Assembly (NCBI GenBank): GCA_020161755.1
Contig: JAIUOS010000001.1
Coordinates: forward strand, 210,633-274,632
From: Actinomycetota bacterium
Lineage (GTDB): Bacteria > Actinomycetota > Actinomycetes > Propionibacteriales > Propionibacteriaceae
Direction of reading: 5' to 3'
Length of the DNA stretch: 64,000 nucleotides
The notes beneath the pieces are model-generated. The model was given only the letters and a program-made list of their open reading frames with translations, was not told where the DNA came from and did no database searches. The position numbers and the translations under genes were made by a program. Positions 1 through 64,000 of the stretch are shown piece after piece. Each line of letters begins with the position of its first letter. The first letter of the stretch is position 1.

Positions 1-90
1 ATCGCCCGCGGTGCGGCCAAGGGCGACATGGCGTCCTACTTCACCGAGCTGAACACCAAGTGGGCCAAGGCCCGCGTGGCCATCGGCTGA
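1..90 (+). CDS. Sugar ABC transporter substrate-binding protein, C-terminal end (partial)
   Basis: The last 29 codons of an open frame run from the window edge to TGA at 88-90 and end in ...WAKARVAIG. Helical, Lys/Ala-rich ends like this are usual for extracellular solute-binding proteins, and the gene lies directly before two sugar permeases. It would be the lipid-anchored binding protein that delivers oligosaccharide to the transporter. The identity rests mainly on gene order, because the body of the protein lies outside the window. Confidence 0.6.
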   Translation: MARGAAKGDMASYFTELNTKWAKARVAIG

Positions 91-96
91 CGACCC

Positions 97-200
97 GGTG
101 GGAAAGGGGCCGGTCCCCTTTCCCACCACCCGACGGACCAAAAGGGGACAGTCCCCCTTTCGGTCCGCCGGACCAAAAGGGGACTGTCCCCTTTTGGTCC
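97..200. repeat. Family A palindromic repeat, three tandem units
   Basis: Three palindromes lie at 97-127, 135-166 and 170-200. Each has the core AAAGGGG-CAGT/CTGT-CCCCTTT flanked by complementary GGACC/GGTCC or GGTGGG/CCCACC arms. They begin 6 nt after the binding-protein stop codon and end about 60 nt before the permease start. A transcript would fold into three strong hairpins. In this position they could stabilise the binding-protein mRNA or attenuate read-through into the permeases; that role is inferred. Confidence 0.9.
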
Positions 201-260
201 GGCGGGAGCCGTCCGACACCCCCAGCTCGACGCAACGCAGCACGAAACGAAGGAGTCACC

Positions 261-1205
261 GTGTCCAGCGTCACCCAGCTCGCCGCGCCACCGGTCGCGG
301 CCACGCCCGCGGCCCCGCGGCCGCGCACCACCCGGCGCACCGTGCTCTCCAAGGTCCTGCCGTGGCTGTTCCTGATCCTCCCGGTGGGCCTGCTCCTGCT
401 GCTCACCTACCTGCCCGCCGCGAACATGGTCGGCTACTCGTTCACGAACTGGGACGGGCTGTCGAAGACCTCCCGCAACGTCGGCTTCAACAACTACGTC
501 CGCATCTTCACCGACCCCGACCTGTTCCAGGTCTTCTTCGTCAGCGGCTACTACCTGGTGGGCGCGTTCCTCCAGATGGGGCTCGCGCTCTACTTCGCGA
601 CCGTCCTGTCCTTCAAGGTGCGCCTGGCCGGATTCTTCAAGGGCGTGCTGTTCTTCCCCTACCTGATCAACGGCGTCGCGATCGGCATGGTCTTCCTCTA
701 CTTCTTCGAGCCCGGCGGGACGCTGGACACGGTGCTGAACGGCCTGGGCCTCGGCGGTCTCGTCCACCAGTGGCTGGGTGACCCGGACGTGGTCAACTAC
801 TCCCTCGCCGGCGCCTCGATCTGGCGCTACCTGGGCCTGAACTTCATCCTGTTCCTCGGCGCCATCCAGTCCATCCCGGGCGAGCTGTACGAAGCCGCGT
901 CCATCGACGGCGCCACCCGTTGGCAGCAGTTCTGGTACATCATCGTCCCCGGCATCCGGCGGATCATCGGGCTGTCGTTCATCCTGGCGATCTCGGGCTC
1001 GCTGTCGGTCTTCGAGATCCCCTACATCATGACCGGCGGTGCGAACGGGTCGATGACGTTCGTGATCCAGACCGTCAACACCGCGTTCAAGTTCCACAAG
1101 GTGGGCCTCGCCTCGGCGATGGCCATCGTCCTGCTCCTGATCGTGCTGGTGGTCACCGCCATCCAGCGCAAGATCTTCCCCGACGAGAAGGTGGACCTGT
1201 CATGA
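261..1205 (+). CDS. Carbohydrate ABC transporter permease, MalF/UgpA type
   Basis: A 314-residue inner-membrane permease that would form half of the channel for oligosaccharide uptake. After a short Pro/Ala-rich cytoplasmic N-terminus there is a hydrophobic segment near residues 35-55 and further segments to the C-terminus. The EAA loop (EAASIDGATRWQQFW) near residues 211-226 is the binding-protein-dependent permease motif that contacts the ATPase. GTG 261 is chosen because AAGGAG lies 5 nt upstream; longer in-frame starts would read through the palindromic repeats. The stop overlaps the next start as ATGA. No ATPase gene is in the window, so a shared MsmK/MsiK-type ATPase is likely. Substrate specificity is inferred from the mannoside enzymes that follow. 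Confidence 0.93.
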   Translation: MSSVTQLAAPPVAATPAAPRPRTTRRTVLSKVLPWLFLILPVGLLLLLTYLPAANMVGYSFTNWDGLSKTSRNVGFNNYVRIFTDPDLFQVFFVSGYYLVGAFLQMGLALYFATVLSFKVRLAGFFKGVLFFPYLINGVAIGMVFLYFFEPGGTLDTVLNGLGLGGLVHQWLGDPDVVNYSLAGASIWRYLGLNFILFLGAIQSIPGELYEAASIDGATRWQQFWYIIVPGIRRIIGLSFILAISGSLSVFEIPYIMTGGANGSMTFVIQTVNTAFKFHKVGLASAMAIVLLLIVLVVTAIQRKIFPDEKVDLS

Positions 1206-2029
1206 CCCTTCGCGCGCTGCTCACCCCCGGCAAGTACCTCACCTTGATCCTCGCGGTGCTGTTCACGTTCGTCCCGCTCGTGGTCATCGTCATCGCCAGC
1301 CTGAAGACCGCGTCCGAGTTCGCCACCACCGGCCCGTTCACCCCGCCCGGGAACTGGCTGAACCTGGCGAACTACGCCACCGCGTTCACCCAGGGCGGGA
1401 TGGTGCTCGGCTTCGTGAACACGGCGCTCATCATGGCCGCGTCGCTGGTCGGGACGATCCTGCTGGGGACGATGGCCGCCTACGCCATCGACCGCTTCGA
1501 GTTCCGCGGCCGCGGCGTGGTGATGGCGCTGTTCCTCATCGCGACGCTGATCCCGTCCGTCACCACCCAGGTCGCGACCTTCCAGATCGTCAACGCCATG
1601 GGCCTGTACAACACCCGGGGCGCGGCGATCCTGCTCTTCATGGGCACCGACATCGTCAGCATCTACATCTTCATCCAGTACATGTCGACGATCTCCAAGT
1701 CGCTGGACGAGGCCGCGATGCTCGACGGCGCGAACCGCTGGACGATCTACTGGCGGATCATCCTGCCGCTGCTGCGGCCGGCCATCGCCACCGCCGTGAT
1801 CATCAAGGGCATCGCGATGTACAACGAGTTCTACATCCCGTTCCTGTACATGCCCGACAAGGACCTGGCCGTCCTGTCGACCTCCCTGTTCAACTTCAAG
1901 GGGCCCTTCGGTGCGCAGTGGGAGGTGATCTCCGCCGGCACCGTGCTCGTCATCCTGCCGACGCTGGTGATCTTCCTCGTCCTCCAGAAGCAGATCTACG
2001 CCGGAATGACCTCCGGAGCCACGAAGTGA
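1202..2029 (+). CDS. Carbohydrate ABC transporter permease, MalG/UgpE type
   Basis: A 275-residue permease and partner of the preceding one. It has an N-terminal membrane segment (about residues 12-32), a periplasmic stretch, and further hydrophobic segments. The EAA loop is DEAAMLDGANRWTIYWRI, near residues 168-185. It starts at the ATG that overlaps the upstream stop by 4 nt, which implies translational coupling and equal dosage. Its own stop overlaps the GTG of the beta-mannosidase. With the partial binding protein it forms a CUT1-type sugar importer. Uptake of mannobiose or galactosylated manno-oligosaccharides is inferred from the operon. Confidence 0.93.
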   Translation: MTLRALLTPGKYLTLILAVLFTFVPLVVIVIASLKTASEFATTGPFTPPGNWLNLANYATAFTQGGMVLGFVNTALIMAASLVGTILLGTMAAYAIDRFEFRGRGVVMALFLIATLIPSVTTQVATFQIVNAMGLYNTRGAAILLFMGTDIVSIYIFIQYMSTISKSLDEAAMLDGANRWTIYWRIILPLLRPAIATAVIIKGIAMYNEFYIPFLYMPDKDLAVLSTSLFNFKGPFGAQWEVISAGTVLVILPTLVIFLVLQKQIYAGMTSGATK

Positions 2030-4482
2030 CCTCCGCCGGCCCGCCCGGGGCGCCGGCGTCCCACCCGATCCACGAAGGCTGGACGGTCCGGGCCGTCCGC
2101 GGTCCGGTGCCGTCCGGGGTTGCCGGACGGGAGGTGCCCGCGACCGTCCCCGGCTGCGTGCACACCGACCTGCTGGACGCCGGGCTGATCGCCGACCCGT
2201 TCGTGGACGACAACGAGGCCCTCACCCGCTGGGTCGGGCTCACCGACTGGGAGTACCGCACCGCCTTCGCGTGGGTGCCGGACGGGCACGAGCGCCAGCA
2301 CCTGGTCTTCGACGGCCTCGACACGGTCGGCGAGGTCCGGCTGAACGGCGACCTGCTGGGCGAGGTCGACAACATGCACCGGACGTGGCGCTTCGACGTC
2401 ACCGGACGGCTCCGCGCCGGCGCCAACGAGCTGGTCGTCGCGTTCCGCAGCCCGCTCGACCACGCCGCGCGCCGCAGCCTCGAGCTCGGCATGCTGCCCA
2501 ACCCGTACCCGTCCGCGCCGTTCCACGCGATCCGCAAGATGGTGGCCAGCTTCGGCTGGGACTGGGGCCTCAGCACCGCCACCAGCGGCCTCTGGCGCCC
2601 GGTCACGCTCGAGAGCTGGTCGACCGCACGGCTCGACCGCGTCCTGGTCGAGGCGACACCGACGCCCGACGGCGGCCGGGTCCGCGTCCGCGTCCGGCTC
2701 GACCGCACCGACGACCGTCCGCTCACCGTCGGCCTGGTCGTGGCCGGTGCCGGCGCGCAGGCGAGCACCAGCGGCACCGACGTCGAGCTGGACGTCGAGG
2801 TCGCCGGCGTGCGCCGTTGGTGGCCGCGCGGCTACGGCGAACAGCCGCTGTACGACGCGTCCGTGACCCTCGCCGACGGCGAGCACCTCCTGGGCTCCGT
2901 CCAGCGTCGTGTCGGGTTCCGCAGCGTCGCCTGGGACACCACGCCGGACGCGCACGGGACGCCGTTCGCGCTCCGGGTGAACGACCAGCCGGTGTGGGTG
3001 AAGGGCGTCAACTGGATCCCCGACGACGCCTTCCTCACCCGCGTCGACCGCGCGCGGTACCGCGAACGCCTGCTCCAGGCCGTCGACGCCAACGTGAACC
3101 TCGTGCGGGTGTGGGGCGGCGGCATCTTCGAGTCCGACGACTTCTACGAGTTGTGCGACGAGCTCGGCCTGCTCACCTGGCAGGACTTCCTGATGGCGTG
3201 CTCGGCCTACTCCGAGGACGCGGCGCTGGTCGCGAGCATCGAGGCCGAGTCGCGCGACAACCTCGCCCGGATCGGGCACCACGCCAGCCTCGTCCTGCTC
3301 AACGGCAGCAACGAGAACGTCCAGGGCTACCAGGACTGGGGCTGGCAGCGGATGCTGGACGGCCGGCCGTGGGGCGCCCGCTACTACGACACCCTGTTCC
3401 CCGCGCTGGTCGCCGAGCTCACGCCGACGATCCCCTACATCCCGTCCAGCCCGTTCAGCCCCGGCGGAGAGCCGGCGAACGCCGAGGTGCACGGCGCGAC
3501 GCACATCTGGGACCTGTGGAACGAGCGCGACTGGCTGGACTTCCGTGCCTACCGGCCGCGGTTCGTCACCGAGTTCGGCTGGCAGGGCCCGCCGGCCTGG
3601 ACGACGCTGACCGACGCCGTCCACGGGGAACTCGCCCCCGAGTCGGTGCTGATGGAGGCCCACCAGAAGGCGCGCTGGGGCAACCACAAGCTGCTCGCCG
3701 GCCTGCTCCCGCACTTCCCCGTCCCCCGCACCGTCGACGACTGGCACTGGGCGATGCAACTCAACCAGGCGCTGGCCGTGCTGTGCGCGTTCGGCTGGTT
3801 CCGCTCGCTGGCGCCCCACAACAGCGGCGCGGTGATCTGGCAGCTCAACGACTGCTGGCCGGTGATCTCCTGGGCCACGATCGACGGGGCCGGACGGCCG
3901 AAGCCGGCCTGGTACGCGATGCGGGACGCCTTCGCCGACCGGGTGGTCAGGGTGCAGCCCGACGGCGACGACCTCCAGGTCGTCGCCGGCAACGACACCG
4001 CGCAGCCGTGGACGGGGACCGTCCGGCTGCGGCGGCTCACCTACGACGGGACGGTCCGCGCCGAGCTGTTCCTCGCGGCCACGGTGCCGGCCCGGGGCAC
4101 GCTGCGGCTCCGCGTCGCCTCGAACCTCTCGGTCCCGGCTGATCCGGCGGACGAAGTGCTCGTCGTCGAGTTCGACGAGGCGCAGGACCACTGGTTCTTC
4201 GCCGAGCCCCGCGACAGTGCCCTGCGGCTGCCGCGGTGGGACGTCGCGGTCGAGCCAGACGGCGACGACCAGCTCGTCCGCGTCACCCCGGACGTGCTCG
4301 TTCGCGACGCCTTCGCGATGGTCGACCGGCTCGCGCCCGCCGCGCGCGTCGACACCGGCCTGTTCACCCTGTTGCCCGGGGAGACCGCCGTCCTGAGGGT
4401 CGCCGGCGCCGGGGAGTTCGACGCCGCGACGATCGCTCGCCCCGACGTCCTGCGCTGCGCCAACCAGCTGGTGGCCCGATGA
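2026..4482 (+). CDS. Beta-mannosidase, glycoside hydrolase family 2
   Basis: An 818-residue cytoplasmic exo-beta-mannosidase that would release mannose from the non-reducing end of beta-1,4-manno-oligosaccharides. The GH2 order is visible: an N-terminal jelly-roll domain (to about residue 190, with FDGLDTVGEVRLNG), an immunoglobulin-like domain, a TIM barrel (about 300-640) and C-terminal beta domains. Likely acid/base is E430 in NGSNEN, and likely nucleophile is E516 in VTEFGWQ. Length is typical for the family and there is no signal peptide, so it acts on imported sugar. The GTG at 2026 overlaps the permease stop and is preferred to longer in-frame starts inside the permease. It appears intact. 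Confidence 0.93.
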   Translation: MTSAGPPGAPASHPIHEGWTVRAVRGPVPSGVAGREVPATVPGCVHTDLLDAGLIADPFVDDNEALTRWVGLTDWEYRTAFAWVPDGHERQHLVFDGLDTVGEVRLNGDLLGEVDNMHRTWRFDVTGRLRAGANELVVAFRSPLDHAARRSLELGMLPNPYPSAPFHAIRKMVASFGWDWGLSTATSGLWRPVTLESWSTARLDRVLVEATPTPDGGRVRVRVRLDRTDDRPLTVGLVVAGAGAQASTSGTDVELDVEVAGVRRWWPRGYGEQPLYDASVTLADGEHLLGSVQRRVGFRSVAWDTTPDAHGTPFALRVNDQPVWVKGVNWIPDDAFLTRVDRARYRERLLQAVDANVNLVRVWGGGIFESDDFYELCDELGLLTWQDFLMACSAYSEDAALVASIEAESRDNLARIGHHASLVLLNGSNENVQGYQDWGWQRMLDGRPWGARYYDTLFPALVAELTPTIPYIPSSPFSPGGEPANAEVHGATHIWDLWNERDWLDFRAYRPRFVTEFGWQGPPAWTTLTDAVHGELAPESVLMEAHQKARWGNHKLLAGLLPHFPVPRTVDDWHWAMQLNQALAVLCAFGWFRSLAPHNSGAVIWQLNDCWPVISWATIDGAGRPKPAWYAMRDAFADRVVRVQPDGDDLQVVAGNDTAQPWTGTVRLRRLTYDGTVRAELFLAATVPARGTLRLRVASNLSVPADPADEVLVVEFDEAQDHWFFAEPRDSALRLPRWDVAVEPDGDDQLVRVTPDVLVRDAFAMVDRLAPAARVDTGLFTLLPGETAVLRVAGAGEFDAATIARPDVLRCANQLVAR

Positions 4483-4493
4483 AAGGAACGACT

Positions 4494-5681
4494 GTGCCCG
4501 AGCACGAACCCGGCCTGCTGCGGGTGGAGAACCCGGTGCGGGACTACGCGTGGGGGTCGCCGACGGCCATCCCCGAGGCGCTGGGCGCCACTCCTACCGG
4601 GGTGCCGCAGGCCGAGCTGTGGCTGGGCGCGCACCCGGGGGACCCGTCCGTCCTCACCGACGGGACGCGGCTGGACGACCACCTGGCCGGCCAGGGGCAG
4701 CGCCCGCTGCCGTTCCTGATGAAGCTGCTGGCCGCCGCGTCGCCGCTGTCGCTGCAGGTGCACCCCGCCACGGCGCAGGCGCAGGCCGGCTTCGCCCGCG
4801 ACGAGGCCGCCGGGCTCGACCTGGCCGACCCCCTGCGCAGCTACAAGGACCCGTTCCACAAGCCCGAGATCATCGTCGCGTTGAGCCCGTTCGCCGCCCT
4901 GTGCGGCTTCCGGACGCCGGCCGCCGCGCGCGACGACCTGGTTGCGCTCCTTCCCGAACAGCTGGCCACCGGCATCGGCGGCGACCTCGCCGCCGCGCTG
5001 AGCCTGCCCGACGAAGCGGACGCGTTGCGCGCCGCCTTCGAGCTGGTGCTGTCCGGCCGTCCGGAGGTGCGGGCGCTCGCGGCCGCCGCCGTCGCCGCCA
5101 CCGCCGACGACCACTCCACGCTGGCCCGCACGATCCGCTGGGTCGGCGAGCACTACGGAGACGACCCCGGCGTACTCGGCGCCGCGCTGCTCAACCGCGT
5201 CGACCTGGCGCCACGCGAGGCGCTGTACCTGGGGGCCGGCAACATCCACGCCTACCTGTCCGGGTTCGGCATCGAGGCCATGGCGCCGTCGGACAACGTA
5301 CTCCGCGGCGGGCTCACCCCGAAGCGTGTCGACGTCGCCGGCCTGCTGGAGATCGTCCGCTTCGAAGCCCTCGTCCCGACCCGGGTCGAGCCGGTCACCA
5401 GCGAGCAGGGCGGCGTCCGCCTCACCAGCTACTGGCCGCCCGCCGAGGAGTTCTCGGTGCACATCGTCGACGCGGACGCCGGCCCGCGCACCCTGGCCGA
5501 GCTGACCGGCCCGGCCATGCTCATCGTGGCCTCCGGCCGCCTCGAGCTGGGCTCGGGCGCCGACACCCTCGTCGTCGAGCGCGGCCAGAGCCTGTTCCAG
5601 GCGGCTGGCGCGCCGCTCACCGTGCGCGCCCTCGAACCGGGCAGCACCGCCTACCTCACCACCACTGGAGCACTGACATGA
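4494..5681 (+). CDS. manA: Mannose-6-phosphate isomerase, class I
   Basis: A 395-residue zinc-dependent isomerase converting mannose-6-phosphate to fructose-6-phosphate, the entry of mannose carbon into glycolysis. Visible family motifs are QVHP near the N-terminal third, YKDPFHKPE, and the C-terminal signature GNIHAYLSGFGIEAMAPSDN followed by VLRGGLTPKRVDV. GTG 4494 is chosen because GAAAGGA lies 6 nt upstream. ATG 4479, overlapping the mannosidase stop, is an alternative that adds five residues. In this operon it finishes the path from mannose-1-phosphate and would also serve free mannose after phosphorylation. Confidence 0.93.
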   Translation: MPEHEPGLLRVENPVRDYAWGSPTAIPEALGATPTGVPQAELWLGAHPGDPSVLTDGTRLDDHLAGQGQRPLPFLMKLLAAASPLSLQVHPATAQAQAGFARDEAAGLDLADPLRSYKDPFHKPEIIVALSPFAALCGFRTPAAARDDLVALLPEQLATGIGGDLAAALSLPDEADALRAAFELVLSGRPEVRALAAAAVAATADDHSTLARTIRWVGEHYGDDPGVLGAALLNRVDLAPREALYLGAGNIHAYLSGFGIEAMAPSDNVLRGGLTPKRVDVAGLLEIVRFEALVPTRVEPVTSEQGGVRLTSYWPPAEEFSVHIVDADAGPRTLAELTGPAMLIVASGRLELGSGADTLVVERGQSLFQAAGAPLTVRALEPGSTAYLTTTGALT

Positions 5682-6697
5682 GCCCTGAGATCCTGACCGA
5701 ACCCCTGCCGAACCTGCCCTGGGAGGAGCGCCCCGAGGGCTCCACCGATGTGCTGTGGCGCTTCACCGGCAACCCGGTGATCGGCTGGAACCCCAGCCCG
5801 AGCACCGCCCGCATCTACAACAGCGCGGTGGTGCCGTTCGGCGACGGGTTCGCCGGCGTGTTCCGTGCCGACCACCGCACCGGCACGTCCGCCCTGCACG
5901 TCGGGTTCAGCCCCGACGGCGTCCACTGGGACGTCAACGACGAGCCGATCCGCTGGGTCGACGAGACCGGCGCCGACTACCAGCCGCGCTACGCCTACGA
6001 CCCGCGGGTGGCGAAGATCGACGGCCGCTACTACGTGTGCTGGTGCGTCGACTTCGGCGGCGCCGCGCTCGGCCTGGGCTACACCGACGACTTCCAGAAC
6101 TTCGTCCGGCTGGAGAACCCGGTCACGCCGTTCAACCGCAACGGCGTGCTGTTCCCGCGCACCATCGGCGGCACCTACCGGCTGCTCACCCGTCCCAGCG
6201 ACTCCGGGCACACCCCGTTCGGCGACATCTTCGTCTCCGAGAGCCCCGACCTCACCTTCTGGGGACGCCACCGCCGGGTGATGACCCCTGACAAGGAGTA
6301 CTGGTGGCAGTCGGTGAAGATCGGCGCCGGCCCGATCCCGATCGAGACGACCGATGGCTGGCTGCTCTTCTACCACGGGGTCTCCGGGACGGCGAACGGC
6401 CTGGTGTACTCGATCGGCGCCGCCCTGCTCGACCGGGACGAACCGTCGAAGGTGCTGCACCGCACCCGCAGCTACCTGCTCACGCCCGAGGTCGACTACG
6501 AGACCGCCGGCTTCGTGCCGAACGTGTGCTTCCCGTGCGCCGCGCTGTGCGACGGCGCGACCGGACGGATCGCCCTCTACTACGGCGCCGCCGACACCTT
6601 CTCCGCGCTCGCCTTCGGCCGGGTCGAGGAGATCGTCGCGCAGATCAAGGCCGACTCGCGGGTGCTTCCCGCCGACGCCGAGTCGTTCCGTGGCTGA
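5678..6697 (+). CDS. GH130 family beta-mannoside phosphorylase
   Basis: A 339-residue five-bladed beta-propeller enzyme of GH130, a family that phosphorolyses beta-mannosides to mannose-1-phosphate. Typical stretches are YNSAVVPFGDGFAGVFRADH near the N-terminus, YDPRVAKIDG with the likely catalytic acid D108, and a late FPCAALCD...YYGAADT segment. It is clearly different from the second GH130 in the operon and looks closer to the group of manno-oligosaccharide phosphorylases than to mannosylglucose phosphorylases. The exact substrate cannot be read from the sequence. It starts in a 4-nt overlap with manA and ends 8 nt inside the next gene. No signal peptide is present. Confidence 0.87.
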   Translation: MSPEILTEPLPNLPWEERPEGSTDVLWRFTGNPVIGWNPSPSTARIYNSAVVPFGDGFAGVFRADHRTGTSALHVGFSPDGVHWDVNDEPIRWVDETGADYQPRYAYDPRVAKIDGRYYVCWCVDFGGAALGLGYTDDFQNFVRLENPVTPFNRNGVLFPRTIGGTYRLLTRPSDSGHTPFGDIFVSESPDLTFWGRHRRVMTPDKEYWWQSVKIGAGPIPIETTDGWLLFYHGVSGTANGLVYSIGAALLDRDEPSKVLHRTRSYLLTPEVDYETAGFVPNVCFPCAALCDGATGRIALYYGAADTFSALAFGRVEEIVAQIKADSRVLPADAESFRG

Positions 6698-7958
6698 CGT
6701 CCAGACCCTGTCCGGACCCACCAGAGCCGCCGTCGACCGGGACGCGCTCGCCGCGCGCGTGCGGGCCGAACTGACCGGCAACGTGCTGCCGTTCTGGGCG
6801 GACGTCGCGGTCGACCACGTGCGGGGCGGCGTGCACGGCCGGGTGGAGGACGACCTCACCGTCGACGACTCCGCCGACCGCACCGCCGTGCTGTGCGCCC
6901 GCGTGCTCTGGGCCTTCGCCGCGTCCGCCCGCGTCCTCGACGACAGCGCCCACCTCGTCACCGCCGCGGCCGCCTACGACTACCTGGTCGCCCACTTCCT
7001 CGACCCGGTGCACGGCGGCGTCTTCTGGTCGGTGGACGCCGACGGCGCGGTGGTCGACGACCGCAAGCAGGTCTACGCCCAGGCGTTCGCGGTCTACGCG
7101 CTCGCCGAGTACGCCCGGGCCAGCGGCGCGGACGCCCCGCTGCGGCTCGCCGGCGAGCTGGTCGCGCTCATCGAGGCGCACGGCGCCGACCCCGTCCACG
7201 GCGGCTACCTCGAGGCCTGCGCCCGCGACTGGGGCGCGATCGGCGACATGCGGCTCTCGCCCAAGGACCTGAACGCGCCCAAGAGCATGAACACCCTGCT
7301 GCACGTGATGGAGGCCTACACCACCTACGCCGAGGTCACGCGGGACGCGGCCGCCCGCGCCCGCCTGGCCGCGCTGGTCACGGTCATCCTGGACGAGGTG
7401 GTGGACGACGCCCGGAACTGCTTCCGGCTGTTCTTCGCCCTCGACTGGACGCCGCTGTCGGCCACCGTCTCCTTCGGCCACGACATCGAGGGCGCCTGGC
7501 TGCTCGTCGCCGCCGCGACCGCCGTCGGCGACCCGGCGCTGCGGGCGCGGGCCGAGCGCGCAGCGGTCGCGATGGCGGACGCGGTGTGCCGCACCGGCCG
7601 GGACGCCGCCGGCGCCGTGCTGTACGAGTACGAGCCCGCCGACGACAACCGGCCGGCCCGCACCGACACCGACAGCCACTGGTGGGCGCAGGCAGAGGGG
7701 GCGGTCGGCTTCCTCGACGCGTACCGGCTGAGCGGCGATCCCCGCTTCCTCGACGCGAGCGCCGCCTGCTGGCGGTTCATCGAGGACCACCACGTCGATC
7801 GCGTCCACGGCGACTGGGTCAAGGTGCTCGACGCCGACCGGCGTCCGCGTCCGGAGTTCCCCAAGGTGGGGGCCTGGGAGTGCCCCTACCACCACGTCCG
7901 CGCCTGCCTGGAACTGATCCAGCGGCTCACCACCCCGGGAAAGGAATCCTCGCGATGA
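6690..7958 (+). CDS. AGE-family epimerase, probable mannobiose/cellobiose 2-epimerase
   Basis: A 422-residue (alpha/alpha)6-barrel protein of the N-acylglucosamine/cellobiose 2-epimerase family. Histidines conserved in cellobiose 2-epimerases are present: H205 ([10 protein letters not shown]), H264 ([12 protein letters not shown]) and H330 ([10 protein letters not shown]). N-terminal [16 protein letters not shown] is also typical. The likely reaction is epimerisation of the reducing-end mannose of beta-1,4-mannobiose to glucose, giving mannosylglucose for the phosphorylase encoded next. GTG 6690 overlaps the previous gene by 8 nt. A role on cellobiose or free sugar is possible, but its place beside a mannosylglucose phosphorylase favours mannobiose. 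Confidence 0.88.
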
Positions 7959-9118
7959 GGGCGCACACCATCGAAGAACTCCGGGCCGCTCACGAGGCCC
8001 TGCTCGCCCGGCCCAACCCCGAGGACGAGCGCTGGTACAACGGCATCCACGCCCGCTACGCGAACCCGGTGCTGACCGCCGCCCACGTGCCGCTGGAGTG
8101 GCGCTACGACCTCAACCCGGCCACCAACCCGCTCGGGCTGGAGCGGCTCGGCATCAACGCCGTGCTCAACCCCGGCGCGATCGAGGTGGACGGGAAGATC
8201 CTGCTGGTGTGCCGGGTCGAGGGCAACGACCGCAAGAGCTTCTTCGCCGTCGCGGAGAGTGGGAACGGCATCGATGGCTTCCGCTTCTGGGACACCCCGG
8301 TGGTGATGCCCGAGACCGACGTGCCCGACACCAACACCTACGACATGCGCCTGGTGCGCCACGAGGACGGCTGGATCTACGGCCTGTTCTGCACGGAGCG
8401 CAAGGACACCGACTCGCCCTCGCTGAGCGCGGCGATCGCCCAGGCCGGCCTCGCCCGCACCCGCGACCTGAAGACCTGGGAGCGACTGCCCGACCTGGTC
8501 ACGTCCTCGCCGCAGCAACGCAACGTGGTGCTGCACCCCGAGTTCGTGGACGGCCAGTACGCCTTCTACACCCGCCCGCAGGACGACTTCATCACCGCCG
8601 GCAGTGGCGGCGGCATCGGCTGGGGCCTCGCCGACACCATGGACGGGGCGGTGATCGCGTCGGAGAGGGTGATCGAACCGCGGGCCTACCACACCATCAC
8701 CGAGGAGAAGAACGGCGAGGGCCCGGCCCCGATCCGCACGGACGCAGGCTGGCTGCACCTCGCCCACGGCGTCCGCAACACCGCGGCCGGGCTGCGCTAC
8801 GTGCTCTACCTGTACCTCACCGCGCTCGACGAGCCGTGGCGGGTGACGCACAAGCCGGGCGGCTACGTCATCGCCCCCGAGTTCGACGAGCGGGTGGGCG
8901 ACGTCTCCAATGTCGTCTTCGCCAACGGCTGGGTGGCCCGCGCGGACGGCTCGGTGCTCGTCTACTACGCGTCCTCCGACACCCGCATCCACGTCGCCAC
9001 CAGCACGGTCGAGCGCCTGCTCGACCACGTGCAGAACACGCCCGCGGACGGCCTGCGCTCGGCGGCCAGCGTGCAGCAGCGGCTCGCGCTGATCGAGGCG
9101 AACCGGGGGCTGGCGTGA
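7955..9118 (+). CDS. 4-O-beta-D-mannosyl-D-glucose phosphorylase, GH130 subfamily 1
   Basis: A 387-residue enzyme predicted to cleave beta-mannosyl-1,4-glucose with phosphate to mannose-1-phosphate and glucose. The subfamily 1 signatures are strong: [35 protein letters not shown], and [18 protein letters not shown] with catalytic acid D130. RBS AAGGAA lies 9 nt before ATG 7955, which overlaps the epimerase stop by 4 nt. Next to the epimerase it recreates the mannobiose pathway known from Bacteroides and Ruminococcus. Product mannose-1-phosphate is the substrate of the phosphomannomutase encoded immediately downstream. Confidence 0.93.
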
Positions 9119-10497
9119 AGGACCTGACCCAGATCATCAAGGCCTACGACGTCCGCGGCGTCTACCCCGACCAGCTGGACGCCGAGCTGGCCGACCGGGT
9201 CGGGGCTGCGTTCGCGCTGGTCGTCGGGGCATCCGCGGCATCGGGTGGTCCGGGCTCGGTGGTGGTCGGACGCGACATGCGTCCGTCCGGCCCGGAGCTG
9301 GTGGCTGCCTTCTGCCGGGGCGTCACCGCGCAGGGCGTGGATGTGGTCGACATCGGCCTGGCCAGCACCGACATGCTCTACTTCGCCGCCGGACGGCTCG
9401 GTCTGCCCGGCGCCATGTTCACCGCCAGCCACAACCCGGCGAAGTACAACGGCATCAAGCTGTGCCGGGCGGGCGCCGTCCCGGTCGGCCAGGACACCGG
9501 GCTCCGCGCCATCAGAGACATGGTCGCCGAACCGGTCCCGGCGGCACCGGTGCGTCCGGGGACGGTGACCAGCAGCGAACTGCTCGCCGACTACGCCGCG
9601 CACCTGCGTTCGCTGGTGCCGCTCGACGGCCTCCGGCCGTTGAAGGTGGTGGTCGACGCCGGCAACGGCATGGGTGGCTACACCGCCCCGGTCGTGCTCG
9701 ACCACCCGGCGCTCACGATCGTGCCGCTGTACTTCGAGCTCGACGGCACCTTCCCCCACCACGAGGCCAACCCGATCGACCCGGCCAACCTCGTCGACCT
9801 GCAGGCGCGGGTGCTCGCCGAGGGCGCCGACCTCGGCCTGGCGTTCGACGGGGACGCCGACCGCTGCTTCGTGGTCGACGAGCGTGGCGAGCCGGTCAGC
9901 CCGTCCGTCCTCACCGGGTTGATCGCCGAGCGCGAGCTGGCCCGGCGTCCTGGGGCCACGATCCTGCACAACCTGATCACGTCGAGGGCAGTGCCCGAGC
10001 TGATCGAGCGCCTCGGCGGGGTGCCGTTCCGCACCCAGGTCGGCCACTCGTTCATCAAGGCGCACATGGCGGCGACCGGCGCGGCGTTCGGCGGCGAGCA
10101 CTCCGGCCACTTCTACTTCGCCGACTTCTGGAACGCCGACTCGGGCATGCTCGCCGCGCTGCACACGCTGGCCGCGCTCGGCGGGACGCCGGTCGGGACG
10201 ACGCTGTCGCAGCTCGTCGCCGGCTACGAGGTGTACGTCGCCAGCGGCGAGATCAACTCGGTCGTCGACGACGTGGACGCGGCCACCGGCCGGGTGCGAG
10301 CCGCGTTCGAGGACCGGGACGGGGTCAGCCTCGACTTCCTCGACGGCATGACCGTGAGCACGCCGGCCTGGTGGTTCAACGTCCGGCCGTCCAACACCGA
10401 GCCGCTGCTGCGGTTGAACGCCGAGGCCGCCACGGCGGTCGAGCTCGCGCAGCTGCGCGACGAGGTGCTCGGGCTGATCCGGGAGCCGGCGTCGTGA
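9115..10497 (+). CDS. manB: Phosphomannomutase/phosphoglucomutase
   Basis: A 460-residue alpha-D-phosphohexomutase that would convert mannose-1-phosphate to mannose-6-phosphate. The phosphoserine loop is TASHNP with S105, the metal-binding loop is DGDADR at residues 245-250, the sugar-recognition loop is [10 protein letters not shown], and the phosphate-binding site is [12 protein letters not shown] near the C-terminus. GTG 9115 overlaps the GH130 stop. It links the phosphorylases to ManA and thus to glycolysis. In the reverse direction it could also supply GDP-mannose precursor for the mannosyltransferases found later in the window. Length and motifs are normal. Confidence 0.94.
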
Positions 10498-12704
10498 CGG
10501 GTGCCCCGCTGCTGGCCCACCTGCGGGCGGCGGGCGTCAGCCTGGTGGTCGAGCTGACCGACGGGCTGCCGGCGGTCGTGCACTGGGGCGCCGATCTGGG
10601 CGACCTGCCCGCGTCCGACCTGGCCTGCCTCGCGCTGGCCGGGCGCAACGCGGTCGTGCCGGGCGGGGTGGACGACCCGGTGCGGCTGGCCGTCCTGCCC
10701 GAGCACCACACCGGCTGGGTCGGGCGTCCCGGTATCAGCGGATCCCGGCACGGCAGCGACTGGTCGCCGTTGTTCCGGCGGTGGGAGGCGCGTCTGGACG
10801 GGGTCGTCGTCGACGCGGGGCCGGGCGAGGGCGCGTCCGCGGTGACGGGTGGGCCGGGCGTGCTGGAGGTGCGGGCGAGCGACCCGGTCGCCGGGCTCGA
10901 CCTGGTGCTTCAGTTCGAGCTCACCGGGGCCGGCATCGTGCGGTGCCGTGCCGAGCTGGCGAACAGCGCCGCGGACGACTACCACCTCGACGACCTGGTG
11001 CTGGCGCTGCCGGTGCCGCCGGTCGCGCGGGAACTGCTGGACTTCGGCGGCTACTGGGCCAGGGAGCGGGTGCCGCAGCGGCGGGACTTCACCGTCGGCA
11101 CCCACCTGCGCGAGGGCCGCCACGGCCGCACCGGGGCGGACGCCGCCACCGTGCTGCACGCCGGCGTCCCGGGGTTCGGGTTCGCGAGCGGGGAGGTGTG
11201 GGGCGTCCACGTCGGGTGGAGCGGAAACCACACCCACTACGCCGAACGGTCGGCGACCGGCGGGCAGGTGCTGGGCGGCGGCGAGCTGCTGCTGCCCGGC
11301 GAGGTGGTGCTGGGGCCCGGCCAGACCTACGTCACGCCGTGGCTGTACGGCTCGTACGGGGTCGGGCTGGACGAGGTCGCGCGCCGGTTCCACCGGTACC
11401 TGCGCGCGCGTCCGCAGCACCCGGCGTCCCCGCGCCCGGTGACGCTGAACGTGTGGGAGGCGGTCTACTTCGACCACGCGGCGGCGCCGCTGATCGAGCT
11501 GGCCGAGAAGGCGGCCGCGATCGGCGTCGAACGGTTCGTGCTCGACGACGGCTGGTTCTCCTCGCGCCGCGACGAGCACTCCGGCCTCGGCGACTGGACG
11601 GTGTCGGCCGACGTCTGGCCGGACGGGCTGCACCCGCTGGTGAACCGCGTCCGCGACCTCGGGATGCAGTTCGGGTTGTGGTTCGAGCCGGAGATGATCA
11701 GCCCCGACTCCGACGTGGCGCGAGCGCACCCGGAGTGGATCCTCGGCACCGGCGGACGCCTGCCGCTGGAGGCGCGGAGCCAGCAGGTGATCGACCTGGC
11801 GAACCCCGAGTGCTACGCCCACATCCGGGACGCGCTGCTGGCGCTCCTTGCCGAGTACGACATCGGCTACCTGAAGTGGGACCACAACCGCGACCTGGTG
11901 GACGCAGGACTGCCGCCGTCCGGCCGTCCGGGGGTACACGCGCAGACGCTGGCGGTGTACCGGCTGATCGACGAGCTGAAGGCCGCGCAACCGGGGCTGG
12001 AGATCGAGTCGTGCTCCTCGGGCGGTGCGCGGGTCGACCTGGGGATCCTGGAACGCACCGACCGGGTGTGGGTGTCGGACTGCATCGACCCCCACGAGCG
12101 GCAGCAGCTGCTGCGCTGGACGACGCAGCTGATCCCGCCGGAGCTGATGGGCTCGCACATCGCGTCCGGCACGTCGCACACCACCGGGCGCACCCACGAC
12201 CTGGACTTCCGGGCGGCGACCGCGCTGTTCGGGCACCTCGGCATCGAGTGGGACCTGCGGCGGGCGACGCCGGAGGAGCTCGCCGAGCTGACGGCGTGGA
12301 TCGGGCTGTACCGCGAGCACCGGAGCCTGTTGCACGGCGGCGACCTGGTGCGGGTCGACTGCCCGGACGCGGCGCTGGTCGCGACCGGCGTGGTCGCTCT
12401 CGACCGGTCGCGGGCCCTCTACTCGTTCGCCCGGCTGGACGTGGCGCAGACCTCGCTGCTGGGGCGGCTGCGGTTCCCGGGCCTCGACCCCCACTACCGC
12501 TATCGCGTGGTGCCGGTCACGGTTTGGCGACGGCCGTCCGGGCTGCGGGCGCCGCTGTGGTGGGGTGCGGCCGCGGGTGCCTCACCGGTGACGCGGTGGG
12601 CCGGGGTGGAGCTCGCCGGGTCAGCGCTCGCCGGCTGCGGCCTCATGGACGCGCCGGTCCACCCCGATCACGCGGTGCTCTACCTCGTCGACCGGGTGGG
12701 CTAG
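10494..12704 (+). CDS. Alpha-galactosidase, glycoside hydrolase family 36
   Basis: A 736-residue cytoplasmic enzyme that would remove alpha-1,6-galactose branches from galactomanno-oligosaccharides (or hydrolyse raffinose-type sugars). An N-terminal beta-supersandwich precedes the barrel. The nucleophile is D463 in LKWDHNRD, the likely acid/base is D529 in WVSDCID, and CSSGGARVD lies between them. LDDGWFSSRRDEHSGLGDW is the usual barrel motif. GTG 10494 overlaps the mutase stop by 4 nt. As last gene of the operon it explains how side chains are removed before mannobiose is processed. The stop is followed at once by a family B repeat. Confidence 0.93.
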   Translation: MTGAPLLAHLRAAGVSLVVELTDGLPAVVHWGADLGDLPASDLACLALAGRNAVVPGGVDDPVRLAVLPEHHTGWVGRPGISGSRHGSDWSPLFRRWEARLDGVVVDAGPGEGASAVTGGPGVLEVRASDPVAGLDLVLQFELTGAGIVRCRAELANSAADDYHLDDLVLALPVPPVARELLDFGGYWARERVPQRRDFTVGTHLREGRHGRTGADAATVLHAGVPGFGFASGEVWGVHVGWSGNHTHYAERSATGGQVLGGGELLLPGEVVLGPGQTYVTPWLYGSYGVGLDEVARRFHRYLRARPQHPASPRPVTLNVWEAVYFDHAAAPLIELAEKAAAIGVERFVLDDGWFSSRRDEHSGLGDWTVSADVWPDGLHPLVNRVRDLGMQFGLWFEPEMISPDSDVARAHPEWILGTGGRLPLEARSQQVIDLANPECYAHIRDALLALLAEYDIGYLKWDHNRDLVDAGLPPSGRPGVHAQTLAVYRLIDELKAAQPGLEIESCSSGGARVDLGILERTDRVWVSDCIDPHERQQLLRWTTQLIPPELMGSHIASGTSHTTGRTHDLDFRAATALFGHLGIEWDLRRATPEELAELTAWIGLYREHRSLLHGGDLVRVDCPDAALVATGVVALDRSRALYSFARLDVAQTSLLGRLRFPGLDPHYRYRVVPVTVWRRPSGLRAPLWWGAAAGASPVTRWAGVELAGSALAGCGLMDAPVHPDHAVLYLVDRVG

Positions 12705-12780
12705 GGAGGATCCGCCCCGGATTCGGCCTCCCGAGGCTCCGGACCTACCGGACCGGCGTCGACGGGGTGAATCCTCCCGC
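12704..12780. repeat. Family B palindromic repeat (GGGAGGATCC...GAATCCTCCC)
   Basis: A 77-bp element beginning GGGAGGATCCGCCCCGGATTCGG and ending GAATCCTCCCGC, with inverted ends and a variable middle. It lies between convergent genes and overlaps the last codons of the minus-strand kinase gene, whose C-terminal GGFTP is encoded by the repeat end. Other copies are at 13754-13832 and 23762-23838. Confidence 0.85.
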
Positions 12781-13701
12781 CCGCCCGCAGCCCGCGAGGC
12801 GCAGGCGCTGCTCGCCGTCGGCCTCGAGCTGCCGACAGACCGCGCCGGGGGCGCCGTGGAGGTGCTCGAAGGCGGCGTTGTAGGCGGCGACCCACACGCC
12901 GGCCGCCCAGGCGACCTCCACCTCGGTGGCCGTGAACGGGCGCAGCTCCTGGTACCGGTCGAGGGTCTCGGCGGTGCCGGCGACCGTGGTGATCGCGCCC
13001 GCCCCGGGCAGTTCGACGTGGTTGACCGCGAGGATCCCGGCCAGCACGCTCTCGGGTCGCCCGGCGAGGGAGTCCCAGTCGTGCACGATCGGGCCGGGGC
13101 CCCAGCGCACGTTGAGCCCGTTGAGGTCGCTGTGGCCGACGACGAGCGGGAGGTCCTCGGCGACCAGGCGTTCCCGGGCGGCCGCGGCGAGGCGTCGCAG
13201 CTCGGCCGGCACCCGTGGGGTCTCGGGGTCCCAGTGGGGCGACTCGGGCGCCGGCCAGACGCGGCCCGCGTCCGTGTGGTCGTAGTTCGCCCACGGTGGC
13301 GGCGGGTCGAAGAGCCCGGGTTCGAAGCCGGCGAGCGCCACCACGAGGCTGCGGAGCAGGGTCGCGTAGCGGGCGGCGGCGTCCGGCGGCAGGTCGGGGA
13401 CGCCGTCGGGCCGCCACTCCTCGGCGCTCAGCCAGAGGTTGTCGAACTGGGTCGGGCCGGCGACGAGTTCGGGGCAGTCGATGCCCGCGTCCCGGGCGTG
13501 GCGGTGCGCCTGCGCGCAGGCCAGCACCCGGTCGGAGGCGTTGCGGAGCTTCAGCGCGACCCGGCGTCCGTCGGCGAGGACCACGCCCCGCACCGACGAC
13601 ATCGACGTCGCCGAGAAGAACTCCTCGACCGGCGGCGAGCCGAGCTGCTCCACGCACCACGCCCGCAGTCGTCCATCGGTCCCCGTCGCGTCCCACTCCA
13701 C
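12745..13701 (-). CDS. Aminoglycoside phosphotransferase (APH)-like kinase
   Basis: A 318-residue protein with an APH/choline-kinase fold. The catalytic loop is VGHSDLNGLNVRW (Brenner-type H-x-D-x4-N) and the metal-binding segment is VHDWDSLAG. The N-terminal lobe contains RVALKLRN, where the lysine would contact ATP. The small-molecule substrate is not recognisable; many such proteins are not resistance enzymes. GTG 13701 (VEWDATG) is chosen because longer frames would run through a family B repeat and into the promoter of the divergent thioredoxin gene. Its C-terminal residues are encoded by another repeat copy. Confidence 0.8.
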   Translation of the reverse strand: MEWDATGTDGRLRAWCVEQLGSPPVEEFFSATSMSSVRGVVLADGRRVALKLRNASDRVLACAQAHRHARDAGIDCPELVAGPTQFDNLWLSAEEWRPDGVPDLPPDAAARYATLLRSLVVALAGFEPGLFDPPPPWANYDHTDAGRVWPAPESPHWDPETPRVPAELRRLAAAARERLVAEDLPLVVGHSDLNGLNVRWGPGPIVHDWDSLAGRPESVLAGILAVNHVELPGAGAITTVAGTAETLDRYQELRPFTATEVEVAWAAGVWVAAYNAAFEHLHGAPGAVCRQLEADGEQRLRLAGCGRAGGFTPSTPVR

Positions 13702-13753
13702 GCGCGGCAGCGTAGCCCGGCTCGGGCCCGACGCTGACCGGGGCCGCCGGGCC

Positions 13754-13832
13754 GGGAGGATCCGTCCCCGATTCGCCCTTCGCGTGTCCGTCCGCCGAAG
13801 ATCCCGGTGTCCGGTGTGAGGATCCTCCCGCG
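13754..13832. repeat. Family B palindromic repeat, second copy
   Basis: Starts GGGAGGATCCGTCCCCGATTCG and ends GAGGATCCTCCCGCG. It occupies the divergent gap between the APH-like gene and the thioredoxin gene, so this copy lies upstream of both genes rather than at a 3' end. The inverted ends match the copies at 12704-12780 and 23762-23838. Confidence 0.85.
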
Positions 13833-13884
13833 CGGTGCGTCCGGGGCGGGCCGGTGCTTGCGGCGGTGACCTATCCTGACCGGC

Positions 13885-14220
13885 ATGTCGCACGGTTACC
13901 TCCCGGAGACCCTCACCCGTGACGAGGCGGACGCGCTGCCCGGCGCCACGGTGCTCCAGTTCGGCACCGACTGGTGCGGCTACTGTCGCGCGGCGAAGAA
14001 CGTCATCGAGCCGGTGCTGGAGGGCGTCGAGGGCCTGAACCGCGTCTTCGTCGAGGACGGCAAGGGCCGGCCGCTCGGCCGCTCCTACCGGGTCAAGCTC
14101 TGGCCCACCTTGGTATTCCTCGCCGACGGCGAGGAGGTCGCCCGGGTCGTCCGTCCGTGGAAGAGCGAGGACGTCAGCGAGGCGCTCGACCGGCAGACCG
14201 CGGCGCTCGCGTGCACGTAG
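13885..14220 (+). CDS. Thioredoxin-family protein
   Basis: A 111-residue cytoplasmic thioredoxin-fold protein. The redox motif is C-x-x-C in FGTDWCGYCRAAK, near residues 30-42. The C-terminal half keeps the usual YRVKLWPTLVFLADGEEV, with a cis-Pro region ahead of the last strand. It would act as a thiol-disulfide reductant. It is divergent from the APH-like gene. TATCCT at 13872-13877 lies 7 nt before ATG 13885 and no Shine-Dalgarno is visible, so the mRNA is probably leaderless. Confidence 0.88.
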   Translation: MSHGYLPETLTRDEADALPGATVLQFGTDWCGYCRAAKNVIEPVLEGVEGLNRVFVEDGKGRPLGRSYRVKLWPTLVFLADGEEVARVVRPWKSEDVSEALDRQTAALACT

Positions 14221-14297
14221 GCAATCTTCCGCCCGGGTCGCCGGGTCGCCCGTGCGGGGACTTTCGACCGGACCCGCCCTCGGGGGATGGTGGTGGG

Positions 14298-14645
14298 GTG
14301 AAGTTCCTGTGCGCTGGTCTGATCGCCACGCCGCTGAGCCTTGTGCTGGTGGTGTTGGGCGCGGGGACCCCTGCGCCGGCGGCGGCCGCGACGCAACTCG
14401 CCGCGTCGTGTGCGCGCAGCACCACCGACGTCGTCGTGGCGGACGGCGCGTCCGTCCGGCTGAGCGTGCCGGCCGACGGCCCGCTCGAGGGCGAATCGCT
14501 CACCTCGCGGATCGAGTGCCTGACCGCCGCGGCCGGGACCCCGTCCGACGGTGCGGGGCAGGCGCAGCTCGGCCAGTTCCCCAACTGGACGGTCACCGCG
14601 GACGAGGACGGCCACCCGGTCTTCACCTCGACCCTCGCCGGCTGA
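14298..14645 (+). CDS. Small secreted protein of unknown function
   Basis: A 115-residue protein with a Sec signal peptide: a Lys near the start, a hydrophobic stretch of about 20 residues (LIATPLSLVLVVLGAG) and an Ala-rich cleavage region ending AAAA around residue 30. The mature part contains two cysteines (SCARST and RIECLT) that could form a disulfide. I do not recognise a family. GTG 14298 is preceded by a G-rich stretch but no clear ribosome binding site. A family D repeat starts 8 nt after the stop. Confidence 0.6.
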   Translation: MKFLCAGLIATPLSLVLVVLGAGTPAPAAAATQLAASCARSTTDVVVADGASVRLSVPADGPLEGESLTSRIECLTAAAGTPSDGAGQAQLGQFPNWTVTADEDGHPVFTSTLAG

Positions 14646-14652
14646 CCCACCC

Positions 14653-14718
14653 TTCTCGCTCCCGAAAAGCCCCTTCGCCACCGGAATTCCGGGCGCGAGG
14701 GGGCAATTCGGTGGCGAA
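14653..14718. repeat. Family D palindromic repeat centred on GAATTC, copy 1
   Basis: Core CGCCACCGGAATTCCGGGCGCG with outer arms TTCTCGCTCCCGAA and TTCGGTGGCGAA. It lies immediately upstream of a methyltransferase that lacks its N-terminus. Copies 2 and 3 are at 15240-15303 and 15613-15676. Confidence 0.88.
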
Positions 14719-14746
14719 CTGAGCCGATCGGACGGGTGGCCAGCTC

Positions 14747-15223
14747 GTGATCCTCGGCGCCGGGCTCGACAGCCGGGTCTGGCGGATGCCGGAGCTGGCG
14801 TCCACCACCGTGTTCGAGGTCGACCAGCCCGCGTCCCAGAAGGACAAGGTGCAGCGCATCGGGGCCCGTGCGCCGCTCGCCCACCGGGTGCCCGAGCTGG
14901 CCGTCGACCTGGCCGGTGGCACCCTCGCCCGCGCCCTGGAGGAGTCGGGGTTCGACCCGCGAGCCGCCACCACCTGGGTGTGGGAGGGTGTGATCCCCTA
15001 CCTGCCGGCGGCCGCCGTCGCGGCCACCCTGGCCGAGGTCGCGACCCAGTCAGCGCCGGGCAGCCGGCTCGTCCTCAACTACCAGTCACGCCAGCTGCGT
15101 CCCCTCCTCGGACGGACGCTGGTGCGCCTCGTGCTGCGGGCGTCCCGGCAGCCGGACCCCCTGACGACCGAGCCGTGGCGCTCGCTGTGGAAGCCCGCCG
15201 AACTCGCGAAGCTGTGCGCCTGA
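14747..15223 (+). pseudogene. SAM-dependent methyltransferase remnant (LCM/TIGR00027-like)
   Basis: Only 158 codons remain of a family whose members are usually 270-300 residues. The frame opens at the glycine-rich SAM-binding strand ILGAGLDSRVWRMPE and continues through FEVDQP and TTWVWEGVIPYLP, which match the central part of leucine-carboxyl-methyltransferase-like proteins. About 80-100 N-terminal residues are absent: a stop lies in frame at 14720-14722. The C-terminus ends abruptly at AELAKLCA. Family D repeats flank both ends. It is most likely a decayed gene; GTG 14747 is the only start that would give a product. Confidence 0.65.
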
Positions 15224-15239
15224 GCCCGTCCCCTCCCGG

Positions 15240-15303
15240 TTCGCTCCCGAATTGTCCCCTCGCCACCGGAATTCCGGTGGCGAGGGGACAATTCGGTGGC
15301 GAA
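15240..15303. repeat. Family D palindromic repeat, copy 2 (near-perfect)
   Basis: The best-preserved copy. TTCGCTCCCGAATTGTCCCC is mirrored by GGGGACAATTCGGTGGCGAA around CGCCACCGGAATTCCGGTGGCG. It begins 17 nt after the methyltransferase-remnant stop and ends 20 nt before the stop of the minus-strand small gene, so it could act as a bidirectional 3' structure. Confidence 0.9.
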
Positions 15304-15322
15304 GTGAGCGGGCGGGAGCGCC

Positions 15323-15562
15323 TCAGCCGACACCCTGCTCGGGGATTGAGGACGGCAGCGGGGTGAGCACGTGGGCCAGGTCGGCGATCAGCTCGGCGAC
15401 GTCCTCGGGCGCCAGCCGGACGGTGGCCACGCACGTCGCGTCCTGCCACACCGACAGCACCACCCGCTCGGTCTCGGTGTGCCGGGCAATCCGAAGGGTG
15501 CGTCCGCGCCGGTCCCTCCCGGTCAGGATCGCACCGTCCCTCGGCAGCGGCGACACCGTCAT
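15323..15562 (-). CDS. Conserved small protein of unknown function
   Basis: A 79-residue protein beginning MTVSPLPRDGAIL and ending PSSIPEQGVG. The middle is rich in Arg and beta-branched residues (RIARHTETERVVLSVWQDAT), followed by an amphipathic helix (APEDVAELIADLAHVL). No cysteines, signal peptide or membrane segment are present. ATG 15562 is preceded directly by GGAG; an in-frame GTG six bases upstream is possible. It is divergent from the ACT-domain gene across the third family D repeat. I do not recognise a characterised family. Confidence 0.55.
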   Translation of the reverse strand: MTVSPLPRDGAILTGRDRRGRTLRIARHTETERVVLSVWQDATCVATVRLAPEDVAELIADLAHVLTPLPSSIPEQGVG

Positions 15563-15612
15563 CTCCACAGGATGGCACCCCACGAGCCCGGCGTCACCAG
15601 TCGGCCTCCCAA

Positions 15613-15676
15613 CTTCGCCACCGAAAGGCGCCCTCGCCACCGGAATTCCGGGAGCAAGGGGACGTTTCGGGAGCGA
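15613..15676. repeat. Family D palindromic repeat, copy 3
   Basis: TTCGCCACCGAAAGGCGCCC, then CGCCACCGGAATTCCGGGAGC, then GGGGACGTTTCGGGAGCGAA. Less symmetrical than copy 2. Unlike the other two copies it sits between two divergent starts (15562 minus and 15720 plus), so it may overlap promoters. Confidence 0.82.
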
Positions 15677-15719
15677 ACCGGACGGCCGGGGCGGCTGGGA
15701 CGAGCGCGGAGTGGCTAAC

Positions 15720-16244
15720 ATGCCAGACGTGTCCAACCTCGTCCTCACCGTCGTCGGCGACGATCGCGCCGGCCTCGTCGCCGCGCTCGCCGATGTGGTC
15801 TCCGCCCACGGCGGCAACTGGGAGCACAGCCAGCTGGCCGAGCTCGCCGGCACCTTCGCCGGCATCGTGGTGGTCTCGGTGCCCGACGACCGGGTCGGCG
15901 ACCTCACCGCTGCCCTCGGCGAGCTCGACGGGCTGCTGAAGGTCACCGTCCACCCCGGCACCGAACCGGCGGACGCGGCCACGCCGCGGGAGTTGACCCT
16001 CAGCGTGCTCGGCAACGACCACCCGGGCATCGTCCGCGACATCTCCGCGGTGCTCAGCCGCCACGGCCTGTCGATCGAGTCGCTCACCAGCGAGAGCCGC
16101 GAGGCGCCGATGTCGGGCGGACGACTGTTCGAGGCGAGGGTCGTCGCCCGCGTTCCCGGGGACGCCGACCCGGCCGCCATCAAGGCCGACCTGGAACGAC
16201 TGGCTACCGAGATCCTCGTCGACATCACGCTCGAAGAGCTCTGA
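15720..16244 (+). CDS. ACT-domain protein, GcvR-like
   Basis: A 174-residue protein with two tandem ACT domains. Domain one is about residues 6-80 (LVLTVVGDDRAGLVAALADV), and domain two about 92-170 (LTLSVLGNDHPGIVRDISAV). This arrangement matches the glycine-cleavage-system repressor GcvR and related amino-acid sensors, which bind a ligand such as glycine and act by protein-protein contact. No DNA-binding domain is seen. ATG 15720 follows the family D repeat. No gcv genes are nearby, so the regulatory target is unknown. Confidence 0.82.
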   Translation: MPDVSNLVLTVVGDDRAGLVAALADVVSAHGGNWEHSQLAELAGTFAGIVVVSVPDDRVGDLTAALGELDGLLKVTVHPGTEPADAATPRELTLSVLGNDHPGIVRDISAVLSRHGLSIESLTSESREAPMSGGRLFEARVVARVPGDADPAAIKADLERLATEILVDITLEEL

Positions 16245-16289
16245 CCAGCGCGCACGGAACACGCGCAAGGAACAAGAGCCGAAGACGCA

Positions 16290-16324
16290 GATCGCCCGCC
16301 GCCCCTCAGGGGCGGCGGGCGATC
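16290..16324. terminator. Bidirectional hairpin terminator
   Basis: GATCGCCCGCCGCCCCT and its exact reverse complement flank a single C, giving a stem of up to 17 bp between the converging ACT gene (stop 16244) and the minus-strand small membrane gene (stop 16337). There is no long T-run, as is common for terminators in GC-rich actinobacteria. Confidence 0.8.
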
Positions 16325-16336
16325 GCGTGTGTCGAT

Positions 16337-16486
16337 CTAGGTGACGTGGAAGATGCTCACCCCACCGGGGCCGACCACCAGGCCGACCACGATGAGCACG
16401 ATCCCCCACAGCATCTGGCCCCTCACCAGGGCGAAGATCCCCGAGACCACGAGAACCGCGGCCAGGATCCACAGCAGAAGTGCCAT
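16337..16486 (-). CDS. Small two-segment membrane protein with GPGG turn
   Basis: A 49-residue hydrophobic protein. Two membrane segments (LLLWILAAVLVVSGIFALV and MLWGIVLIVVGLVVG) are joined by RGQ and followed by GPGGVSIFHVT. Short proteins ending in GPGG-x-SIF are common in actinobacteria and of unknown function. ATG 16486 has GGAAAGG 6 nt upstream. It follows csbD by 14 nt and is probably co-transcribed with it, which suggests an envelope stress role. Confidence 0.72.
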   Translation of the reverse strand: MALLLWILAAVLVVSGIFALVRGQMLWGIVLIVVGLVVGPGGVSIFHVT

Positions 16487-16500
16487 TGTCGATACCTTTC

Positions 16501-16674
16501 CTACTTCTTGAAGGCGTCCTTGACGTTCTCGCCGGCCTGCTTCACGTTGGCGGCGGCCTGGTCGGCCTTGCCCTCGGCCTCGAGGGCCTCGTTGTCGGTG
16601 AGCTTGCCCCACCCTTCCTTGAGCTTGCCCTTGGCTTCCTCGGCCGCGTTGCGTGCCTTGTCCTCGATGCCCAT
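16501..16674 (-). CDS. CsbD-family stress protein
   Basis: A 57-residue hydrophilic, Lys/Glu/Ala-rich helical protein: MGIEDKARNAAEEAKGKLKE, then GWGKLTDNEALEAEGKADQA, ending DAFKK. This is the CsbD fold signature, a general stress protein controlled by SigB in Bacillus; its biochemical role is unknown. RBS GAAGGAG lies 8 nt before ATG 16674. A SigB/SigF-type promoter is seen 41 nt upstream of the start. It lies between the sigma factor gene and the small membrane protein, all on the minus strand. Confidence 0.88.
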   Translation of the reverse strand: MGIEDKARNAAEEAKGKLKEGWGKLTDNEALEAEGKADQAAANVKQAGENVKDAFKK

Positions 16675-16714
16675 CGGCTCATCTCCTTCTCGGTCGATCC
16701 GTACGTGTTCCTGG

Positions 16715-16738
16715 TACCCGGTGCCGGGTTCGGCAAAC
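16715..16738 (-). promoter_or_regulatory. SigB/SigF-type promoter for csbD
   Basis: Read on the minus strand: GTTT (16738-16735), 15 nt, GGGTA (16719-16715). This fits the GTTT-N13-15-GGGTA consensus known for stress sigma factors of the SigB/SigF group. It lies between the stop of the sigma gene and csbD, so csbD would be induced by the adjacent sigma factor independently of the sigma gene's own promoter. Confidence 0.7.
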
Positions 16739-16749
16739 CTGGTTGCCGC

Positions 16750-17556
16750 TCAGCCGGCCAGCGGCTCGCGCTCGGTGAGCGCGTCCCGGGCGCGTCCGAG
16801 ACTGCGTCGCAGGATGCGGGACACCTGCATCTGCGAGACGCCGAGACGGCGTCCGATCTCGGCCTGGGTGCAGCCCTCCTCGAAGCGCCACCGCAGCACC
16901 AGCCGCTCGCGTCCGGTGAGCCCGGCGAGCGCGCGCTGGAGGGCGAGGCGATCGATGAGCGCCTCGGTGCCGCCATCCTCGGCCAGGGTGGCGCCGAACG
17001 TGGTGCCCGAGTCGGCGTCCACCGGTGCGTCCAGCGACCACGGACGGTAGCTGCCGTCGGCGACCGTGGCCTCGCGGACGAGGCCGGCGTCCACCCCCAG
17101 CTCGTCGACGAGCTCGGCGGTGGTGACCCGCCGCCCGAGCCGCTGCTCGAGCTGCTGGCCCTGCCGGCTGGCCCGGGCGCGCAACTCCTGGATGCGGCGC
17201 GGCGGCCGCACCATCCAGCAGTGGTCGCGGAAGTGGCGCTTCAGCTCGCCGGTGATCGTCGGGACGGCGAAAGCGACGAAGCTGCGTCCCTCGCCCGGAC
17301 GGAAGCGGCGGACGGCGAGGAACAGGGCCACCCGGGCCACCTGGACCAGGTCGTCACGGTCGGCGCCCCGATTGGCGTAGCGGTTGGCGAGGGCGTCGCA
17401 GAGGCCGAGGTTCAACTCGACGACCTCGGCGGTGAGGGCTGCCCGTTCGGATTCGGCGGTGCAGGTGGCGAGCCGACCGAGGAGTTCGTCGGTGCGGAGT
17501 TCGCGGGTGCTGGGATCTGCGGTGACGCTGGAAGTGGACGCGTTTCCACGTGCCAT
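16750..17556 (-). CDS. RNA polymerase sigma factor, SigB/SigF/SigG group
   Basis: A 268-residue group 3 sigma-70 factor for the general stress response. Region 2 carries YANRGADRDDLVQVARVALF and AFAVPTITGELKRHFRD; region 3 follows (ELRARASRQGQQLEQRLGRR); region 4 has the helix-turn-helix CTQAEIGRRLGVSQMQVSRI. ATG 17556 (MARGNAS) is chosen because AGAAGGAG lies 6 nt upstream. No anti-sigma or anti-anti-sigma gene is adjacent, which is unusual for this group. Downstream lie csbD and a small membrane gene, its probable targets. Confidence 0.92.
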   Translation of the reverse strand: MARGNASTSSVTADPSTRELRTDELLGRLATCTAESERAALTAEVVELNLGLCDALANRYANRGADRDDLVQVARVALFLAVRRFRPGEGRSFVAFAVPTITGELKRHFRDHCWMVRPPRRIQELRARASRQGQQLEQRLGRRVTTAELVDELGVDAGLVREATVADGSYRPWSLDAPVDADSGTTFGATLAEDGGTEALIDRLALQRALAGLTGRERLVLRWRFEEGCTQAEIGRRLGVSQMQVSRILRRSLGRARDALTEREPLAG

Positions 17557-17843
17557 CGTCTGCTCCTTCTGGAGTGACGCCTGAGTCGGCACGTGGTTTG
17601 ACCGCTCTGACACTTCGAGACTCGCAGCGGCCCCGCCGGGGCGTCAACAAGGGGACCCCCGGAGACCACCCTGATCACGCTCAATTCGACGCCTCCGGTA
17701 CGCAATTCCGCGCAGGTAAAGCGCTTTCATGGCCTCTGTGCGGACGCAGGCGCCCCTCCCCGTGGCTCGCCCGACGGCAGCTCGCCGGATGCCGCTCGCA
17801 GCGTCCGCAGCGGTGGGATAGTGGCAGTACCGAGGTGAGGAAC

Positions 17844-20660
17844 ATGCCGGCCAGCCCGTCCACCCGCCCGGCACGATGGGACGCGTCCCTGCTCCCGTCC
17901 GCCGAGGTGCTGGAACAGCTCGGCTCCGACGCCGACGCCGGTCTCAGCTCCGCCGAGGCCGCCGCCCGCCTGGCCACCCACGGCCCGAACCTGCTGCGCG
18001 TCCAGCCCGGCGTCCCGCTGTGGCGCCGCGTCCTGGCCCAGTTCGCCGACCCGCTGGTGTACCTGCTGCTGGTGGCGGTCGCGATCTCGCTGGTCGCCTG
18101 GGTGGCCGAGGGCGCCCACGGGTGGCCGGTGGACGTCCTGGTCATCCTCGCGATCCTGGTCGCGAACGCCGCGATCGGGGTCGTGCAGGAGCAGCGCGCG
18201 GCGGACGCGGTGGCCGCGCTGGCCCGGCTGACCGCCCCGACCGCCACCGTGCTGCGGGACGGCCGCCTGCTGTCGGTGCCCGCCGGCGAGCTGGTGCCCG
18301 GTGACGTGCTCGACCTCACCGAGGGCGACGCCGTGGCCGCGGACGCCCGGCTGGTCGCCGCGAGCGGCTTGCGGGTGCTCGAGGCAGCGCTGACCGGCGA
18401 GAGCGAGGCGGTCACGAAGGACCCCGCACCGCTGCCCGCGCGGGCCGGCGTCGGCGACCGGCTCGACATGGTGCACCGCGGGACCGCGGTGGTGCAGGGC
18501 ACCGGACGGGCGGTGGTCACCGCCACCGGCATGGACACCGAGGTCGGCGCGATCGCCGAACTCCTGGAGTCGACCGCCGAGGAGCCCAGCCCGTTGCAGC
18601 GCGACCTCGCCCGGGTCTCGAAGATGCTCGGCGCCGGCGTGGTGGCGATCGCGGTGGTGGTGATGGTCGTCACGGCCGTGGCCAACGGCGTCCACACCCT
18701 CTCCGACGCGGTCAGCGTGCTGCTGCTGGGCGTGTCCCTCGCCGTGGCGGCCGTGCCCGAGGGGCTGCCGGCGATCCTGTCGCTGGTGCTGGCCATCGGC
18801 GTGCAGCGGATGGCCGGGCGCGGCGCGGTGGTGAAGCGGCTGCACTCGGTGGAGACCCTGGGCAGCGCCACCGTGATCGCGTCCGACAAGACCGGCACGC
18901 TGACCCGCAACGAGATGACCGTGCAGCGGGTGCTGACGCCTTCCGGCGAGGTCGAGTTGAGCGGGGTGGGGTACCGCTGCGCCGGTGCGGCGCGGGTGCG
19001 CTCGGGCGAGCTCGGCCCGCTGATGGCCGAGGTCGAACTCGTCGTCCTCGGCGGGGCGCTCGCGAACAACGCCAGCGTCGAGGAGTCGGACGCGGACGTG
19101 GAGGTCCACGGCGACCCGACCGAGGCGGCCTTCCTGGTCGCGGCGCGGAAGCTGGCCGGCCTGGAGGCGCGGGCGCGCGCGTTCGAGCGGCGCGGCGACA
19201 TCCCGTTCACCGCCGAGCGCCGGCTGATGTCGTCGGTGGGCTGGCACGGGACGCTGGGCCGGCTCGCGATCGTCACCAAGGGCGCGGCGGACGTGCTGCT
19301 GGCACGGTGCACCGCCGTCCAGCGCGGCGACGAGGTGGTGCCGCTCGACGAAGCGGAGCGGTCCCGATTGGTGGACGGGATCGAGCGGCTCTCGGCGCAG
19401 GCCTACCGCGTCCTCGGCGTCGGGTACGCGTGGTTCGGGCCGGACGAGGGGCCGGACGTGCTCGCGCGGCTCGCCGGCGAGGACGCCACCAGCCTCGAGC
19501 AGGGGCTGGTGTACGCCGGCGCGGTCGGCATCATCGACCCGCCGCGCGCGGAGGTGGCCGCCGCCATCGCGGACGCCCGGCGGGCCGGCGTCCGGGTGTT
19601 GATGATCACCGGCGACCATCCCGCGACCGCGTCCCGGATCGCCACCGACCTGGGCATCGCGAACGCGGACGCGCCGGTGACCACCGGTGCCGACCTCGAC
19701 AGCCATCCCGCCGAGTGGCTGGCCGGACGCGTCCGCACCGGCGCGGTGTACGCCCGGGTGGCGCCCGCGCACAAGCTCGCCCTCGTCCGCGCGCTGCAGG
19801 CGGGCGGGCAGGTGGTCGCGATGACCGGCGACGGCGTCAACGACGCACCCGCCCTGAAGGCCGCCGACATCGGCGTGGCGATGGGCAAGGGCGGGACGGA
19901 GGTCAGCCGCGACGCCGCCGACCTGGTGCTGGCCGACGACAACTTCGCCACGATCGTGGCGGCTGTCCGGGAGGGCCGGCGGATCTTCGCCAACATCGGC
20001 AAGTTCCTGCGCTACCTGCTCTCGTCCAACCTCGGCGAGGTGTGCACGGTGTTCGGGGGCGTGGTGTTCGCGGGCGCGCTCGGGCTGTCGGCCGTGGCGG
20101 AGGGCGAGCTGGCGGTGCCGCTGCTGGCCACCCAGATCCTGTGGATCAACCTCGTGACCGACTCGGCGCCGGCGCTGGCGATGGGCGTCGACCCGGAGGT
20201 GGACGACGTGATGGCGCGTCCGCCGCGCCGGGCGGGCGCGCCGGTGATCGACCGGGCGCTGTGGCTGCGGATGGGCGTGACCGGCCTGCTGATGGGGCTG
20301 GTGGCGTTGTTGGCGATCGACGCCTTCCTGCCCGGCGGGCTGGTGCCGGGGGAGGGCTCGATGGACGTGGCCCGGACGGCCGGCTTCACCACGCTGGTGT
20401 TCGCCCAGCTGTTCAACGCCTTCAACGCGCGCTCGCTCACCACGTCCGCGTTCAGCGGGCTGTTCTCGAACCGGTGGCTGTGGGCGGCCGTGCTCGTCGG
20501 GGCGGTGCTCCAGGTGGCCGTGGTGAACGTGCCGTGGCTCCAGGTGGCGTTCGGCACCGTCCCGCTCGAGCTGTCGCAGTGGGCGATCTGCGTGGGGTTG
20601 GCCTCGGTGGTGCTGTGGGCCGACGAACTGGTCAAGCTGGTCCTTCGGCGCCGCTCCTGA
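17844..20660 (+). CDS. Cation-transporting P-type ATPase, P2 (calcium type)
   Basis: A 938-residue membrane pump. An N-terminal cation ATPase domain (LSSAEAAARLATHGPNLL) precedes two membrane helices, the actuator domain with LTGESEAVTKD, helices with AVPEGLPAIL, and the phosphorylation motif SDKTGTLTRN with D348. TGDGVNDAPALKAADIG is the hinge motif, and a C-terminal domain with six helices completes the P2 architecture. PEGLP fits Ca2+ or Mn2+ transport; Na+/K+ types cannot be excluded. ATG 17844 has GAGGTGAGG just upstream. It is divergent from the sigma factor gene; the 287-bp gap holds no other gene that I can see. Confidence 0.9.
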   Translation: MPASPSTRPARWDASLLPSAEVLEQLGSDADAGLSSAEAAARLATHGPNLLRVQPGVPLWRRVLAQFADPLVYLLLVAVAISLVAWVAEGAHGWPVDVLVILAILVANAAIGVVQEQRAADAVAALARLTAPTATVLRDGRLLSVPAGELVPGDVLDLTEGDAVAADARLVAASGLRVLEAALTGESEAVTKDPAPLPARAGVGDRLDMVHRGTAVVQGTGRAVVTATGMDTEVGAIAELLESTAEEPSPLQRDLARVSKMLGAGVVAIAVVVMVVTAVANGVHTLSDAVSVLLLGVSLAVAAVPEGLPAILSLVLAIGVQRMAGRGAVVKRLHSVETLGSATVIASDKTGTLTRNEMTVQRVLTPSGEVELSGVGYRCAGAARVRSGELGPLMAEVELVVLGGALANNASVEESDADVEVHGDPTEAAFLVAARKLAGLEARARAFERRGDIPFTAERRLMSSVGWHGTLGRLAIVTKGAADVLLARCTAVQRGDEVVPLDEAERSRLVDGIERLSAQAYRVLGVGYAWFGPDEGPDVLARLAGEDATSLEQGLVYAGAVGIIDPPRAEVAAAIADARRAGVRVLMITGDHPATASRIATDLGIANADAPVTTGADLDSHPAEWLAGRVRTGAVYARVAPAHKLALVRALQAGGQVVAMTGDGVNDAPALKAADIGVAMGKGGTEVSRDAADLVLADDNFATIVAAVREGRRIFANIGKFLRYLLSSNLGEVCTVFGGVVFAGALGLSAVAEGELAVPLLATQILWINLVTDSAPALAMGVDPEVDDVMARPPRRAGAPVIDRALWLRMGVTGLLMGLVALLAIDAFLPGGLVPGEGSMDVARTAGFTTLVFAQLFNAFNARSLTTSAFSGLFSNRWLWAAVLVGAVLQVAVVNVPWLQVAFGTVPLELSQWAICVGLASVVLWADELVKLVLRRRS

Positions 20661-20669
20661 ACGGGACGT

Positions 20670-20701
20670 GGACCGAAAGGGGACAGTCCCCTTTCGGTCC
20701 A
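20670..20701. repeat. Family A palindromic repeat
   Basis: A perfect palindrome GGACCGAAAGGGGACAGT-CCCCTTTCGGTCC-type unit between two converging genes: 9 nt after the P-type ATPase stop and 15 nt from the dps stop. The placement fits a bidirectional terminator. Confidence 0.9.
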
Positions 20702-20716
20702 CCCGGGTTCGGGGGG

Positions 20717-21226
20717 CTACCCCGGGATGGTCCCGGACGCGCTCTCGAGGTGCGCGCGGACGAACCACTGGAACTTCTCCAGCTGGGCGGTGTGCTCGAT
20801 CAGCATGTCCTGGGTGACCAGGTCGAGGTCCTCGAGCGCGTCCATGACCTTGCGGTTGGAGGCGACGACCCCGTCGTAGACCTTGTCGAGCTCGCGCAGG
20901 TGGTTCTCCACCAGGTCACGGCCGAGCGGGTAGTCGTCCCAGGTGCGGATCGCGATGATCGAGCCCGGTGTTCCCTTGGGGGACGAGCCCAGCGCGGCGA
21001 TGCGTTCGCCCACCTCGTCGGCGTACAGCCGCACCAGGTCGACCTGGGGGTCGATCATCTCGTGGACGCCGATGAAGTGCGGCCCGACCACGTTCCAGTG
21101 CACGTGCTTGAGGGTGAGTTGCAGGTCGTTGTAGCAGGCGAGCCGCTCCTGGAGCAGCTCGACGACCTGGGCGGCCGCCTCGGCGTCGAGTCCGGGGAGG
21201 GTGAAGCGGGTCTTGGCTTTCGCCAT
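20717..21226 (-). CDS. dps: Dps-family DNA-binding ferritin-like protein
   Basis: A 169-residue Dps that would store iron in a 12-subunit shell and protect DNA from oxidative damage. The ferroxidase signature LKHVHWNVVGPHFIGVHEMI followed by D supplies His and Asp ligands at the subunit interface, near residues 39-59. The N-terminus is short and basic (MAKAKTRF), a possible DNA-contact tail. A good RBS (GAGGAGAA) precedes ATG 21226. It converges on the P-type ATPase and belongs functionally with the nearby stress sigma factor, though no GTTT-N15-GGGTA promoter was found upstream. Confidence 0.93.
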   Translation of the reverse strand: MAKAKTRFTLPGLDAEAAAQVVELLQERLACYNDLQLTLKHVHWNVVGPHFIGVHEMIDPQVDLVRLYADEVGERIAALGSSPKGTPGSIIAIRTWDDYPLGRDLVENHLRELDKVYDGVVASNRKVMDALEDLDLVTQDMLIEHTAQLEKFQWFVRAHLESASGTIPG

Positions 21227-21278
21227 GGGGTTCTCCTCACGTGAGCGTGTTCACCCTGTCCAGTACCCCCACCCGGCG

Positions 21279-21343
21279 GAACGAAAAGGGGACAGTCCCC
21301 TTTCCGTTCACCGGACCAAAAGGGGACAGTCCCCTTTCGGTCC
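21279..21343. repeat. Family A palindromic repeat, two units
   Basis: Units at 21279-21309 (GAACG...CGTTC arms) and 21313-21343 (GGACC...GGTCC arms), each with AAAGGGGACAGTCCCCTTT. They lie 7 nt beyond the stop of the minus-strand DUF456 gene and about 50 nt upstream of dps. Confidence 0.9.
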
Positions 21344-21350
21344 GTCCGGG

Positions 21351-21830
21351 TCAGATGCCGGCCAGTACCGCGACCAGCCAGACCCCGGCGGCGGCCAGCG
21401 CCAGGCCGAGCTCGGCGATCAGGCCCAGCCCGGTGGCCTTCAGGCCGACCAGCGCGGACGCCCACGCGCGGCGAGGCTCGCGCAGCCGCGCGTACTCGGC
21501 GAGGAACAGGCCCAGCGGGAAGAACAGCAGCAGCCCGACCACCGGGACGACGAAGAATCCGACGATCCCGGCCAGCCCGGCAACCACCAGCGAGCGCCCC
21601 GGGACGCCCGCCGCCCGGGTGTGCTTGGCCTGGACGAACCAGGTGACCACCGCGCCGGCCACCAGCAGCACCGCGCACGCGGCGAACACGGCCCACGCCG
21701 GTCCGGTGCCGGTCACGATCGCCCAGACCAGGATCGAGAGCCCGATCAGGATCGAGCCCGGCAGCACGGGGATGACGATGCCGATGAGCCCGACCAGGAT
21801 CACCAGACCGACCACGATCTCCAACAGCAC
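21351..21830 (-). CDS. DUF456-family membrane protein
   Basis: A 159-residue membrane protein of unknown function, with four or more hydrophobic stretches (VVGLVILVGLIGIVIPVLPG, SILIGLSILVWAIV, AVFAACAVLLVAGAVVTWF, and a Gly-rich C-terminal pair). IPVLPG after the first helix and FFPLGLFLAEYARLR near the C-terminus are typical of DUF456. GTG 21830 (VLLEIVVG) is chosen because GGAGGACG lies about 6 nt upstream; ATG 21872 is possible. It is divergent from cobT. Family A hairpins follow its stop. Confidence 0.82.
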   Translation of the reverse strand: MLLEIVVGLVILVGLIGIVIPVLPGSILIGLSILVWAIVTGTGPAWAVFAACAVLLVAGAVVTWFVQAKHTRAAGVPGRSLVVAGLAGIVGFFVVPVVGLLLFFPLGLFLAEYARLREPRRAWASALVGLKATGLGLIAELGLALAAAGVWLVAVLAGI

Positions 21831-21945
21831 GATTCCGTCCTCCGCACAGAAGCTTCTGCGAACAGTGTGCATGGCGGCTCCGCACGCCCGGGCTGGTTAG
21901 GGTGTGGGGGCCGGCGCCGTGGTGGCGCCGCGTCCAGGAGATCCG

Positions 21946-22989
21946 ATGAACCCGCCCGCCGTACGCACTCCCGTCCACGCCCCCAGCAACGCCGCCTACG
22001 CCGCGGCCCGCACCCTCAGCGACGGGCAGGCCAAGCCACTCGGCGCGCTCGGCGACCTCGAGGACCTGGCCGCGTGGGTGACGTCCTGCCAGGGCACCTG
22101 CCCGCCGCGCCAGCTCGACGACGTCCGGGTGGTCGTCTTCGCCGGCGACCACGGCATCGCTGCGGACGGGGTGTCCGCCTACCCGACCGAGATCACGCCG
22201 GCCATGGTGTACGGCATCGCGGGCGGACACGCCGGCGTGTCGGCCCTGGCCGCCGCCAACGCGGTGACGGTGCGGGTCTACGACCTCGGGGTCGCGGTCG
22301 ACTTCCCCGACCTGCCCGCGGAGGTAGGCCGGTTCAAGGTGCGCCGGTCGTCCGGCGCGATCCACCTCACGGACGCGCTCAGCCGCGCCGAGGTCGAGCA
22401 GGCGCTCGCGGCCGGCGACACCATCGCGGCCGAGCAGGTCGCGGACGGTGCCCAGCTGCTGATCGCCGGCGACCTGGGCATTGGCAACACCACGATCGCC
22501 GCGGCCCTGATCGCCGCCTCGCTGGGGGTGCCGGCCGCCGCGGTGACCGGACGCGGCACCGGCATCGACGACGGAGCCCTGGTGCACAAGACGGCCCTGG
22601 TCGAAGCGGCCCTGGCCCGGGCGGGCGGACGGGTGGTCGACCCGGTCGAGCGCCTCGCCGCGCTGGGCGCGGCCGACTTCGCGGCCGCGGTCGGGTTCGT
22701 CGTCGGAGCCGCGCGGCGCGGCGTCCCGGTGCTGCTGGACGGGGTGATCGCGGCCGCCGAAGCCCTCGTCGCCGAGGACCTCGCGCCCGGCACCAAGGCG
22801 TGGCTGCGGGCCGGCCACCGGTCCACCGAGCCCGGCCAGGCGCTCGCGCTGGACCGCCTCGGCCTCGCGCCGCTCATCGACCTGTCGACGCGGCTCGGCG
22901 AGGGCAGCGGCGCGGTGCTGGCCGTCCCGATCGTCCGCTCTGCGGTCGCCGCGCTCACCGGTATCGCCCAGCTCTCCGACCTGACATGA
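21946..22989 (+). CDS. cobT: Nicotinate-nucleotide--dimethylbenzimidazole phosphoribosyltransferase
   Basis: A 347-residue enzyme that activates dimethylbenzimidazole to alpha-ribazole phosphate for the lower ligand of cobalamin. It carries FAGDHGIAADGVSAYPTEIT, DLGIGNTTIAAALIAA, and the catalytic glutamate E319 in RLGEGSGAVLA. RBS AGGAG lies 6 nt before ATG 21946. It overlaps cobS by 4 nt. No cobalamin riboswitch can fit in the short leader, so regulation must be elsewhere. With cobS and cobU nearby it completes nucleotide-loop assembly. Confidence 0.95.
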   Translation: MNPPAVRTPVHAPSNAAYAAARTLSDGQAKPLGALGDLEDLAAWVTSCQGTCPPRQLDDVRVVVFAGDHGIAADGVSAYPTEITPAMVYGIAGGHAGVSALAAANAVTVRVYDLGVAVDFPDLPAEVGRFKVRRSSGAIHLTDALSRAEVEQALAAGDTIAAEQVADGAQLLIAGDLGIGNTTIAAALIAASLGVPAAAVTGRGTGIDDGALVHKTALVEAALARAGGRVVDPVERLAALGAADFAAAVGFVVGAARRGVPVLLDGVIAAAEALVAEDLAPGTKAWLRAGHRSTEPGQALALDRLGLAPLIDLSTRLGEGSGAVLAVPIVRSAVAALTGIAQLSDLT

Positions 22990-23753
22990 GCGGCTTCGCC
23001 GGGCTGCGGCTCGCGGTCGGGCTGCTGACCGTCGTGCCGGTGCGTCCGCCCGACGACCTCGGTCGTGGACCGGCGCGGACGGCGATGGTGCTCGCGCCGG
23101 TGGCGGTGCTGCCGGTGGCGCTGGTCGCCGCCGGGGTCGGGTGGCTCGGGGTGGGGGTCGGGCTGCCGGCGTCGTCGGCCGGCGTCCTGGTGGTGGCGGT
23201 GGTGGCGTTCGGTACCCGCGCGATGCACCTCGACGGGCTGGCCGACACCGCCGACGGCCTCGGCTCGGGCAAGCCTGCCGACCAGGCCCTGGCGATCATG
23301 CGGCGCGGCGACATCGGGCCGATGGGAACGGTGACGCTGGTCCTGGTCCTGGCGGCGGAGGCGCTCGCGTCCGGGGTGGTGCTGGGCCGGCCGTTCGGGT
23401 GGCTGTGGCTGGTGGCATTGCTCTGTGCCTCCCGCGGGGTGCTCGCGCTGGCCTGCCTGCGCGGCGTACCCGCGGCGCGTCCGGACGGGCTGGGCGCCCT
23501 GGTCGCCGACAGCGTCCCGCTCCCGACGGTCGCCGCGGTGTGGGTGGTGCTGGCCGCGCTCCTGACCGGCGTGGGCGTCCTGGCCGGTCAGGCGTGGTGG
23601 CTGCCGCTCATCGGGGTCGTGATGGCGCTCGGCCTGGCCTGGTGGCTGCTCCAACGCTGCGTCGACCGGCTCGGGGGCATCACCGGCGACGTCCTGGGTG
23701 CGTTGGTGGAGCTGTCCGCCGCGGTGCTGCTGGTGGTGGCCGCCGTCCCCTGA
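22986..23753 (+). CDS. cobS: Adenosylcobinamide-GDP ribazoletransferase
   Basis: A 255-residue membrane enzyme that joins alpha-ribazole to adenosylcobinamide-GDP. It contains the signature MHLDGLADTADGLGSG with the acidic residues of the active site, and six or so hydrophobic segments. The late CVDRLGGITGDVLGA is also typical of the family. ATG 22986 overlaps cobT by 4 nt, so the two are co-translated. A family B repeat begins 9 nt after the stop. Confidence 0.95.
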   Translation: MSGFAGLRLAVGLLTVVPVRPPDDLGRGPARTAMVLAPVAVLPVALVAAGVGWLGVGVGLPASSAGVLVVAVVAFGTRAMHLDGLADTADGLGSGKPADQALAIMRRGDIGPMGTVTLVLVLAAEALASGVVLGRPFGWLWLVALLCASRGVLALACLRGVPAARPDGLGALVADSVPLPTVAAVWVVLAALLTGVGVLAGQAWWLPLIGVVMALGLAWWLLQRCVDRLGGITGDVLGALVELSAAVLLVVAAVP

Positions 23754-23761
23754 GGCTGGGT

Positions 23762-23838
23762 GGGAGGATCCGGCCGCGATTCGGCGGAGAGTTGAGCGGA
23801 TCGCGCAGATCCGCCGTCCACAGGGGGAATCCTCCCGC
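23762..23838. repeat. Family B palindromic repeat, third copy
   Basis: GGGAGGATCCGGCCGCGATTCGG to GAATCCTCCCGC, between the converging cobS and tetR genes. The ends match the copies at 12704-12780 and 13754-13832; the middle (CGGATCGCGCAGATCCG) is itself an inverted repeat. Confidence 0.85.
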
Positions 23839-23857
23839 CCGCACGCGGAAGGGGGCG

Positions 23858-24499
23858 TCAGTCCGCCGGCAGCGCAGCGTCGACGCGGGCGGCGATGCCG
23901 GTGAGTACGACGTCGAGGTAGTCCTCGAAGCGCTGGTCGGCGTCCGAGACCAGGTGCTGCCCGGCCGCCGTGACCAGCGGTACCTCCGCAGCGATCGCCG
24001 GGTCGGACGCGGTGAGGAGGTAGCGGTCGGTCGACGCGATCGACTGCTCCTCGATCACGAACCCCACGACGAGGGCGGTCACCAACTGCACTGCCGTGGC
24101 CGCGTGCGCGAGCTCGAGCCCGCTGCGGGTCCACCGTTCCATCCAGAGCTGCTGGGCCCGCAGCACCTCGGGGTCGGTGACGCGGGCACCGCTGAAGGTG
24201 CGGGCGCCGTCCCGGTGGAGCAGGTACTCGGCCCGGATCACCCGGGCGTAGGCGGCCAGGCCCTCGCGCCAGCCCGCGGGTTCGGGCTGGGCGGCGAGCG
24301 TGAAGGCCATCCGGCGTCGCACCTCGGTGGCCATCTCGTCGAGGATCTCCTGCTTGCTCGCCACGTGCCAGTACAGGGCGGGCGCCCGGACGCCGAGCCG
24401 GCCGGCGAGGGCGCGCGCGGTCACCCCCTCGAGTCCCTCCTCGTCCAGGAGTTCGAGGGCGGCCTGCACGATTCTCTGGCGGCTGATCCCTTTGGCCAC
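23858..24499 (-). CDS. TetR-family transcriptional regulator
   Basis: A 213-residue repressor. The N-terminal helix-turn-helix is EGVTARALAGRLGVRAPALY followed by WHVASKQEIL, closest in style to tetracycline-repressor-like (TetR_C) members with a longer ligand-binding domain. The C-terminal domain is helical with no recognised ligand pocket. GTG 24499 has TAGCGT 6 nt upstream and no RBS, so it may be made from a leaderless mRNA. It lies 54 nt downstream of cobU on the same strand, but control of cobalamin genes is not shown. Confidence 0.88.
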   Translation of the reverse strand: MAKGISRQRIVQAALELLDEEGLEGVTARALAGRLGVRAPALYWHVASKQEILDEMATEVRRRMAFTLAAQPEPAGWREGLAAYARVIRAEYLLHRDGARTFSGARVTDPEVLRAQQLWMERWTRSGLELAHAATAVQLVTALVVGFVIEEQSIASTDRYLLTASDPAIAAEVPLVTAAGQHLVSDADQRFEDYLDVVLTGIAARVDAALPAD

Positions 24500-24553
24500 G
24501 CGTCCACGCTAACACCGCCGCGGCCCTTGCCCGGACGGCGGCGCCGGTGGCGG

Positions 24554-25087
24554 CTACAGGGTGAGGGGCCGGCCGGCCACCATGAGCACGACCTCGTCGC
24601 AGGTGTCGCCGACCCGCTGGTTGATGCGGCCCAGGTGGTCGGCGAACAGACGGCCCGAGCGGTACTCCGAGACCAGACCCCAGCCGACCTCGTTGGTGAC
24701 GACCACCACGTCCGGTTCGTGCGCCGACAGTGCGCTGACAAGCGCAGACACCTCGGCGTCGAGCCGCGGGGCCCAGTCGGGCGCGTCGGCGTCCCAGGAG
24801 TCCCAGGAGTCCATCAGCCGGGTGAGCCAGGTGCCCAGGCAGTCGATCAGGACCGGCCCGTCCGCGCCCTGCACGGCCGCGGCGAGGTCGAGGGTCTCGA
24901 CCGTCCGCCACGACGGGGGACGGCGTAGCCGGTGCGCGGCCACGCGGGCCGCCCACTCGGCGTCCTTGGCCGGATCGGCGGGGTAGCCGGCGGTGACGTA
25001 GCTGACCTCGGCGTCCGTCGGCAGCAGGGTCTCGGCGTAGCGCGACTTGCCGCTACGCACGCCACCGGTTACCAGAACGTGAGCCAT
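24554..25087 (-). CDS. cobU: Adenosylcobinamide kinase/guanylyltransferase
   Basis: A 177-residue bifunctional enzyme that phosphorylates adenosylcobinamide and transfers GMP to it. The Walker A loop GGVRSGKSRYAE is at residues 8-19, and HRLRRPPSWRTVE carries the histidine that takes the guanylyl group. VLIDCLGTWLTRLM and VVTNEVGWGLV are family strands. It supplies the substrate of CobS but is encoded on the opposite strand. TAGGGT lies 7 nt before ATG 25087, suggesting a leaderless transcript. The promoter region is shared with the divergent glutaminase. Confidence 0.94.
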   Translation of the reverse strand: MAHVLVTGGVRSGKSRYAETLLPTDAEVSYVTAGYPADPAKDAEWAARVAAHRLRRPPSWRTVETLDLAAAVQGADGPVLIDCLGTWLTRLMDSWDSWDADAPDWAPRLDAEVSALVSALSAHEPDVVVVTNEVGWGLVSEYRSGRLFADHLGRINQRVGDTCDEVVLMVAGRPLTL

Positions 25088-25114
25088 GGCTCGAACCCTA
25101 CTAACCTCACCGGG

Positions 25115-26092
25115 GTGAGCGATCCCGACGCGTATGTGTCCACCGGACGGCTGGCGCCGCCGCTCGACGTCCGGCGCATCCTGGACGCCGTCCACACCGA
25201 GGTCGCCGGCGTCGACGGCGGCGAGAACTCCCCGATCTACCCGGCGCTGGCGCAGGCCGACCCGTCCCGCTTCGGACTGTGCGTGGCCGGCACCGACGGC
25301 GAGGTGTTCGAAGCCGGGGACGCGGGGGTCGGGTTCGCGATGATGAGCGTCGCCAAACCCTTCACGTTCGCGCTGGTCTGCGCCCACCTCGGCCCCGAGC
25401 GGGCCCGGCGCGAGCTCGGCGCCAACGCCACCGGCCAGCCGTTCAACGCGGTCGAACCGGTGCTGGCCGCCGAAGGTGGCCGGACGAACCCGATGGTCAA
25501 CGCCGGCGCGATCGCCACCTGCAGCCGGCTGCCCGGGGACGGCGTCGAAGAGCAGTGGACGCGCCTGCGCGCGGGGCTCTCCGCGTTCGCCGGCCGCGAG
25601 CTCGCGCTCGACGGGGCCTTGTACGACAGCGTCAGCGCCACGAACTTCCGCAACCGCGAGATCACCGCGGCGCTGGCCCGGCAGGGCGCGCTGGCCGGTG
25701 ACCCGGACGACGCCTTGGAGCTCTACACCCGGCAGAGCAGCCTGCTGGTGTGCGCGCGGGACCTGGCCGTGATGGGGGCGACGCTGGCCGACGGCGGCGT
25801 GAACCCGGTGACCCGCGAGCGTGTGGTGGACGCCGGCCTGTGCCAGCCGGTGCTGGCGGTGATGGCCACGTCCGGCATGTACGAGCGGTCCGGTGACTGG
25901 CTGTACGACGTGGGCCTGCCCGGCAAGTCCGGTATCGGCGGCGGCGTGCTGACGGTCTCGCCCGGCAAGGCCGGCCTGGGCACGTTCTCCCCGCCCCTGG
26001 ACGGCGCCGGCAACAGCGTCCGCGGGGTGCTCGCCGCCACCCTCCTCGCCCGCGCTCTCGGCCTCGGCCTCTTCACCTCCCGCCCCGCCTGA
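25115..26092 (+). CDS. glsA: Glutaminase, beta-lactamase-like fold
   Basis: A 325-residue glutaminase hydrolysing glutamine to glutamate and ammonia. The catalytic pair is in MMSVAKPF (S78 and K81). NPMVNAGAIAT, SNFRNREI-type VSATNFRNREITAALA, and a late GKSGIGGGVLTVSPGKAGLG are family motifs. GTG 25115 is 27 nt from the divergent cobU start. No regulatory ANK or STAS domain is attached. The stop is followed by family E repeats. Confidence 0.92.
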   Translation: MSDPDAYVSTGRLAPPLDVRRILDAVHTEVAGVDGGENSPIYPALAQADPSRFGLCVAGTDGEVFEAGDAGVGFAMMSVAKPFTFALVCAHLGPERARRELGANATGQPFNAVEPVLAAEGGRTNPMVNAGAIATCSRLPGDGVEEQWTRLRAGLSAFAGRELALDGALYDSVSATNFRNREITAALARQGALAGDPDDALELYTRQSSLLVCARDLAVMGATLADGGVNPVTRERVVDAGLCQPVLAVMATSGMYERSGDWLYDVGLPGKSGIGGGVLTVSPGKAGLGTFSPPLDGAGNSVRGVLAATLLARALGLGLFTSRPA

Positions 26093-26094
26093 CC

Positions 26095-26252
26095 GGGGAC
26101 GGTTCTTGAATCCGCCAGATTCCGGCGGGTATCGGGGACGGTTCTTCAATCCACCAGATTTTGGCGGGGAATGGGCGGCGCCGGCCGTCTGGCGAACCGG
26201 GAGTTGACAAGGGGGTTCAGCGAGACGCTACGAATTTCGGAACCGTCCCCGA
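26095..26252. repeat. Family E repeats (GGGGACGGTTCTT, two direct and one inverted copy)
   Basis: Direct units at 26095-26129 and 26134-26168 share GGGGACGGTTCTT-(G/C)AATCC-CCAGATT-GGCGGG. At 26239-26252 the core recurs inverted as GGAACCGTCCCCGA. Elements with this core are known as REP-like sequences tied to RAYT transposases in other bacteria; no such gene is in the window. They fill the gap between glutaminase and the convergent kinase-like gene. Confidence 0.82.
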
Positions 26253-26261
26253 TTTCCGCCG

Positions 26262-27011
26262 TCAGGAGAGGAGGCCGGACGCGAGGCGCGCGGCGTCCGC
26301 GCGGTAGCCGGCGGCGTGCCTGTGCAGGTCGGGGTTGGACAGCTCGACGGCGGCGCGGTCGCTGAAGTCGGCGAGGTCGCGCAGGCGCTCGACCACCACC
26401 GGCAGCACCTCGGACGCGGTGAACGACCCGCCGTACGCCGCCACCAGCCGCTCCAGCCGCCCCGCCCGCTCGGACGCGGTGAACGCGCCGGCCTCCAGCG
26501 CCCCGTTGAGCGGCACCAGGGTGTAGGCGAGGTAGGCGAGGTCACGGATCCGCGGCCCCGGCGAGCAGTAGTCGAAGTCGATCACCCCGACCAGCCGGCC
26601 GTCCTCGAACACCAGGTTGTAGACGGCGAAGTCGTTGTGGCAGACCACCTCGGCCGGCTCCAGCACCGGCGAGCGCCAGCCGTCCCGCACCCCCGCGAGC
26701 CCCACGGACGCGTCGTGCAGCCGGCGCAGCAGGGACGCAGCATCGGCCAGCACCGACTCCGCCCACACCCAGTCCGGCATCGGGTAGGCGGGGACCACGC
26801 CGGGCAGGAAGCTCAGCCGCTCCCGGCCGTCGTCGGTGTACCCGAGCGGGCGTGGCGTCCCCTGCACACCGGCCGCGGCGTAGGCGTCCAGCAGCCGGTG
26901 GACGTTCGGCGTCCACGGCCCCGCGGTGCGCAGCACCTCCTCGCCCCGCCGGCTGACCGGGCCCATGTTGCCGCCCGCCAGCGGCTCCTCGTCGATCGGC
27001 TCCGGCCCCAC
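26262..27011 (-). CDS. APH-family phosphotransferase
   Basis: A 249-residue protein-kinase-like enzyme. The catalytic loop is CHNDFAVYNLVF (H-N-D, with the distal N) and the metal site is GVIDFDYCSPGPRIRD. Such proteins often phosphorylate small alcohols or antibiotics; no substrate is evident. It lies 18 nt downstream of the aminotransferase on the same strand and is probably the last gene of a tetR-ldh-aminotransferase-kinase run. It is a different subgroup from the APH-like gene at 12745. Confidence 0.82.
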   Translation of the reverse strand: MGPEPIDEEPLAGGNMGPVSRRGEEVLRTAGPWTPNVHRLLDAYAAAGVQGTPRPLGYTDDGRERLSFLPGVVPAYPMPDWVWAESVLADAASLLRRLHDASVGLAGVRDGWRSPVLEPAEVVCHNDFAVYNLVFEDGRLVGVIDFDYCSPGPRIRDLAYLAYTLVPLNGALEAGAFTASERAGRLERLVAAYGGSFTASEVLPVVVERLRDLADFSDRAAVELSNPDLHRHAAGYRADAARLASGLLS

Positions 27012-27029
27012 TGCCCCAGGCCCCCCGGC

Positions 27030-28289
27030 TCAGGCCTGCGCGGTCCGGTACTCGGCGGTCGCCAACCGGATGCACGCCGCGGCCACCTGCATCGCCGTCC
27101 GCACCTCCGCCACCGGCGGACGCGTCGGCGCGATCCGGATGTTGCGGTTCGCCGGGTCAGCGCCGCCCGGGTAGGTGGCCCCGGCCGGGGTCAGCACCAC
27201 GCCCGCAGCCTTCGCGAGTTCGACCACCCGCGCCGCCACCGGAGCGGTGGTGAACAGCGAGCTGAAGTAGCCGCCCCGCGGCGTCGTCCAGGTGGCGTAC
27301 GCGCCGTCGGTGCCCAGTTCGGCCGACAGCACCTCGTCGACCGCTGCGAACTTGGGCGCGATCAGCGTCGCGTGGGCTCGCATCAGGCCGTCGATGCCGC
27401 CCGGGTACGCCTCCAGGAACCGGACGTGGCGCGCCTGCTCCACCTTGTTCGGCCCGATGCTCTGCGCGGCCAGCCAGCCCGTGAGCCACGCCACGTTCGC
27501 CACCGAGGACGCCACGAAGCCCAGCCCGGCGCCGGCGAACGTCACCTTGCTGGTGCTGCCGAACACGAACGCCCGGTCGGGAAACCCGGCCTCCGCGCAC
27601 AGCCCCACGAACTCGACGGTCGCGTCCGGCTCACCGAGCGCGTGCGCGCGGTAGGCATCGTCGGCGAAGATCGTGAAGTCGGGCGCCGCGGTGGGCATGC
27701 CGGCGAGCCGCCGCGCCGCGTCCGCGCTGATCGTCTCCCCGCCCGGGTTGGAGTAGGTGGGCACGAACAGCACCCCCTTGATCGCGGGATCGGACGCCGC
27801 CAGCGCCGTGATCGCGTCCACGTCCGGCCCGTCGGGGCGCATGTCGACCACGACGAGCTCGAAACCCAGCGCGGTCAGCATGCCGAAGTGACGGTCGTAG
27901 CCGGGGACGGTGACGATCATCTTCGGCCGCTCGTGCACCCAGCCGCCCTGCGAGCCGCGGACGCCGTGCAGCAGCGCGAACGTCAGCACCAGCCCCTGGA
28001 GTTCGAGCGAGGAGTTGTTCCACACCACGACGTTGGCCGCGTCCACCCCCAGGTAGCGCCCGAACAGAGCCCGCGCGCTCGGCAGGCCGGCGACCCCGCC
28101 GGGGTAGTTGCGCAGGTCGAGCCCGTCCATCGTGACGTCGGACGGACCGAGCGCGGCCAGCAGGCCGTTCGAGAGGTCGAAGTCGGCGTCCGAGGGCTGC
28201 CCGCGCTGCAAGTCCAGCGTCAGGCCGCGGGCGACGAAGGCGTCGTACGCAGCCCGCGCGGCGGCCAGGTCGGTGGTGGCCCCGGCCAT
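27030..28289 (-). CDS. Aspartate aminotransferase (PF12897-type class I)
   Basis: A 419-residue PLP enzyme resembling the Corynebacterium glutamicum AspT group rather than AspC. The PLP lysine is K248 in FGSTSKVTFAGAGLGF. VPTYSNPGGETIS and IFADDAYRAH supply the Asn and Asp/Tyr cofactor contacts, and NRNIRIAPTRPP near the end holds the substrate-binding Arg. It would interconvert aspartate and oxaloacetate. It starts 4 nt after the lactate dehydrogenase stop, so the two are co-transcribed, coupling a pyruvate enzyme to a C4 transaminase. Confidence 0.88.
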   Translation of the reverse strand: MAGATTDLAAARAAYDAFVARGLTLDLQRGQPSDADFDLSNGLLAALGPSDVTMDGLDLRNYPGGVAGLPSARALFGRYLGVDAANVVVWNNSSLELQGLVLTFALLHGVRGSQGGWVHERPKMIVTVPGYDRHFGMLTALGFELVVVDMRPDGPDVDAITALAASDPAIKGVLFVPTYSNPGGETISADAARRLAGMPTAAPDFTIFADDAYRAHALGEPDATVEFVGLCAEAGFPDRAFVFGSTSKVTFAGAGLGFVASSVANVAWLTGWLAAQSIGPNKVEQARHVRFLEAYPGGIDGLMRAHATLIAPKFAAVDEVLSAELGTDGAYATWTTPRGGYFSSLFTTAPVAARVVELAKAAGVVLTPAGATYPGGADPANRNIRIAPTRPPVAEVRTAMQVAAACIRLATAEYRTAQA

Positions 28290-28293
28290 GCGC

Positions 28294-29271
28294 TCAGTAG
28301 CCGATCGCGGCGAGCGTCGAACGGATCGCGGCCGCCGACTTGTTCAGCAGGCCGATCTCGTGGGCGTCCATCGGGAACTCGAACGTGCGCCGGATGCCGG
28401 ACGGGCCGACCAGGCTCGGCACCGACAGCGCCACCCCGGACACCCCGCGGTAGTCGGTGAGCACGCTCGACAGCGGCCAGATCTTGCGCTGGTCGCCCAG
28501 GATCGCCTCCACCAGCCGCGCCCCGGCCAGGCCGATCGCGTAGTTGGTGGCGCCCTTGCCCTCGATGATCGAGTACGCGGCGTGCACGGTGTCGTGCGCG
28601 ATCTGCGCCAGCACCTCCTCGGTGAACACGCGGACGCCACCGGCGTCCGTCCAGTCCCGGATCGGGATCTGTGCGATCGAGGCCGACGACCAGATCGGGA
28701 ACTCGGTGTCCCCGTGCTCGCCGAACATGGCCGCGTGGACGTTCGACAGCGCCACGCCCGCGCGCTGCGCGATCGCCCAGCGCAGCCGGGACGTGTCCAG
28801 CAGCGTGCCGGTCGACAGGACGCGGTTCACCGGCAGCCCGCTGACCTGGTGGGCGACCACGGTGAGCACGTCGCACGGGTTGGTGACCAGCACGAGGACG
28901 GCGTTCGGCGCCTGCTCGAGCAGGTCGGGCACGAGCTTGGTCATGATGCCGGCGTTCACCCCGGCCAGGTCGAGCCGGGTCTGGCCGGGCTTCTGGCGGG
29001 CCCCGGCCGTGATGATGATCACCGAGGAGTCCTTGACGACCGAGATGTCGGAGCCGCCGGTGACCACCGACGTCGGCGTGAACTGGGTGCCGTGCGAGAG
29101 GTCGTGGACCTCGGCCTCAACCTTCTTGGTGTCGATGTCGTACAGCGCGATCTGGCGCGCCGACCCGCGGATCAGCGAGGCATAGGCGATCGAGGTACCG
29201 ACGGAGCCGGCCCCCACGACGGTGAGCTTGGAGTTGGCAAGGTTCTGGCTTTCGACGGACACCGGGGTCAT
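28294..29271 (-). CDS. ldh: L-lactate dehydrogenase
   Basis: A 325-residue NAD-dependent dehydrogenase interconverting pyruvate and lactate. The Rossmann motif is [14 protein letters not shown] (residues 18-31). [13 protein letters not shown] has glutamine before the substrate loop, which marks lactate rather than malate dehydrogenase. [21 protein letters not shown] and [11 protein letters not shown] (catalytic His) follow. It lies 9 nt after the TetR stop and 4 nt before the aminotransferase. In propionic acid bacteria such an enzyme links lactate use or production to central metabolism. Confidence 0.95.
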
Positions 29272-29280
29272 GCCCCCAGC

Positions 29281-29922
29281 CTATCGAGGCTCCTCGCGGT
29301 CGGTCACAAGAGACTTCAGCAGCTCGGTCAGCTGGCGCCGGCGCGACTCGTCGTCGGGCTCGAGCCCCTGCAGCAGCGCGTTGATGCCGCTGTGCAGGTA
29401 CACCGCGTGCAGCAGGTCGAGCGCCTCCTCCATCGGCAGCTGGAGTCGCAGCCCGACCCGGTCTACGACACCGCCCAGCAGGTCGCCGATCTGCTCGCCC
29501 ATCCGCTCGTTGAGCGCGAGCAGGGGCTGGCGCAGCGCGGGGGCACGGACGGCGTACAGCCGCAACTCCATGCCGGCGACGAGGTCCTCGCTGCTGCGCG
29601 GCTGCGTGGCCAGGAACACGCTGAGCGCCAATTCGATCACCTCGTCGATCGTGCGCGCGCACAGCACGTCCTCACCGATGCTGGCGACGGCCTTCTCGGT
29701 GGCTTCCAGTTCGCGGAGGGCGTGCCGGTTCAGCACGGCCAGGCACAGGTCGTCCTTGTCGGCGAAGTTGGAGTAGAACGCGCCGCGGGTGAACTCGGCC
29801 CGCTCGCAGATCTCCTCGACGCTCGCCCCGAGGACGCCCTTCGCCGCGAACAGTGCGACGGCCGCGTCCATCAGTCGCTCCCGGGTCTGGCTGCGGCGAG
29901 CGGTCACTGTTGTCTCACTCAT
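29281..29922 (-). CDS. TetR-family repressor divergent to the MMPL transporter
   Basis: A 213-residue TetR regulator. The helix-turn-helix is in GVLGASVEEICERAEFTRGA followed by FYSNFADKDDL; the C-terminal domain is helical. RBS AGGAG lies 7 nt before ATG 29922. Paired palindromes at 29941-29954 and 29958-29971 in the divergent promoter region are the likely operators. It would repress both itself (with the downstream ldh run) and the transporter genes to the right. The inducing ligand is unknown but is probably a lipophilic compound exported by that system. Confidence 0.9.
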   Translation of the reverse strand: MSETTVTARRSQTRERLMDAAVALFAAKGVLGASVEEICERAEFTRGAFYSNFADKDDLCLAVLNRHALRELEATEKAVASIGEDVLCARTIDEVIELALSVFLATQPRSSEDLVAGMELRLYAVRAPALRQPLLALNERMGEQIGDLLGGVVDRVGLRLQLPMEEALDLLHAVYLHSGINALLQGLEPDDESRRRQLTELLKSLVTDREEPR

Positions 29923-29936
29923 CGCATCTCCTGACT

Positions 29937-29971
29937 TTCAATACAGTTCTGTATTGAATACACTACCGTAT
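29937..29971. promoter_or_regulatory. Twin TetR operators between tetR and the MMPL gene
   Basis: TTCAATACAG-TT-CTGTATTGAA at 29937-29958 is a perfect 10-bp inverted repeat. A weaker copy ATACACTACCGTAT lies at 29958-29971, with the same half-site spacing as ATACAGTTCTGTAT (29941-29954). The centres are 17 bp apart, suiting two TetR dimers. Its AT richness stands out against the surroundings. Confidence 0.8.
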
Positions 29972-30029
29972 CGAGCCTTGTTCCACCGACACTTCGGGGG
30001 AGCGCCGAAGCCGGGGAAGGGTCTTTCCG

Positions 30030-32726
30030 TTGTCATCATTCCTGTATCGCCTGGGACGCGCCAGCTATCGGCTGCGCGGCCGCGTCGTGATCGCGTGGAC
30101 CCTCCTGCTCATCGTCCTCGGCGGCCTCGCGGTCACCATCGGCGGCCAGTACAGCGACGTGTTCGAGGTGCCGGGCGCGAGCTCGACCAAGGCCCTCAAC
30201 AAGCTCAAGGTCACCTTCCCCGAAGCCGCGGACGCGACCGCGACCGTCCTGATCACCGCGCCCGCCGGGTCGAAGCTCGAGGACGCCGACGTGAAGAAGG
30301 CCGTCAAGGCGTGGGAGAAGGAGGTCGAGAAGCTGTCGTTCGTGCGGGGGATCATCGACCCCTACAACGAGAACATCGACGGCTCGATCAGCAAGGACGG
30401 CGCCAGCGGCATCGCGAACGTCCGGGTCGAGGGCACCGCGTCCACGGTGACCGACGCCCAGCGCGAGGAACTCACCGCCGCCGCCAAGACCCTGGAGACC
30501 ACGCTGCCCGGCGCGAAGGTGCTGGTCGGCGGCGAGGTGTTCAGCGTCCACGTGCCGCACATCACCGTGATCGAGGCCCTCGGCCTGGGCGTGGCGATCA
30601 TCGTGCTGGTGATCACGCTCGGCTCGGTGGTGGCGTCGATGATGCCGGTCGGCACGGCCGTCGCCGGCGTCGGCATCGGAGTGCTCGGCGTGCAGATCGC
30701 CGCCGGTGTCATCTCGGTGAGCTCCACCACGTTGATGCTCGCGGTCATGCTCGGCCTGGCGGTCGGCATCGACTACGCGCTGTTCATCATCTCCCGCCAC
30801 CGTGACCAGCTCGCCGCCGGCATGGAGGTGGAGGAGTCCGCCGCGCGCGCGGTCGGCACCGCCGGATCGGCGGTCGTGTTCGCCGGCCTCACCGTGATCA
30901 TCGCGCTGGTCGGGCTGAGCATCGCCGGGCTGCCGTTCCTCACCGTGATGGGCGTCTTCGGCGCGCTCACCGTGGCGTTCGAGGTGGCGCTCGCGCTCAC
31001 CCTGCTGCCCGCGTTCATGGGGTTCGCCGGGGAGCGGCTGCGTCCGAAGCCCGCCAAGGAGCGCAAGGGACGGACGCGGGCCTCGCGCACCAGCGGCGGC
31101 CCGGCCGGCTGGTGGGTGCGCATGGTCACCGCCTGGCCGGTCGTGACGATCGTGCTGGTGCTGGTCGGCATGGGTGCGCTCGCGTACCCGGCCAAGGACC
31201 TCCAGATGGCGCTGCCCACGTCCGGCCACTCGCTGCCCGGCACCCAGGACCGCGAGACGTTCGACGCGATCACCCAGAAGTTCGGGGTCGGACGCAACGG
31301 CCCGCTGATCCTGATCGTCGACATCGTTGAGCTGGACGACCCGATCGAGGCGCTCGACGGCCTGAAGGCCGACATCGAGGCCATGCCGGGTGTGGAGATG
31401 ATCGCCGCGTCCACGCCGAACGCCAACGTCGACACCGGCATGGTGCAGATCATCCCGACCACCGGCCCGGACGACCCGGCCACCGCCAACCTCGTCGAGC
31501 GGCTGCGCGAGCGGCACGACGAGTGGAAGAAGGCCTACGACGTCGAGACGGCGGTCACCGGCTTCACCGCGATCCAGATCGACGTCACGTCCCAGCTCGA
31601 GGCCGCGCTGCTGCCGTTCGGCATCTTCGTGGTCGGCCTGTCGCTGGTGCTCCTGACCATGGTGTTCCGCTCGATCTGGGTGCCGCTCAAGGCCGCGCTC
31701 GGCTACCTGCTGAGCGTCGCGGCGGCGTTCGGCGCCACCACGCTGGTGTTCAACCAGGGCTGGTTCTCCTCCCTGATCAACCTGCCCGAGCCCGGACCGG
31801 TGATCAGCTTCCTGCCGATCATCCTGATGGGCATCCTGTTCGGCCTGGCCATGGACTACGAGGTGTTCCTCGTCTCCCGGATGCGCGAGGAGTACGTCCA
31901 CGGCAACACCGAACGCTCGGTCGAGGACGGCTTCGTGCACTCCGCGCGGGTGGTCGTGGCCGCCGGCCTGATCATGTTCTCGGTGTTCGCGTTCTTCGTG
32001 CCGCACGGCGAGGGCGCGATCAAGCCGATCGCGTTCGGCCTGGCCGTCGGCGTGGCGCTGGACGCGTTCGTCGTGCGCATGACGCTGGTGCCGGCGGTGA
32101 TGAAGCTGCTCGGACGCCACGCCTGGTGGCTGCCGAAGTGGTTGGACGCGCGGCTGCCGTCCCTGGACATCGAGGGCGAGTCGTTGACCCGCCAGGTGCA
32201 CCTGGCGTCGTGGCCGTCGCCGGACGACACGTCCGCGATCGTAGGCGAGGGGCTGGTCGCCCGGGTCGGTGAGCGGACGCTGTTCAGCGACCTCGCGCTG
32301 GGCGTGCAGCCCGGCGGGGTGCTGGTCGTCGAGGGCGAGCACGCCCAGCGGCAGGCGCTGCTGCTGGCACTGTCCGGACGGGTGAAGCTCACCGACGGCA
32401 AGCTCAAGGTGCTCGGCCTGGTGCTGCCGGAGGAATCGCCGGTGCTCCGGCGCCGCGCGCTGCTGCTCGGCCCGTCCGTCACCCACTTCGGGCGGGTACT
32501 GAAGAACGTCTCCGGCGGGATCGTCTGCGTCGACAACGCCGACGAGCTCTCCGACACCCAGGACCGGTCCCTGCGCCGCGCGCTGGCCGCGTCCGCCACG
32601 TCCGGGGAACCGACCACGTGGGTGCTGGGCGTGATGCCCGGCTCCGATCTCGAGGCGCAGCTGCCGGTGCCGTTCACGGTGCTGAAGCTGGCGTCCCACC
32701 TCGCCCTGGAAGGAGCGAACCGATGA
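30030..32726 (+). CDS. MMPL/RND transporter with C-terminal degenerate ABC-ATPase-like domain
   Basis: An 898-residue protein. Residues 1-720 form an MMPL exporter: two halves, each with a first helix, an extracytoplasmic domain and a bundle of helices. The proton-path motifs are GLAVGIDYALFIISRHRDQL in the first half and GLAMDYEVFLVSRMREEY in the second. Residues about 738-898 read like an ABC ATPase (ARVGERTLFSDLALGVQPGG), but the Walker A position is EGEHAQRQALLLALSGR with no GKS/T, and a Walker B-like GGIVCVDNADELSD remains. No signature LSGGQ is seen. TTG 30030 has GGGGAAGGG upstream. It overlaps the YhgE/Pip gene by 4 nt. Confidence 0.88.
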   Translation: MSSFLYRLGRASYRLRGRVVIAWTLLLIVLGGLAVTIGGQYSDVFEVPGASSTKALNKLKVTFPEAADATATVLITAPAGSKLEDADVKKAVKAWEKEVEKLSFVRGIIDPYNENIDGSISKDGASGIANVRVEGTASTVTDAQREELTAAAKTLETTLPGAKVLVGGEVFSVHVPHITVIEALGLGVAIIVLVITLGSVVASMMPVGTAVAGVGIGVLGVQIAAGVISVSSTTLMLAVMLGLAVGIDYALFIISRHRDQLAAGMEVEESAARAVGTAGSAVVFAGLTVIIALVGLSIAGLPFLTVMGVFGALTVAFEVALALTLLPAFMGFAGERLRPKPAKERKGRTRASRTSGGPAGWWVRMVTAWPVVTIVLVLVGMGALAYPAKDLQMALPTSGHSLPGTQDRETFDAITQKFGVGRNGPLILIVDIVELDDPIEALDGLKADIEAMPGVEMIAASTPNANVDTGMVQIIPTTGPDDPATANLVERLRERHDEWKKAYDVETAVTGFTAIQIDVTSQLEAALLPFGIFVVGLSLVLLTMVFRSIWVPLKAALGYLLSVAAAFGATTLVFNQGWFSSLINLPEPGPVISFLPIILMGILFGLAMDYEVFLVSRMREEYVHGNTERSVEDGFVHSARVVVAAGLIMFSVFAFFVPHGEGAIKPIAFGLAVGVALDAFVVRMTLVPAVMKLLGRHAWWLPKWLDARLPSLDIEGESLTRQVHLASWPSPDDTSAIVGEGLVARVGERTLFSDLALGVQPGGVLVVEGEHAQRQALLLALSGRVKLTDGKLKVLGLVLPEESPVLRRRALLLGPSVTHFGRVLKNVSGGIVCVDNADELSDTQDRSLRRALAASATSGEPTTWVLGVMPGSDLEAQLPVPFTVLKLASHLALEGANR

Positions 32727-34702
32727 ACGTCGAACAGCTGAACTCGCGGCCCGCGCGCTGGTACACCCTGCTGGGCCTGGTGCTGGTGCCGATCCTGGTG
32801 GCCGGCGGCTTCCTGCTGGCCGGGGTCAACTCGACCAGCCGGCTGCACACCGTCCAGGCCGCGGTGGTGAGCCTCGACGACCCGGTCACGATCGACGGGC
32901 AGTACACCCCGCTCGGCCGGCAACTCACGTCCAACCTGGTCGACTCCCAGCGCACCGAGAACCTCACCTGGGTGCTCGACAGCGAGGAGAACGCGCGCGC
33001 CGGGCTGGCCACCGGCACGTACGCGGCGATGGTGGTCATCCCGAAGAACTTCTCGGCGGCGGCCACGTCGTTCTCCAAGGACGCGGACGAGGCCGAGCAG
33101 GCCACGATCGAGGTGTCGACCTCGCCGGTCGCCGGGGTGGCGGACGCGACCCTCGGACGGCTGGTCGCCAGCGAGGCGGCGGCGACGCTGAACCAGACGC
33201 TGACCGAGAGCTACCTCACCCAGATCTACATCGGCTTCAACGACCTCGGCGACCAGTTCGTGACGCTGGCGGACGGGTCGTCGCAGCTGGCCGACGGGGC
33301 CGAGAAACTCTCCGACGGCATCGGGGACGCGGCCGACGGCGCGGGTGAGCTGTACACCGGCTCCAGCAAGCTGGCGAACGGGCTGCAGACCTACGCCGCC
33401 GGGGTCGGCACACTGGTCGACGAGAGCCAGTCGCAGCAGAAAGCTCTGGCGAAGAACGTGAAAAAGCTGGCCGACGGGGCCAAGGGCATCGACGCCGGGC
33501 TGGGCACCTACCAGTCGAGCCTGGAGAAGAACGCCAGGGCGGCCGCGGACGGGGCCGACCAGATCACCGGGCTGCTGACCGCGCTCGGCCAGGGCCAGGT
33601 CGCCCCGGAGGTGGTCATCGGCGCGATCAAGCAGGCCTGCGACATCGACACCGACGCAGCCGGGCTGGCCGTCAACGGGCCGGTGTGCGTGGCGTCGCTG
33701 ACCGCGTCCTCGCGCGCGCTGGCCGGTGCGGCGGCCGGGCTGGACCAGAAGGACCCCGACACCGGGCAGAGCCTGAAGTCGGGCACGTCCGCGCTCGCCG
33801 ACGGGGTCGGCCAGCTGTCGTCCGCCCTCACCAAAGCCGCGAACGACGAGAAGACCGCGGCCCAGCTCAAGCAGCTCAAGTCCGGCGGCACGAAGCTGGC
33901 CGGCGGGGCCGCGGAACTGGCGTCCGGCATCGACCAGTTCGAGGCCGGGCTGATCGACGCCCACACCGGCAGCACGAAGCTGGCCGACGGGATCCGGAAG
34001 ATGGCCGACGGCATCGCGGAGGGCAAGGACAAGCTGCCGAGCTACACCAAGTCCGACCGGGAGAACCTGTCGACCGTGGTGGCGTCGCCGATCGACACGT
34101 CCGCGTTGAGCGGGCTGGCGAACCCGAACATCGGCTGGATCAGCCTGGTGCTGGTGCTCGCCCTGTGGCTCGGTGCGCTGGCGACCTACGCGATGGTGAA
34201 GGCGATCGGTGCCGGGTTGCTGCACTCGTCCGAGCCGACGCTGGTGCTGATCGGACGCGCGCTGCTGCCCGGCATCGCGGTGGTCGGGACGCAGGCGATC
34301 CTGGTGGCTGCGCTGAGCCGGTTCGGGCTCGACCTGGACGGGCGGGAGTGGCTGGCGATCACCGGCGTGCTCGTGCTGGCCGGCATCACGTTCGTGGTGG
34401 TGAACCACGCGCTGGTGGCGTGGTGGGGCGGCTTCGGACGGCTGGTCTCGGTGCTGCTGGCGGTGCTGACTGCTGCGTCCGCGCTGACGGGGGCGGCGCC
34501 CGCGGTGTTCGCGGCCCTGCGTCCGTTCTCGCCGTTGACCCCTGCGCTGGACGCGGTCCGCGCGATCCTGACCGAGTCGAGCGGGGCGGTCACGTCCACG
34601 CTCACCCTGGTCGGCTGGCTGCTGGTGGCGCTGACCGCGAGCGCGGTGGCCGTCGCCCGGAAGCGCAGCACCACCCTCTCGGCGGTGGTGGCCGGCGCCT
34701 GA
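32723..34702 (+). CDS. YhgE/Pip-domain membrane protein
   Basis: A 659-residue protein with one N-terminal membrane helix (TLLGLVLVPILVAGGFLLAG), a long extracytoplasmic region and five or so C-terminal helices resembling ABC-2 permeases. The extracytoplasmic part (about residues 190-450) is filled with heptad-like LADG-x-x-LADGA-type repeats, typical of YhgE/phage-infection-protein families, and probably forms a long coiled coil. It starts in a 4-nt overlap with the MMPL gene. The pair, led by TetR, suggests an envelope-spanning export complex for lipids or amphiphiles. Family A hairpins follow the stop. Confidence 0.88.
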   Translation: MNVEQLNSRPARWYTLLGLVLVPILVAGGFLLAGVNSTSRLHTVQAAVVSLDDPVTIDGQYTPLGRQLTSNLVDSQRTENLTWVLDSEENARAGLATGTYAAMVVIPKNFSAAATSFSKDADEAEQATIEVSTSPVAGVADATLGRLVASEAAATLNQTLTESYLTQIYIGFNDLGDQFVTLADGSSQLADGAEKLSDGIGDAADGAGELYTGSSKLANGLQTYAAGVGTLVDESQSQQKALAKNVKKLADGAKGIDAGLGTYQSSLEKNARAAADGADQITGLLTALGQGQVAPEVVIGAIKQACDIDTDAAGLAVNGPVCVASLTASSRALAGAAAGLDQKDPDTGQSLKSGTSALADGVGQLSSALTKAANDEKTAAQLKQLKSGGTKLAGGAAELASGIDQFEAGLIDAHTGSTKLADGIRKMADGIAEGKDKLPSYTKSDRENLSTVVASPIDTSALSGLANPNIGWISLVLVLALWLGALATYAMVKAIGAGLLHSSEPTLVLIGRALLPGIAVVGTQAILVAALSRFGLDLDGREWLAITGVLVLAGITFVVVNHALVAWWGGFGRLVSVLLAVLTAASALTGAAPAVFAALRPFSPLTPALDAVRAILTESSGAVTSTLTLVGWLLVALTASAVAVARKRSTTLSAVVAGA

Positions 34703-34711
34703 CGCGGGCTC

Positions 34712-34784
34712 CGAAACAAAAGGGGACAGTCCCCTTTCGTTTCGCCTGGGTGGACCAAATGGGGACAGTCCCCTTTTGGTCCAC
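34712..34784. repeat. Family A palindromic repeat, two units
   Basis: Units at 34712-34744 (CGAAAC arms) and 34751-34784 (TGGACC arms). The second core has AAATGGGGACAGTCCCC with one A-to-T change. They lie between the converging YhgE/Pip and acyltransferase genes, 9 and 6 nt from the two stops. Confidence 0.9.
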
Positions 34785-34790
34785 CCAGTT

Positions 34791-35657
34791 TCAGTTGGCG
34801 CGGGTGGCGTCCTCGGACGGGGCCTCGATCGGCTCCGGCGGCTCGAGCGGCGGCAGGTCCGGCGGATCCAGCGGACGCACTTCGGCGGCGGCCGCGCGGG
34901 CCGCGTTCTTCTCGGCCTGGGCTGCGGCCGTCCGCAGCGCGACCGCGCGGGCGAAATCGGCCTGGGTCGGCATGCCGTAGGCGCGGGCCGTGGTGTCGTG
35001 CATCTCGACCACGTAGCGGTGCAGTCGCTCGGAGAACTGGTGGGCGATCTCGCCGGGGGCCGCGCGCAGCGGGCGTCCGAAGACCACGTGGACGTGAGGG
35101 CGTCCGGGCACCGGGACGGTGGCCCCGTACGGCATCGCGGCGTACGCGCCGACCAGCGCGATCGGCAGGATCGGGACGTTGCGCGAGATGCTCAGTGCGG
35201 CGGCGCCGGGCGTGAAGTTGGCCATCGCGCCGGTGCGCGAGCGCGTCCCCTCCGGGAACAGCAGGATCGGGATGCCGTCGGCCAGCAGGCGTCCGGCCAG
35301 GCCGCGGTGGCCGTTGCGGTTGGCGTGGCCCTGGCGCACGACCGGGAACGAGTTGAAGAACAGCGTGGTCGGCAGCGCCTTGTACCAGTTGCTGAAGAAA
35401 TAGTCGCCGGCCGCGGCCGCCGCCAGGTTCTTCGACAGCCGGCGCGGCAGCGCGCCGAAGATCAGCGGCGCGTCCAGGTGGCTGGAGTGGTTGGCGATCA
35501 CCACGAACGGGCCCTTCAGGCCCTCGAGGTTGCGGGCGCCGTGCTCGTGGACGGTCACCGCAGACCAGATGTACGGCTTCATGATCAGGTGCTGCGCCAT
35601 CAGGCGGGCGGCTCCCGGCCCGGCGGACGTGTACCTGCTCAGCTTCGGCTCACTCAC
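34791..35657 (-). CDS. 1-acyl-sn-glycerol-3-phosphate acyltransferase (PlsC family)
   Basis: A 288-residue phospholipid acyltransferase. The catalytic block is NHSSHLDAP (H-x4-D) near residue 56, FPEGTRSR lies near residue 134, and VPILPIALVG is block IV. It would acylate lysophosphatidic acid at the membrane in phospholipid synthesis. The last 50 residues are an Ala-rich stretch followed by a Pro-rich acidic tail (PLDPPDLPPLEPPEPIEAP), an extension beyond the conserved fold. The stop is next to family A repeats. Confidence 0.9.
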   Translation of the reverse strand: MSEPKLSRYTSAGPGAARLMAQHLIMKPYIWSAVTVHEHGARNLEGLKGPFVVIANHSSHLDAPLIFGALPRRLSKNLAAAAAGDYFFSNWYKALPTTLFFNSFPVVRQGHANRNGHRGLAGRLLADGIPILLFPEGTRSRTGAMANFTPGAAALSISRNVPILPIALVGAYAAMPYGATVPVPGRPHVHVVFGRPLRAAPGEIAHQFSERLHRYVVEMHDTTARAYGMPTQADFARAVALRTAAAQAEKNAARAAAAEVRPLDPPDLPPLEPPEPIEAPSEDATRAN

Positions 35658-35757
35658 CCGTTTCCTCTCGATGGAACCGTGCCATTGTGACCTACTCCTG
35701 GTAAGCCGGTCACTACCGGCGCGTCCCGGTGAGAATTCGTTCGGGTCGCTCGGGCGT

Positions 35758-36435
35758 TCAGCCGGGGACGGCCGCGGCCCCGTCCACGTCCAGTTCGGCG
35801 AGCGCTTCGGCCACGCAGCGGTCGGCGTCGGCCCATACGCGTTCGGGGATCGCGGACACGCTGAACGCCGAGCCCTCGTGGAATTCCGAGCGCAGCCACT
35901 TGGGGAGCAGCGCGGTCACTTCCACGCCGGTGCCGGCGAGTTCGGCGGCGAGTTCGTCGGAGTACGCCTTCACCCACAGCCGGATCGCGGAGTGGTGGCC
36001 CTCCGCGATCCAGGTGGCCAGCATCGCCACGTTGACGATGCGCCCGTGGCCGCGCTCCCGCATGGCCGCGCCGGCGGAGTCGCCGAGGGTGCGGACGGCC
36101 AGGCACATCACGTCCAGCGCGAAGTCGCTCTCGACGAGGCCCGGGTCGATGGCCAGCTGGCGGGGTCCGAACCCGGCGTTGTTGACCAGCAGGTCGACCG
36201 GCAGAGACGGGTCCTCGACGTGCGCGGCGACCCGCTCGATGTCGGCGTGGTCGGACAGGTCGGCGACCACCGTCGTGACCTCGACGGCGTGGACGGCGTG
36301 GAGCAGGGCGGCGGTGGCGGACAGCCGGACGGCGTCCCGGGCCACCAGCACCAGCCGGTACCCGCGTCGCGCCAGCGCTCGGGCGAACGACATGCCCACT
36401 CCGGCGGTCGCGCCAGTGATCAGCGCGGTGGGCAT
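35758..36435 (-). CDS. Short-chain dehydrogenase/reductase-like protein lacking the catalytic tetrad
   Basis: A 225-residue Rossmann protein. The cofactor loop ITGATAGVGMSFARAL and NNAGFG are intact, so NAD(P) binding is expected. The active site is not: aligned on GRIVNV and ELAAELAGTGVEVTALLP, the Ser position is Met (NVAMLAT), Tyr is His and Lys is Arg (HSAIRLWVKAYS), and the Asn of helix 4 is Asp (FALDVMC). A non-enzymatic or altered role is inferred. TACGGT is 6 nt before ATG 36435 with no RBS, indicating a leaderless mRNA. Confidence 0.82.
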   Translation of the reverse strand: MPTALITGATAGVGMSFARALARRGYRLVLVARDAVRLSATAALLHAVHAVEVTTVVADLSDHADIERVAAHVEDPSLPVDLLVNNAGFGPRQLAIDPGLVESDFALDVMCLAVRTLGDSAGAAMRERGHGRIVNVAMLATWIAEGHHSAIRLWVKAYSDELAAELAGTGVEVTALLPKWLRSEFHEGSAFSVSAIPERVWADADRCVAEALAELDVDGAAAVPG

Positions 36436-36523
36436 GGCTGCACCGTAGTGGTCAGGGGGTGGGCGCCTCGGCTTCTCACAGCCAAATCAGCAATTGCTGA
36501 ATATCGACCGCGTGGGGGCGGGG

Positions 36524-37165
36524 TCATGCGCAGAGCAGTTCGGCCTGGGTGGCGAGCCTGCGCAGCGCGCGGGAACAGCGCCAGCGGACCAGTTCGGGCG
36601 TGGTGCCGAGCTCGATCGCGGCCTGGGCGCTGGTGCGGCCGCCGACGTAGACGGTGAGCAGGGTGCGGTGCGTGAGCTCGTCGATCAGGCCTAGCGCGCG
36701 GGCCTCGGCGAGGGTGGACGCGGCGTCCGTCTCGTCGGTGGGTGGGGCGGGCGGGTCGAGTTCGCCCCACGCGGCGTCCGGCAGGGCGCGCGGGAGTCGC
36801 CGGTGTACCGTCCACGCGAGGTTCGACGCGATGGACCGCGGACGCCGCTCCAGCGGGTACTCCACGATCGCGAGCCACAGCTCGGAGATGGCCTCGGGAA
36901 GCAGGCCGGGACGCCCCGCGCAGAGTTTCACGAGCTTGCCGAGCATCGTCTGCAGCACCACCCGGTGTGCCAGCGGCTCGCCGGCGCGGCCGAGCCGCAG
37001 CAGGGCGGCCAACACCGGGTCGGGACGGCCGCGGACGAGCGCCAGCACGCCCGCGAGGTCGGCGGCGCCGGCCAGGTCGGGCTCGGTGGCCGCCCACGCT
37101 GCTGGGTGCCCTTCGAGCTGCTGCCATTCGGTGTTGAGCGCTGCCAGCGCGTGACGTCCGTCCAT
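36524..37165 (-). CDS. Sigma-region-4-like helix-turn-helix protein
   Basis: A 213-residue protein of unknown role. The C-terminal 50 residues (IDELTHRTLLTVYVGGRTSA, then AIELGTTPELVRWRCSRALR) read like a sigma region 4 or LuxR-type helix-turn-helix. The N-terminal part is helical and Leu/Ala-rich, without clear sigma region 2 motifs. ATG 37165 (MDGRHALAAL) is chosen on content; GTG 37207 would add 14 Thr/Pro/Ala-rich residues. Neither start has a convincing RBS. Its target promoters cannot be judged. Confidence 0.6.
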   Translation of the reverse strand: MDGRHALAALNTEWQQLEGHPAAWAATEPDLAGAADLAGVLALVRGRPDPVLAALLRLGRAGEPLAHRVVLQTMLGKLVKLCAGRPGLLPEAISELWLAIVEYPLERRPRSIASNLAWTVHRRLPRALPDAAWGELDPPAPPTDETDAASTLAEARALGLIDELTHRTLLTVYVGGRTSAQAAIELGTTPELVRWRCSRALRRLATQAELLCA

Positions 37166-37506
37166 GGCGGCAGCGTGCCGGGCAGGTGTTGTCCCAGGTG
37201 TTGTCACATCGGACGTTCACCGATGTTCATGCGAGACGTCCGTGGGCGCACTGTTGTCAACGCCGGACGGCGTGGCGCGCACGGTTTCTAACAATCCGGC
37301 TACGAAGCGTCTCAACACGCGACTGAATCGTTGAAGCCCCCTACCATGAGAGCGTACTCATCAGGGGGTGGCGGCCAGTTCCGTCTACATGTTCGCCCAG
37401 GGGGACGCTCGGGTATCCAGCGGCCCCCTGGTGCCATTTCCGGCCCCCTCCGCTCGCAAGCTGTGGGTGGGCCGCGATGTCGCCGCGTAACTCGCAGTTT
37501 GTGGGG
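37166..37506. other. Intergenic region of about 340 bp without a supported gene
   Basis: Short open frames exist on both strands, but none shows a credible start, RBS or recognisable product. The part at 37250-37330 is less GC-rich than the surroundings and could hold promoter elements for the HTH gene. GGGGGTGG and GGCCCCC runs are present at 37366-37450. No palindromic repeat of the families seen elsewhere is found here. Confidence 0.5.
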
Positions 37507-38328
37507 CTAGCGGATGACGAGGGCGTTGAGTTCACCGACGGGCAGGGTGCGGGTGCCGGTGTAGGTGCCGGGAAGGGAGCCGGAGACGCCGAGTGCGCTC
37601 CAGGTGATGCGCCAGTTGGTGGTGGCGGTGATGGTGTAGTTGCCGTGGGGCAGGGACGCGGTCTGGTAGGTGTAGCCGCAGGTCGGGGAGGCGGCGCCGG
37701 GTTTCACGCTCTTGGTGTACGGGGTGGCGCTGGTGCAGTTCACGGTGTGGCCGTCGCCCATGGTGTAGCTGGTGGACAGCCAGGTCGCGCGGAGGGTGAA
37801 GGTGATGCCGGACGCCCGGACCCTGCTGGTGACGGTGCGGGGTCCGTTGGTCCACAGCCACAGGGGGTAGCCGACCGCGGCCATCTTCCATTCGTTGACG
37901 GTCGGGTCGGGACCGACCTGCGGGGTCGGGTCGGGCAGTTGGAGCCGCACGATCAGGGTCCGGGCCATCGCGCCCAGGTCGAGCATCAACGTGGCCGGCG
38001 AGATCGCCTGCCTGCGCCCCGTCGGCGTCGTGCAGGTGAACACCTGGTTCATCCGCCGACACATCCCCTTCAACGCCCGCCATTCCTCCAGCGTCAGGTC
38101 GTCTTTCGTGGTCTTGAACGTGGTCTTGGTCGTCGAGCCTGAATTCGAGGTCTTTCGTTTGGTCTCGACCTTGTTCTTTCGCTTCTGGGACTGGTCCATA
38201 CGGCCCTTGTAGGTGCCATTTCCCCCGCTGACGCCCACATCGATGGAGCTCCCCTCCGCGAGTGCGGGGGATGCGGGTGCAAGAGCTAGGAGCGACGTCG
38301 CCAGGACGAAGACTAAGAGCTTGAGCAT
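37507..38328 (-). CDS. Secreted protein of unknown function
   Basis: A 273-residue exported protein. Its signal peptide is MLKLLVFVLATSLLALAPAS with cleavage near PALAEG (about residue 25). A Lys/Thr/Ser-rich region (QKRKNKVETKRKTSN) follows, then a domain with cysteines in GMCRRM and FTCTTP, and a C-terminal beta-rich half with a CTS...TCGY pair. No known domain is recognised. It starts 16 nt inside the upstream lipoprotein gene, so the two are a unit. Plausibly both are surface proteins that act together. Confidence 0.68.
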   Translation of the reverse strand: MLKLLVFVLATSLLALAPASPALAEGSSIDVGVSGGNGTYKGRMDQSQKRKNKVETKRKTSNSGSTTKTTFKTTKDDLTLEEWRALKGMCRRMNQVFTCTTPTGRRQAISPATLMLDLGAMARTLIVRLQLPDPTPQVGPDPTVNEWKMAAVGYPLWLWTNGPRTVTSRVRASGITFTLRATWLSTSYTMGDGHTVNCTSATPYTKSVKPGAASPTCGYTYQTASLPHGNYTITATTNWRITWSALGVSGSLPGTYTGTRTLPVGELNALVIR

Positions 38329-38909
38329 TTGCCCTCCTGCTGTCCGTCTGCGCCTTGAATCTTCATCGCGTCGCCAAAGCGACCGAAGTACAGGAGGTCC
38401 TCAACCATGAAGCCCTTGCCGGTCTTCTTGCCATGCTCGAAGACAGTTGTCGAGCGCGCGTCAACGCATGCCTTCATCGCCACAAGTGAAGACTCCTTCA
38501 CAAGGCCGGGTGCTCGGGCTAGGCGAACCAAGGTGATCTCGCCGCCGACGAGCTTTCGCTCGTCCTTCTTCAACGATCGGTACAGAGCCATGGAGTCGTC
38601 GAGAAATGCGCCCGTGGTGGTCTCGAGAAGCACTGGCGTGGGCTCGGTGATGCCGCCGGCCCGGAAGATACGCGAGTCTTCGGCGAAGAACTTGCGGTAG
38701 ACGGCTTCCGCCTCGGCGTAGAGCTTGTCCTTGGCGACCATGTCGTCGTACTGGTGCTGGGAGCAGCTGAACTGTTCGCCGCCGGCTTCGGGGGTGCAGG
38801 TCCAGCTGGGCGCCGGTGTCGGGGTGGGGGTGGTTGCCGGTTGGCAGCCGGTCAGGAGGCAGGCGGCAGCGAGGATGGTTACTGCGAGTCGCCGTGGCCG
38901 GGTGAGCAT
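38313..38909 (-). CDS. Lipoprotein of unknown function
   Basis: A 198-residue protein with a lipoprotein signal: basic MLTRPRRLAV, hydrophobic TILAAACLL, lipobox LLTGC (Cys near residue 21), then a Thr/Pro spacer (PTPTPAPSW). The mature domain is charged and helical, with one pair of cysteines near its start (WTCTPE and FSCSQ). ATG 38909 has AGGAGGTG about 5 nt upstream; the in-frame GTG six bases earlier lies inside that RBS. It overlaps the secreted protein gene by 16 nt. No family is recognised. Confidence 0.68.
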   Translation of the reverse strand: MLTRPRRLAVTILAAACLLTGCQPATTPTPTPAPSWTCTPEAGGEQFSCSQHQYDDMVAKDKLYAEAEAVYRKFFAEDSRIFRAGGITEPTPVLLETTTGAFLDDSMALYRSLKKDERKLVGGEITLVRLARAPGLVKESSLVAMKACVDARSTTVFEHGKKTGKGFMVEDLLYFGRFGDAMKIQGADGQQEGKCSSS

Positions 38910-39124
38910 AGGCACCTCCTGGGGTGGCAGGAGTCTGGCACAGGCGAGGTGCCCGGAAACAGAGCAGGGCCGGGTTATCCACAGGGCGGGGCGAAACTCG
39001 TACAGTCATCCACAACCTGACGGCCGGCCGCGACGGTACGCGAATCGCCCTCGATCAGTCGGTGGGTGGGCCGATCGAGCCGGACCGCCCCGATCCAGGG
39101 CAAATCTCGCCGACCGAGGCAGGG

Positions 39125-39535
39125 CTACCGCTCGGTGTAGGCGGTGAAGGCGCGCGCGAGGAACTCGTGGAGGTCGCCGGTCTCACCGTCGCGGCCGCCG
39201 CGTCCGATCACCAGGGTCGGCGGGGTGGGCTCGGGCTTCACCCCGGTGAACCGGGCCAGCGCCGAGCCGGCGGTGACCAGCTGGTAGTAGGTGCCGTCGG
39301 GCGCAACCGCGAGGGTCTGCGCCTTGTTGAGGTACCAGCCGACCAGCCCGGTCTTCACCCGGACGCCGGTCAGCAGGGTCGCCTGGAGCGGCTCGGGCGA
39401 GGCCCCCGCCGTCCGCAGGTCGGCGACGAACGCGTCCAGCAACGCCTGCGCGGCCTGCGCCTCGGCCATCGCCGCCCCGTGCGCCAGCTCGTGCCTGCGC
39501 CGCGCGTCCGCCTGCCGTTGGTTCTCCTCGACCAT
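39125..39535 (-). CDS. Conserved protein of unknown function
   Basis: A 136-residue soluble protein. The N-terminal third is an Ala/Glu/Arg-rich helix (EENQRQADARRRHELAHGAA), and the rest looks like a small beta-rich domain (KTGLVGWYLNKAQTLAVAPD, then GTYYQLVTAGSALAR). TAGCCT lies 6 nt before ATG 39535 and there is no RBS, so it is probably leaderless. It is divergent from the LCP-like gene, 80 nt away. The function is unknown. Confidence 0.6.
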   Translation of the reverse strand: MVEENQRQADARRRHELAHGAAMAEAQAAQALLDAFVADLRTAGASPEPLQATLLTGVRVKTGLVGWYLNKAQTLAVAPDGTYYQLVTAGSALARFTGVKPEPTPPTLVIGRGGRDGETGDLHEFLARAFTAYTER

Positions 39536-39615
39536 TGGCCAAGGCTAGTACCGGCACACGCCGGTTGCCCCGGCCTCCTACGCTGGGGTGCGCTGAAGTT
39601 CGCAGGAGGGTGTTG

Positions 39616-40665
39616 ATGGAGCCGATCACGGAGACCGGGACGACGACTCGTCGCCTCGTCGACCGGGTGGCCATCGGCATCCTCATCGGGGTCGTCGCCA
39701 TTTCCGTGGGTGGGGCTGCTCTGCTCACCGTGTACCTCAACCGCATCGGGGACGCGGCCGAGCACCTCAACCGGGTGGACGGGCTCGCCGCCTACGACGG
39801 ACGCCCGGAGCCGGTCGTGGTGGACGGCTCCAACGCCATCAACTACCTGCTGATGACCGCCGACGAGCAGGGCGGCCTCCAGGCCGTCGTGATCGCACAC
39901 CTGTCCGCGACCCGTCGTGACCTCACGCTGGTGGCGCTGCCGTCCGACCTGCTCGCCGACGACGGCACCGGCACGGTGACCCTCGCCGCGAGCTTCGCTG
40001 CCGATCCCCGCCGCACGGCGCGCGCGGTCGAGACCCTCACCGGTGCCCGCATGGACCACCAGGTGCAGCTCGGCCTGGACGGTTTCTCCCAGGTGGTCGA
40101 CATCCTCGGCGGCGTCGACCTCGGCAAGGGCAAGCTCAACGGCCGTCAGGTGATCGCCACGCTCGAGGCGACCAGCGACCCGCTGAGCCGTTCGCTGATG
40201 ACCGCGCAGATGATCAAGGGTGCGATGTCGCAGGCGAACATGGCGGCCGCGATCGCCGACCCGAACCGGTTCGACAAGGTGATGGACGCGCTGACGCCCT
40301 GCCTGGTGGTCGACGACCAGCTCACCGGCGACGAGATCCGCTCGACGATGGTCGAGTCGCGGGTCCGCGGCGACCAGGTGGAGGCGGTGGCCCTCGCCAC
40401 GACCGCGCCGGGCAACGGCGGCGCGGAGGCCGACCCCGCAGAACTCGCCGAACTGCGCACAGCCCTGGCCACGGACGCGTTCATCGCGCCCACGTCCACC
40501 GCCAACGCGTCCGGTCTGGGCACCGCGCCGACCGCGATCGTCACGTCCGCCACCCCGACGGTCTCGCCGGAGGTGCCGGTATCAACCCCCGGGCCCACGG
40601 AGACTCCGACCGACGCGTCCTTCAGCCCGAAGGCGGACGTCGCCACCGCGACCGCCACCCGCTGA
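39616..40665 (+). CDS. LytR-CpsA-Psr (LCP)-like membrane protein, degenerate
   Basis: A 349-residue protein with one N-terminal membrane helix (VAIGILIGVVAISVGGAALL) and an external domain resembling LCP phosphotransferases: AVVIAHLSATRRDLTLVALP, then MDHQVQLGLDGFSQVVDILG and GVDL. LCP enzymes attach polymers to peptidoglycan and normally have R-x-DT and IPRD motifs. Here the second reads LPSD and the first is not seen, so activity is doubtful. The C-terminal 70 residues are Thr/Pro/Ala-rich and probably span the wall. RBS AGGAGGG precedes ATG 39616. Confidence 0.65.
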   Translation: MEPITETGTTTRRLVDRVAIGILIGVVAISVGGAALLTVYLNRIGDAAEHLNRVDGLAAYDGRPEPVVVDGSNAINYLLMTADEQGGLQAVVIAHLSATRRDLTLVALPSDLLADDGTGTVTLAASFAADPRRTARAVETLTGARMDHQVQLGLDGFSQVVDILGGVDLGKGKLNGRQVIATLEATSDPLSRSLMTAQMIKGAMSQANMAAAIADPNRFDKVMDALTPCLVVDDQLTGDEIRSTMVESRVRGDQVEAVALATTAPGNGGAEADPAELAELRTALATDAFIAPTSTANASGLGTAPTAIVTSATPTVSPEVPVSTPGPTETPTDASFSPKADVATATATR

Positions 40666-40710
40666 CCGTCCCCACCGCAGCGCCCCGACCGCGCAGGTAG
40701 GCTCGGCGTC

Positions 40711-40836
40711 GTGGGAAAGCTCCTGGGATGGACGGTGGTGCTGGCCGGTGCGGCCTACGCCGCCTGGTGGTACTGGCAGTCGTCCAACGAGGCGAACACC
40801 GAAGCCTGGGCATCGGCCACCGACCGCATCCGCTGA
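40711..40836 (+). CDS. DLW-39-like small membrane peptide
   Basis: A 41-residue peptide: KLLGWTVVLAGAAYAAWWYW as a membrane segment, followed by NEANTEAWASATDRIR. The layout and the EAWASATD end match the actinobacterial DLW-39 family (about 39 residues, typically DLWAEATD), whose function is unknown. TAGGCT lies 7 nt before GTG 40711 with no RBS, as in other leaderless genes here. It lies about 2 kb from tRNA-Ala; in many actinobacteria this peptide is encoded near tRNA genes. Confidence 0.68.
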   Translation: MGKLLGWTVVLAGAAYAAWWYWQSSNEANTEAWASATDRIR

Positions 40837-40843
40837 CCGGCGC

Positions 40844-41254
40844 TCAGTCCAGGTAGTCGTCGTACTGCGGACGCTCCTGCTCGAGCACGTGCCCGAGCGC
40901 CTCGCCGACCGCGACCGCGTGATCGGCCGGATCCTCCATCGAGTTCAGCCGGCTGGCCAGCTCCGGGTCCTCGGACGCCGCCCACGCGAGCAGGTCGAAC
41001 ACCTCGAAGCTGATCTGCACCGGATCGCCGTGCCGGTCGAACGAGATCCACAGGTCGAGGCTCGCCGGCGGCCAGGACGCGCCGTGCGACTCCTCGATGC
41101 CGAGCCCCGGATGGGCGTGGACGAACGACTCCGGGTCGGCCACGAACAGCACGGACGTGCCCATGTCGTCGTCCTCCTGGACGGCTCCGAACTCGAAACC
41201 GTAGGGAGCCAGCTCGTCGGTGAGCTCGTCCGGGTAATCCTCTGGGATCGGCAT
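40844..41254 (-). CDS. Acidic conserved protein of unknown function
   Basis: A 136-residue, strongly acidic soluble protein (MPIPEDYPDELTDELAPYGF, ending PQYDDYLD). It reads as an alpha/beta domain with LDLWISFDRHGDPVQISFEV in the middle and a helical C-terminus. No catalytic motif is recognised. TAGCTT lies 6 nt before ATG 41254, another leaderless-type start. It converges with the DLW-39-like gene, with 7 nt between the stops. Confidence 0.6.
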   Translation of the reverse strand: MPIPEDYPDELTDELAPYGFEFGAVQEDDDMGTSVLFVADPESFVHAHPGLGIEESHGASWPPASLDLWISFDRHGDPVQISFEVFDLLAWAASEDPELASRLNSMEDPADHAVAVGEALGHVLEQERPQYDDYLD

Positions 41255-41458
41255 TCCCCCAAGCTAGCCGTGCTCGGGCCCGGCGCCGCGCGTTTCGCAC
41301 CGAAGACGGTGACGCCGGACCGAAGAACGAGGGTGGAGCTCAAGATCATGCATCAGATGACATGGCTTTGCAATCATCCGGCTAGCCCGCCTGCATCAAT
41401 CCGGTTTGGAGTGCTGCAATCGTCCGCCTGGCCCAAGTTGGGAGGTAGGGTTTCGGGC

Positions 41459-42736
41459 ATGGACACGGCGACTCTGCTCGGCCACGAATACCGACCGCGA
41501 GTCATCGACGGCCCCTTGCGGCGTGCTCTTGCAGCCTCCGGCGCGGTGGTGGTTGAAGGGGCACGTGCAAGCGGCAAGACGATGACCGCCCTGCACGCTG
41601 CGTCCTCTTTTGTCTTCATCGACGACGCCGAGGTCCAGCGGCTCCTCGAGGTGGCGCCGCGGTCGCTTCTTGAAGGTGAGGCACCCAGGCTGCTCGATGA
41701 GTGGCAGGTTGCGCCGGAGCTGTGGAATCTCGTTCGTCGCGCGGTCGACTCTGCGGTGGAGCCGGGGCGATTCATCCTCACAGGCTCCGCGGTTCCTCCT
41801 GACGACGTCACGCGGCACACCGGGGCAGGGCGATTCCTCAGGCTCCGCCAGCGAACCATGTCATGGTGGGAGAAGCTCGACGCACCCTCGGAAGCGGTCA
41901 GTCTCGCCGACTTGTTCGCAGGCGTGCGACCAAGGACCGATCTTGGCGCAGGTTCTGACCTGGACACCGTCATCGACAACCTGCTGCGATCGGGCTTCCC
42001 AGCGATGACCACGCTGTCGGTCAGGCAGTCAGCGGACCGATTGCGCGGCTACATCGACGACGTCGCGCGCATCGACATTCGCCGCATCGCCGAGATTAGG
42101 CACGAGCCCGAGGTGATCAAGCAACTCATCGTCGCTCTTGCACGCTCGGTCGCCTCCCAGGTCACGTACAAGACGCTTGCAGCCGACATCCGTGCGGTCG
42201 CCCCAGCCATCGACCAGGAGACCGTCAGCAACTACGTGGGCCTCCTCCAGCGGTTGTTCATCGTCGAAGCGCAGCGACCATGGACCCCGGCCCTTCGATC
42301 TCGCGCGCGGGTACGCACGTCACCGAAACTCCACCTCGTCGATCCGGCGCTCGCTGCTGCCGCACTAGGTGCTGGACCTGAACAACTGCGCGGCGACCTG
42401 CAGACCCTCGGCGTGCTCTTCGAGAGCGCGGTCATCCATGACCTGACCGTTTTCGCCTCTGCGATTGACGGCGAGGTCAGCCACTACCGCGATTCCAACG
42501 GCAAGGAGATGGATGCGATCATCACCCTCCCGGGCGGCCGCTGGGGGGCCGTCGAGATCAAGCTCGGTGGCGGGCAACTCACCGCGGCAGCAGCTTCGCT
42601 GCAAGCCGCGATCGCACAGGTCGACACCGAGGCAGCGGGAGAGCCGGCGTTCCAGCTCGTCGTCACAGCAACCGGACCAATCCTGGTGACCGATGACGGC
42701 ACCGTGAGCGTTCCCCTCAGTGCGCTCGCTCCCTGA
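41459..42736 (+). CDS. AAA ATPase with DUF4143 domain
   Basis: A 425-residue orphan ATPase. Walker A is VEGARASGKTMTAL near residue 37, LLDEWQVAPELW is the Walker B region, and FILTGSA is sensor 1. The C-terminal DUF4143 domain contains GKEMDAIITLPGGRWGAVEI followed by KLG, a PD-(D/E)xK-like fold. Such proteins are scattered by horizontal transfer and often linked to defence or toxin functions; the role is unknown. Codon use includes AT-ending codons rare in the neighbours. GGAGG lies about 13 nt before ATG 41459. The 3' end of tRNA-Ala faces it. Confidence 0.86.
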   Translation: MDTATLLGHEYRPRVIDGPLRRALAASGAVVVEGARASGKTMTALHAASSFVFIDDAEVQRLLEVAPRSLLEGEAPRLLDEWQVAPELWNLVRRAVDSAVEPGRFILTGSAVPPDDVTRHTGAGRFLRLRQRTMSWWEKLDAPSEAVSLADLFAGVRPRTDLGAGSDLDTVIDNLLRSGFPAMTTLSVRQSADRLRGYIDDVARIDIRRIAEIRHEPEVIKQLIVALARSVASQVTYKTLAADIRAVAPAIDQETVSNYVGLLQRLFIVEAQRPWTPALRSRARVRTSPKLHLVDPALAAAALGAGPEQLRGDLQTLGVLFESAVIHDLTVFASAIDGEVSHYRDSNGKEMDAIITLPGGRWGAVEIKLGGGQLTAAAASLQAAIAQVDTEAAGEPAFQLVVTATGPILVTDDGTVSVPLSALAP

Positions 42737-42974
42737 GCGCGCCACCTGGGAACATCATCCGGAAGGGTTCGCCGGCCACTCGCTCGAGGACTGCCGCCTG
42801 AGCTTCGAGCCGTCCGGCAGCTGCAACCACTTCATCGTCCACGTCGGGCATCTATGCGGCGACACGGTCGATGACCCCCACTCGGGCTGTGTGTGGCTTG
42901 GCGCAATCGGACACGGAGGGTGTCAATCTGTCGGCCGCCCGTTCGCCAAATTGTTCTGACAAGGGCGGACGGGG

Positions 42975-43047
42975 TGGAGCATAGGGGACTCGAACCCCTG
43001 ACCCCCTGCTTGCAAAGCAGGTGCTCTACCAACTGAGCTAATGCCCC
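42975..43047 (-). tRNA. tRNA-Ala (anticodon TGC)
   Basis: A 73-nt tRNA on the minus strand. The acceptor 5' GGGGCAT pairs with 3' ATGCTCC (one G-T pair), D arm GCTCAGTTGGTAGAGC, anticodon stem-loop with CTTTGCAAG (TGC), and T arm AGGGGTTCGAGTCCCCT. The discriminator is A and CCA is not encoded. Gene order places it between the DUF4143 ATPase and DUF5318 genes. Confidence 0.97.
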
Positions 43048-43145
43048 GCGCGGCGCCATTCTTCCATCCCCGCCGAGCGCCGCCAAACCGGTGCGCGAGC
43101 GTCCCCGAATCGAGAAATTGGGGGGCGCCATCTACCCTTGAACCC

Positions 43146-43565
43146 ATGTGGTCCCGGCGGGAAGAGGTCGACTATGCCCTGCAGCGGCGCAATACGCTGC
43201 AGGCGCTGAAGCGACCCCAACGCGTTCTGGACGGCTCCGACGTCTGCGACGCCGACCCCCTGCTGATGCGTGCGGCCCTGCACCACGGCGAGGAGTCCGG
43301 GGTCGCCTGCCCGATCTGCTCGCATGCGCGGCTGGTCAACCTGAACTACGTGTTCGGCGACCAGCTCGGCCAGTTCTCCGGACGCATCAAGTCCACCGCC
43401 GAACTGGACGCGATGCAGTCCGAGTACGGCGAGTTCACCGTCCGCGTCGTCGAGGTGTGCGTCGACTGCGGCTGGAACCACATGATCGCTTCCTATCTCC
43501 TCGGAGACGGAGTGAAGCGACGACCGCCACGCCGCCAGAAGACCGTCGAGGACATTTATGGCTGA
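43146..43565 (+). CDS. DUF5318 family protein
   Basis: A 139-residue actinobacterial protein of unknown role. Two cysteine pairs (CPICSHARLVNLNYVFGDQL and EVCVDCGWNH) would bind zinc. The N-terminus MWSRREEVDYALQRRNTLQ is characteristic. TACCCT lies 7 nt before ATG 43146 with no RBS, so leaderless translation is likely. It overlaps the penicillin-binding protein gene by 8 nt, an arrangement common in actinobacteria that points to a role in cell-wall synthesis. Confidence 0.85.
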   Translation: MWSRREEVDYALQRRNTLQALKRPQRVLDGSDVCDADPLLMRAALHHGEESGVACPICSHARLVNLNYVFGDQLGQFSGRIKSTAELDAMQSEYGEFTVRVVEVCVDCGWNHMIASYLLGDGVKRRPPRRQKTVEDIYG

Positions 43566-45741
43566 CCCGAAGCGCTCCGCGGGCACCCGGAACGCGCCGA
43601 AGACCACTCGCAAGGGACGCAGGAAGCGTCCGCTGGTCGTCCGCATCCTGCTGTGGATGCTGGCCACCCTGCTCACGTTGGGAGTCATCGGCTCCGGCGT
43701 GGTCGCTTACGCGTACATGACTGTGAAGCTGCCCGACCCCAACTCGGACTTCAGCACGAACACCACCTTCGTCTACTACAACGACGGCAAGACCAAGCTC
43801 GGCTCCTTCCAGGTGCAGAACCGGCAGTCGATCGACTACGAAGAGATGCCGCAGCACGTGAAGGACGCCGTCGTCGCCGCCGAGAACCGCACCTTCTGGA
43901 CCGACCCGGGCATCTCTGCCACCGGCCTGTTCCGCGCCGCGCTCGGCCTGGTCGGCCTCGCGCCGGCGGACGTGACCGCGTCCGGCGGCGGCTCCACGAT
44001 CACCCAGCAGTACATCAAGATCATGTACCTCTCGCAGGAACGCACCTTCAGCCGCAAGGCCAAGGAACTCCTGCTCGCGGCCAAGATGGGCCAGCAGCTC
44101 AGCAAGCAGGAACTGCTCGAGGGCTACCTGAACACCGTCTACTTCGGACGCGGCGCGTACGGCATCGAAGCGGCCTCCCAGGCCTACTTCAACATCCCGG
44201 CCTCGAAGCTCAGCCTGGCCCAGTCGGTGGCGCTCGCCGCCATCCTGAACGCGCCCGGCAACCTCGACCCGGCGGCGGGCAAGCAGCAGGCCGCCGACCT
44301 GCTCGAGCGCTACCAGTACACGCTCAACGGCATGGTCGAGATGAACGCCATCACCGCCGCGGAGAAGGCCGAGATCTACGACAAGCTGCCGAAGTTCCCC
44401 AAGCAGGCGAAGGATTCGGCGTTCGGCGGTCCGAAGGGCTTCCTGCTGGCCATGGTGAAGAAGGAGCTGCTCGCCAACGGCTTCACCGAGGAGCAGATCA
44501 GTGGCGGCGGCCTCAAGGTCGTCACCACCTTCGACTCCACGCTCCAGGACGCGGCCGTGAAGTCGGTCCAGCAGCAGACCCTGGCCGCCGCGGCCGGCAG
44601 CAAGAAGGCAGCCAAGCAGCTGCACATGGGCCTGGCCTCGGTCGACAACGCGACCGGTGGCGTGGTGGCGCTCTACGGCGGCCCCGACTTCCTGCAGAGC
44701 CAGTGGAACTGGGCGACGAACCCGCGTCCGACCGGTTCGACGTTCAAGACCTACGCGCTGGCCACCGCGCTCGACAACGGCTGGACGCTGTCCGACAAGC
44801 TCAACGGCAGCTCCTTCATCCCCAAGGGCGACTCCAAGCCGGTGACCAACGCGGACGGCAACCACGGCACCGTCACGCTCCAGAACGCCACCACGCACTC
44901 CATCAACTCGGCGTTCGTCGACCTCGTCCAGCAGATCCCGGACGGTCCGGCGAAGGTGCAGGAGATGGCCGAGGCGGCCGGGCTGCCGGCCGAGGGCCAC
45001 TGGGACCTGAGCAACCGCATCGCGCTCGGCAACACCGAGGTGAGCCCGCTCAACCAGGCGAACGCGTACGCGACCTTCGCCAACGGCGGGGTGGCGCACA
45101 CCGCGCACGTGGTCTCCAACGTCGAGGACAGCAGCGGCGCGACGCGCTACGAGGCCGACACCGAGGGCACGCTGACCGTCGCGGCCGACACCGCCACCGA
45201 CGTCACCTACGCGCTCACCAAGGTGACCCAGGACGGCACCGGCTACCGCGCGGCCCAGCTCGGCTACCCCGTGGCCGGCAAGACCGGCACCGTCGGCTAC
45301 CCGGTGACCGTGAAGAAGAAGGTCGGCAACAGCACCTACACCTACACCGAGCGCCAGACCAAGGCGGTGTGGTTCGTCGGCTACACCCGGCAGATCTCGA
45401 CCGCGGTCGTGCTGGTGAAGGGCAAGCAGGGCACGTCCGACCTCGGCCGGATGTACGGCTCCGGCTACCCGCTGTCGGCCTGGCTCGGCTACATGACGAC
45501 CGCGATGGACGGGATGGAGAAGCTCTCCTTCGACCCGCCGACCTCGCGCACCTCGACGCAGAAGCCGACGAACAAGCCCAAGCACACCGCCACCGCCACG
45601 GCGACGGCCACGTCCACTCCCACGCCCACCGAGACGGCGACCACCGAGCCGACGACCGAGCCGACGACGGAGCCGACGGCGACGAGCGACCCGACGAAGA
45701 CCACGTCACCGAATCCGAGCGTTACAGCGAAAGCCCCATAG
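43558..45741 (+). CDS. ponA: Bifunctional penicillin-binding protein 1 (GT51 plus transpeptidase)
   Basis: A 727-residue class A PBP that polymerises and cross-links peptidoglycan. After a basic tail and one membrane helix (residues about 28-55) comes the glycosyltransferase domain, with E109 in AAENRTFW, GGSTITQQYIK and the GRGAYGIEAAS motif. The transpeptidase has S394-T-F-K397, SINSAF and GKTGTV. ENR replaces the usual EDR at the GT51 site. The last 60 residues are a low-complexity Thr/Pro/Glu tail with TATATAT and TEPTTEP repeats. It begins inside DUF5318. Confidence 0.93.
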   Translation: MADPKRSAGTRNAPKTTRKGRRKRPLVVRILLWMLATLLTLGVIGSGVVAYAYMTVKLPDPNSDFSTNTTFVYYNDGKTKLGSFQVQNRQSIDYEEMPQHVKDAVVAAENRTFWTDPGISATGLFRAALGLVGLAPADVTASGGGSTITQQYIKIMYLSQERTFSRKAKELLLAAKMGQQLSKQELLEGYLNTVYFGRGAYGIEAASQAYFNIPASKLSLAQSVALAAILNAPGNLDPAAGKQQAADLLERYQYTLNGMVEMNAITAAEKAEIYDKLPKFPKQAKDSAFGGPKGFLLAMVKKELLANGFTEEQISGGGLKVVTTFDSTLQDAAVKSVQQQTLAAAAGSKKAAKQLHMGLASVDNATGGVVALYGGPDFLQSQWNWATNPRPTGSTFKTYALATALDNGWTLSDKLNGSSFIPKGDSKPVTNADGNHGTVTLQNATTHSINSAFVDLVQQIPDGPAKVQEMAEAAGLPAEGHWDLSNRIALGNTEVSPLNQANAYATFANGGVAHTAHVVSNVEDSSGATRYEADTEGTLTVAADTATDVTYALTKVTQDGTGYRAAQLGYPVAGKTGTVGYPVTVKKKVGNSTYTYTERQTKAVWFVGYTRQISTAVVLVKGKQGTSDLGRMYGSGYPLSAWLGYMTTAMDGMEKLSFDPPTSRTSTQKPTNKPKHTATATATATSTPTPTETATTEPTTEPTTEPTATSDPTKTTSPNPSVTAKAP

Positions 45742-45750
45742 GATCGCGGC

Positions 45751-47100
45751 GTGAGCAACCCAGCACCGGCGCTGTCGAAGGTCCTCGGCAGCCCGCTCGG
45801 TCGCCATGCCCGTCCGGGGGGCCTGTGGTTCCAGCCCGCCCCGTGGGCCTTCCTGGCCCTCACCGCATCCTGGCTGATCGTGATGGTCCGCCAGATCCCC
45901 TGCCAGCAGACCAGCAACCAGTACCTGCCGTGGATGTGCTACTCCGACATCCCCGTCCTCTACTACTGGCGCGGGCTGAAGGACGGCCAGATCCCGTTCC
46001 TGCAGACCGACCTGGAGTACCCGGTGCTCACCGGGGCCTTCATGGAGCTGTGTCGCCGCTTCGTCCTGATGCTCGGCGGGCAGAGCCGTCCGGGGCTCAG
46101 CGACGCGGAGGTCGCACACTCGGCCAGCCTGTTCTTCGGCGTCAACGCGGTGCTGTTGTTCGTGCTGATGGGGGTGCTGATCTGGGCGCACCTGAAGATG
46201 AGCCGTCCGTGGGACGCGATGTTCATCGCGATCTCGCCGGCCATCTGGACCGCCGGCCTGATCAACTGGGACGCGCTCGTCCTCGCCCTCACCGCGCTCG
46301 GCCTGCTGGCCTGGTCGCGCAAGCGTCCGGCCTGGGCGGGGATCTGGATCGGGCTGGGGGTCGCGGCAAAGCTCTATCCGGCGCTGCTGCTGATCCCCCT
46401 GACCGTGCTGTGCGTGCGCACGAACAGGATCAAGCCACTGTTGCTCACGTACGCCGGCGCGGCCGGCTCGTGGCTGGCGGTCAACCTGCCGGTCTACCTG
46501 CTTGCGCCCGAGGGCTGGCTGAACTTCTGGAAGTTCAACGTCGAGCGCGGCGGTGACCTCGGTTCGATCTGGTACGTGCTGAGCCTGATGGACATCGAGA
46601 TCGAGTCCGCGTCGCGCCTCGAGGCTGCCCTGCTGGTGGTGGGCACGGTCGTGATCTGCGCCCTGCTGCTGCTCCTGCCACGGCGTCCGCGGCTCGCCCA
46701 GGGCGTGTTCCTGATGGTGGCGCTGTTCCTGCTCGTCAACAAGGTCTACTCGCCGCAGTACGTGCTCTGGCTGCTGCCGCTGCTGGTGCTCGCCCGGCCA
46801 CGCTGGGTGGACTGGATCGGCTTCACCATCGGCGAGACCGTCTACTTCGCGGCCATCTGGGGCCACCTCGACAACGCCCTGGCCAACGGCGCCGGGCAGG
46901 ACCGGCTCTACTGGATGGCGGTCTTCCTCCGGATCACCGTGCAGCTGTGGCTGTGCGTCCGCGTCGTGCAGGACATGATCGACCCGAAGCGGGACATCGT
47001 CCGGGCCGGCGGGCTGGACGACCCCGACGGCGGCGTGCTGGACGGGGCTCCCGACGCGGCCTGGCTGTCCCGGTTCATCCGGACGCCCGCCCCTTCGTGA
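45751..47100 (+). CDS. GT-C glycosyltransferase, GT87/DUF2029 family
   Basis: A 449-residue polytopic membrane protein with about ten hydrophobic segments. DUF2029/GT87 features include YSDIPVLYYWRGLKDG and LEYPVLTG in the first external loop, followed by INWDALVLAL and VAAKLYPALLLIP. Members use polyprenyl-phosphate mannose to build lipoglycans or related polymers outside the membrane. TAGGAT lies 6 nt before GTG 45751, so it may be leaderless despite being 9 nt from ponA. It overlaps the next gene by 4 nt. Confidence 0.85.
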   Translation: MSNPAPALSKVLGSPLGRHARPGGLWFQPAPWAFLALTASWLIVMVRQIPCQQTSNQYLPWMCYSDIPVLYYWRGLKDGQIPFLQTDLEYPVLTGAFMELCRRFVLMLGGQSRPGLSDAEVAHSASLFFGVNAVLLFVLMGVLIWAHLKMSRPWDAMFIAISPAIWTAGLINWDALVLALTALGLLAWSRKRPAWAGIWIGLGVAAKLYPALLLIPLTVLCVRTNRIKPLLLTYAGAAGSWLAVNLPVYLLAPEGWLNFWKFNVERGGDLGSIWYVLSLMDIEIESASRLEAALLVVGTVVICALLLLLPRRPRLAQGVFLMVALFLLVNKVYSPQYVLWLLPLLVLARPRWVDWIGFTIGETVYFAAIWGHLDNALANGAGQDRLYWMAVFLRITVQLWLCVRVVQDMIDPKRDIVRAGGLDDPDGGVLDGAPDAAWLSRFIRTPAPS

Positions 47101-48194
47101 GCCCGCTCGCGCACCGCGCGGACGCCCGCGCCGCCCGGCTCGTGGTGCAGACCTGGGTCGGCACCCGGCTGGTGATGCTGGTGGTGGCGGTCTGGGTGAT
47201 GCTCACCGAGCACCGCGCGATCGCCGACGTGTTCGGCAACTGGGACGTCGCGCACTACCTGGCCATCGCCCGCGACGGCTACGCCGAGGCCAACTCGATC
47301 GCGTTCTTCCCCGGCTGGCCGCTGCTGGTGCGGCTCGGTTCGGCCTCCGGCCTGGCCCCGCTGCTGGTGGGGATCGTGCTGGCGCTGGCGGCGTCCGCGT
47401 TGGCGGCGTGGGCGCTGTTCCGGCTGGGCGGGGCGCCGGCGGCGATCGCCTGGCTGCTCGCGCCGACCGCGGTGTTCACGCTGGTGCCCTACACCGAGTC
47501 CATGTTCTGTGCGGCGGCGTTCTGGGCGTGGGAGCGGGCGGCCAAGCGCCAGTGGGCGGCCGCGGCGGTGCTGGCGGCGGTGGCCGCCTCCGTCCGTGTG
47601 TCCGGGATCTTCCTGATCGCGGCGCTGGCCGTACTCGCGCTGACCCAGGCCGGTGCGGCGCGCGAGCGCGGGCGACGGCTGCTGTGGCTGGTGCTGCCGG
47701 TGTCGGTGGTGGCGGCGTACGTCGGCTACCTCTACGCGGTGACCGGACGCTGGACCGCCTGGTACGACGCCCAGACCGCGGGCTGGGCGCGCGGCTTCGC
47801 CTGGCCGTGGGAGGCGCTGCGCCACACCCTGGAGGTCCTGGAGCCGGGCGAGTACGCCGACCACCCCGAGTGGCACTGGGTGTTCCTGGCCGAGATCATC
47901 AGCATGGCCGTCGGGCTGCTGGTGACCGCGATCTGCCTCGTGCAGCGCCGCTGGGCGGAGGCGACCTGGGTCGGGGTGCAGCTGGTGGCGTTCGCCACGT
48001 CCTACTGGTTCATGAGCGTGAACCGGGCCGTGCTGCTGTGGTTCCCGCTGTGGATCCTGGTGGGCCGCATCCTGGAGGGACGGGACCGGCTGCCGGTCTG
48101 GCGGGTGGTCGTCAACACCGTCCTCGTGCTGGTGGCGCTGGCCGTCCAGGCCGTGTGGGCCTGGCTGTTCTTCACCGGACGCTGGGCCAGCTGA
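47097..48194 (+). CDS. GT-C mannosyltransferase, PIG-V-like
   Basis: A 365-residue membrane protein with eight or more helices. GNWDVAHYLAIARDGY and IAFFPGWPLLVRL are characteristic of the PIG-V/GT76 mannosyltransferase group, where the Asp in the first loop is catalytic. It would add mannose from a polyprenyl donor to an envelope glycolipid. GTG 47097 overlaps the GT87 stop, so the two glycosyltransferases are coupled and probably act on the same glycan. A family C repeat follows 43 nt after the stop. Confidence 0.83.
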   Translation: MSPLAHRADARAARLVVQTWVGTRLVMLVVAVWVMLTEHRAIADVFGNWDVAHYLAIARDGYAEANSIAFFPGWPLLVRLGSASGLAPLLVGIVLALAASALAAWALFRLGGAPAAIAWLLAPTAVFTLVPYTESMFCAAAFWAWERAAKRQWAAAAVLAAVAASVRVSGIFLIAALAVLALTQAGAARERGRRLLWLVLPVSVVAAYVGYLYAVTGRWTAWYDAQTAGWARGFAWPWEALRHTLEVLEPGEYADHPEWHWVFLAEIISMAVGLLVTAICLVQRRWAEATWVGVQLVAFATSYWFMSVNRAVLLWFPLWILVGRILEGRDRLPVWRVVVNTVLVLVALAVQAVWAWLFFTGRWAS

Positions 48195-48236
48195 CCGCGG
48201 CCCGTCCGCCCCTCGACCCCGCCGTCCCGCTCGCCG

Positions 48237-48306
48237 ACAAACGCCCCCGAAGTTGACAAACGCCCCCGAAATTTCGAGGGCGTCTGTGAGTTTCGGGGGC
48301 GTTTGC
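48237..48306. repeat. Family C palindromic repeat, copy 1
   Basis: ACAAACGCCCCCGAAGTT, ACAAACGCCCCCGAAATTTC, then GAGGGCGTCTGTGAGTTTCG and GGGGCGTTTGC. A 70-bp two-level palindrome centred on GAAATTTCG, between the converging PIG-V-like gene and the minus-strand small membrane gene. Confidence 0.9.
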
Positions 48307-48337
48307 GGGAGAGGGTGGCGGGTGGACGTCCGCGCAC

Positions 48338-48691
48338 CTAGATCCGGCGGACGTCGCGGGCGCCCTCGGCGATCTCCGGATCGCTGAGCAGAGTGGTCGG
48401 AGATGCGGCGCCCGCGGTGCCCTCACCCGGCGAGGCCAGGACGTTCCAGTTCGTGGCCTCGGGGCGCTGGTCGGCCCCGGCGTCCCGCTGGAGACCACTC
48501 AGCGAGTCGGCCAGGGCAGCGAGCCTGCGGTTCAGTTCGTCCTGGGTCTCGGTGGTGGCGCGTTGCCGCTCGTTCAGGCGACGGAGCTCGCGACGGATCG
48601 AGGCCAGGAGGATGATGATCACGATCGGGACGGCGATCGCGCACAGGCTGAAGGCCGCGCTCAGGAGGACTGTGGGGAGGCGTGAGCCCAT
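48338..48691 (-). CDS. Small membrane-anchored coiled-coil protein
   Basis: A 117-residue protein with one membrane helix (VLLSAAFSLCAIAVPIVIII) and a following heptad-rich helix (LASIRRELRRLNERQRATTE, then LNRRLAALADSLSGL). The C-terminus is polar and unstructured. No family is recognised. ATG 48691 (MGSRLPT) follows GGAAGAAG; longer frames extend into the cysteine synthase promoter and are Arg/Pro-rich, typical of non-coding GC-rich DNA. It is divergent from the cysteine synthase gene. Confidence 0.6.
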   Translation of the reverse strand: MGSRLPTVLLSAAFSLCAIAVPIVIIILLASIRRELRRLNERQRATTETQDELNRRLAALADSLSGLQRDAGADQRPEATNWNVLASPGEGTAGAASPTTLLSDPEIAEGARDVRRI

Positions 48692-48846
48692 GCGTCTTCT
48701 TCCGGGGGTGAGTCGTGGGTCTCGTCCCAACCTAGGGCATCGCCCACGAACGCGCAGGGTGTGGGGCAAGGCTGCGCATGGAGCGCGCCGCGGGCGGAGC
48801 CTACGTTGGAAAGAGGGCATCGAACCGAGGGGAAGGCGGGAGCACC

Positions 48847-49929
48847 ATGGCAGCAGCCGAATCGATCAGGACGACCAACGGCCGCGGACGCCGCTACGAC
48901 AGCATCCTCGACACCGTGGGTGACACCCCGGTCGTCCGCGTCAACAACGTCGGCGTCGAGGGGGTGACCATCTACGTGAAAGCGGAGTACTTCAACCCGC
49001 TGTCGTCGGTGAAGGACCGGCTCGCGATCAACGTCATCGAGGACGCCGAGCGCCGCGGCCTGCTCACGCCCGGCCAGACGGTGGTGGAGGCGACGAGCGG
49101 CAACACCGGCATCGGCCTGGCCATGGTGTGCGCCCAGAAGGGCTACCCGCTGGTCGTGACGATGGCCGACAGCTTCTCGGTCGAGCGCCGCAAGCTGATG
49201 CGCATGCTGGGGGCCCGGGTGGTGCTCACCCCGCGCGCCCAGAAGGGTTTCGGCATGTACCGCAAGGCGGTCGAGCTGGCCGAGGCCAACGGCTGGTTCC
49301 TCGCCCACCAGTTCGAGACCGAGGCGAACGCCGACATCCACGCGGCCACCACCGCCCGCGAGATCGTCAACGACTTCGCCGGCTCCCGGCTCGACTACTT
49401 CGTCACCGGCTACGGCACCGGCGGCACCGTGGCCGGGGTCGGACGGGTGCTGCGTCAGGAGCGTCCGGACGTGAAGATCGTCCTGTCCGAGCCCGCCAAC
49501 GCCCAGCTCGTCGGCAGCGGCACCCCGCAGGAACGGGACGCCGAGGGGCAGCCCGCGGGCAGCCACCCCGCGTTCGAGCCGCACCCGATCCAGGGCTGGA
49601 CGCCGGACTTCATCCCCAAGGTCCTCCAGGAGGCCATCGACGGCCACTACTACGACGAACTCGTCCCGGTCGCGGGTGCAGAGGGCATGAAGTGGGCGCA
49701 GGAGCTGGCCCAGAAGGAGGGCATCTTCACCGGCGTCTCGGGCGGCTCGACGTTCGCGGTCGCGCGGCAGGTGGCCGAGCGGGCCGAGCCCGGCTCGGTG
49801 ATCCTGGCGATGCTGCCCGACACCGGCGAGCGCTACCTGTCCACCCCGCTGTTCGACGCCATCCCCGCCGACATGTCCGAGGAGGAGGTCGCGCTCTCCC
49901 GCTCGACCCCCGGCTACCAACTCGACTGA
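48847..49929 (+). CDS. Cysteine synthase (PLP beta-family)
   Basis: A 360-residue PLP enzyme. K56 in PLSSVKDRLA is the cofactor lysine, EATSGNTGIGLAMV binds the substrate carboxylate, GTGGTVAGVGRVL holds the phosphate, and GVSGGSTFAVA follows. It would make cysteine from O-acetylserine and sulfide. It is longer than typical CysK, with an insert around residues 220-240 (GTPQERDAEGQPAGSHPAF), so O-phosphoserine- or cystathionine-related use is possible. A family C repeat begins at the stop codon. Confidence 0.88.
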   Translation: MAAAESIRTTNGRGRRYDSILDTVGDTPVVRVNNVGVEGVTIYVKAEYFNPLSSVKDRLAINVIEDAERRGLLTPGQTVVEATSGNTGIGLAMVCAQKGYPLVVTMADSFSVERRKLMRMLGARVVLTPRAQKGFGMYRKAVELAEANGWFLAHQFETEANADIHAATTAREIVNDFAGSRLDYFVTGYGTGGTVAGVGRVLRQERPDVKIVLSEPANAQLVGSGTPQERDAEGQPAGSHPAFEPHPIQGWTPDFIPKVLQEAIDGHYYDELVPVAGAEGMKWAQELAQKEGIFTGVSGGSTFAVARQVAERAEPGSVILAMLPDTGERYLSTPLFDAIPADMSEEEVALSRSTPGYQLD

Positions 49930-49998
49930 CAAACGCCCCCGAAACTCACAGACGCCCCCGAAATTTCGGGGGCGTCTGTGAACTTCGGGGGCGTTTGC
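49929..49998. repeat. Family C palindromic repeat, copy 2
   Basis: ACAAACGCCCCCGAAACTC, ACAGACGCCCCCGAAATTTC, then GGGGGCGTCTGTGAACTTCG and GGGGCGTTTGC. It begins within the cysteine synthase stop codon and ends about 15 nt before the promoter of the dehydrogenase operon, well placed to insulate the two units. Confidence 0.92.
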
Positions 49999-50013
49999 GC
50001 GGGGGCGGGACAC

Positions 50014-50049
50014 TTGACACCTATGGTTACGTAACCGTAAGTTAGGTGT
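50014..50049 (+). promoter_or_regulatory. Promoter with nested operator for the E1/E2 operon
   Basis: TTGACA (50014-50019) matches the -35 consensus; TAAGTT (50038-50043), 18 nt on, is a weak -10. Between and around them are a perfect dyad GGTTACGTAACC (50025-50036) and an outer inverted pair ACACCTA (50017-50023) / TAGGTGT (50043-50049). A repressor bound here would block RNA polymerase. No regulator gene is adjacent. Confidence 0.62.
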
Positions 50050-50080
50050 TCTGCCGGAGCCCCGACGACCAGGAGATCCC

Positions 50081-51208
50081 TTGACCGAGCCCGCAGGCAC
50101 CGACGTCTTCGCGGTTGGCGACGAGCCGATCCAGTTGCTCGATCCGAGCGGACGCCGGGTCGACCACCCCGACTTCAGCTACTCCGGCACCGACGCCGAC
50201 ATCGCCTCCCACCTGCGCGACATGGTGCTGGCCCGGCGCATCGACACCGAGGCCACCGCGCTCCAGCGCAAGGGCGAGCTCGGCCTGTGGCCGCCGGCCC
50301 TGGGCCAGGAGGCCGCCCAGATCGGTTCCGGACGAACGCTGCGCGACCCCGACCTGATCGTCCCGTCCTACCGCGAGCACGGCGTGGCGTGGTGCGCGGG
50401 CATCGACCCGGTCGACCTGCTCGGCACCTTCCGCGGCACCGCGATGGTCGACTGGCCGTCCCGGCCGGACGGCTTCCACCTCTACTCCTTCGTGATCGGG
50501 ACGCAGGCCCTGCACGCGGTCGGCATGGCGATGGCGCTCCAGCGTGACGGCCAGGTCGGCAACGACGACCCCGCCGCCAACGGTGCCGCGATCGTCTACT
50601 TCGGCGACGGCGCCACCAGCCAGGGCGACGTCAACGAGGCGTTCGTCTTCGCCGCGTCCTACGCCGCCCCGGTGGTCTTCTTCTGCCAGAACAACCAGTA
50701 CGCGATCAGCGAGCCCGCCTCGTTGCAGTCCCGCGTCCCGCTCTACCGGCGGGCGGCCGGGTTCGGTTTCCCCGGCCTGCGGGTCGACGGCAACGACGTG
50801 CTCGCCGTCCACGCGGTCACCCAGTTGGCGATGGACCGGGCGCGGCGCGGCGAGGGCCCGGTGCTGGTCGAGGCCTACACCTACCGGATGGGCGCGCACA
50901 CCACGTCCGACGACCCCACCAAGTACCGCCTCGCCGCCGAGCAGGACGCCTGGAAGGCCAAGGACCCGATCGAACGCGTGAAGACCTATCTGCTCTCGAC
51001 CGGCGCGATCGACCAGGCCTGGCTGGACGCCCTCGCGGCCGAGTCCGAGGCCCTTGCCGAGCGCCTGCGCGCCGGCTGCCTGGCCCTGCCCGAGCCCGCC
51101 CTCGGCGAGCAGTGGCAGCACGTCTACGCCGGGATGCCCCCGGCCCTGGCGCGCCAGCGCGAGGAGTACCTGGCCTACGAGGCCTCCTTCGAAGGGGCGT
51201 CCGAATGA
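50081..51208 (+). CDS. 2-oxoacid dehydrogenase E1 component, alpha subunit
   Basis: A 375-residue thiamine diphosphate subunit of a branched-chain 2-oxoacid or pyruvate dehydrogenase. The cofactor motif GDGATSQGDVNEAFVFAASY continues to NNQYAIS, and YRMGAHTTSDDPTKYR holds the phosphorylation-loop region. TTG 50081 follows AGGAG by 5 nt. It overlaps E1 beta by 4 nt. Separate alpha and beta subunits distinguish this from the homodimeric AceE usual for actinobacterial pyruvate dehydrogenase, which favours a branched-chain substrate. No E3 gene is in the window. Confidence 0.91.
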   Translation: MTEPAGTDVFAVGDEPIQLLDPSGRRVDHPDFSYSGTDADIASHLRDMVLARRIDTEATALQRKGELGLWPPALGQEAAQIGSGRTLRDPDLIVPSYREHGVAWCAGIDPVDLLGTFRGTAMVDWPSRPDGFHLYSFVIGTQALHAVGMAMALQRDGQVGNDDPAANGAAIVYFGDGATSQGDVNEAFVFAASYAAPVVFFCQNNQYAISEPASLQSRVPLYRRAAGFGFPGLRVDGNDVLAVHAVTQLAMDRARRGEGPVLVEAYTYRMGAHTTSDDPTKYRLAAEQDAWKAKDPIERVKTYLLSTGAIDQAWLDALAAESEALAERLRAGCLALPEPALGEQWQHVYAGMPPALARQREEYLAYEASFEGASE

Positions 51209-52179
51209 GCACCATGACGATGGTCAAGGCCCTCAACGCCGGCCTGCGCAGAGCGCTGGCGGACGATCCCAAGGTGCTGCTGGCCGGCGAGGACATCGGC
51301 CAGCTCGGCGGCGTCTTCCGCGTCACCGAGGGCCTCCAGAACGAGTTCGGGACCGACCGGGTGGTCGACTCCCCGCTCGCCGAGGCCGGCATCGTCGGCA
51401 CCTCGATGGGCCTCGCGCTGCGCGGCTACCGTCCGGTCGTCGAGATCCAGTTCGACGGGTTCGTCTACCCGGCGTTCGACCAGATCGTCTCCCAGGTGTC
51501 GCGGATGCGGTTCCGCTCCCACGGGACGATGTCGGTGCCGATGGTCATCCGCATCCCCTACGGCGGCGGCATCGGCGCGATCGAGCACCACAGCGAGTCG
51601 CCGGAGGCGTACTTCGCGCACACCCCCGGGCTCAAGGTCGTCACCTGCTCGAACCCCCACGACGCCTACTGGATGATTCAGCAGGCCATCGCCGACGACG
51701 ACCCGGTGATCTTCCTGGAGCCCAAGCGCCGCTACCACGAGAAGGGCGAGGTGGACACCGAGGCGTCCCCGCTGCCGCTGTACGACGCCAGGGTGGTGAA
51801 GCCGGGGACGGACGCGACCCTGCTCTGCTACGGCCCGATGGTGCGCACCTGCGTGGAGGCCGCCGTCGCCGCCGAGGCCGAGGGCCGCAGCCTCGAGGTG
51901 GTCGACCTGCGCTCGCTGTCGCCGCTGGACGACGAGACAGTGTTCGCCTCCGTCCGGCGCACCGGGCGCGCGATCGTGGTGCACGAGGCGGTCGGGACGC
52001 TGGGCATCGGCGCGGAACTCGCCGCCCGGATCCAGGCGGAGTGCTTCTACGAGCTGGAGGCGCCCGTGCTGCGGGTCACCGGCTACGACCTTCCCTACCC
52101 GCCCAGCCGGGTGGAGGATGGCTACCTGCCCGACCTGGACCGGGTGCTCGACGCGGTCGACCGCTCCCTGGCGTACTGA
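51205..52179 (+). CDS. 2-oxoacid dehydrogenase E1 component, beta subunit
   Basis: A 324-residue subunit pairing with E1 alpha. AGEDIGQLGGVFRVTEGL at the N-terminus, DSPLAEAGIVGTSMGLAL, VEIQFDGFVYPAFDQ, and PYGGGIGAIEHHSES are all family features; the last contributes catalytic histidines. It starts in an ATGA overlap with the alpha subunit and is followed by E2 after 10 nt. Together they decarboxylate the oxoacid and pass the acyl group to the lipoyl domain of E2. Confidence 0.93.
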   Translation: MSTMTMVKALNAGLRRALADDPKVLLAGEDIGQLGGVFRVTEGLQNEFGTDRVVDSPLAEAGIVGTSMGLALRGYRPVVEIQFDGFVYPAFDQIVSQVSRMRFRSHGTMSVPMVIRIPYGGGIGAIEHHSESPEAYFAHTPGLKVVTCSNPHDAYWMIQQAIADDDPVIFLEPKRRYHEKGEVDTEASPLPLYDARVVKPGTDATLLCYGPMVRTCVEAAVAAEAEGRSLEVVDLRSLSPLDDETVFASVRRTGRAIVVHEAVGTLGIGAELAARIQAECFYELEAPVLRVTGYDLPYPPSRVEDGYLPDLDRVLDAVDRSLAY

Positions 52180-52189
52180 GAGGCCACAG

Positions 52190-53596
52190 ATGCACGAGTT
52201 CAAGCTGCCGGATCCGGGTGAGGGCCTGCTCGAGGCCGACATCGTCTCCTGGAAGGTGTCGGTGGGCGACACGGTCGCCGTGAACGACACCCTGCTCGAG
52301 ATCGAGACCGCCAAGTCGCTGGTCGAGCTGCCCTCGCCGTACGCCGGCGTGGTCGCCGAGATCCTGGTCGCCGAGGGCACCACCGTCGAGGTGGGTGCCC
52401 CGATCATCCGCATCCGGGGCCTGGACGAGGCTGTGGACGCGGACGCCCCTCGTGACGCCTCGCTCGCTCCTCACGAGGCTCCTCAGGGAGCGTCGAGCGC
52501 CTCCGCGGCCCCGGCCTCCCCGTCCGCCGGCGCCCCGGTCACCACCACCCCCGTCGTCCCGGCGAATGCCGGGATCTCCGGGTCCGGCTCCAACCTGGTC
52601 GGCTACGGCACCAAGGCCGGCGCGGTGACGCGGCGCGCACGCAGGACCGACGCCCCTGCGGCCGCGGCCGCCGCTGTCCCGGCTGCCCCCGTCGCTCCCG
52701 CCCCGGTTCCGGCTGCACCGGCCGCCACCCCGCCAGCTTCCGCGGCGCCCGCGTCCGCAGGGCGTCCGCTGGCCAAGCCGCCCGTCCGCCGGGTGGCCCG
52801 CGACCTGGGCGTCGACCTGTCCACCGTGGCGCCGACCGGTCCGGGCGGCACCATCACCGCCGACGACGTGGTGGCCGCAGCCAGCAACACCGGCGAGCAG
52901 CGGATCCCGCTGCGCGGCGTCCGCAAGGAGATGTTCAGGGCGATGACGGCCTCGCTCGCCGTCCCGCAGGCCACTGCGTTCGTCGAGGTGGACGTGACCG
53001 CCACCGTCCAGCTGATCGAGACCCTCAAGCGCCGACGCGACTTCACCGGATTGCGGATCTCCCCGCTGGCCGTGTTCGCGAAGGCCGCCTGCCTGGCGAT
53101 CGAGCGGGTCCCGGAGCTCAACTCCAGCTACGACGCCGAGCGCAACGAGATCGTGCTGCACGAGGACGTCAACCTCGGCATCGCGGCGGCCACCCCGCGC
53201 GGGCTCCTGGTGCCCAACATCAAGCGGGCCAACGAGATGAACCTGCTGCAGCTCACCCAGGCCATCAACGAGCTGGTGCCGCAGGCCCGTTCGGGCAAGG
53301 TGCCTCCGGAGGCGATGTCGGGCGGCACGTTCTCGATCACCAACGTCGGCGTGTTCGGCGTGGACGGCGGCACGCCGATCCCCAACAACGGCGAGGCCGC
53401 GATCATGTGCCTGGGCACGATCCTGCGCAAGCCGTGGGTGGTCGGCGAGGGGGAGAACGAGCGCATCGAGCCGCGCTCGGTCTGCACGGTCACCGTCACG
53501 TTCGACCACCGCCTGGTGGACGGCGAGATGGGCTCCAAGTTCCTGGCCGACGTGTCCACGATCATGTCCGACCCGGCGCTGGCCCTGCTCTTCTAG
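52190..53596 (+). CDS. 2-oxoacid dehydrogenase E2 (dihydrolipoamide acyltransferase)
   Basis: A 468-residue E2. The lipoyl domain spans residues 1-80 with lipoyl lysine K42 in EIETAKSLVEL. A long linker (about 82-185) precedes the E1/E3-binding domain (KPPVRRVARDLGVDLSTVAP). The catalytic domain ends with DHRLVDGEMGSKF (H440 and D444). The linker is odd: residues about 87-105 and 122-131 (VVPANAGISG) are encoded by palindromic DNA resembling intergenic repeats. It forms the core of the complex with the preceding E1 subunits. Confidence 0.93.
   Translation: MHEFKLPDPGEGLLEADIVSWKVSVGDTVAVNDTLLEIETAKSLVELPSPYAGVVAEILVAEGTTVEVGAPIIRIRGLDEAVDADAPRDASLAPHEAPQGASSASAAPASPSAGAPVTTTPVVPANAGISGSGSNLVGYGTKAGAVTRRARRTDAPAAAAAAVPAAPVAPAPVPAAPAATPPASAAPASAGRPLAKPPVRRVARDLGVDLSTVAPTGPGGTITADDVVAAASNTGEQRIPLRGVRKEMFRAMTASLAVPQATAFVEVDVTATVQLIETLKRRRDFTGLRISPLAVFAKAACLAIERVPELNSSYDAERNEIVLHEDVNLGIAAATPRGLLVPNIKRANEMNLLQLTQAINELVPQARSGKVPPEAMSGGTFSITNVGVFGVDGGTPIPNNGEAAIMCLGTILRKPWVVGEGENERIEPRSVCTVTVTFDHRLVDGEMGSKFLADVSTIMSDPALALLF
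52449..52583 (+). repeat. Repeat-like palindromes inside the E2 linker coding sequence
   Basis: 52449-52490 contains CGTGACGCCTCGCTCGCT and CTCCTCAGGGA, closely matching the reverse complement of the intergenic family F element at 55567-55656. CTCGTGA/TCACGAG form inverted arms. 52557-52574 is TCCCGGC-GAAT-GCCGGGA, a classical REP hairpin. Both are in frame. Confidence 0.75.
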
Positions 53597-53677
53597 CCCC
53601 TTCCCGGGCTCGCCCGCCGCGGGGCCACCGACCGAAACGGTGCCATTCGGCGACGGGGGTGGGTTACCGTGCCGGGC

Positions 53678-55435
53678 ATGGCCGTCACGTCCCCCCGCCT
53701 CGGCATGCTCATCGCCGGCTGCGTCCTCGCCCTCACCGCCGGTTGCGCGATCGCCTCGCCGACCGCCATCCCTGACCGGACGGCAGGTGCCGTCGCGCAG
53801 GCGATCACCCTCCCCGCCGAGAGCCTCACCGTCCCCGCCCAGGTGCTGCCGGCCGCGTCCACGCCGGTCAAGAAGCCGGTCTGGGTGCGGCGTATCGACC
53901 CCGGGCAGACCGGGTGGTTCTCCTCGCCGTCGCTGGTCGACCTCGACGGCGACCAGAAGCTGGAGATCGTCGCGCCGCTGTACTCCACCTACGTCTACTC
54001 GGCGACCGGCACCAAACTGGCCACCGGCACCGCCACGTCCGGACGGGTCTACGCCCCGTCGGTGGTGGCGGACCTCGACGGCGACGGGGTTCGCGAGATC
54101 GTGGTCGGGGGCAGCGGCACCGTGGCCGCCTACGAGTGGCGCAACGGCACCCTGGTGACCAAGGCCGGCTGGCCGGCGTCCGTGAAGAGCGGCGGCCAGA
54201 CGCCCGAGGTCCGCGGCCTCGCCGCCGCCGACCTCGACGGGAACGGCAGCGTCGAGATCGTCGCCACGACCACCAACACCTCCTCGACCGGGTCGCAGGT
54301 GTTCGTGTTCTCCGCGAACGGCAAGACCTACCAGCCGGCGGGCGGCCACAGCCCGGCGTGGCCGCGGTACAACCAGCTCAGCGGCACCGGCAACGACAAG
54401 GACTTCAACGGCCAGGGCAACGACGGCTACGGCGCGTACGGCGAGAACGTCGGCATCGGACAGCTCGACGACGACCCGGAGCTCGAGATCGTGGTCACCT
54501 TCGACAACCACCAGATCAACGTGTTCAACCACGACGGGACGTCGGTGCTCGCGTCCGACTGGTACACGAACCGGGCCAGCGCCTACGCGGGCGAGCGGCT
54601 CGGCTGGGGACAGTTCATCCGGTGGTTGAGCATGTCGGTCGAGGACGCCCAGTGGCACGCCCACACCGGGTCGTGGCCGAGCCCGAAGAGCAAGTCGTGG
54701 CTGCAGTGGACAGCGTCCCCGCCGTCGATCGGCGACCTCGACGGCGACGGCGACGCCGAGGTGATCGGCATCCCGAACGTGGAGAAGAAGATCCCGTACG
54801 AGACCCAGTCGCACGCGGTGATGGTGCTCGACGGGGCGCAGGACGGCGGCGTCCGTTCGGGACGGCGGCACGCCGGGTTCGAGGTGCTGCCGCGGACCGG
54901 CAAGCCGGTCGTCCGCAAATCGGGGGACTGGTACCCGCCGGACGGTATCCCGGCGCCGACCCTCGTCGACCTCACCGGCGACGGCCACCCCGAGATCGTG
55001 TTCCCGGGCAACGACGGCTACGTGTACGCGATCAGCTCGACCGGAAAGCGGCTGTGGCGCTACGGCTACGCGCCCGGCAAGAAGCGGACCTTCGCCTCCG
55101 AGGTGGTGGCCGCCGACCTGAACGCGGACGGCGTCCCCGAGCTCGTCTTCGGGCAGTACGGGCTGTCGTCCGGCAGCGGACGGCTGATCGTGCTGAGCGC
55201 GTCCGGGAGCAAGATCGCCAACCTCAAGGTGCCGAAGCAGGCCAAGGACGGCAACGGCATCGGGATCGCGGCGGCGCCGTCCGTCGGCGACCTGGACGGG
55301 GACGGCACCCTGGAGATCGTCACCACCTCGATCGACCACGGCCTCGACGTGTGGACGGTGCCCGGGTCGGTCGCCGGCACGACCCTCTGGCCCACCGGAC
55401 GCGGCTCGCTCCTGCGCAACGGCACCGCCGCCTGA
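53678..55435 (+). CDS. FG-GAP/VCBS-repeat lipoprotein
   Basis: A 585-residue exported protein. The signal MLIAGCVLALTAGCA has a lipobox LTAGC near residue 23. The mature part is a beta-propeller of repeated calcium-binding blades: VDLDGDQKLEIV, ADLDGDGVREIV, ADLDGNGSVEIV, GDLDGDGDAEVI, VDLTGDGHPEIV, ADLNADGVPELV and GDLDGDGTLEIV. Such proteins act in adhesion or surface binding; the ligand is unknown. TACCGT lies 7 nt before ATG 53678 (leaderless type), which argues against GTG 53669. Families C and F follow the stop. Confidence 0.86.
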   Translation: MAVTSPRLGMLIAGCVLALTAGCAIASPTAIPDRTAGAVAQAITLPAESLTVPAQVLPAASTPVKKPVWVRRIDPGQTGWFSSPSLVDLDGDQKLEIVAPLYSTYVYSATGTKLATGTATSGRVYAPSVVADLDGDGVREIVVGGSGTVAAYEWRNGTLVTKAGWPASVKSGGQTPEVRGLAAADLDGNGSVEIVATTTNTSSTGSQVFVFSANGKTYQPAGGHSPAWPRYNQLSGTGNDKDFNGQGNDGYGAYGENVGIGQLDDDPELEIVVTFDNHQINVFNHDGTSVLASDWYTNRASAYAGERLGWGQFIRWLSMSVEDAQWHAHTGSWPSPKSKSWLQWTASPPSIGDLDGDGDAEVIGIPNVEKKIPYETQSHAVMVLDGAQDGGVRSGRRHAGFEVLPRTGKPVVRKSGDWYPPDGIPAPTLVDLTGDGHPEIVFPGNDGYVYAISSTGKRLWRYGYAPGKKRTFASEVVAADLNADGVPELVFGQYGLSSGSGRLIVLSASGSKIANLKVPKQAKDGNGIGIAAAPSVGDLDGDGTLEIVTTSIDHGLDVWTVPGSVAGTTLWPTGRGSLLRNGTAA

Positions 55436-55484
55436 TCCGTCCCCCTCCCCGTCCCGCCCCTCTCCCCGTCCCTGCCCCTCTCCC

Positions 55485-55555
55485 GCAAACGCCCCCGATA
55501 CTCACAAGCGCCCCCGAAATTTCGGGGGCGTTTGTGAGTATCGGGGGCGTTTGTG
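55485..55555. repeat. Family C palindromic repeat, copy 3
   Basis: GCAAACGCCCCCGATACTC, ACAAGCGCCCCCGAAATTTC, then GGGGGCGTTTGTGAGTATCG and GGGGCGTTTGTGC. The outer and inner arms are complementary, with compensating changes (GATACT/AGTATC) relative to copies 1 and 2. It begins 50 nt after the FG-GAP stop. Confidence 0.92.
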
Positions 55556-55566
55556 CGGGGCCGCTT

Positions 55567-55656
55567 CGTGACGCGTCCGCTCGTTCCTCACGGACGCTCC
55601 CAGGGGCGCGGACGGTCCCTGAGGAGGCTCGTGAGCGCAGCGAGCGAGGCGTCACG
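55567..55656. repeat. Family F inverted repeat
   Basis: GTGACGCGTCCGCTCGTTCC...CAGGG on the left, CCCTGAGGAGGCTCGTGAGC...GGCGTCAC on the right. The arms are imperfect. Its right arm, reverse-complemented, matches the palindromic stretch in the E2 linker at 52451-52490. It lies between family C copy 3 and the sulfurtransferase promoter. Confidence 0.8.
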
Positions 55657-55691
55657 ATGGGCCGGCGACGATGGTGTTCTAGAGTGCTGGC

Positions 55692-56510
55692 GTGTCCGCG
55701 CGAGCCGAAGTCCTGGTCAGTGTTGCCGACCTGCCTGCCAATGGGCAGCTGCTCGACGTCCGCTGGAACCTCGGTGAACAACACGGCGCGGGGCGCGCGA
55801 AGTACGCCGCCGGCCACCTTCCCGGCGCGCGGTTCCTCGACCTCGAGGCGGTGCTGACCGGCCCGACCACCGACCCGACGCTGGGCCGGCACCCGCTCCC
55901 GGACGCCGCCCGTCTGGGCGAAGGGCTCGGCGCGCTCGGCGTCGACCCCGAACAGCCGATCGTGGTCTACGACGAGCCCGGTTCCTTCGCCGCCGGCCGC
56001 GCGTGGTGGGTGCTGCGCTGGGCGGGGCTGGACGTCCGCGTCCTCGACGGCGGCGTTCGCGCGTGGGTCGCGGACGGGCGTCCGCTCGAGACCGGCGAGC
56101 CGGACGCCACCCCCGGCGGGCCGCTGGAGTTGGTCACCGGCCAGCTGCCCACGCTGGACGCCGACGAGGTCGCCGGGTTCGACGGCGTCCTGATCGACGT
56201 CCGCGCCCCCGAGCGCTTCCGCGGCGAGACCGAGCCGATCGACCCCCGCGCCGGCCACATCCCCGGGGCGGTCAACCGTCCGGTGGGCGGCTTCTGGAAC
56301 GCCGCCGGACGACTGCCGTCCCCGGCCGAGCTGGACGCGCTGGTCGACCTCCCGTCCGACCGTCCGGTCGCGGTCTACTGCGGCTCCGGGGTCTCCGCCG
56401 CCCAGGTGGTGCTCGCGCTGGCCAGCCTGGGCATCGAGGCGTCCCTGTACGCACCGAGTTGGTCGGGCTGGTCGAACGACCCGGGACGCCCGGTGGCGGT
56501 CGGCGAATGA
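55692..56510 (+). CDS. Thiosulfate/3-mercaptopyruvate sulfurtransferase
   Basis: A 272-residue two-domain rhodanese. Domain one (about residues 5-135) is inactive and contains YAAGHLPGARFLDLE. Domain two holds the active cysteine in VYCGSGVSA near residue 230 and the AGHIPGAVNRPV motif. It would transfer sulfane sulfur to cyanide, thiols or proteins. TAGAGT lies 6 nt before GTG 55692 and no RBS is seen, so leaderless. It overlaps the alanine racemase gene by 4 nt. Confidence 0.9.
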   Translation: MSARAEVLVSVADLPANGQLLDVRWNLGEQHGAGRAKYAAGHLPGARFLDLEAVLTGPTTDPTLGRHPLPDAARLGEGLGALGVDPEQPIVVYDEPGSFAAGRAWWVLRWAGLDVRVLDGGVRAWVADGRPLETGEPDATPGGPLELVTGQLPTLDADEVAGFDGVLIDVRAPERFRGETEPIDPRAGHIPGAVNRPVGGFWNAAGRLPSPAELDALVDLPSDRPVAVYCGSGVSAAQVVLALASLGIEASLYAPSWSGWSNDPGRPVAVGE

Positions 56511-57628
56511 TCGAGCCGCCGGTGCTCGCGACCACGCGCCTCGACCACATCCGCGCGAACCTCGACGCGATCCGCGCGCGGGTGGGCGACCGGCTGGTGC
56601 TGGCCGCCGTGAAGGCGGACGCCTACGGCCACGGCGCGATCGAGGTGTCCCGGATGATCGAGCGCACCGGCGCCGCCGACTGGCTGGGCGTGGCCAACGT
56701 CCGCGAGGGCGCCGAACTGCGGGCGGCGGGCATCCGGATGCCGATCCTGAAGCTGTCGGTGGCGCGCGGCGAGGAGGTCGCGCTGGCCGTCGGTATCGGG
56801 CTGACCCTGTGCGTGACCGACGCCGCGTCCATCGCCGAGGCCGGCGCGGCCGCCCAGGCACAGCGCGAGACCGTCGACGTGCACCTGAAGGTCGACACCG
56901 GGATGCGCCGCATCGGCTGCCCACCCGAGGACGCCCCCGCCCTCGCCCGGCAGATCGACGCGACGCCCGGCCTGCGGCTCGAAGGCCTGTACTCGCACCT
57001 GCCGATCTCCGACTCCCCGCGCGGGGAGGAGTTCACCCGCGGCCAGGTCGAGCTCTTCGCCGCGACCGTCGCCGCCGTGGAGGCCGCGCGCGGCCCCGTC
57101 CCCCTCACCCACCTGGCGAACTCCGGCGCGGTCCTGGGCCACCCCGACGCATGGTTCGACATGGTGCGTCCGGGGATCATGATCTACGGCGCCCTCCCCG
57201 ACCCGGAGGCGGCGCGGACCGTCCCGCTGCTGCCCGGCCTGGAGTGGCGCACCCGGGTGACGTTCGTGAAGCCGGTGGCTGCCGGGGAGACCGTCGGCTA
57301 CGGCCGCACCTGGACGGCGTCCCGCGACACGTGGATCGCGACCGTCCCGGTCGGCTACGGGGACGGCTACTCGCGGCTGCTCTCCAACCGCGGGCGCATG
57401 TTGATCGGGGAACGGAGCTACCCGATCGCCGGCCGGGTGTGCATGGACCAGACGATGCTCGACCTCGGCCCGCAGACCGACGTGCAGGTGGGGGACGACG
57501 TGGTGCTGGTCGGACGCAGCGGCGCCGAGGAGATCACCACGTCCGAACTGGCGGAGCTGATGGGCACGATCCCCTACGAGGTCACCTGCCTGATCACCCG
57601 CCGGGTCGCGCGAAGCTCCGTGGAGTAG
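56507..57628 (+). CDS. alr: Alanine racemase
   Basis: A 373-residue PLP enzyme making D-alanine for peptidoglycan. The cofactor lysine is in AAVKADAYGHGA near residue 38. HLKVDTGMRRIG, the LANSGAVL motif, VRPGIMIYGALP and the catalytic tyrosine in VGYGDGYSRLLSNRG are all present, with GRVCMDQTMLDLG near the end. ATG 56507 overlaps the sulfurtransferase stop. A family A hairpin starts 3 nt after its stop codon. Confidence 0.95.
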   Translation: MIEPPVLATTRLDHIRANLDAIRARVGDRLVLAAVKADAYGHGAIEVSRMIERTGAADWLGVANVREGAELRAAGIRMPILKLSVARGEEVALAVGIGLTLCVTDAASIAEAGAAAQAQRETVDVHLKVDTGMRRIGCPPEDAPALARQIDATPGLRLEGLYSHLPISDSPRGEEFTRGQVELFAATVAAVEAARGPVPLTHLANSGAVLGHPDAWFDMVRPGIMIYGALPDPEAARTVPLLPGLEWRTRVTFVKPVAAGETVGYGRTWTASRDTWIATVPVGYGDGYSRLLSNRGRMLIGERSYPIAGRVCMDQTMLDLGPQTDVQVGDDVVLVGRSGAEEITTSELAELMGTIPYEVTCLITRRVARSSVE

Positions 57629-57630
57629 CG

Positions 57631-57664
57631 CCGAAACGAAAGGGGACAGTCCCCTTTCATTCCG
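57631..57664. repeat. Family A palindromic repeat
   Basis: CGAAACGAAAGGGGACAGT-CCCCTTTCATTCCG, a single unit with slightly imperfect outer arms, between the converging alr and EcsC-like genes. It starts 3 nt after the alr stop. Confidence 0.88.
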
Positions 57665-57695
57665 CAAGGATCGCGGGGCGGTCCCCTTCCTACGG

Positions 57696-58379
57696 CTAGA
57701 GGCGGGGGATGGACGCCCGGTGGCGGGCGATGAACTCGCGCTTGGCGTAGCCGGCCAGGCCGAAGGTGAGCCAGCCGTCCACGGCCGCGCCGACGCCACC
57801 ACCGACCAGCGGGATGCGTCGCACCACGACCACGGCGAGGTGCTTGCCGCCGAGGCGTCCGGCGAGCGAACCCATCACGCGCTCGCTGATGACGCGGTCG
57901 AGGTTCGGGTCGAAGACCGGGGCGGTCGCGATGGCCAGCGGGGTGCTGGGCAGCTTGCCGTCCGCGACGAGGCGACGCACCTCGTCGTCGCCGAGCATCG
58001 CCAGCGTGAGTGCCGCGCGGACCCGCCGGTCGTCGACGTCGTAGCCGCGCAGGTGGGCGATCGAACCGATCATCCGGACGCTCAGGATCGCCATGCCCGC
58101 GATGTTGGCGGGCAGGCCGACCGGCAGCGTGATCAGGCCGCCGACGCTGGTCAGGAAGCCCTGCATCGAGGCGGCGCCGATGTGGTAGCGCACCAGCGAG
58201 TCGATCGCGACCTCGCGGTCGCCCTTCGACTGCAACGTGCGCGCTGCGGTCGCCTTGGCGCCCGGGAAGGCCGGGCTCCCGTCGATCGCGAAGTCGACGA
58301 TCGTGCGCAGCAGCCCTCCGGCCACCTCGGGAGTGCGGGTGACCAGCTGCTTGCCGAAGTCACTGGCGGCGTTCGCCAT
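57696..58379 (-). CDS. EcsC-family protein
   Basis: A 227-residue protein related to EcsC, a membrane-associated family of unclear role. The central part has two hydrophobic stretches (GFLTSVGGLITLPVGLPANI, then AGMAILSVRMIGSIAHLRGY) and a C-terminal Gly-rich one (RIPLVGGGVGAAVDGWLTFG). ATG 58379 follows GAGGAA by 6 nt. It is divergent from aat across a 218-bp gap that has a GGCCGATTCCGGCC dyad (near 58519) but no gene. Confidence 0.8.
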   Translation of the reverse strand: MANAASDFGKQLVTRTPEVAGGLLRTIVDFAIDGSPAFPGAKATAARTLQSKGDREVAIDSLVRYHIGAASMQGFLTSVGGLITLPVGLPANIAGMAILSVRMIGSIAHLRGYDVDDRRVRAALTLAMLGDDEVRRLVADGKLPSTPLAIATAPVFDPNLDRVISERVMGSLAGRLGGKHLAVVVVRRIPLVGGGVGAAVDGWLTFGLAGYAKREFIARHRASIPRL

Positions 58380-58597
58380 GTGGAGTTCCTCTCGTGCGGA
58401 CGCTCCCAGCGTAGGCCCGGCATCCGCGCCCGTCTCCGGTGGCGACCCCCGAGCCGACCCCGGGCGACCCCTTGCCGGTACACGATCTGCCCTGTCGCGG
58501 GCGCGAATCGCCGGATTCGGCCGATTCCGGCCATCGCGAGGGCGGATTGCGTAACCCACTCCCGGGTGCTGTCGGGCCCGGCTGGCAGAATCGAACC

Positions 58598-59290
58598 ATG
58601 GCACGCCGCCCGGGCATCTTCGGGCCTCCCCAGAGCTGGCCGGCGCAGGACCTGATCGCGTTCTCCGCCGAGTTCGACGAGGCCCTGGTGCTGGCCGCCT
58701 ACACCGAGGGCGTGTTCCCGATGCCGCTGCACGAGTCCGGGTTCGGGCAGATGGGCTGGTGGTCGCCGCTCCACCGGGGCGTGCTGCCGCTGGACGCGCT
58801 CCGCGTCCCCCGCTCGCTGCGGAAGTCGGCCCACCACTACACCACCACCGTCGACGCCGCCTTCACCCAGGTGCTCGAGCGCTGCGGCGACCCGGCGCGT
58901 CCGCACGGCTGGATCGACGCCGACATCCGCCGGGTCTACGGCACGCTGCACGAGATGGGCCGCGTCCACTCCGTCGAGACCTGGGACACCCACGGACGCC
59001 TCGTCGGCGGGCTCTACGGGGTCTCCCTCGGCGGCCTGTTCGCGGGGGAGTCGATGTTCCACGACCCCGTGCTGGGGCGCGACGCGTCCAAGGTGGCGCT
59101 GCTGGCACTGGTGGAGCTGCTGGCCGACGAGCATGCTGAGGACCGCATCATCGACGTCCAGTGGCAGACCGACCACCTCGCCAGCCTCGGCGCGATCGAG
59201 GTCGAGCGGGACGAGTACCTGGGGCTGCTCGGGGAGGCGCTGGCGGTGCCGGAGCCCGCGTGGCCGGCGCGGAAGGAGGAACATGCCTGA
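58598..59290 (+). CDS. aat: Leucyl/phenylalanyl-tRNA--protein transferase
   Basis: A 230-residue enzyme that adds Leu or Phe to N-terminal Arg/Lys of proteins, marking them for ClpAP/S degradation. AYTEGVFPMP, MGWWSPLHRGVLPLD, VHSVETWD and GGLYGVSLGGLFAGESMF are family motifs, and IIDVQWQTDHLASLGA is the late motif. CAGAAT lies 6 nt before ATG 58598 with no RBS. It overlaps the DNA glycosylase gene by 8 nt, an unusual pairing of protein turnover with DNA repair. Confidence 0.94.
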   Translation: MARRPGIFGPPQSWPAQDLIAFSAEFDEALVLAAYTEGVFPMPLHESGFGQMGWWSPLHRGVLPLDALRVPRSLRKSAHHYTTTVDAAFTQVLERCGDPARPHGWIDADIRRVYGTLHEMGRVHSVETWDTHGRLVGGLYGVSLGGLFAGESMFHDPVLGRDASKVALLALVELLADEHAEDRIIDVQWQTDHLASLGAIEVERDEYLGLLGEALAVPEPAWPARKEEHA

Positions 59291-60146
59291 ACTGCCCGAG
59301 GTCGAGGCGCTGCGCGTCTTCCTCGTCGACGCGTGCGTGGGCAAGACCGTCGCCCGCACCGAGCTGGCCGCCTTCTCCAGCCTCAAGACGTTCCAGGTGC
59401 CGCTGGGCGCCCTGAACGGCCTGGAGGTCGACGACGTCGAGCGGCACGGCAAGTTCATCTGCCTCTCGGTCGGAGGCCTGTGGATGGTGTTCCACCTGGC
59501 CCGCGGCGGCTGGCTGACCTGGAAGGAGACGGTGCCGCTCACCCCGGCCCGCCCCGGACGCGGCCCGCTGGCGCTCCGGGTGGGCTTCGACGACGATTCG
59601 GGGTTCGAACTCACCGAGATGGGCACCCAGAAGCGGCTGGCGATCTACGTGGTCAACGCGCTCGACGAGGTGCCCGGCATCGCCACCCTCGGCCCCGACC
59701 CGCTCGCCGACGCGTTCACCCCGGCCGTGCTCGACGGCATCCTCGACACCGCCGGACGCGCCCAACTGAAGGGCGTCCTGCGTGACCAGCGGATCATCGC
59801 CGGCATCGGCAACGCCTACTCCGACGAGATCCTGCACGCCGCGAAACTCAGCCCGTTCAAGCCCTCCAACGGGCTGGACGTCGAGGAGCGAGCCACCCTC
59901 TACGCCGCGATCCGCAGCGAGCTCGCCGACGCCGTCGCGCGGTCGGCCGGCCTGGCCGCCAAGGAGCTGAAGGGCGACAAGAAGCTCAACCTCCACGTTC
60001 ACGGGAAAGCCGGCCAGCCGTGCCCGGTCTGCGGCACCACGATCGCCGAGGTGTCGTTCGCCGACAGCTCGTTGCAGTACTGCCCGACCTGCCAGACCGG
60101 CGGCAAGCTGCTTGCCGACCGTCGCATGTCGAAGCTGCTGAAGTAG
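59283..60146 (+). CDS. Fpg/Nei-family DNA glycosylase
   Basis: A 287-residue bifunctional glycosylase/AP lyase for oxidised bases. The N-terminus MPELPEVEAL provides the catalytic proline and Glu after Met removal. The middle has the helix-two-turn-helix (GVLRDQRIIAGIGNAYSDEI), and the C-terminus carries a zinc finger (CPVCGTT...LQYCPTCQTGG). Lys in GKFI corresponds to the beta-hairpin lysine. It has GGAGGA inside aat as RBS. The actinobacterial subgroup cannot be fixed as Fpg or Nei by eye. Confidence 0.91.
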   Translation: MPELPEVEALRVFLVDACVGKTVARTELAAFSSLKTFQVPLGALNGLEVDDVERHGKFICLSVGGLWMVFHLARGGWLTWKETVPLTPARPGRGPLALRVGFDDDSGFELTEMGTQKRLAIYVVNALDEVPGIATLGPDPLADAFTPAVLDGILDTAGRAQLKGVLRDQRIIAGIGNAYSDEILHAAKLSPFKPSNGLDVEERATLYAAIRSELADAVARSAGLAAKELKGDKKLNLHVHGKAGQPCPVCGTTIAEVSFADSSLQYCPTCQTGGKLLADRRMSKLLK

Positions 60147-60228
60147 CGCCGCGAACGGCCAACGCCGCCTGTCGCGCGCGGGTTCGCATCGTTACGCTGG
60201 TGCCGACAGAACTCGCGGGGGGTGGCGC

Positions 60229-61092
60229 ATGGACGTCGAAATTGCCGAGGAACGCATCCTCGTCCTCACCGACCGGTTCACCCTCGACCACGCCGAGGGC
60301 CGCGCGTGGTCGCGGCGCGCGGACGCGTTCGGCACCGTCGCGAAGCTCGGCGGCCTGCTGAACCGGTCCGCGTCCGAGGACTACGAGTGCGTGTACCGCG
60401 AGCGTCGGCTGCAGCCGTTCTGGCGGTTGCACGTGGTCGCCGTCGCCGGGTACGAGCGGACGCGGAGCTACGCGGTGACCCTCGCCCCGAGCGTCCGCAG
60501 CGTCCAGCTGCTCGGCCAGACGCTGCCCAGCGAGCAGGGGCAGCTGCGGTTGTCGGGAGTGGAGACGTGCCGAGACGAAACCGCGCGCGACTACCTGTTC
60601 GACGGGCTCACCCGCGCCGAGAGCCCGGGCCTGGGCAACTACCTGCAGTTCCCCGGCACCGTCGTGGACGCCGCCGCGCTCGCCGAGACGGCGCGTGCCG
60701 GGACGGTGGTCGTGCCGCCGGACACCAAGGCGTCGATGCTGGTGCGGGAGGTGGTCCCGTCCGCCATCGGCAAGATCGACGCCGATCGGGTGCTGGAGGA
60801 GCGGGTCAGCGTGGACGTCGTCGACCTCGTGTACCGCCCGGTGTACGCCTTCCGGTACCGGCACGGCGGCAAGGAGTCGGTCATGGAGTTCGACGGCCTG
60901 ACCGGCGAGATCCGTCCCGACGGCGCGACGTTCGAGCAGTACCTGGGCAAGATCCTCGACCCGAAGTTCCTGCTGGACGTCGGTGTCGAGGCCGTGAACA
61001 TCTTCGTCCCCGGCACGCAGCTGGTCCGGATCGTCGTCGAGGCCGGCGCGAAGCAGTTCTCGCAGCGGAACCCGACCCCGAACGGCGCGTAG
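60229..61092 (+). CDS. Conserved protein of unknown function
   Basis: A 287-residue soluble protein. The first 125 residues look beta-rich and basic (DYECVYRERRLQPFWRLHVV, then RTRSYAVTLAPSVRSVQLLG). A middle segment has LSGVETCRDETARDYLFDGL, and the C-terminal part has VDVVDLVYRPVYAFRYRHGG, then SVMEFDGLTGEIRPDG, a PepSY-like strand pattern. No catalytic motif or membrane segment is seen. A GGGGGGTGG stretch lies close to ATG 60229. I cannot assign a family. Confidence 0.62.
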   Translation: MDVEIAEERILVLTDRFTLDHAEGRAWSRRADAFGTVAKLGGLLNRSASEDYECVYRERRLQPFWRLHVVAVAGYERTRSYAVTLAPSVRSVQLLGQTLPSEQGQLRLSGVETCRDETARDYLFDGLTRAESPGLGNYLQFPGTVVDAAALAETARAGTVVVPPDTKASMLVREVVPSAIGKIDADRVLEERVSVDVVDLVYRPVYAFRYRHGGKESVMEFDGLTGEIRPDGATFEQYLGKILDPKFLLDVGVEAVNIFVPGTQLVRIVVEAGAKQFSQRNPTPNGA

Positions 61093-61163
61093 GCAGGGAC
61101 GCCGTCCCGCGCGGACGGCCCGAGACCTGACCGTTACTTCGTACGGGTAGCCTGCTGGGCGGA

Positions 61164-62777
61164 GTGGTGGCGGCTACGAGAACGGGGTGCGGGGTGAAGA
61201 GTGTGCTCGCACGGCTGCGCCGCTTTCTCAGGACGCCGTGGCTGAGCGATCCACGCTGGGCGATCGGGCTGATCGTCGCCGGCGCCGTCATGATCCTGGG
61301 GGTCGCGCTGTGCGGCCCGTCCTCGGTGACGCTCAAGCTCGGCCCGCGCACCAGCTACCTGCCGCCGTGGTACCTGCCGGTGGGCATGGTCTCCCTGAGC
61401 GAGTGGGTGGCGGTGCCCGCGCTCTGGCTGGCGATCGGGATGGGTGCACTGGGCCTGCTGATCGCCTGGCGGGCGGTCAACTCCGGGTGGCGTCCGAACA
61501 ACCGCCGGCTGTTCCTGCTGGGCTCGTTGCTCAGCATCCTGACCAGCCTGGTGCCGCCGATGACGTCCGCGGACGTCCTGATGTACGCGGCGTACGGACG
61601 CCTCCAGGTGCGCGGCCTGAACCCCTACGACATCACCCCCGCCGAGATCTTCCGGCAGGAGTACGACCCGCTGCTGGTCTGGACCGAGCGTCCCTGGCAG
61701 GACACCCCGAGCGTGTACGGCCCGCTGGCGTCCGCCTCGCAGTGGCTGGCCGCGTGGCTGGGCGACGGCAACATGCACGACACCGTCTTCTGGCTGCAGA
61801 TGTTCGCGCTGCTGCCGTTCCTGGTGATCGGCGCGATCGCGGTCGTGCTCGCCCACGACGACCACAAGATCCAGACCCGGGCGATCCTGTTCACCGTCCT
61901 CAACCCGCTCATGATCTGGTCGGTGCTGGCCGGCGCGCACAACGAGGCGCTCACCCTGGTGTTCGCGATCGTCGGGTTGCTGTTCATCCGGAAGAGCCCG
62001 TTCGTGGCCGGTCTGGGCATCGGTCTGGCCGGGACGGTGAAGGTGTCGCTGGTCTACTACGGCATCGCCATGGCGTGGGGCTACCGCCGCGACTGGCGGA
62101 AGCTGCTGATGCTGGTGGTCGGTGCGGCCATCCCGCTGGGCATCGGCTACGGGCTGATCGTGCCCCGGGCACTGCTCGCCGCGAGCCGGAACACCGGCTA
62201 CATCTCGGCCGGCTCGTGGGCGCCGTGGTTCCAGTGGCTGCTCACCCCGATCGTCGGCGACTTCGTCACCCACAGCCTGATCGGCTGGGCGGGCTGGGCG
62301 ATGATGATCGTGGTCGCATGGATGCTGTCCCGCGTCCTGCCCTGGCGGCTGGTGCCCGGCGTCCCGGACGACGAGGACCCGCGCCGCGACCCGCTCACCA
62401 TCGCTGTGCGGACGGCCGCGATCCTCACCGCGTCCTGGCTGGTCACGTCGCCGTACACGCTGAGCTGGTACGACCTCACCACGTGGGTACCGCTGGGGCT
62501 GATGATCGCCTCCCGGCTCGACGTGCTGATGATGTGGCGCGGGCTGTGGTTGTCGGTGGCCTACGTCACCGGGCGGTCGGTGCAGTTCAGCGAGGCCATG
62601 CAGGGCATCGCGAACTTCGTCCGCGACTACGTGTGCAGCGGCGCGCAGATCCTGGTGCTAGTGCTGATCGTGCACTGGTGGTGGACGTGGGGCCACGAGC
62701 TGCCGAAGCTGCCCTCCTGGGTGCGGCTGCCGAGCCGCGGACGCGTCCGCGAACCGGTGGCGAAGATCGCCGCCTGA
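61164..62777 (+). CDS. MptB-like alpha-(1->6)-mannosyltransferase (GT-C)
   Basis: A 537-residue membrane protein with twelve or so helices. SADVLMYAAYGRLQVRGLNP followed by YD is the GT87/MptA-MptB signature, and NPLMIWSVLAGAHNEALTLV and ASWLVTSPYTLSWYDL are further family stretches. It would extend a mannan core of lipomannan-like glycolipid from polyprenyl-phosphate mannose. TAGCCT at 61148-61153 is the probable -10. GTG 61164 is used; GTG 61194, which removes ten residues, is equally possible. Family A hairpins follow the stop. Confidence 0.85.
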   Translation: MVAATRTGCGVKSVLARLRRFLRTPWLSDPRWAIGLIVAGAVMILGVALCGPSSVTLKLGPRTSYLPPWYLPVGMVSLSEWVAVPALWLAIGMGALGLLIAWRAVNSGWRPNNRRLFLLGSLLSILTSLVPPMTSADVLMYAAYGRLQVRGLNPYDITPAEIFRQEYDPLLVWTERPWQDTPSVYGPLASASQWLAAWLGDGNMHDTVFWLQMFALLPFLVIGAIAVVLAHDDHKIQTRAILFTVLNPLMIWSVLAGAHNEALTLVFAIVGLLFIRKSPFVAGLGIGLAGTVKVSLVYYGIAMAWGYRRDWRKLLMLVVGAAIPLGIGYGLIVPRALLAASRNTGYISAGSWAPWFQWLLTPIVGDFVTHSLIGWAGWAMMIVVAWMLSRVLPWRLVPGVPDDEDPRRDPLTIAVRTAAILTASWLVTSPYTLSWYDLTTWVPLGLMIASRLDVLMMWRGLWLSVAYVTGRSVQFSEAMQGIANFVRDYVCSGAQILVLVLIVHWWWTWGHELPKLPSWVRLPSRGRVREPVAKIAA

Positions 62778-62779
62778 GC

Positions 62780-62858
62780 GGACCAAAAGGGGACAGTCCC
62801 CTTTTGGTCCGGGGGGTCCGGGTGGCGAAATGAAAGGGGACAGTCCCCTTTCATTTCG
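62780..62858. repeat. Family A palindromic repeat, two units
   Basis: Units at 62780-62810 (GGACC/GGTCC arms) and 62826-62858 (CGAAATG/CATTTCG arms), each with AAAGGGGACAGTCCCC. They start 3 nt after the mannosyltransferase stop and end about 60 nt before the pheA promoter, on the side of a terminator for the upstream gene. Confidence 0.9.
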
Positions 62859-62932
62859 GCTGGTGGGACGGTCCCGTCTGCTGCGGCGTCCGCGGACGGG
62901 GAGCGCTGCGGCGGCGCCGATAGGCTGAGCGG

Positions 62933-63847
62933 GTGCTCGGATACTTCGGACCCGCGGGAACCTTCACCCACCAGGCGCTGATGACCTTCTCCGACGCCGA
63001 GGCCGTTCCGTTCGCCACCGTCTCCCAGGCCCTGGACGCCGTCCGCGCGGGCTCGGTCGAGGCCGTCCTGGTGCCGATCGAGAACTCGGTGGAGGGCGGG
63101 GTCTCCGTCACCCTGGACGCCCTCTCGGCGGGCCGGCGGCTGATGATCGTCCGCGAGGTGCTGCTGCCCGTGCAGTTCAACCTGTACGCCCGCCCCGGCA
63201 CCCGGCTCGAGGACGTCCGCAAGGTGGTCACCCACCCGCACTCCGCTGCGCAGACCCGGGAGTGGATGGCGTCCCACCTGCCACAGGCGAGCGTCACCGA
63301 GGGCGGGTCGAACGCGGCGTCCGCGCTGGAGGTGTCCGACCCTGGCTCGCGGTTCGACGCTGCCATCTGCGGCGAGATCGCCGGCGAGATGTACGGGCTG
63401 GAGGCGATCGCCACCGGGATCGCCGACAACGCGTCCGCGGTCACCCGGTTCGTGCTGGTGTCGCGTCCGGCCGAGCCCCCGCGGCGCACCGGCCACGACA
63501 AGACCACACTGGTGGCGTTCATGCAGACCGACCGCGCCGGCGCCCTGCTCGAGATCCTCGAGCAGTTCTCCGGCCGCGGGGTGTCCCTGAGCCGCATCGA
63601 GTCGCGTCCCACCAAGACCGGCATGGGCAACTACTGCTTCAGCATCGACGCGGAGGGCCACCTGCGCGACCCGCGCCTGGCCGAGGCCATGCAGGGCCTG
63701 CACCGCATCTGTGAGGACGTGATCTTCCTCGGCTCGTACCCGCGCGCCGACGGAGTGGACGCCCACGTCCCCCGCGGCTTCGCCGACAGCGACTTCGCCG
63801 CCGCCAAAGACTGGTACACCTCCCTGGTGCACCCCGGCGACGAGTGA
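62933..63847 (+). CDS. pheA: Prephenate dehydratase
   Basis: A 304-residue monofunctional enzyme converting prephenate to phenylpyruvate. GYFGPAGTFTHQA opens the protein, VPIENSVEGGV and ASAVTRFVLVSR (the conserved TRF) lie in the catalytic domain, and the C-terminal ACT domain has LSRIESRPTKTGMGNYCFSI for phenylalanine feedback. TAGGCT (62921-62926) lies 6 nt before GTG 62933, with no RBS, so the mRNA is probably leaderless. Confidence 0.95.
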   Translation: MLGYFGPAGTFTHQALMTFSDAEAVPFATVSQALDAVRAGSVEAVLVPIENSVEGGVSVTLDALSAGRRLMIVREVLLPVQFNLYARPGTRLEDVRKVVTHPHSAAQTREWMASHLPQASVTEGGSNAASALEVSDPGSRFDAAICGEIAGEMYGLEAIATGIADNASAVTRFVLVSRPAEPPRRTGHDKTTLVAFMQTDRAGALLEILEQFSGRGVSLSRIESRPTKTGMGNYCFSIDAEGHLRDPRLAEAMQGLHRICEDVIFLGSYPRADGVDAHVPRGFADSDFAAAKDWYTSLVHPGDE

Positions 63848-63853
63848 CCCCAC

Positions 63854-63913
63854 CCTCCGACTTGTCAGAATCTCAGAACGCCAGAGCGACCTGAGACTCT
63901 GACAAGTCGGAGG
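63854..63913. terminator. Family G inverted repeat, probable terminator of pheA
   Basis: CCTCCGACTTGTCAGAATCT continues to CAG and pairs with CTGAGACTCTGACAAGTCGG-AGG; arms of 23 nt with one mismatch and a 14-nt loop. It begins 7 nt after the pheA stop and ends just before the serS promoter. This is the only copy seen, so it may be a plain terminator. Confidence 0.78.
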
Positions 63914-63943
63914 GGCCGGACGCTGGCGGTAGGCTTTCGGCCC

Positions 63944-64000
63944 GTGATCGACCCGAAGCTGCTGCGTACCGACCCTGACCTCGTTCGGCGCTCCCAGGTG
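63944..64000 (+). CDS. serS: Seryl-tRNA synthetase, N-terminal start (partial)
   Basis: Nineteen codons reach the window edge: VIDPKLLRTDPDLVRRSQV. This matches the start of actinobacterial seryl-tRNA synthetases (MIDPKLLR-x-DPD), just before the coiled-coil tRNA-binding arm. TAGGCT (63930-63935) lies 8 nt before GTG 63944 and no RBS is present. pheA followed by serS is a usual actinobacterial order, supporting the call. Confidence 0.85.
   Translation, partial: MIDPKLLRTDPDLVRRSQV

Follow-up and report, generated by a model that had tools for sequence, protein, structure and literature searches.

The locus analyzed here raises the question of why a pump of the proton-driven MMPL family should carry a catalytically dead ABC-type domain as its tail, and why the gene that follows should encode a YhgE/Pip protein. 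MMPL pumps and ABC transporters are regarded as different classes that draw on different energy sources, and YhgE/Pip proteins are known mostly for their role as phage receptors and for their kinship with EsaA, a protein of type VII secretion. Enterococcal PIP is described as necessary for phage infection, and its YhgE/PIP domain is presented as one of no known function in the available text of its description (PMC4999554).

The window, which is the whole stretch of 64,000 nucleotides analyzed, lies on contig C1 of a 4.08-Mb assembly. It contains an MMPL-family exporter with an ABC-like tail at positions 30030 to 32726 of the plus strand (898 aa, TTG start), followed on the same strand by a YhgE/Pip gene at 32723 to 34702, whose product is an ABC-2-like membrane protein of 659 aa. 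The stop of the first frame and the start of the second share four nucleotides, ATGA (32723 to 32726, plus strand); the fusion and the overlapping downstream gene, as given in a preliminary description of this DNA, are thus confirmed in the sequence. The YhgE/Pip protein scored 114.4 bits with the N-terminal model TIGR03061 (cut-off 96.15) and 40.3 bits with PF12698. The C-terminal model TIGR03062 stayed below its cut-off (67.9 vs 102.2 bits), with a match that spans positions 2-207 of 208 (E 8.9e-19), and the EsaA N-terminal model matched more weakly, at 56 bits with a cut-off of 122. In the YhgE coiled coil, the best of seven xxxLxxG heptad-repeat stretches (TIGR03057) is encoded at 33302 to 33382 on the plus strand (residues 194-220). 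Five tail-bearing loci carry taxon names, and these come from Propionicimonas and from Propionibacteriaceae metagenome-assembled genomes, a group to which the host of the window probably belongs.

The MMPL protein passes PF03176 with 285.3 bits over two stretches (gathering cut-off 20.5) and is encoded by the one clear MMPL gene of this genome, in which three other matches score 30 to 36 bits. The Asp-Tyr proton-relay motif occurs in both transmembrane halves (GIDYALFI and GLAMDYEVF); among the fused loci, that is, those in which an MMPL protein bears the tail, it was found in the first repeat of 75/78 and in the second repeat of 78/78. In MmpL3, protons are carried by Asp-Tyr pairs, as stated in the available text of PMC10171966. 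With both motifs kept, the MMPL part of the window protein is predicted to be a proton-driven RND exporter. Its nearest solved relatives are MmpL3 (153 bits) and then MmpL4/5; the score with the model for the MmpL3 trehalose monomycolate exporter, NF052608, was 179.5 bits, far below the cut-off of 1400 bits.

The tail had been described as following an ABC ATPase while lacking both the GKS/T of Walker A and any LSGGQ, and an ABC fold was indeed found for it. The ABC-type (pseudo-ATPase) domain covers MMPL residues 733-890 (32226 to 32699, plus strand). Its Walker A position reads GEHAQRQA (32334 to 32357, plus strand), without the lysine and Ser/Thr, and the signature columns are gaps, so both losses hold. 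The motif columns were read after the tail had been aligned together with 30 canonical ABC domains from this genome. The assignment is approximate in a tail so decayed, in which Arg and Gln stand at the Walker A Lys and Ser/Thr columns, Pro at the Q-loop Gln column and Met at the H-loop His column, and the helical subdomain columns, like those of the signature motif, are gaps. The Walker B-like strand IVCVD (32520 to 32534, plus strand) keeps its Asp, and the next residue is Asn where the catalytic Glu is expected. The window tail gave no Pfam match, the gathering score of PF00005 not being reached; this score was reached by tails of relatives (L068, 43.9 bits; L117, 39.3; L151, 49.3; L075, 27.4). 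Some fused tails, the window's among them, have lost the helical subdomain that lies between Q-loop and Walker B, and others keep it. In ABC transporters, this subdomain helps to shape the groove that takes the coupling helix of the permease. Any docking by the window tail therefore cannot use the usual full interface, and the remaining core would have to serve.

The source of the tail was sought among proteins outside the MMPL family. A search of the order with a tail profile matched 112/245 genomes at E 1e-8. It included 19 tail-like matches outside MMPL proteins, all of which were examined; 15 of them adjoin a YhgE/Pip gene, all being ABC-like proteins. Four matches (L084, L085, L202 and L203) were rejected as ordinary ABC genes without YhgE. 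A second search, seeded with YhgE only and meant to avoid circularity, matched 67/246 genomes of the class at E 1e-8, and the YhgE neighbours were read in 30 loci from among the matching genomes. An atypical ABC gene lay directly upstream in all 30, fused to MMPL in 15 and free-standing in 15.

An HMM of 14 free-standing YhgE-partner proteins was then set against one of the 30 canonical ABCs of this genome, with 31 tails scored. The partner HMM won for 31/31 tails, including the window's (43.3 bits vs 10.7), which together with the YhgE gene next downstream places the window tail in the YhgE-partner family. At E 1e-3, the partner HMM did not match the most decayed tails (L077, L078, L081, L082, L133, L134 and L135). 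In an ABC tree of 57 rows (11 Walker-A-bearing tails, 31 partners and 15 canonical domains), the canonical ABCs were split from partners and tails with support of 100/99, and the 11 tails formed a clade placed among the partners (98/92). The window tail was left out of this tree; its origin is argued from its HMM scores and from its pump falling within the fused group. Scores, tree and gene order show that the tail descends from the ABC-like subunit which other YhgE/Pip genes have beside them in free-standing form.

This agrees with the preliminary idea of a recruited ABC transporter as far as the partner of YhgE/Pip is concerned, but an ordinary, active ABC ATPase is an improbable donor. Among 31 free-standing partners from 30 loci, the Q-loop Gln, both signature glycines and the H-loop His were each kept in 0/31 and the catalytic Glu in 1/31; the Walker A Lys was kept in 7/31, with Arg in 24/31, and the Walker B Asp in 31/31. 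In the 30 canonical domains, by comparison, Walker A Lys, Q-loop Gln, Walker B Asp and catalytic Glu were present in 30 each, the H-loop His in 29 and the signature Ser in 28. The partners read here lack most hydrolysis motifs, and the fused domain therefore probably came from a subunit that was already non-hydrolysing. Since 16/31 partners came from the YhgE-seeded search, a bias towards proteins that resemble dead tails does not by itself explain this degeneracy. The YhgE-partner proteins (L166-L184, L186-L201) apparently constitute an unnamed pseudo-ATPase family across Actinomycetes.

The genome of the window (G000) holds two further YhgE/Pip genes. On contig C9 (L186), a free-standing degenerate ABC gene at 4932-5720 (minus strand) lies directly before a YhgE/Pip gene at 2333-4903 (minus strand); its Walker A reads GRAGAGKT and it has no signature, which makes it a ready comparison for the fused form. 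The third YhgE/Pip gene (L187, 4228-6567, plus strand) lacks an ABC-like neighbour over the 4.2 kb of upstream DNA read; a frame that is TetR-like by its translation (3731-4348) stands directly before it.

The linkage between the fused pump and YhgE was compared with controls. YhgE was found downstream or in the same frame in 79 of the 81 fused rows. Once L014 and L152 were counted as one locus and L021 and L147 dropped, L021 because it runs to the end of its stretch and leaves the next gene unreadable, 78 separate fused loci remained in which the downstream DNA could be read. YhgE was present in 78/78 of these loci, its frame overlapping that of the pump or lying no more than 48 nt beyond it. 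It was found in 0/30 tail-less MMPL loci, which were chosen from among the matches listed with their neighbours not known at the time of choice, and in 0/30 canonical ABC loci of this genome (the best 30 of 101 PF00005 matches, with 1.5-kb flanks). The preliminary description had proposed co-occurrence of the MMPL-plus-ABC-tail protein with YhgE/Pip as a check, and this comparison bears it out. An intermediate with separate MMPL, separate partner ABC and YhgE genes was seen in none of 10 loci of free-standing partner and YhgE read over a wide range, all 10 being free of MMPL genes.

Several candidates were set aside. Two loci (L014/L152 and L134) have a single open frame that runs through MMPL, tail and YhgE. 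This apparent triple fusion was rejected as a natural one because, in either locus, the stretch joining the parts seems to be read in the wrong frame. Six MMPLs with long open frames (L143-L146, L148 and L149) showed no tail, no ABC match and no YhgE. L147, which stands among the 81 fused rows by the length rule, has 615 residues after the pump without an ABC match or a YhgE gene. The frame-broken L155 (G058), which has a YhgE gene 748 nt downstream, was still classed among the unfused loci. Some genomes carry two fused MMPL-tail genes (L119/L136 in G412, L121/L127 in G440, L080 in G041); the copies read each have a YhgE of their own, indicating that the system was duplicated and diverged.

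The history of the fusion was read from a tree of 90 MMPL cores, computed by a quick search with SH-aLRT only and using 60 of the 81 fused rows. All 60, the window's included, fall on one side of a branch with SH-aLRT 99, so that a single fusion is enough to account for them. In a sample of the phylum, 22/296 genomes matched at E 1e-60, and the full-length fused matches were all within the class; the 3 genomes matched outside the class at this threshold gave tail-less matches only. The Walker A pattern GxxxxGK[ST] is intact in 15/81 fused rows and absent in 66/81, so the Walker A loss described for the window tail stands there but does not extend to every fused relative. Within the window's own family, the pattern is absent in 30/30 fused loci (L001-L030) and kept in a further member, L141. 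The Walker-A-bearing rows in the tree (13) are scattered, and their grouping as a single clade was rejected (p-AU 3.5e-46). Counted by eye, with some forks unresolved, up to seven losses are needed if loss is irreversible; free parsimony gives 4 to 5 changes. Walker A was lost repeatedly among fused tails. The tails of L074, L075 and L141 keep Walker A with the helical subdomain already deleted, and are intermediate stages of decay.

The tail has nevertheless remained under purifying selection. In 12 pairs, dN/dS ranged from 0 to 0.61 for the tail and from 0.07 to 0.45 for the pump part; within the window's genus (L001-L003), values of 0.20 and 0.23 were obtained. With tail values below 1 in 12/12 pairs and higher than those of the pump in 9/12, the tail is constrained, though generally more loosely than the pump.

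A divergent TetR-family regulator (PF00440, 48.1 bits) is encoded at 29281 to 29922 on the minus strand; the gene adjoining it (28294-29271, minus strand) we take from its translation to be an L-lactate dehydrogenase, probably unrelated. A TetR match lies divergently upstream in 48/79 fused loci, 13/79 having less than 700 nt of upstream DNA. Between the window's TetR and MMPL genes, a perfect 10-bp inverted repeat, TTCAATACAG-TT-CTGTATTGAA (29937 to 29958), is a probable TetR operator, and a second, imperfect inverted repeat spans 29938-29974. Across this second span, AATAC-N6-GTAT, GTATTGAATAC and a second AATAC-N6-GTAT follow one another with overlap, an arrangement that would suit the binding of two dimers. 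A related motif, written as either GTATT-AATAC or AATAC-N5-7-GTAT, was found 28-93 nt before the MMPL start in 15/78 fused loci of three families, against 0/30 tail-less MMPL loci, 0/26 other YhgE loci and a shuffle mean of 0.06. MMPL and YhgE probably share one transcript, whose production the divergent TetR protein would repress.

We lean towards reading the locus as one transport system drawn from two superfamilies, in which a proton-driven pump uses YhgE's dead ABC domain as a cytoplasmic adaptor. The MMPL pump would move an amphiphile, the tail would hold or position YhgE/Pip beside it, and the YhgE coiled coil may reach out on the outer side; a free-standing partner may likewise hold its own YhgE. 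As the tail is catalytically dead, any energy would come from the proton gradient and not from ATP at the tail. A lead to a lipid-like substrate comes from Saccharopolyspora hirsuta, in which F1721_04135 (YhgE/Pip) and its neighbour F1721_04140 (MMPL), a pair matched by annotation, appear at 3.82-fold and 3.33-fold in a list that, by the adjoining caption in the available text, gives genes raised by cholesterol (PMC9782250). Several findings count against an adaptor: YhgE genes without an ABC neighbour exist, as at L187 in this genome; the helical subdomain that would take part in docking is missing; the tail has the higher dN/dS in 9/12 pairs; the most decayed tails escape the partner HMM; and the operator motif was found in a minority of fused loci. 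A more far-reaching version is put forward only tentatively, namely that an ABC-2-like YhgE module, having lost its ATP power, became tethered through its dead ATPase subunit to MMPL, so that Actinomycetes would possess a single hybrid RND-ABC machine with YhgE driven or gated by the proton gradient.

Other roles for the tail were weighed against the adaptor. It might be a regulatory sensor, whose ancestral domain bound a nucleotide or other ligand without turnover and gated the pump, nucleotide binding having been lost in this genus so that only structure or another ligand is left. The intact Walker A of 15/81 fused rows and 7/31 free-standing partners, alongside the almost complete loss of the hydrolysis residues, would suit such a sensor; yet Arg replaces the Walker A Lys in 24/31 partners, and none of L001-L030 keeps the motif, though L141 does, which leaves a sensor rather unlikely. 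An evolutionary fossil, retained since it folds harmlessly, appears quite improbable: the repeated motif loss implied by the rejected single clade, the deleted helical part and the absence of a sequence-only ABC signal in 7 tails are what a fossil would show, but dN/dS below 1 in every pair, the kept fold and core motifs and 18 invariant columns in 27 tails speak against it.

Pairs of one degenerate and one active ABC subunit are known among ABC transporters. The tail could in principle form such a heterodimer, with one degenerate site, with an active ATPase encoded elsewhere, leaving the system ATP-driven, and the genome offers 101 PF00005 matches at E 0.001. The tail, however, lacks the helical subdomain and signature needed to complete a partner's site, and no second ABC gene was seen to separate the pump from YhgE in any fused locus read; we regard this arrangement as highly unlikely. 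Finally, MMPL and YhgE might merely be co-transcribed, with YhgE acting separately and the tail binding something else, such as a localisation factor; the unrelated C-terminal domain of MmpL3 is reported, in the available text, to guide polar localisation and protein contacts (PMC10171966). Little credence is given to this, since the tail comes from YhgE's own partner family and the linkage to YhgE is unbroken in the 78 readable loci. The evidence thus inclines us to retain the adaptor, by which tail and YhgE/Pip would be in physical contact.

In sum, a single protein here joins the MMPL and ABC classes, and among its relatives the domain can be followed through steps of decay, from full length with an intact Walker A down to the bare core. 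YhgE/Pip thereby gains a testable partner and a candidate energy source. Because the ABC-like partners of actinobacterial YhgE/Pip proteins read here lack most hydrolysis motifs, it is doubtful that such gene pairs are rightly annotated as ATP-driven ABC transporters. In the accessible portion of the open-access literature, no description of the MMPL-tail fusion or of the degenerate YhgE-partner family was found.

The system can be set beside several known ones. It shares with the free-standing YhgE-partners of Actinomycetes the same family by HMM and tree, the same place before YhgE and the same motif losses, whereas those partners are separate proteins that keep the helical part and lack the MMPL fusion. 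YhgE/Pip, EsaA and phage infection proteins are akin to the downstream gene product, in which the TIGR03061 N-terminal domain scores above its cut-off; the enterococcal PIP differs in that the available text of its description mentions no MMPL or ABC partner (PMC4999554). MmpL3 and other MMPL-RND exporters (PF03176) have the same pump core, with the Asp-Tyr motifs kept here, but the C-terminal domain of MmpL3 is reported as predicted to be disordered in the available text (PMC10171966), unlike the folded ABC domain of the window tail. ABC exporters with a degenerate site and ABC-2 transporters likewise have an ABC domain encoded beside an ABC-2-like membrane protein (PF12698). The window tail differs from theirs in lacking every tested catalytic motif except the Walker B Asp, and in being covalently part of a pump of the proton-driven type.
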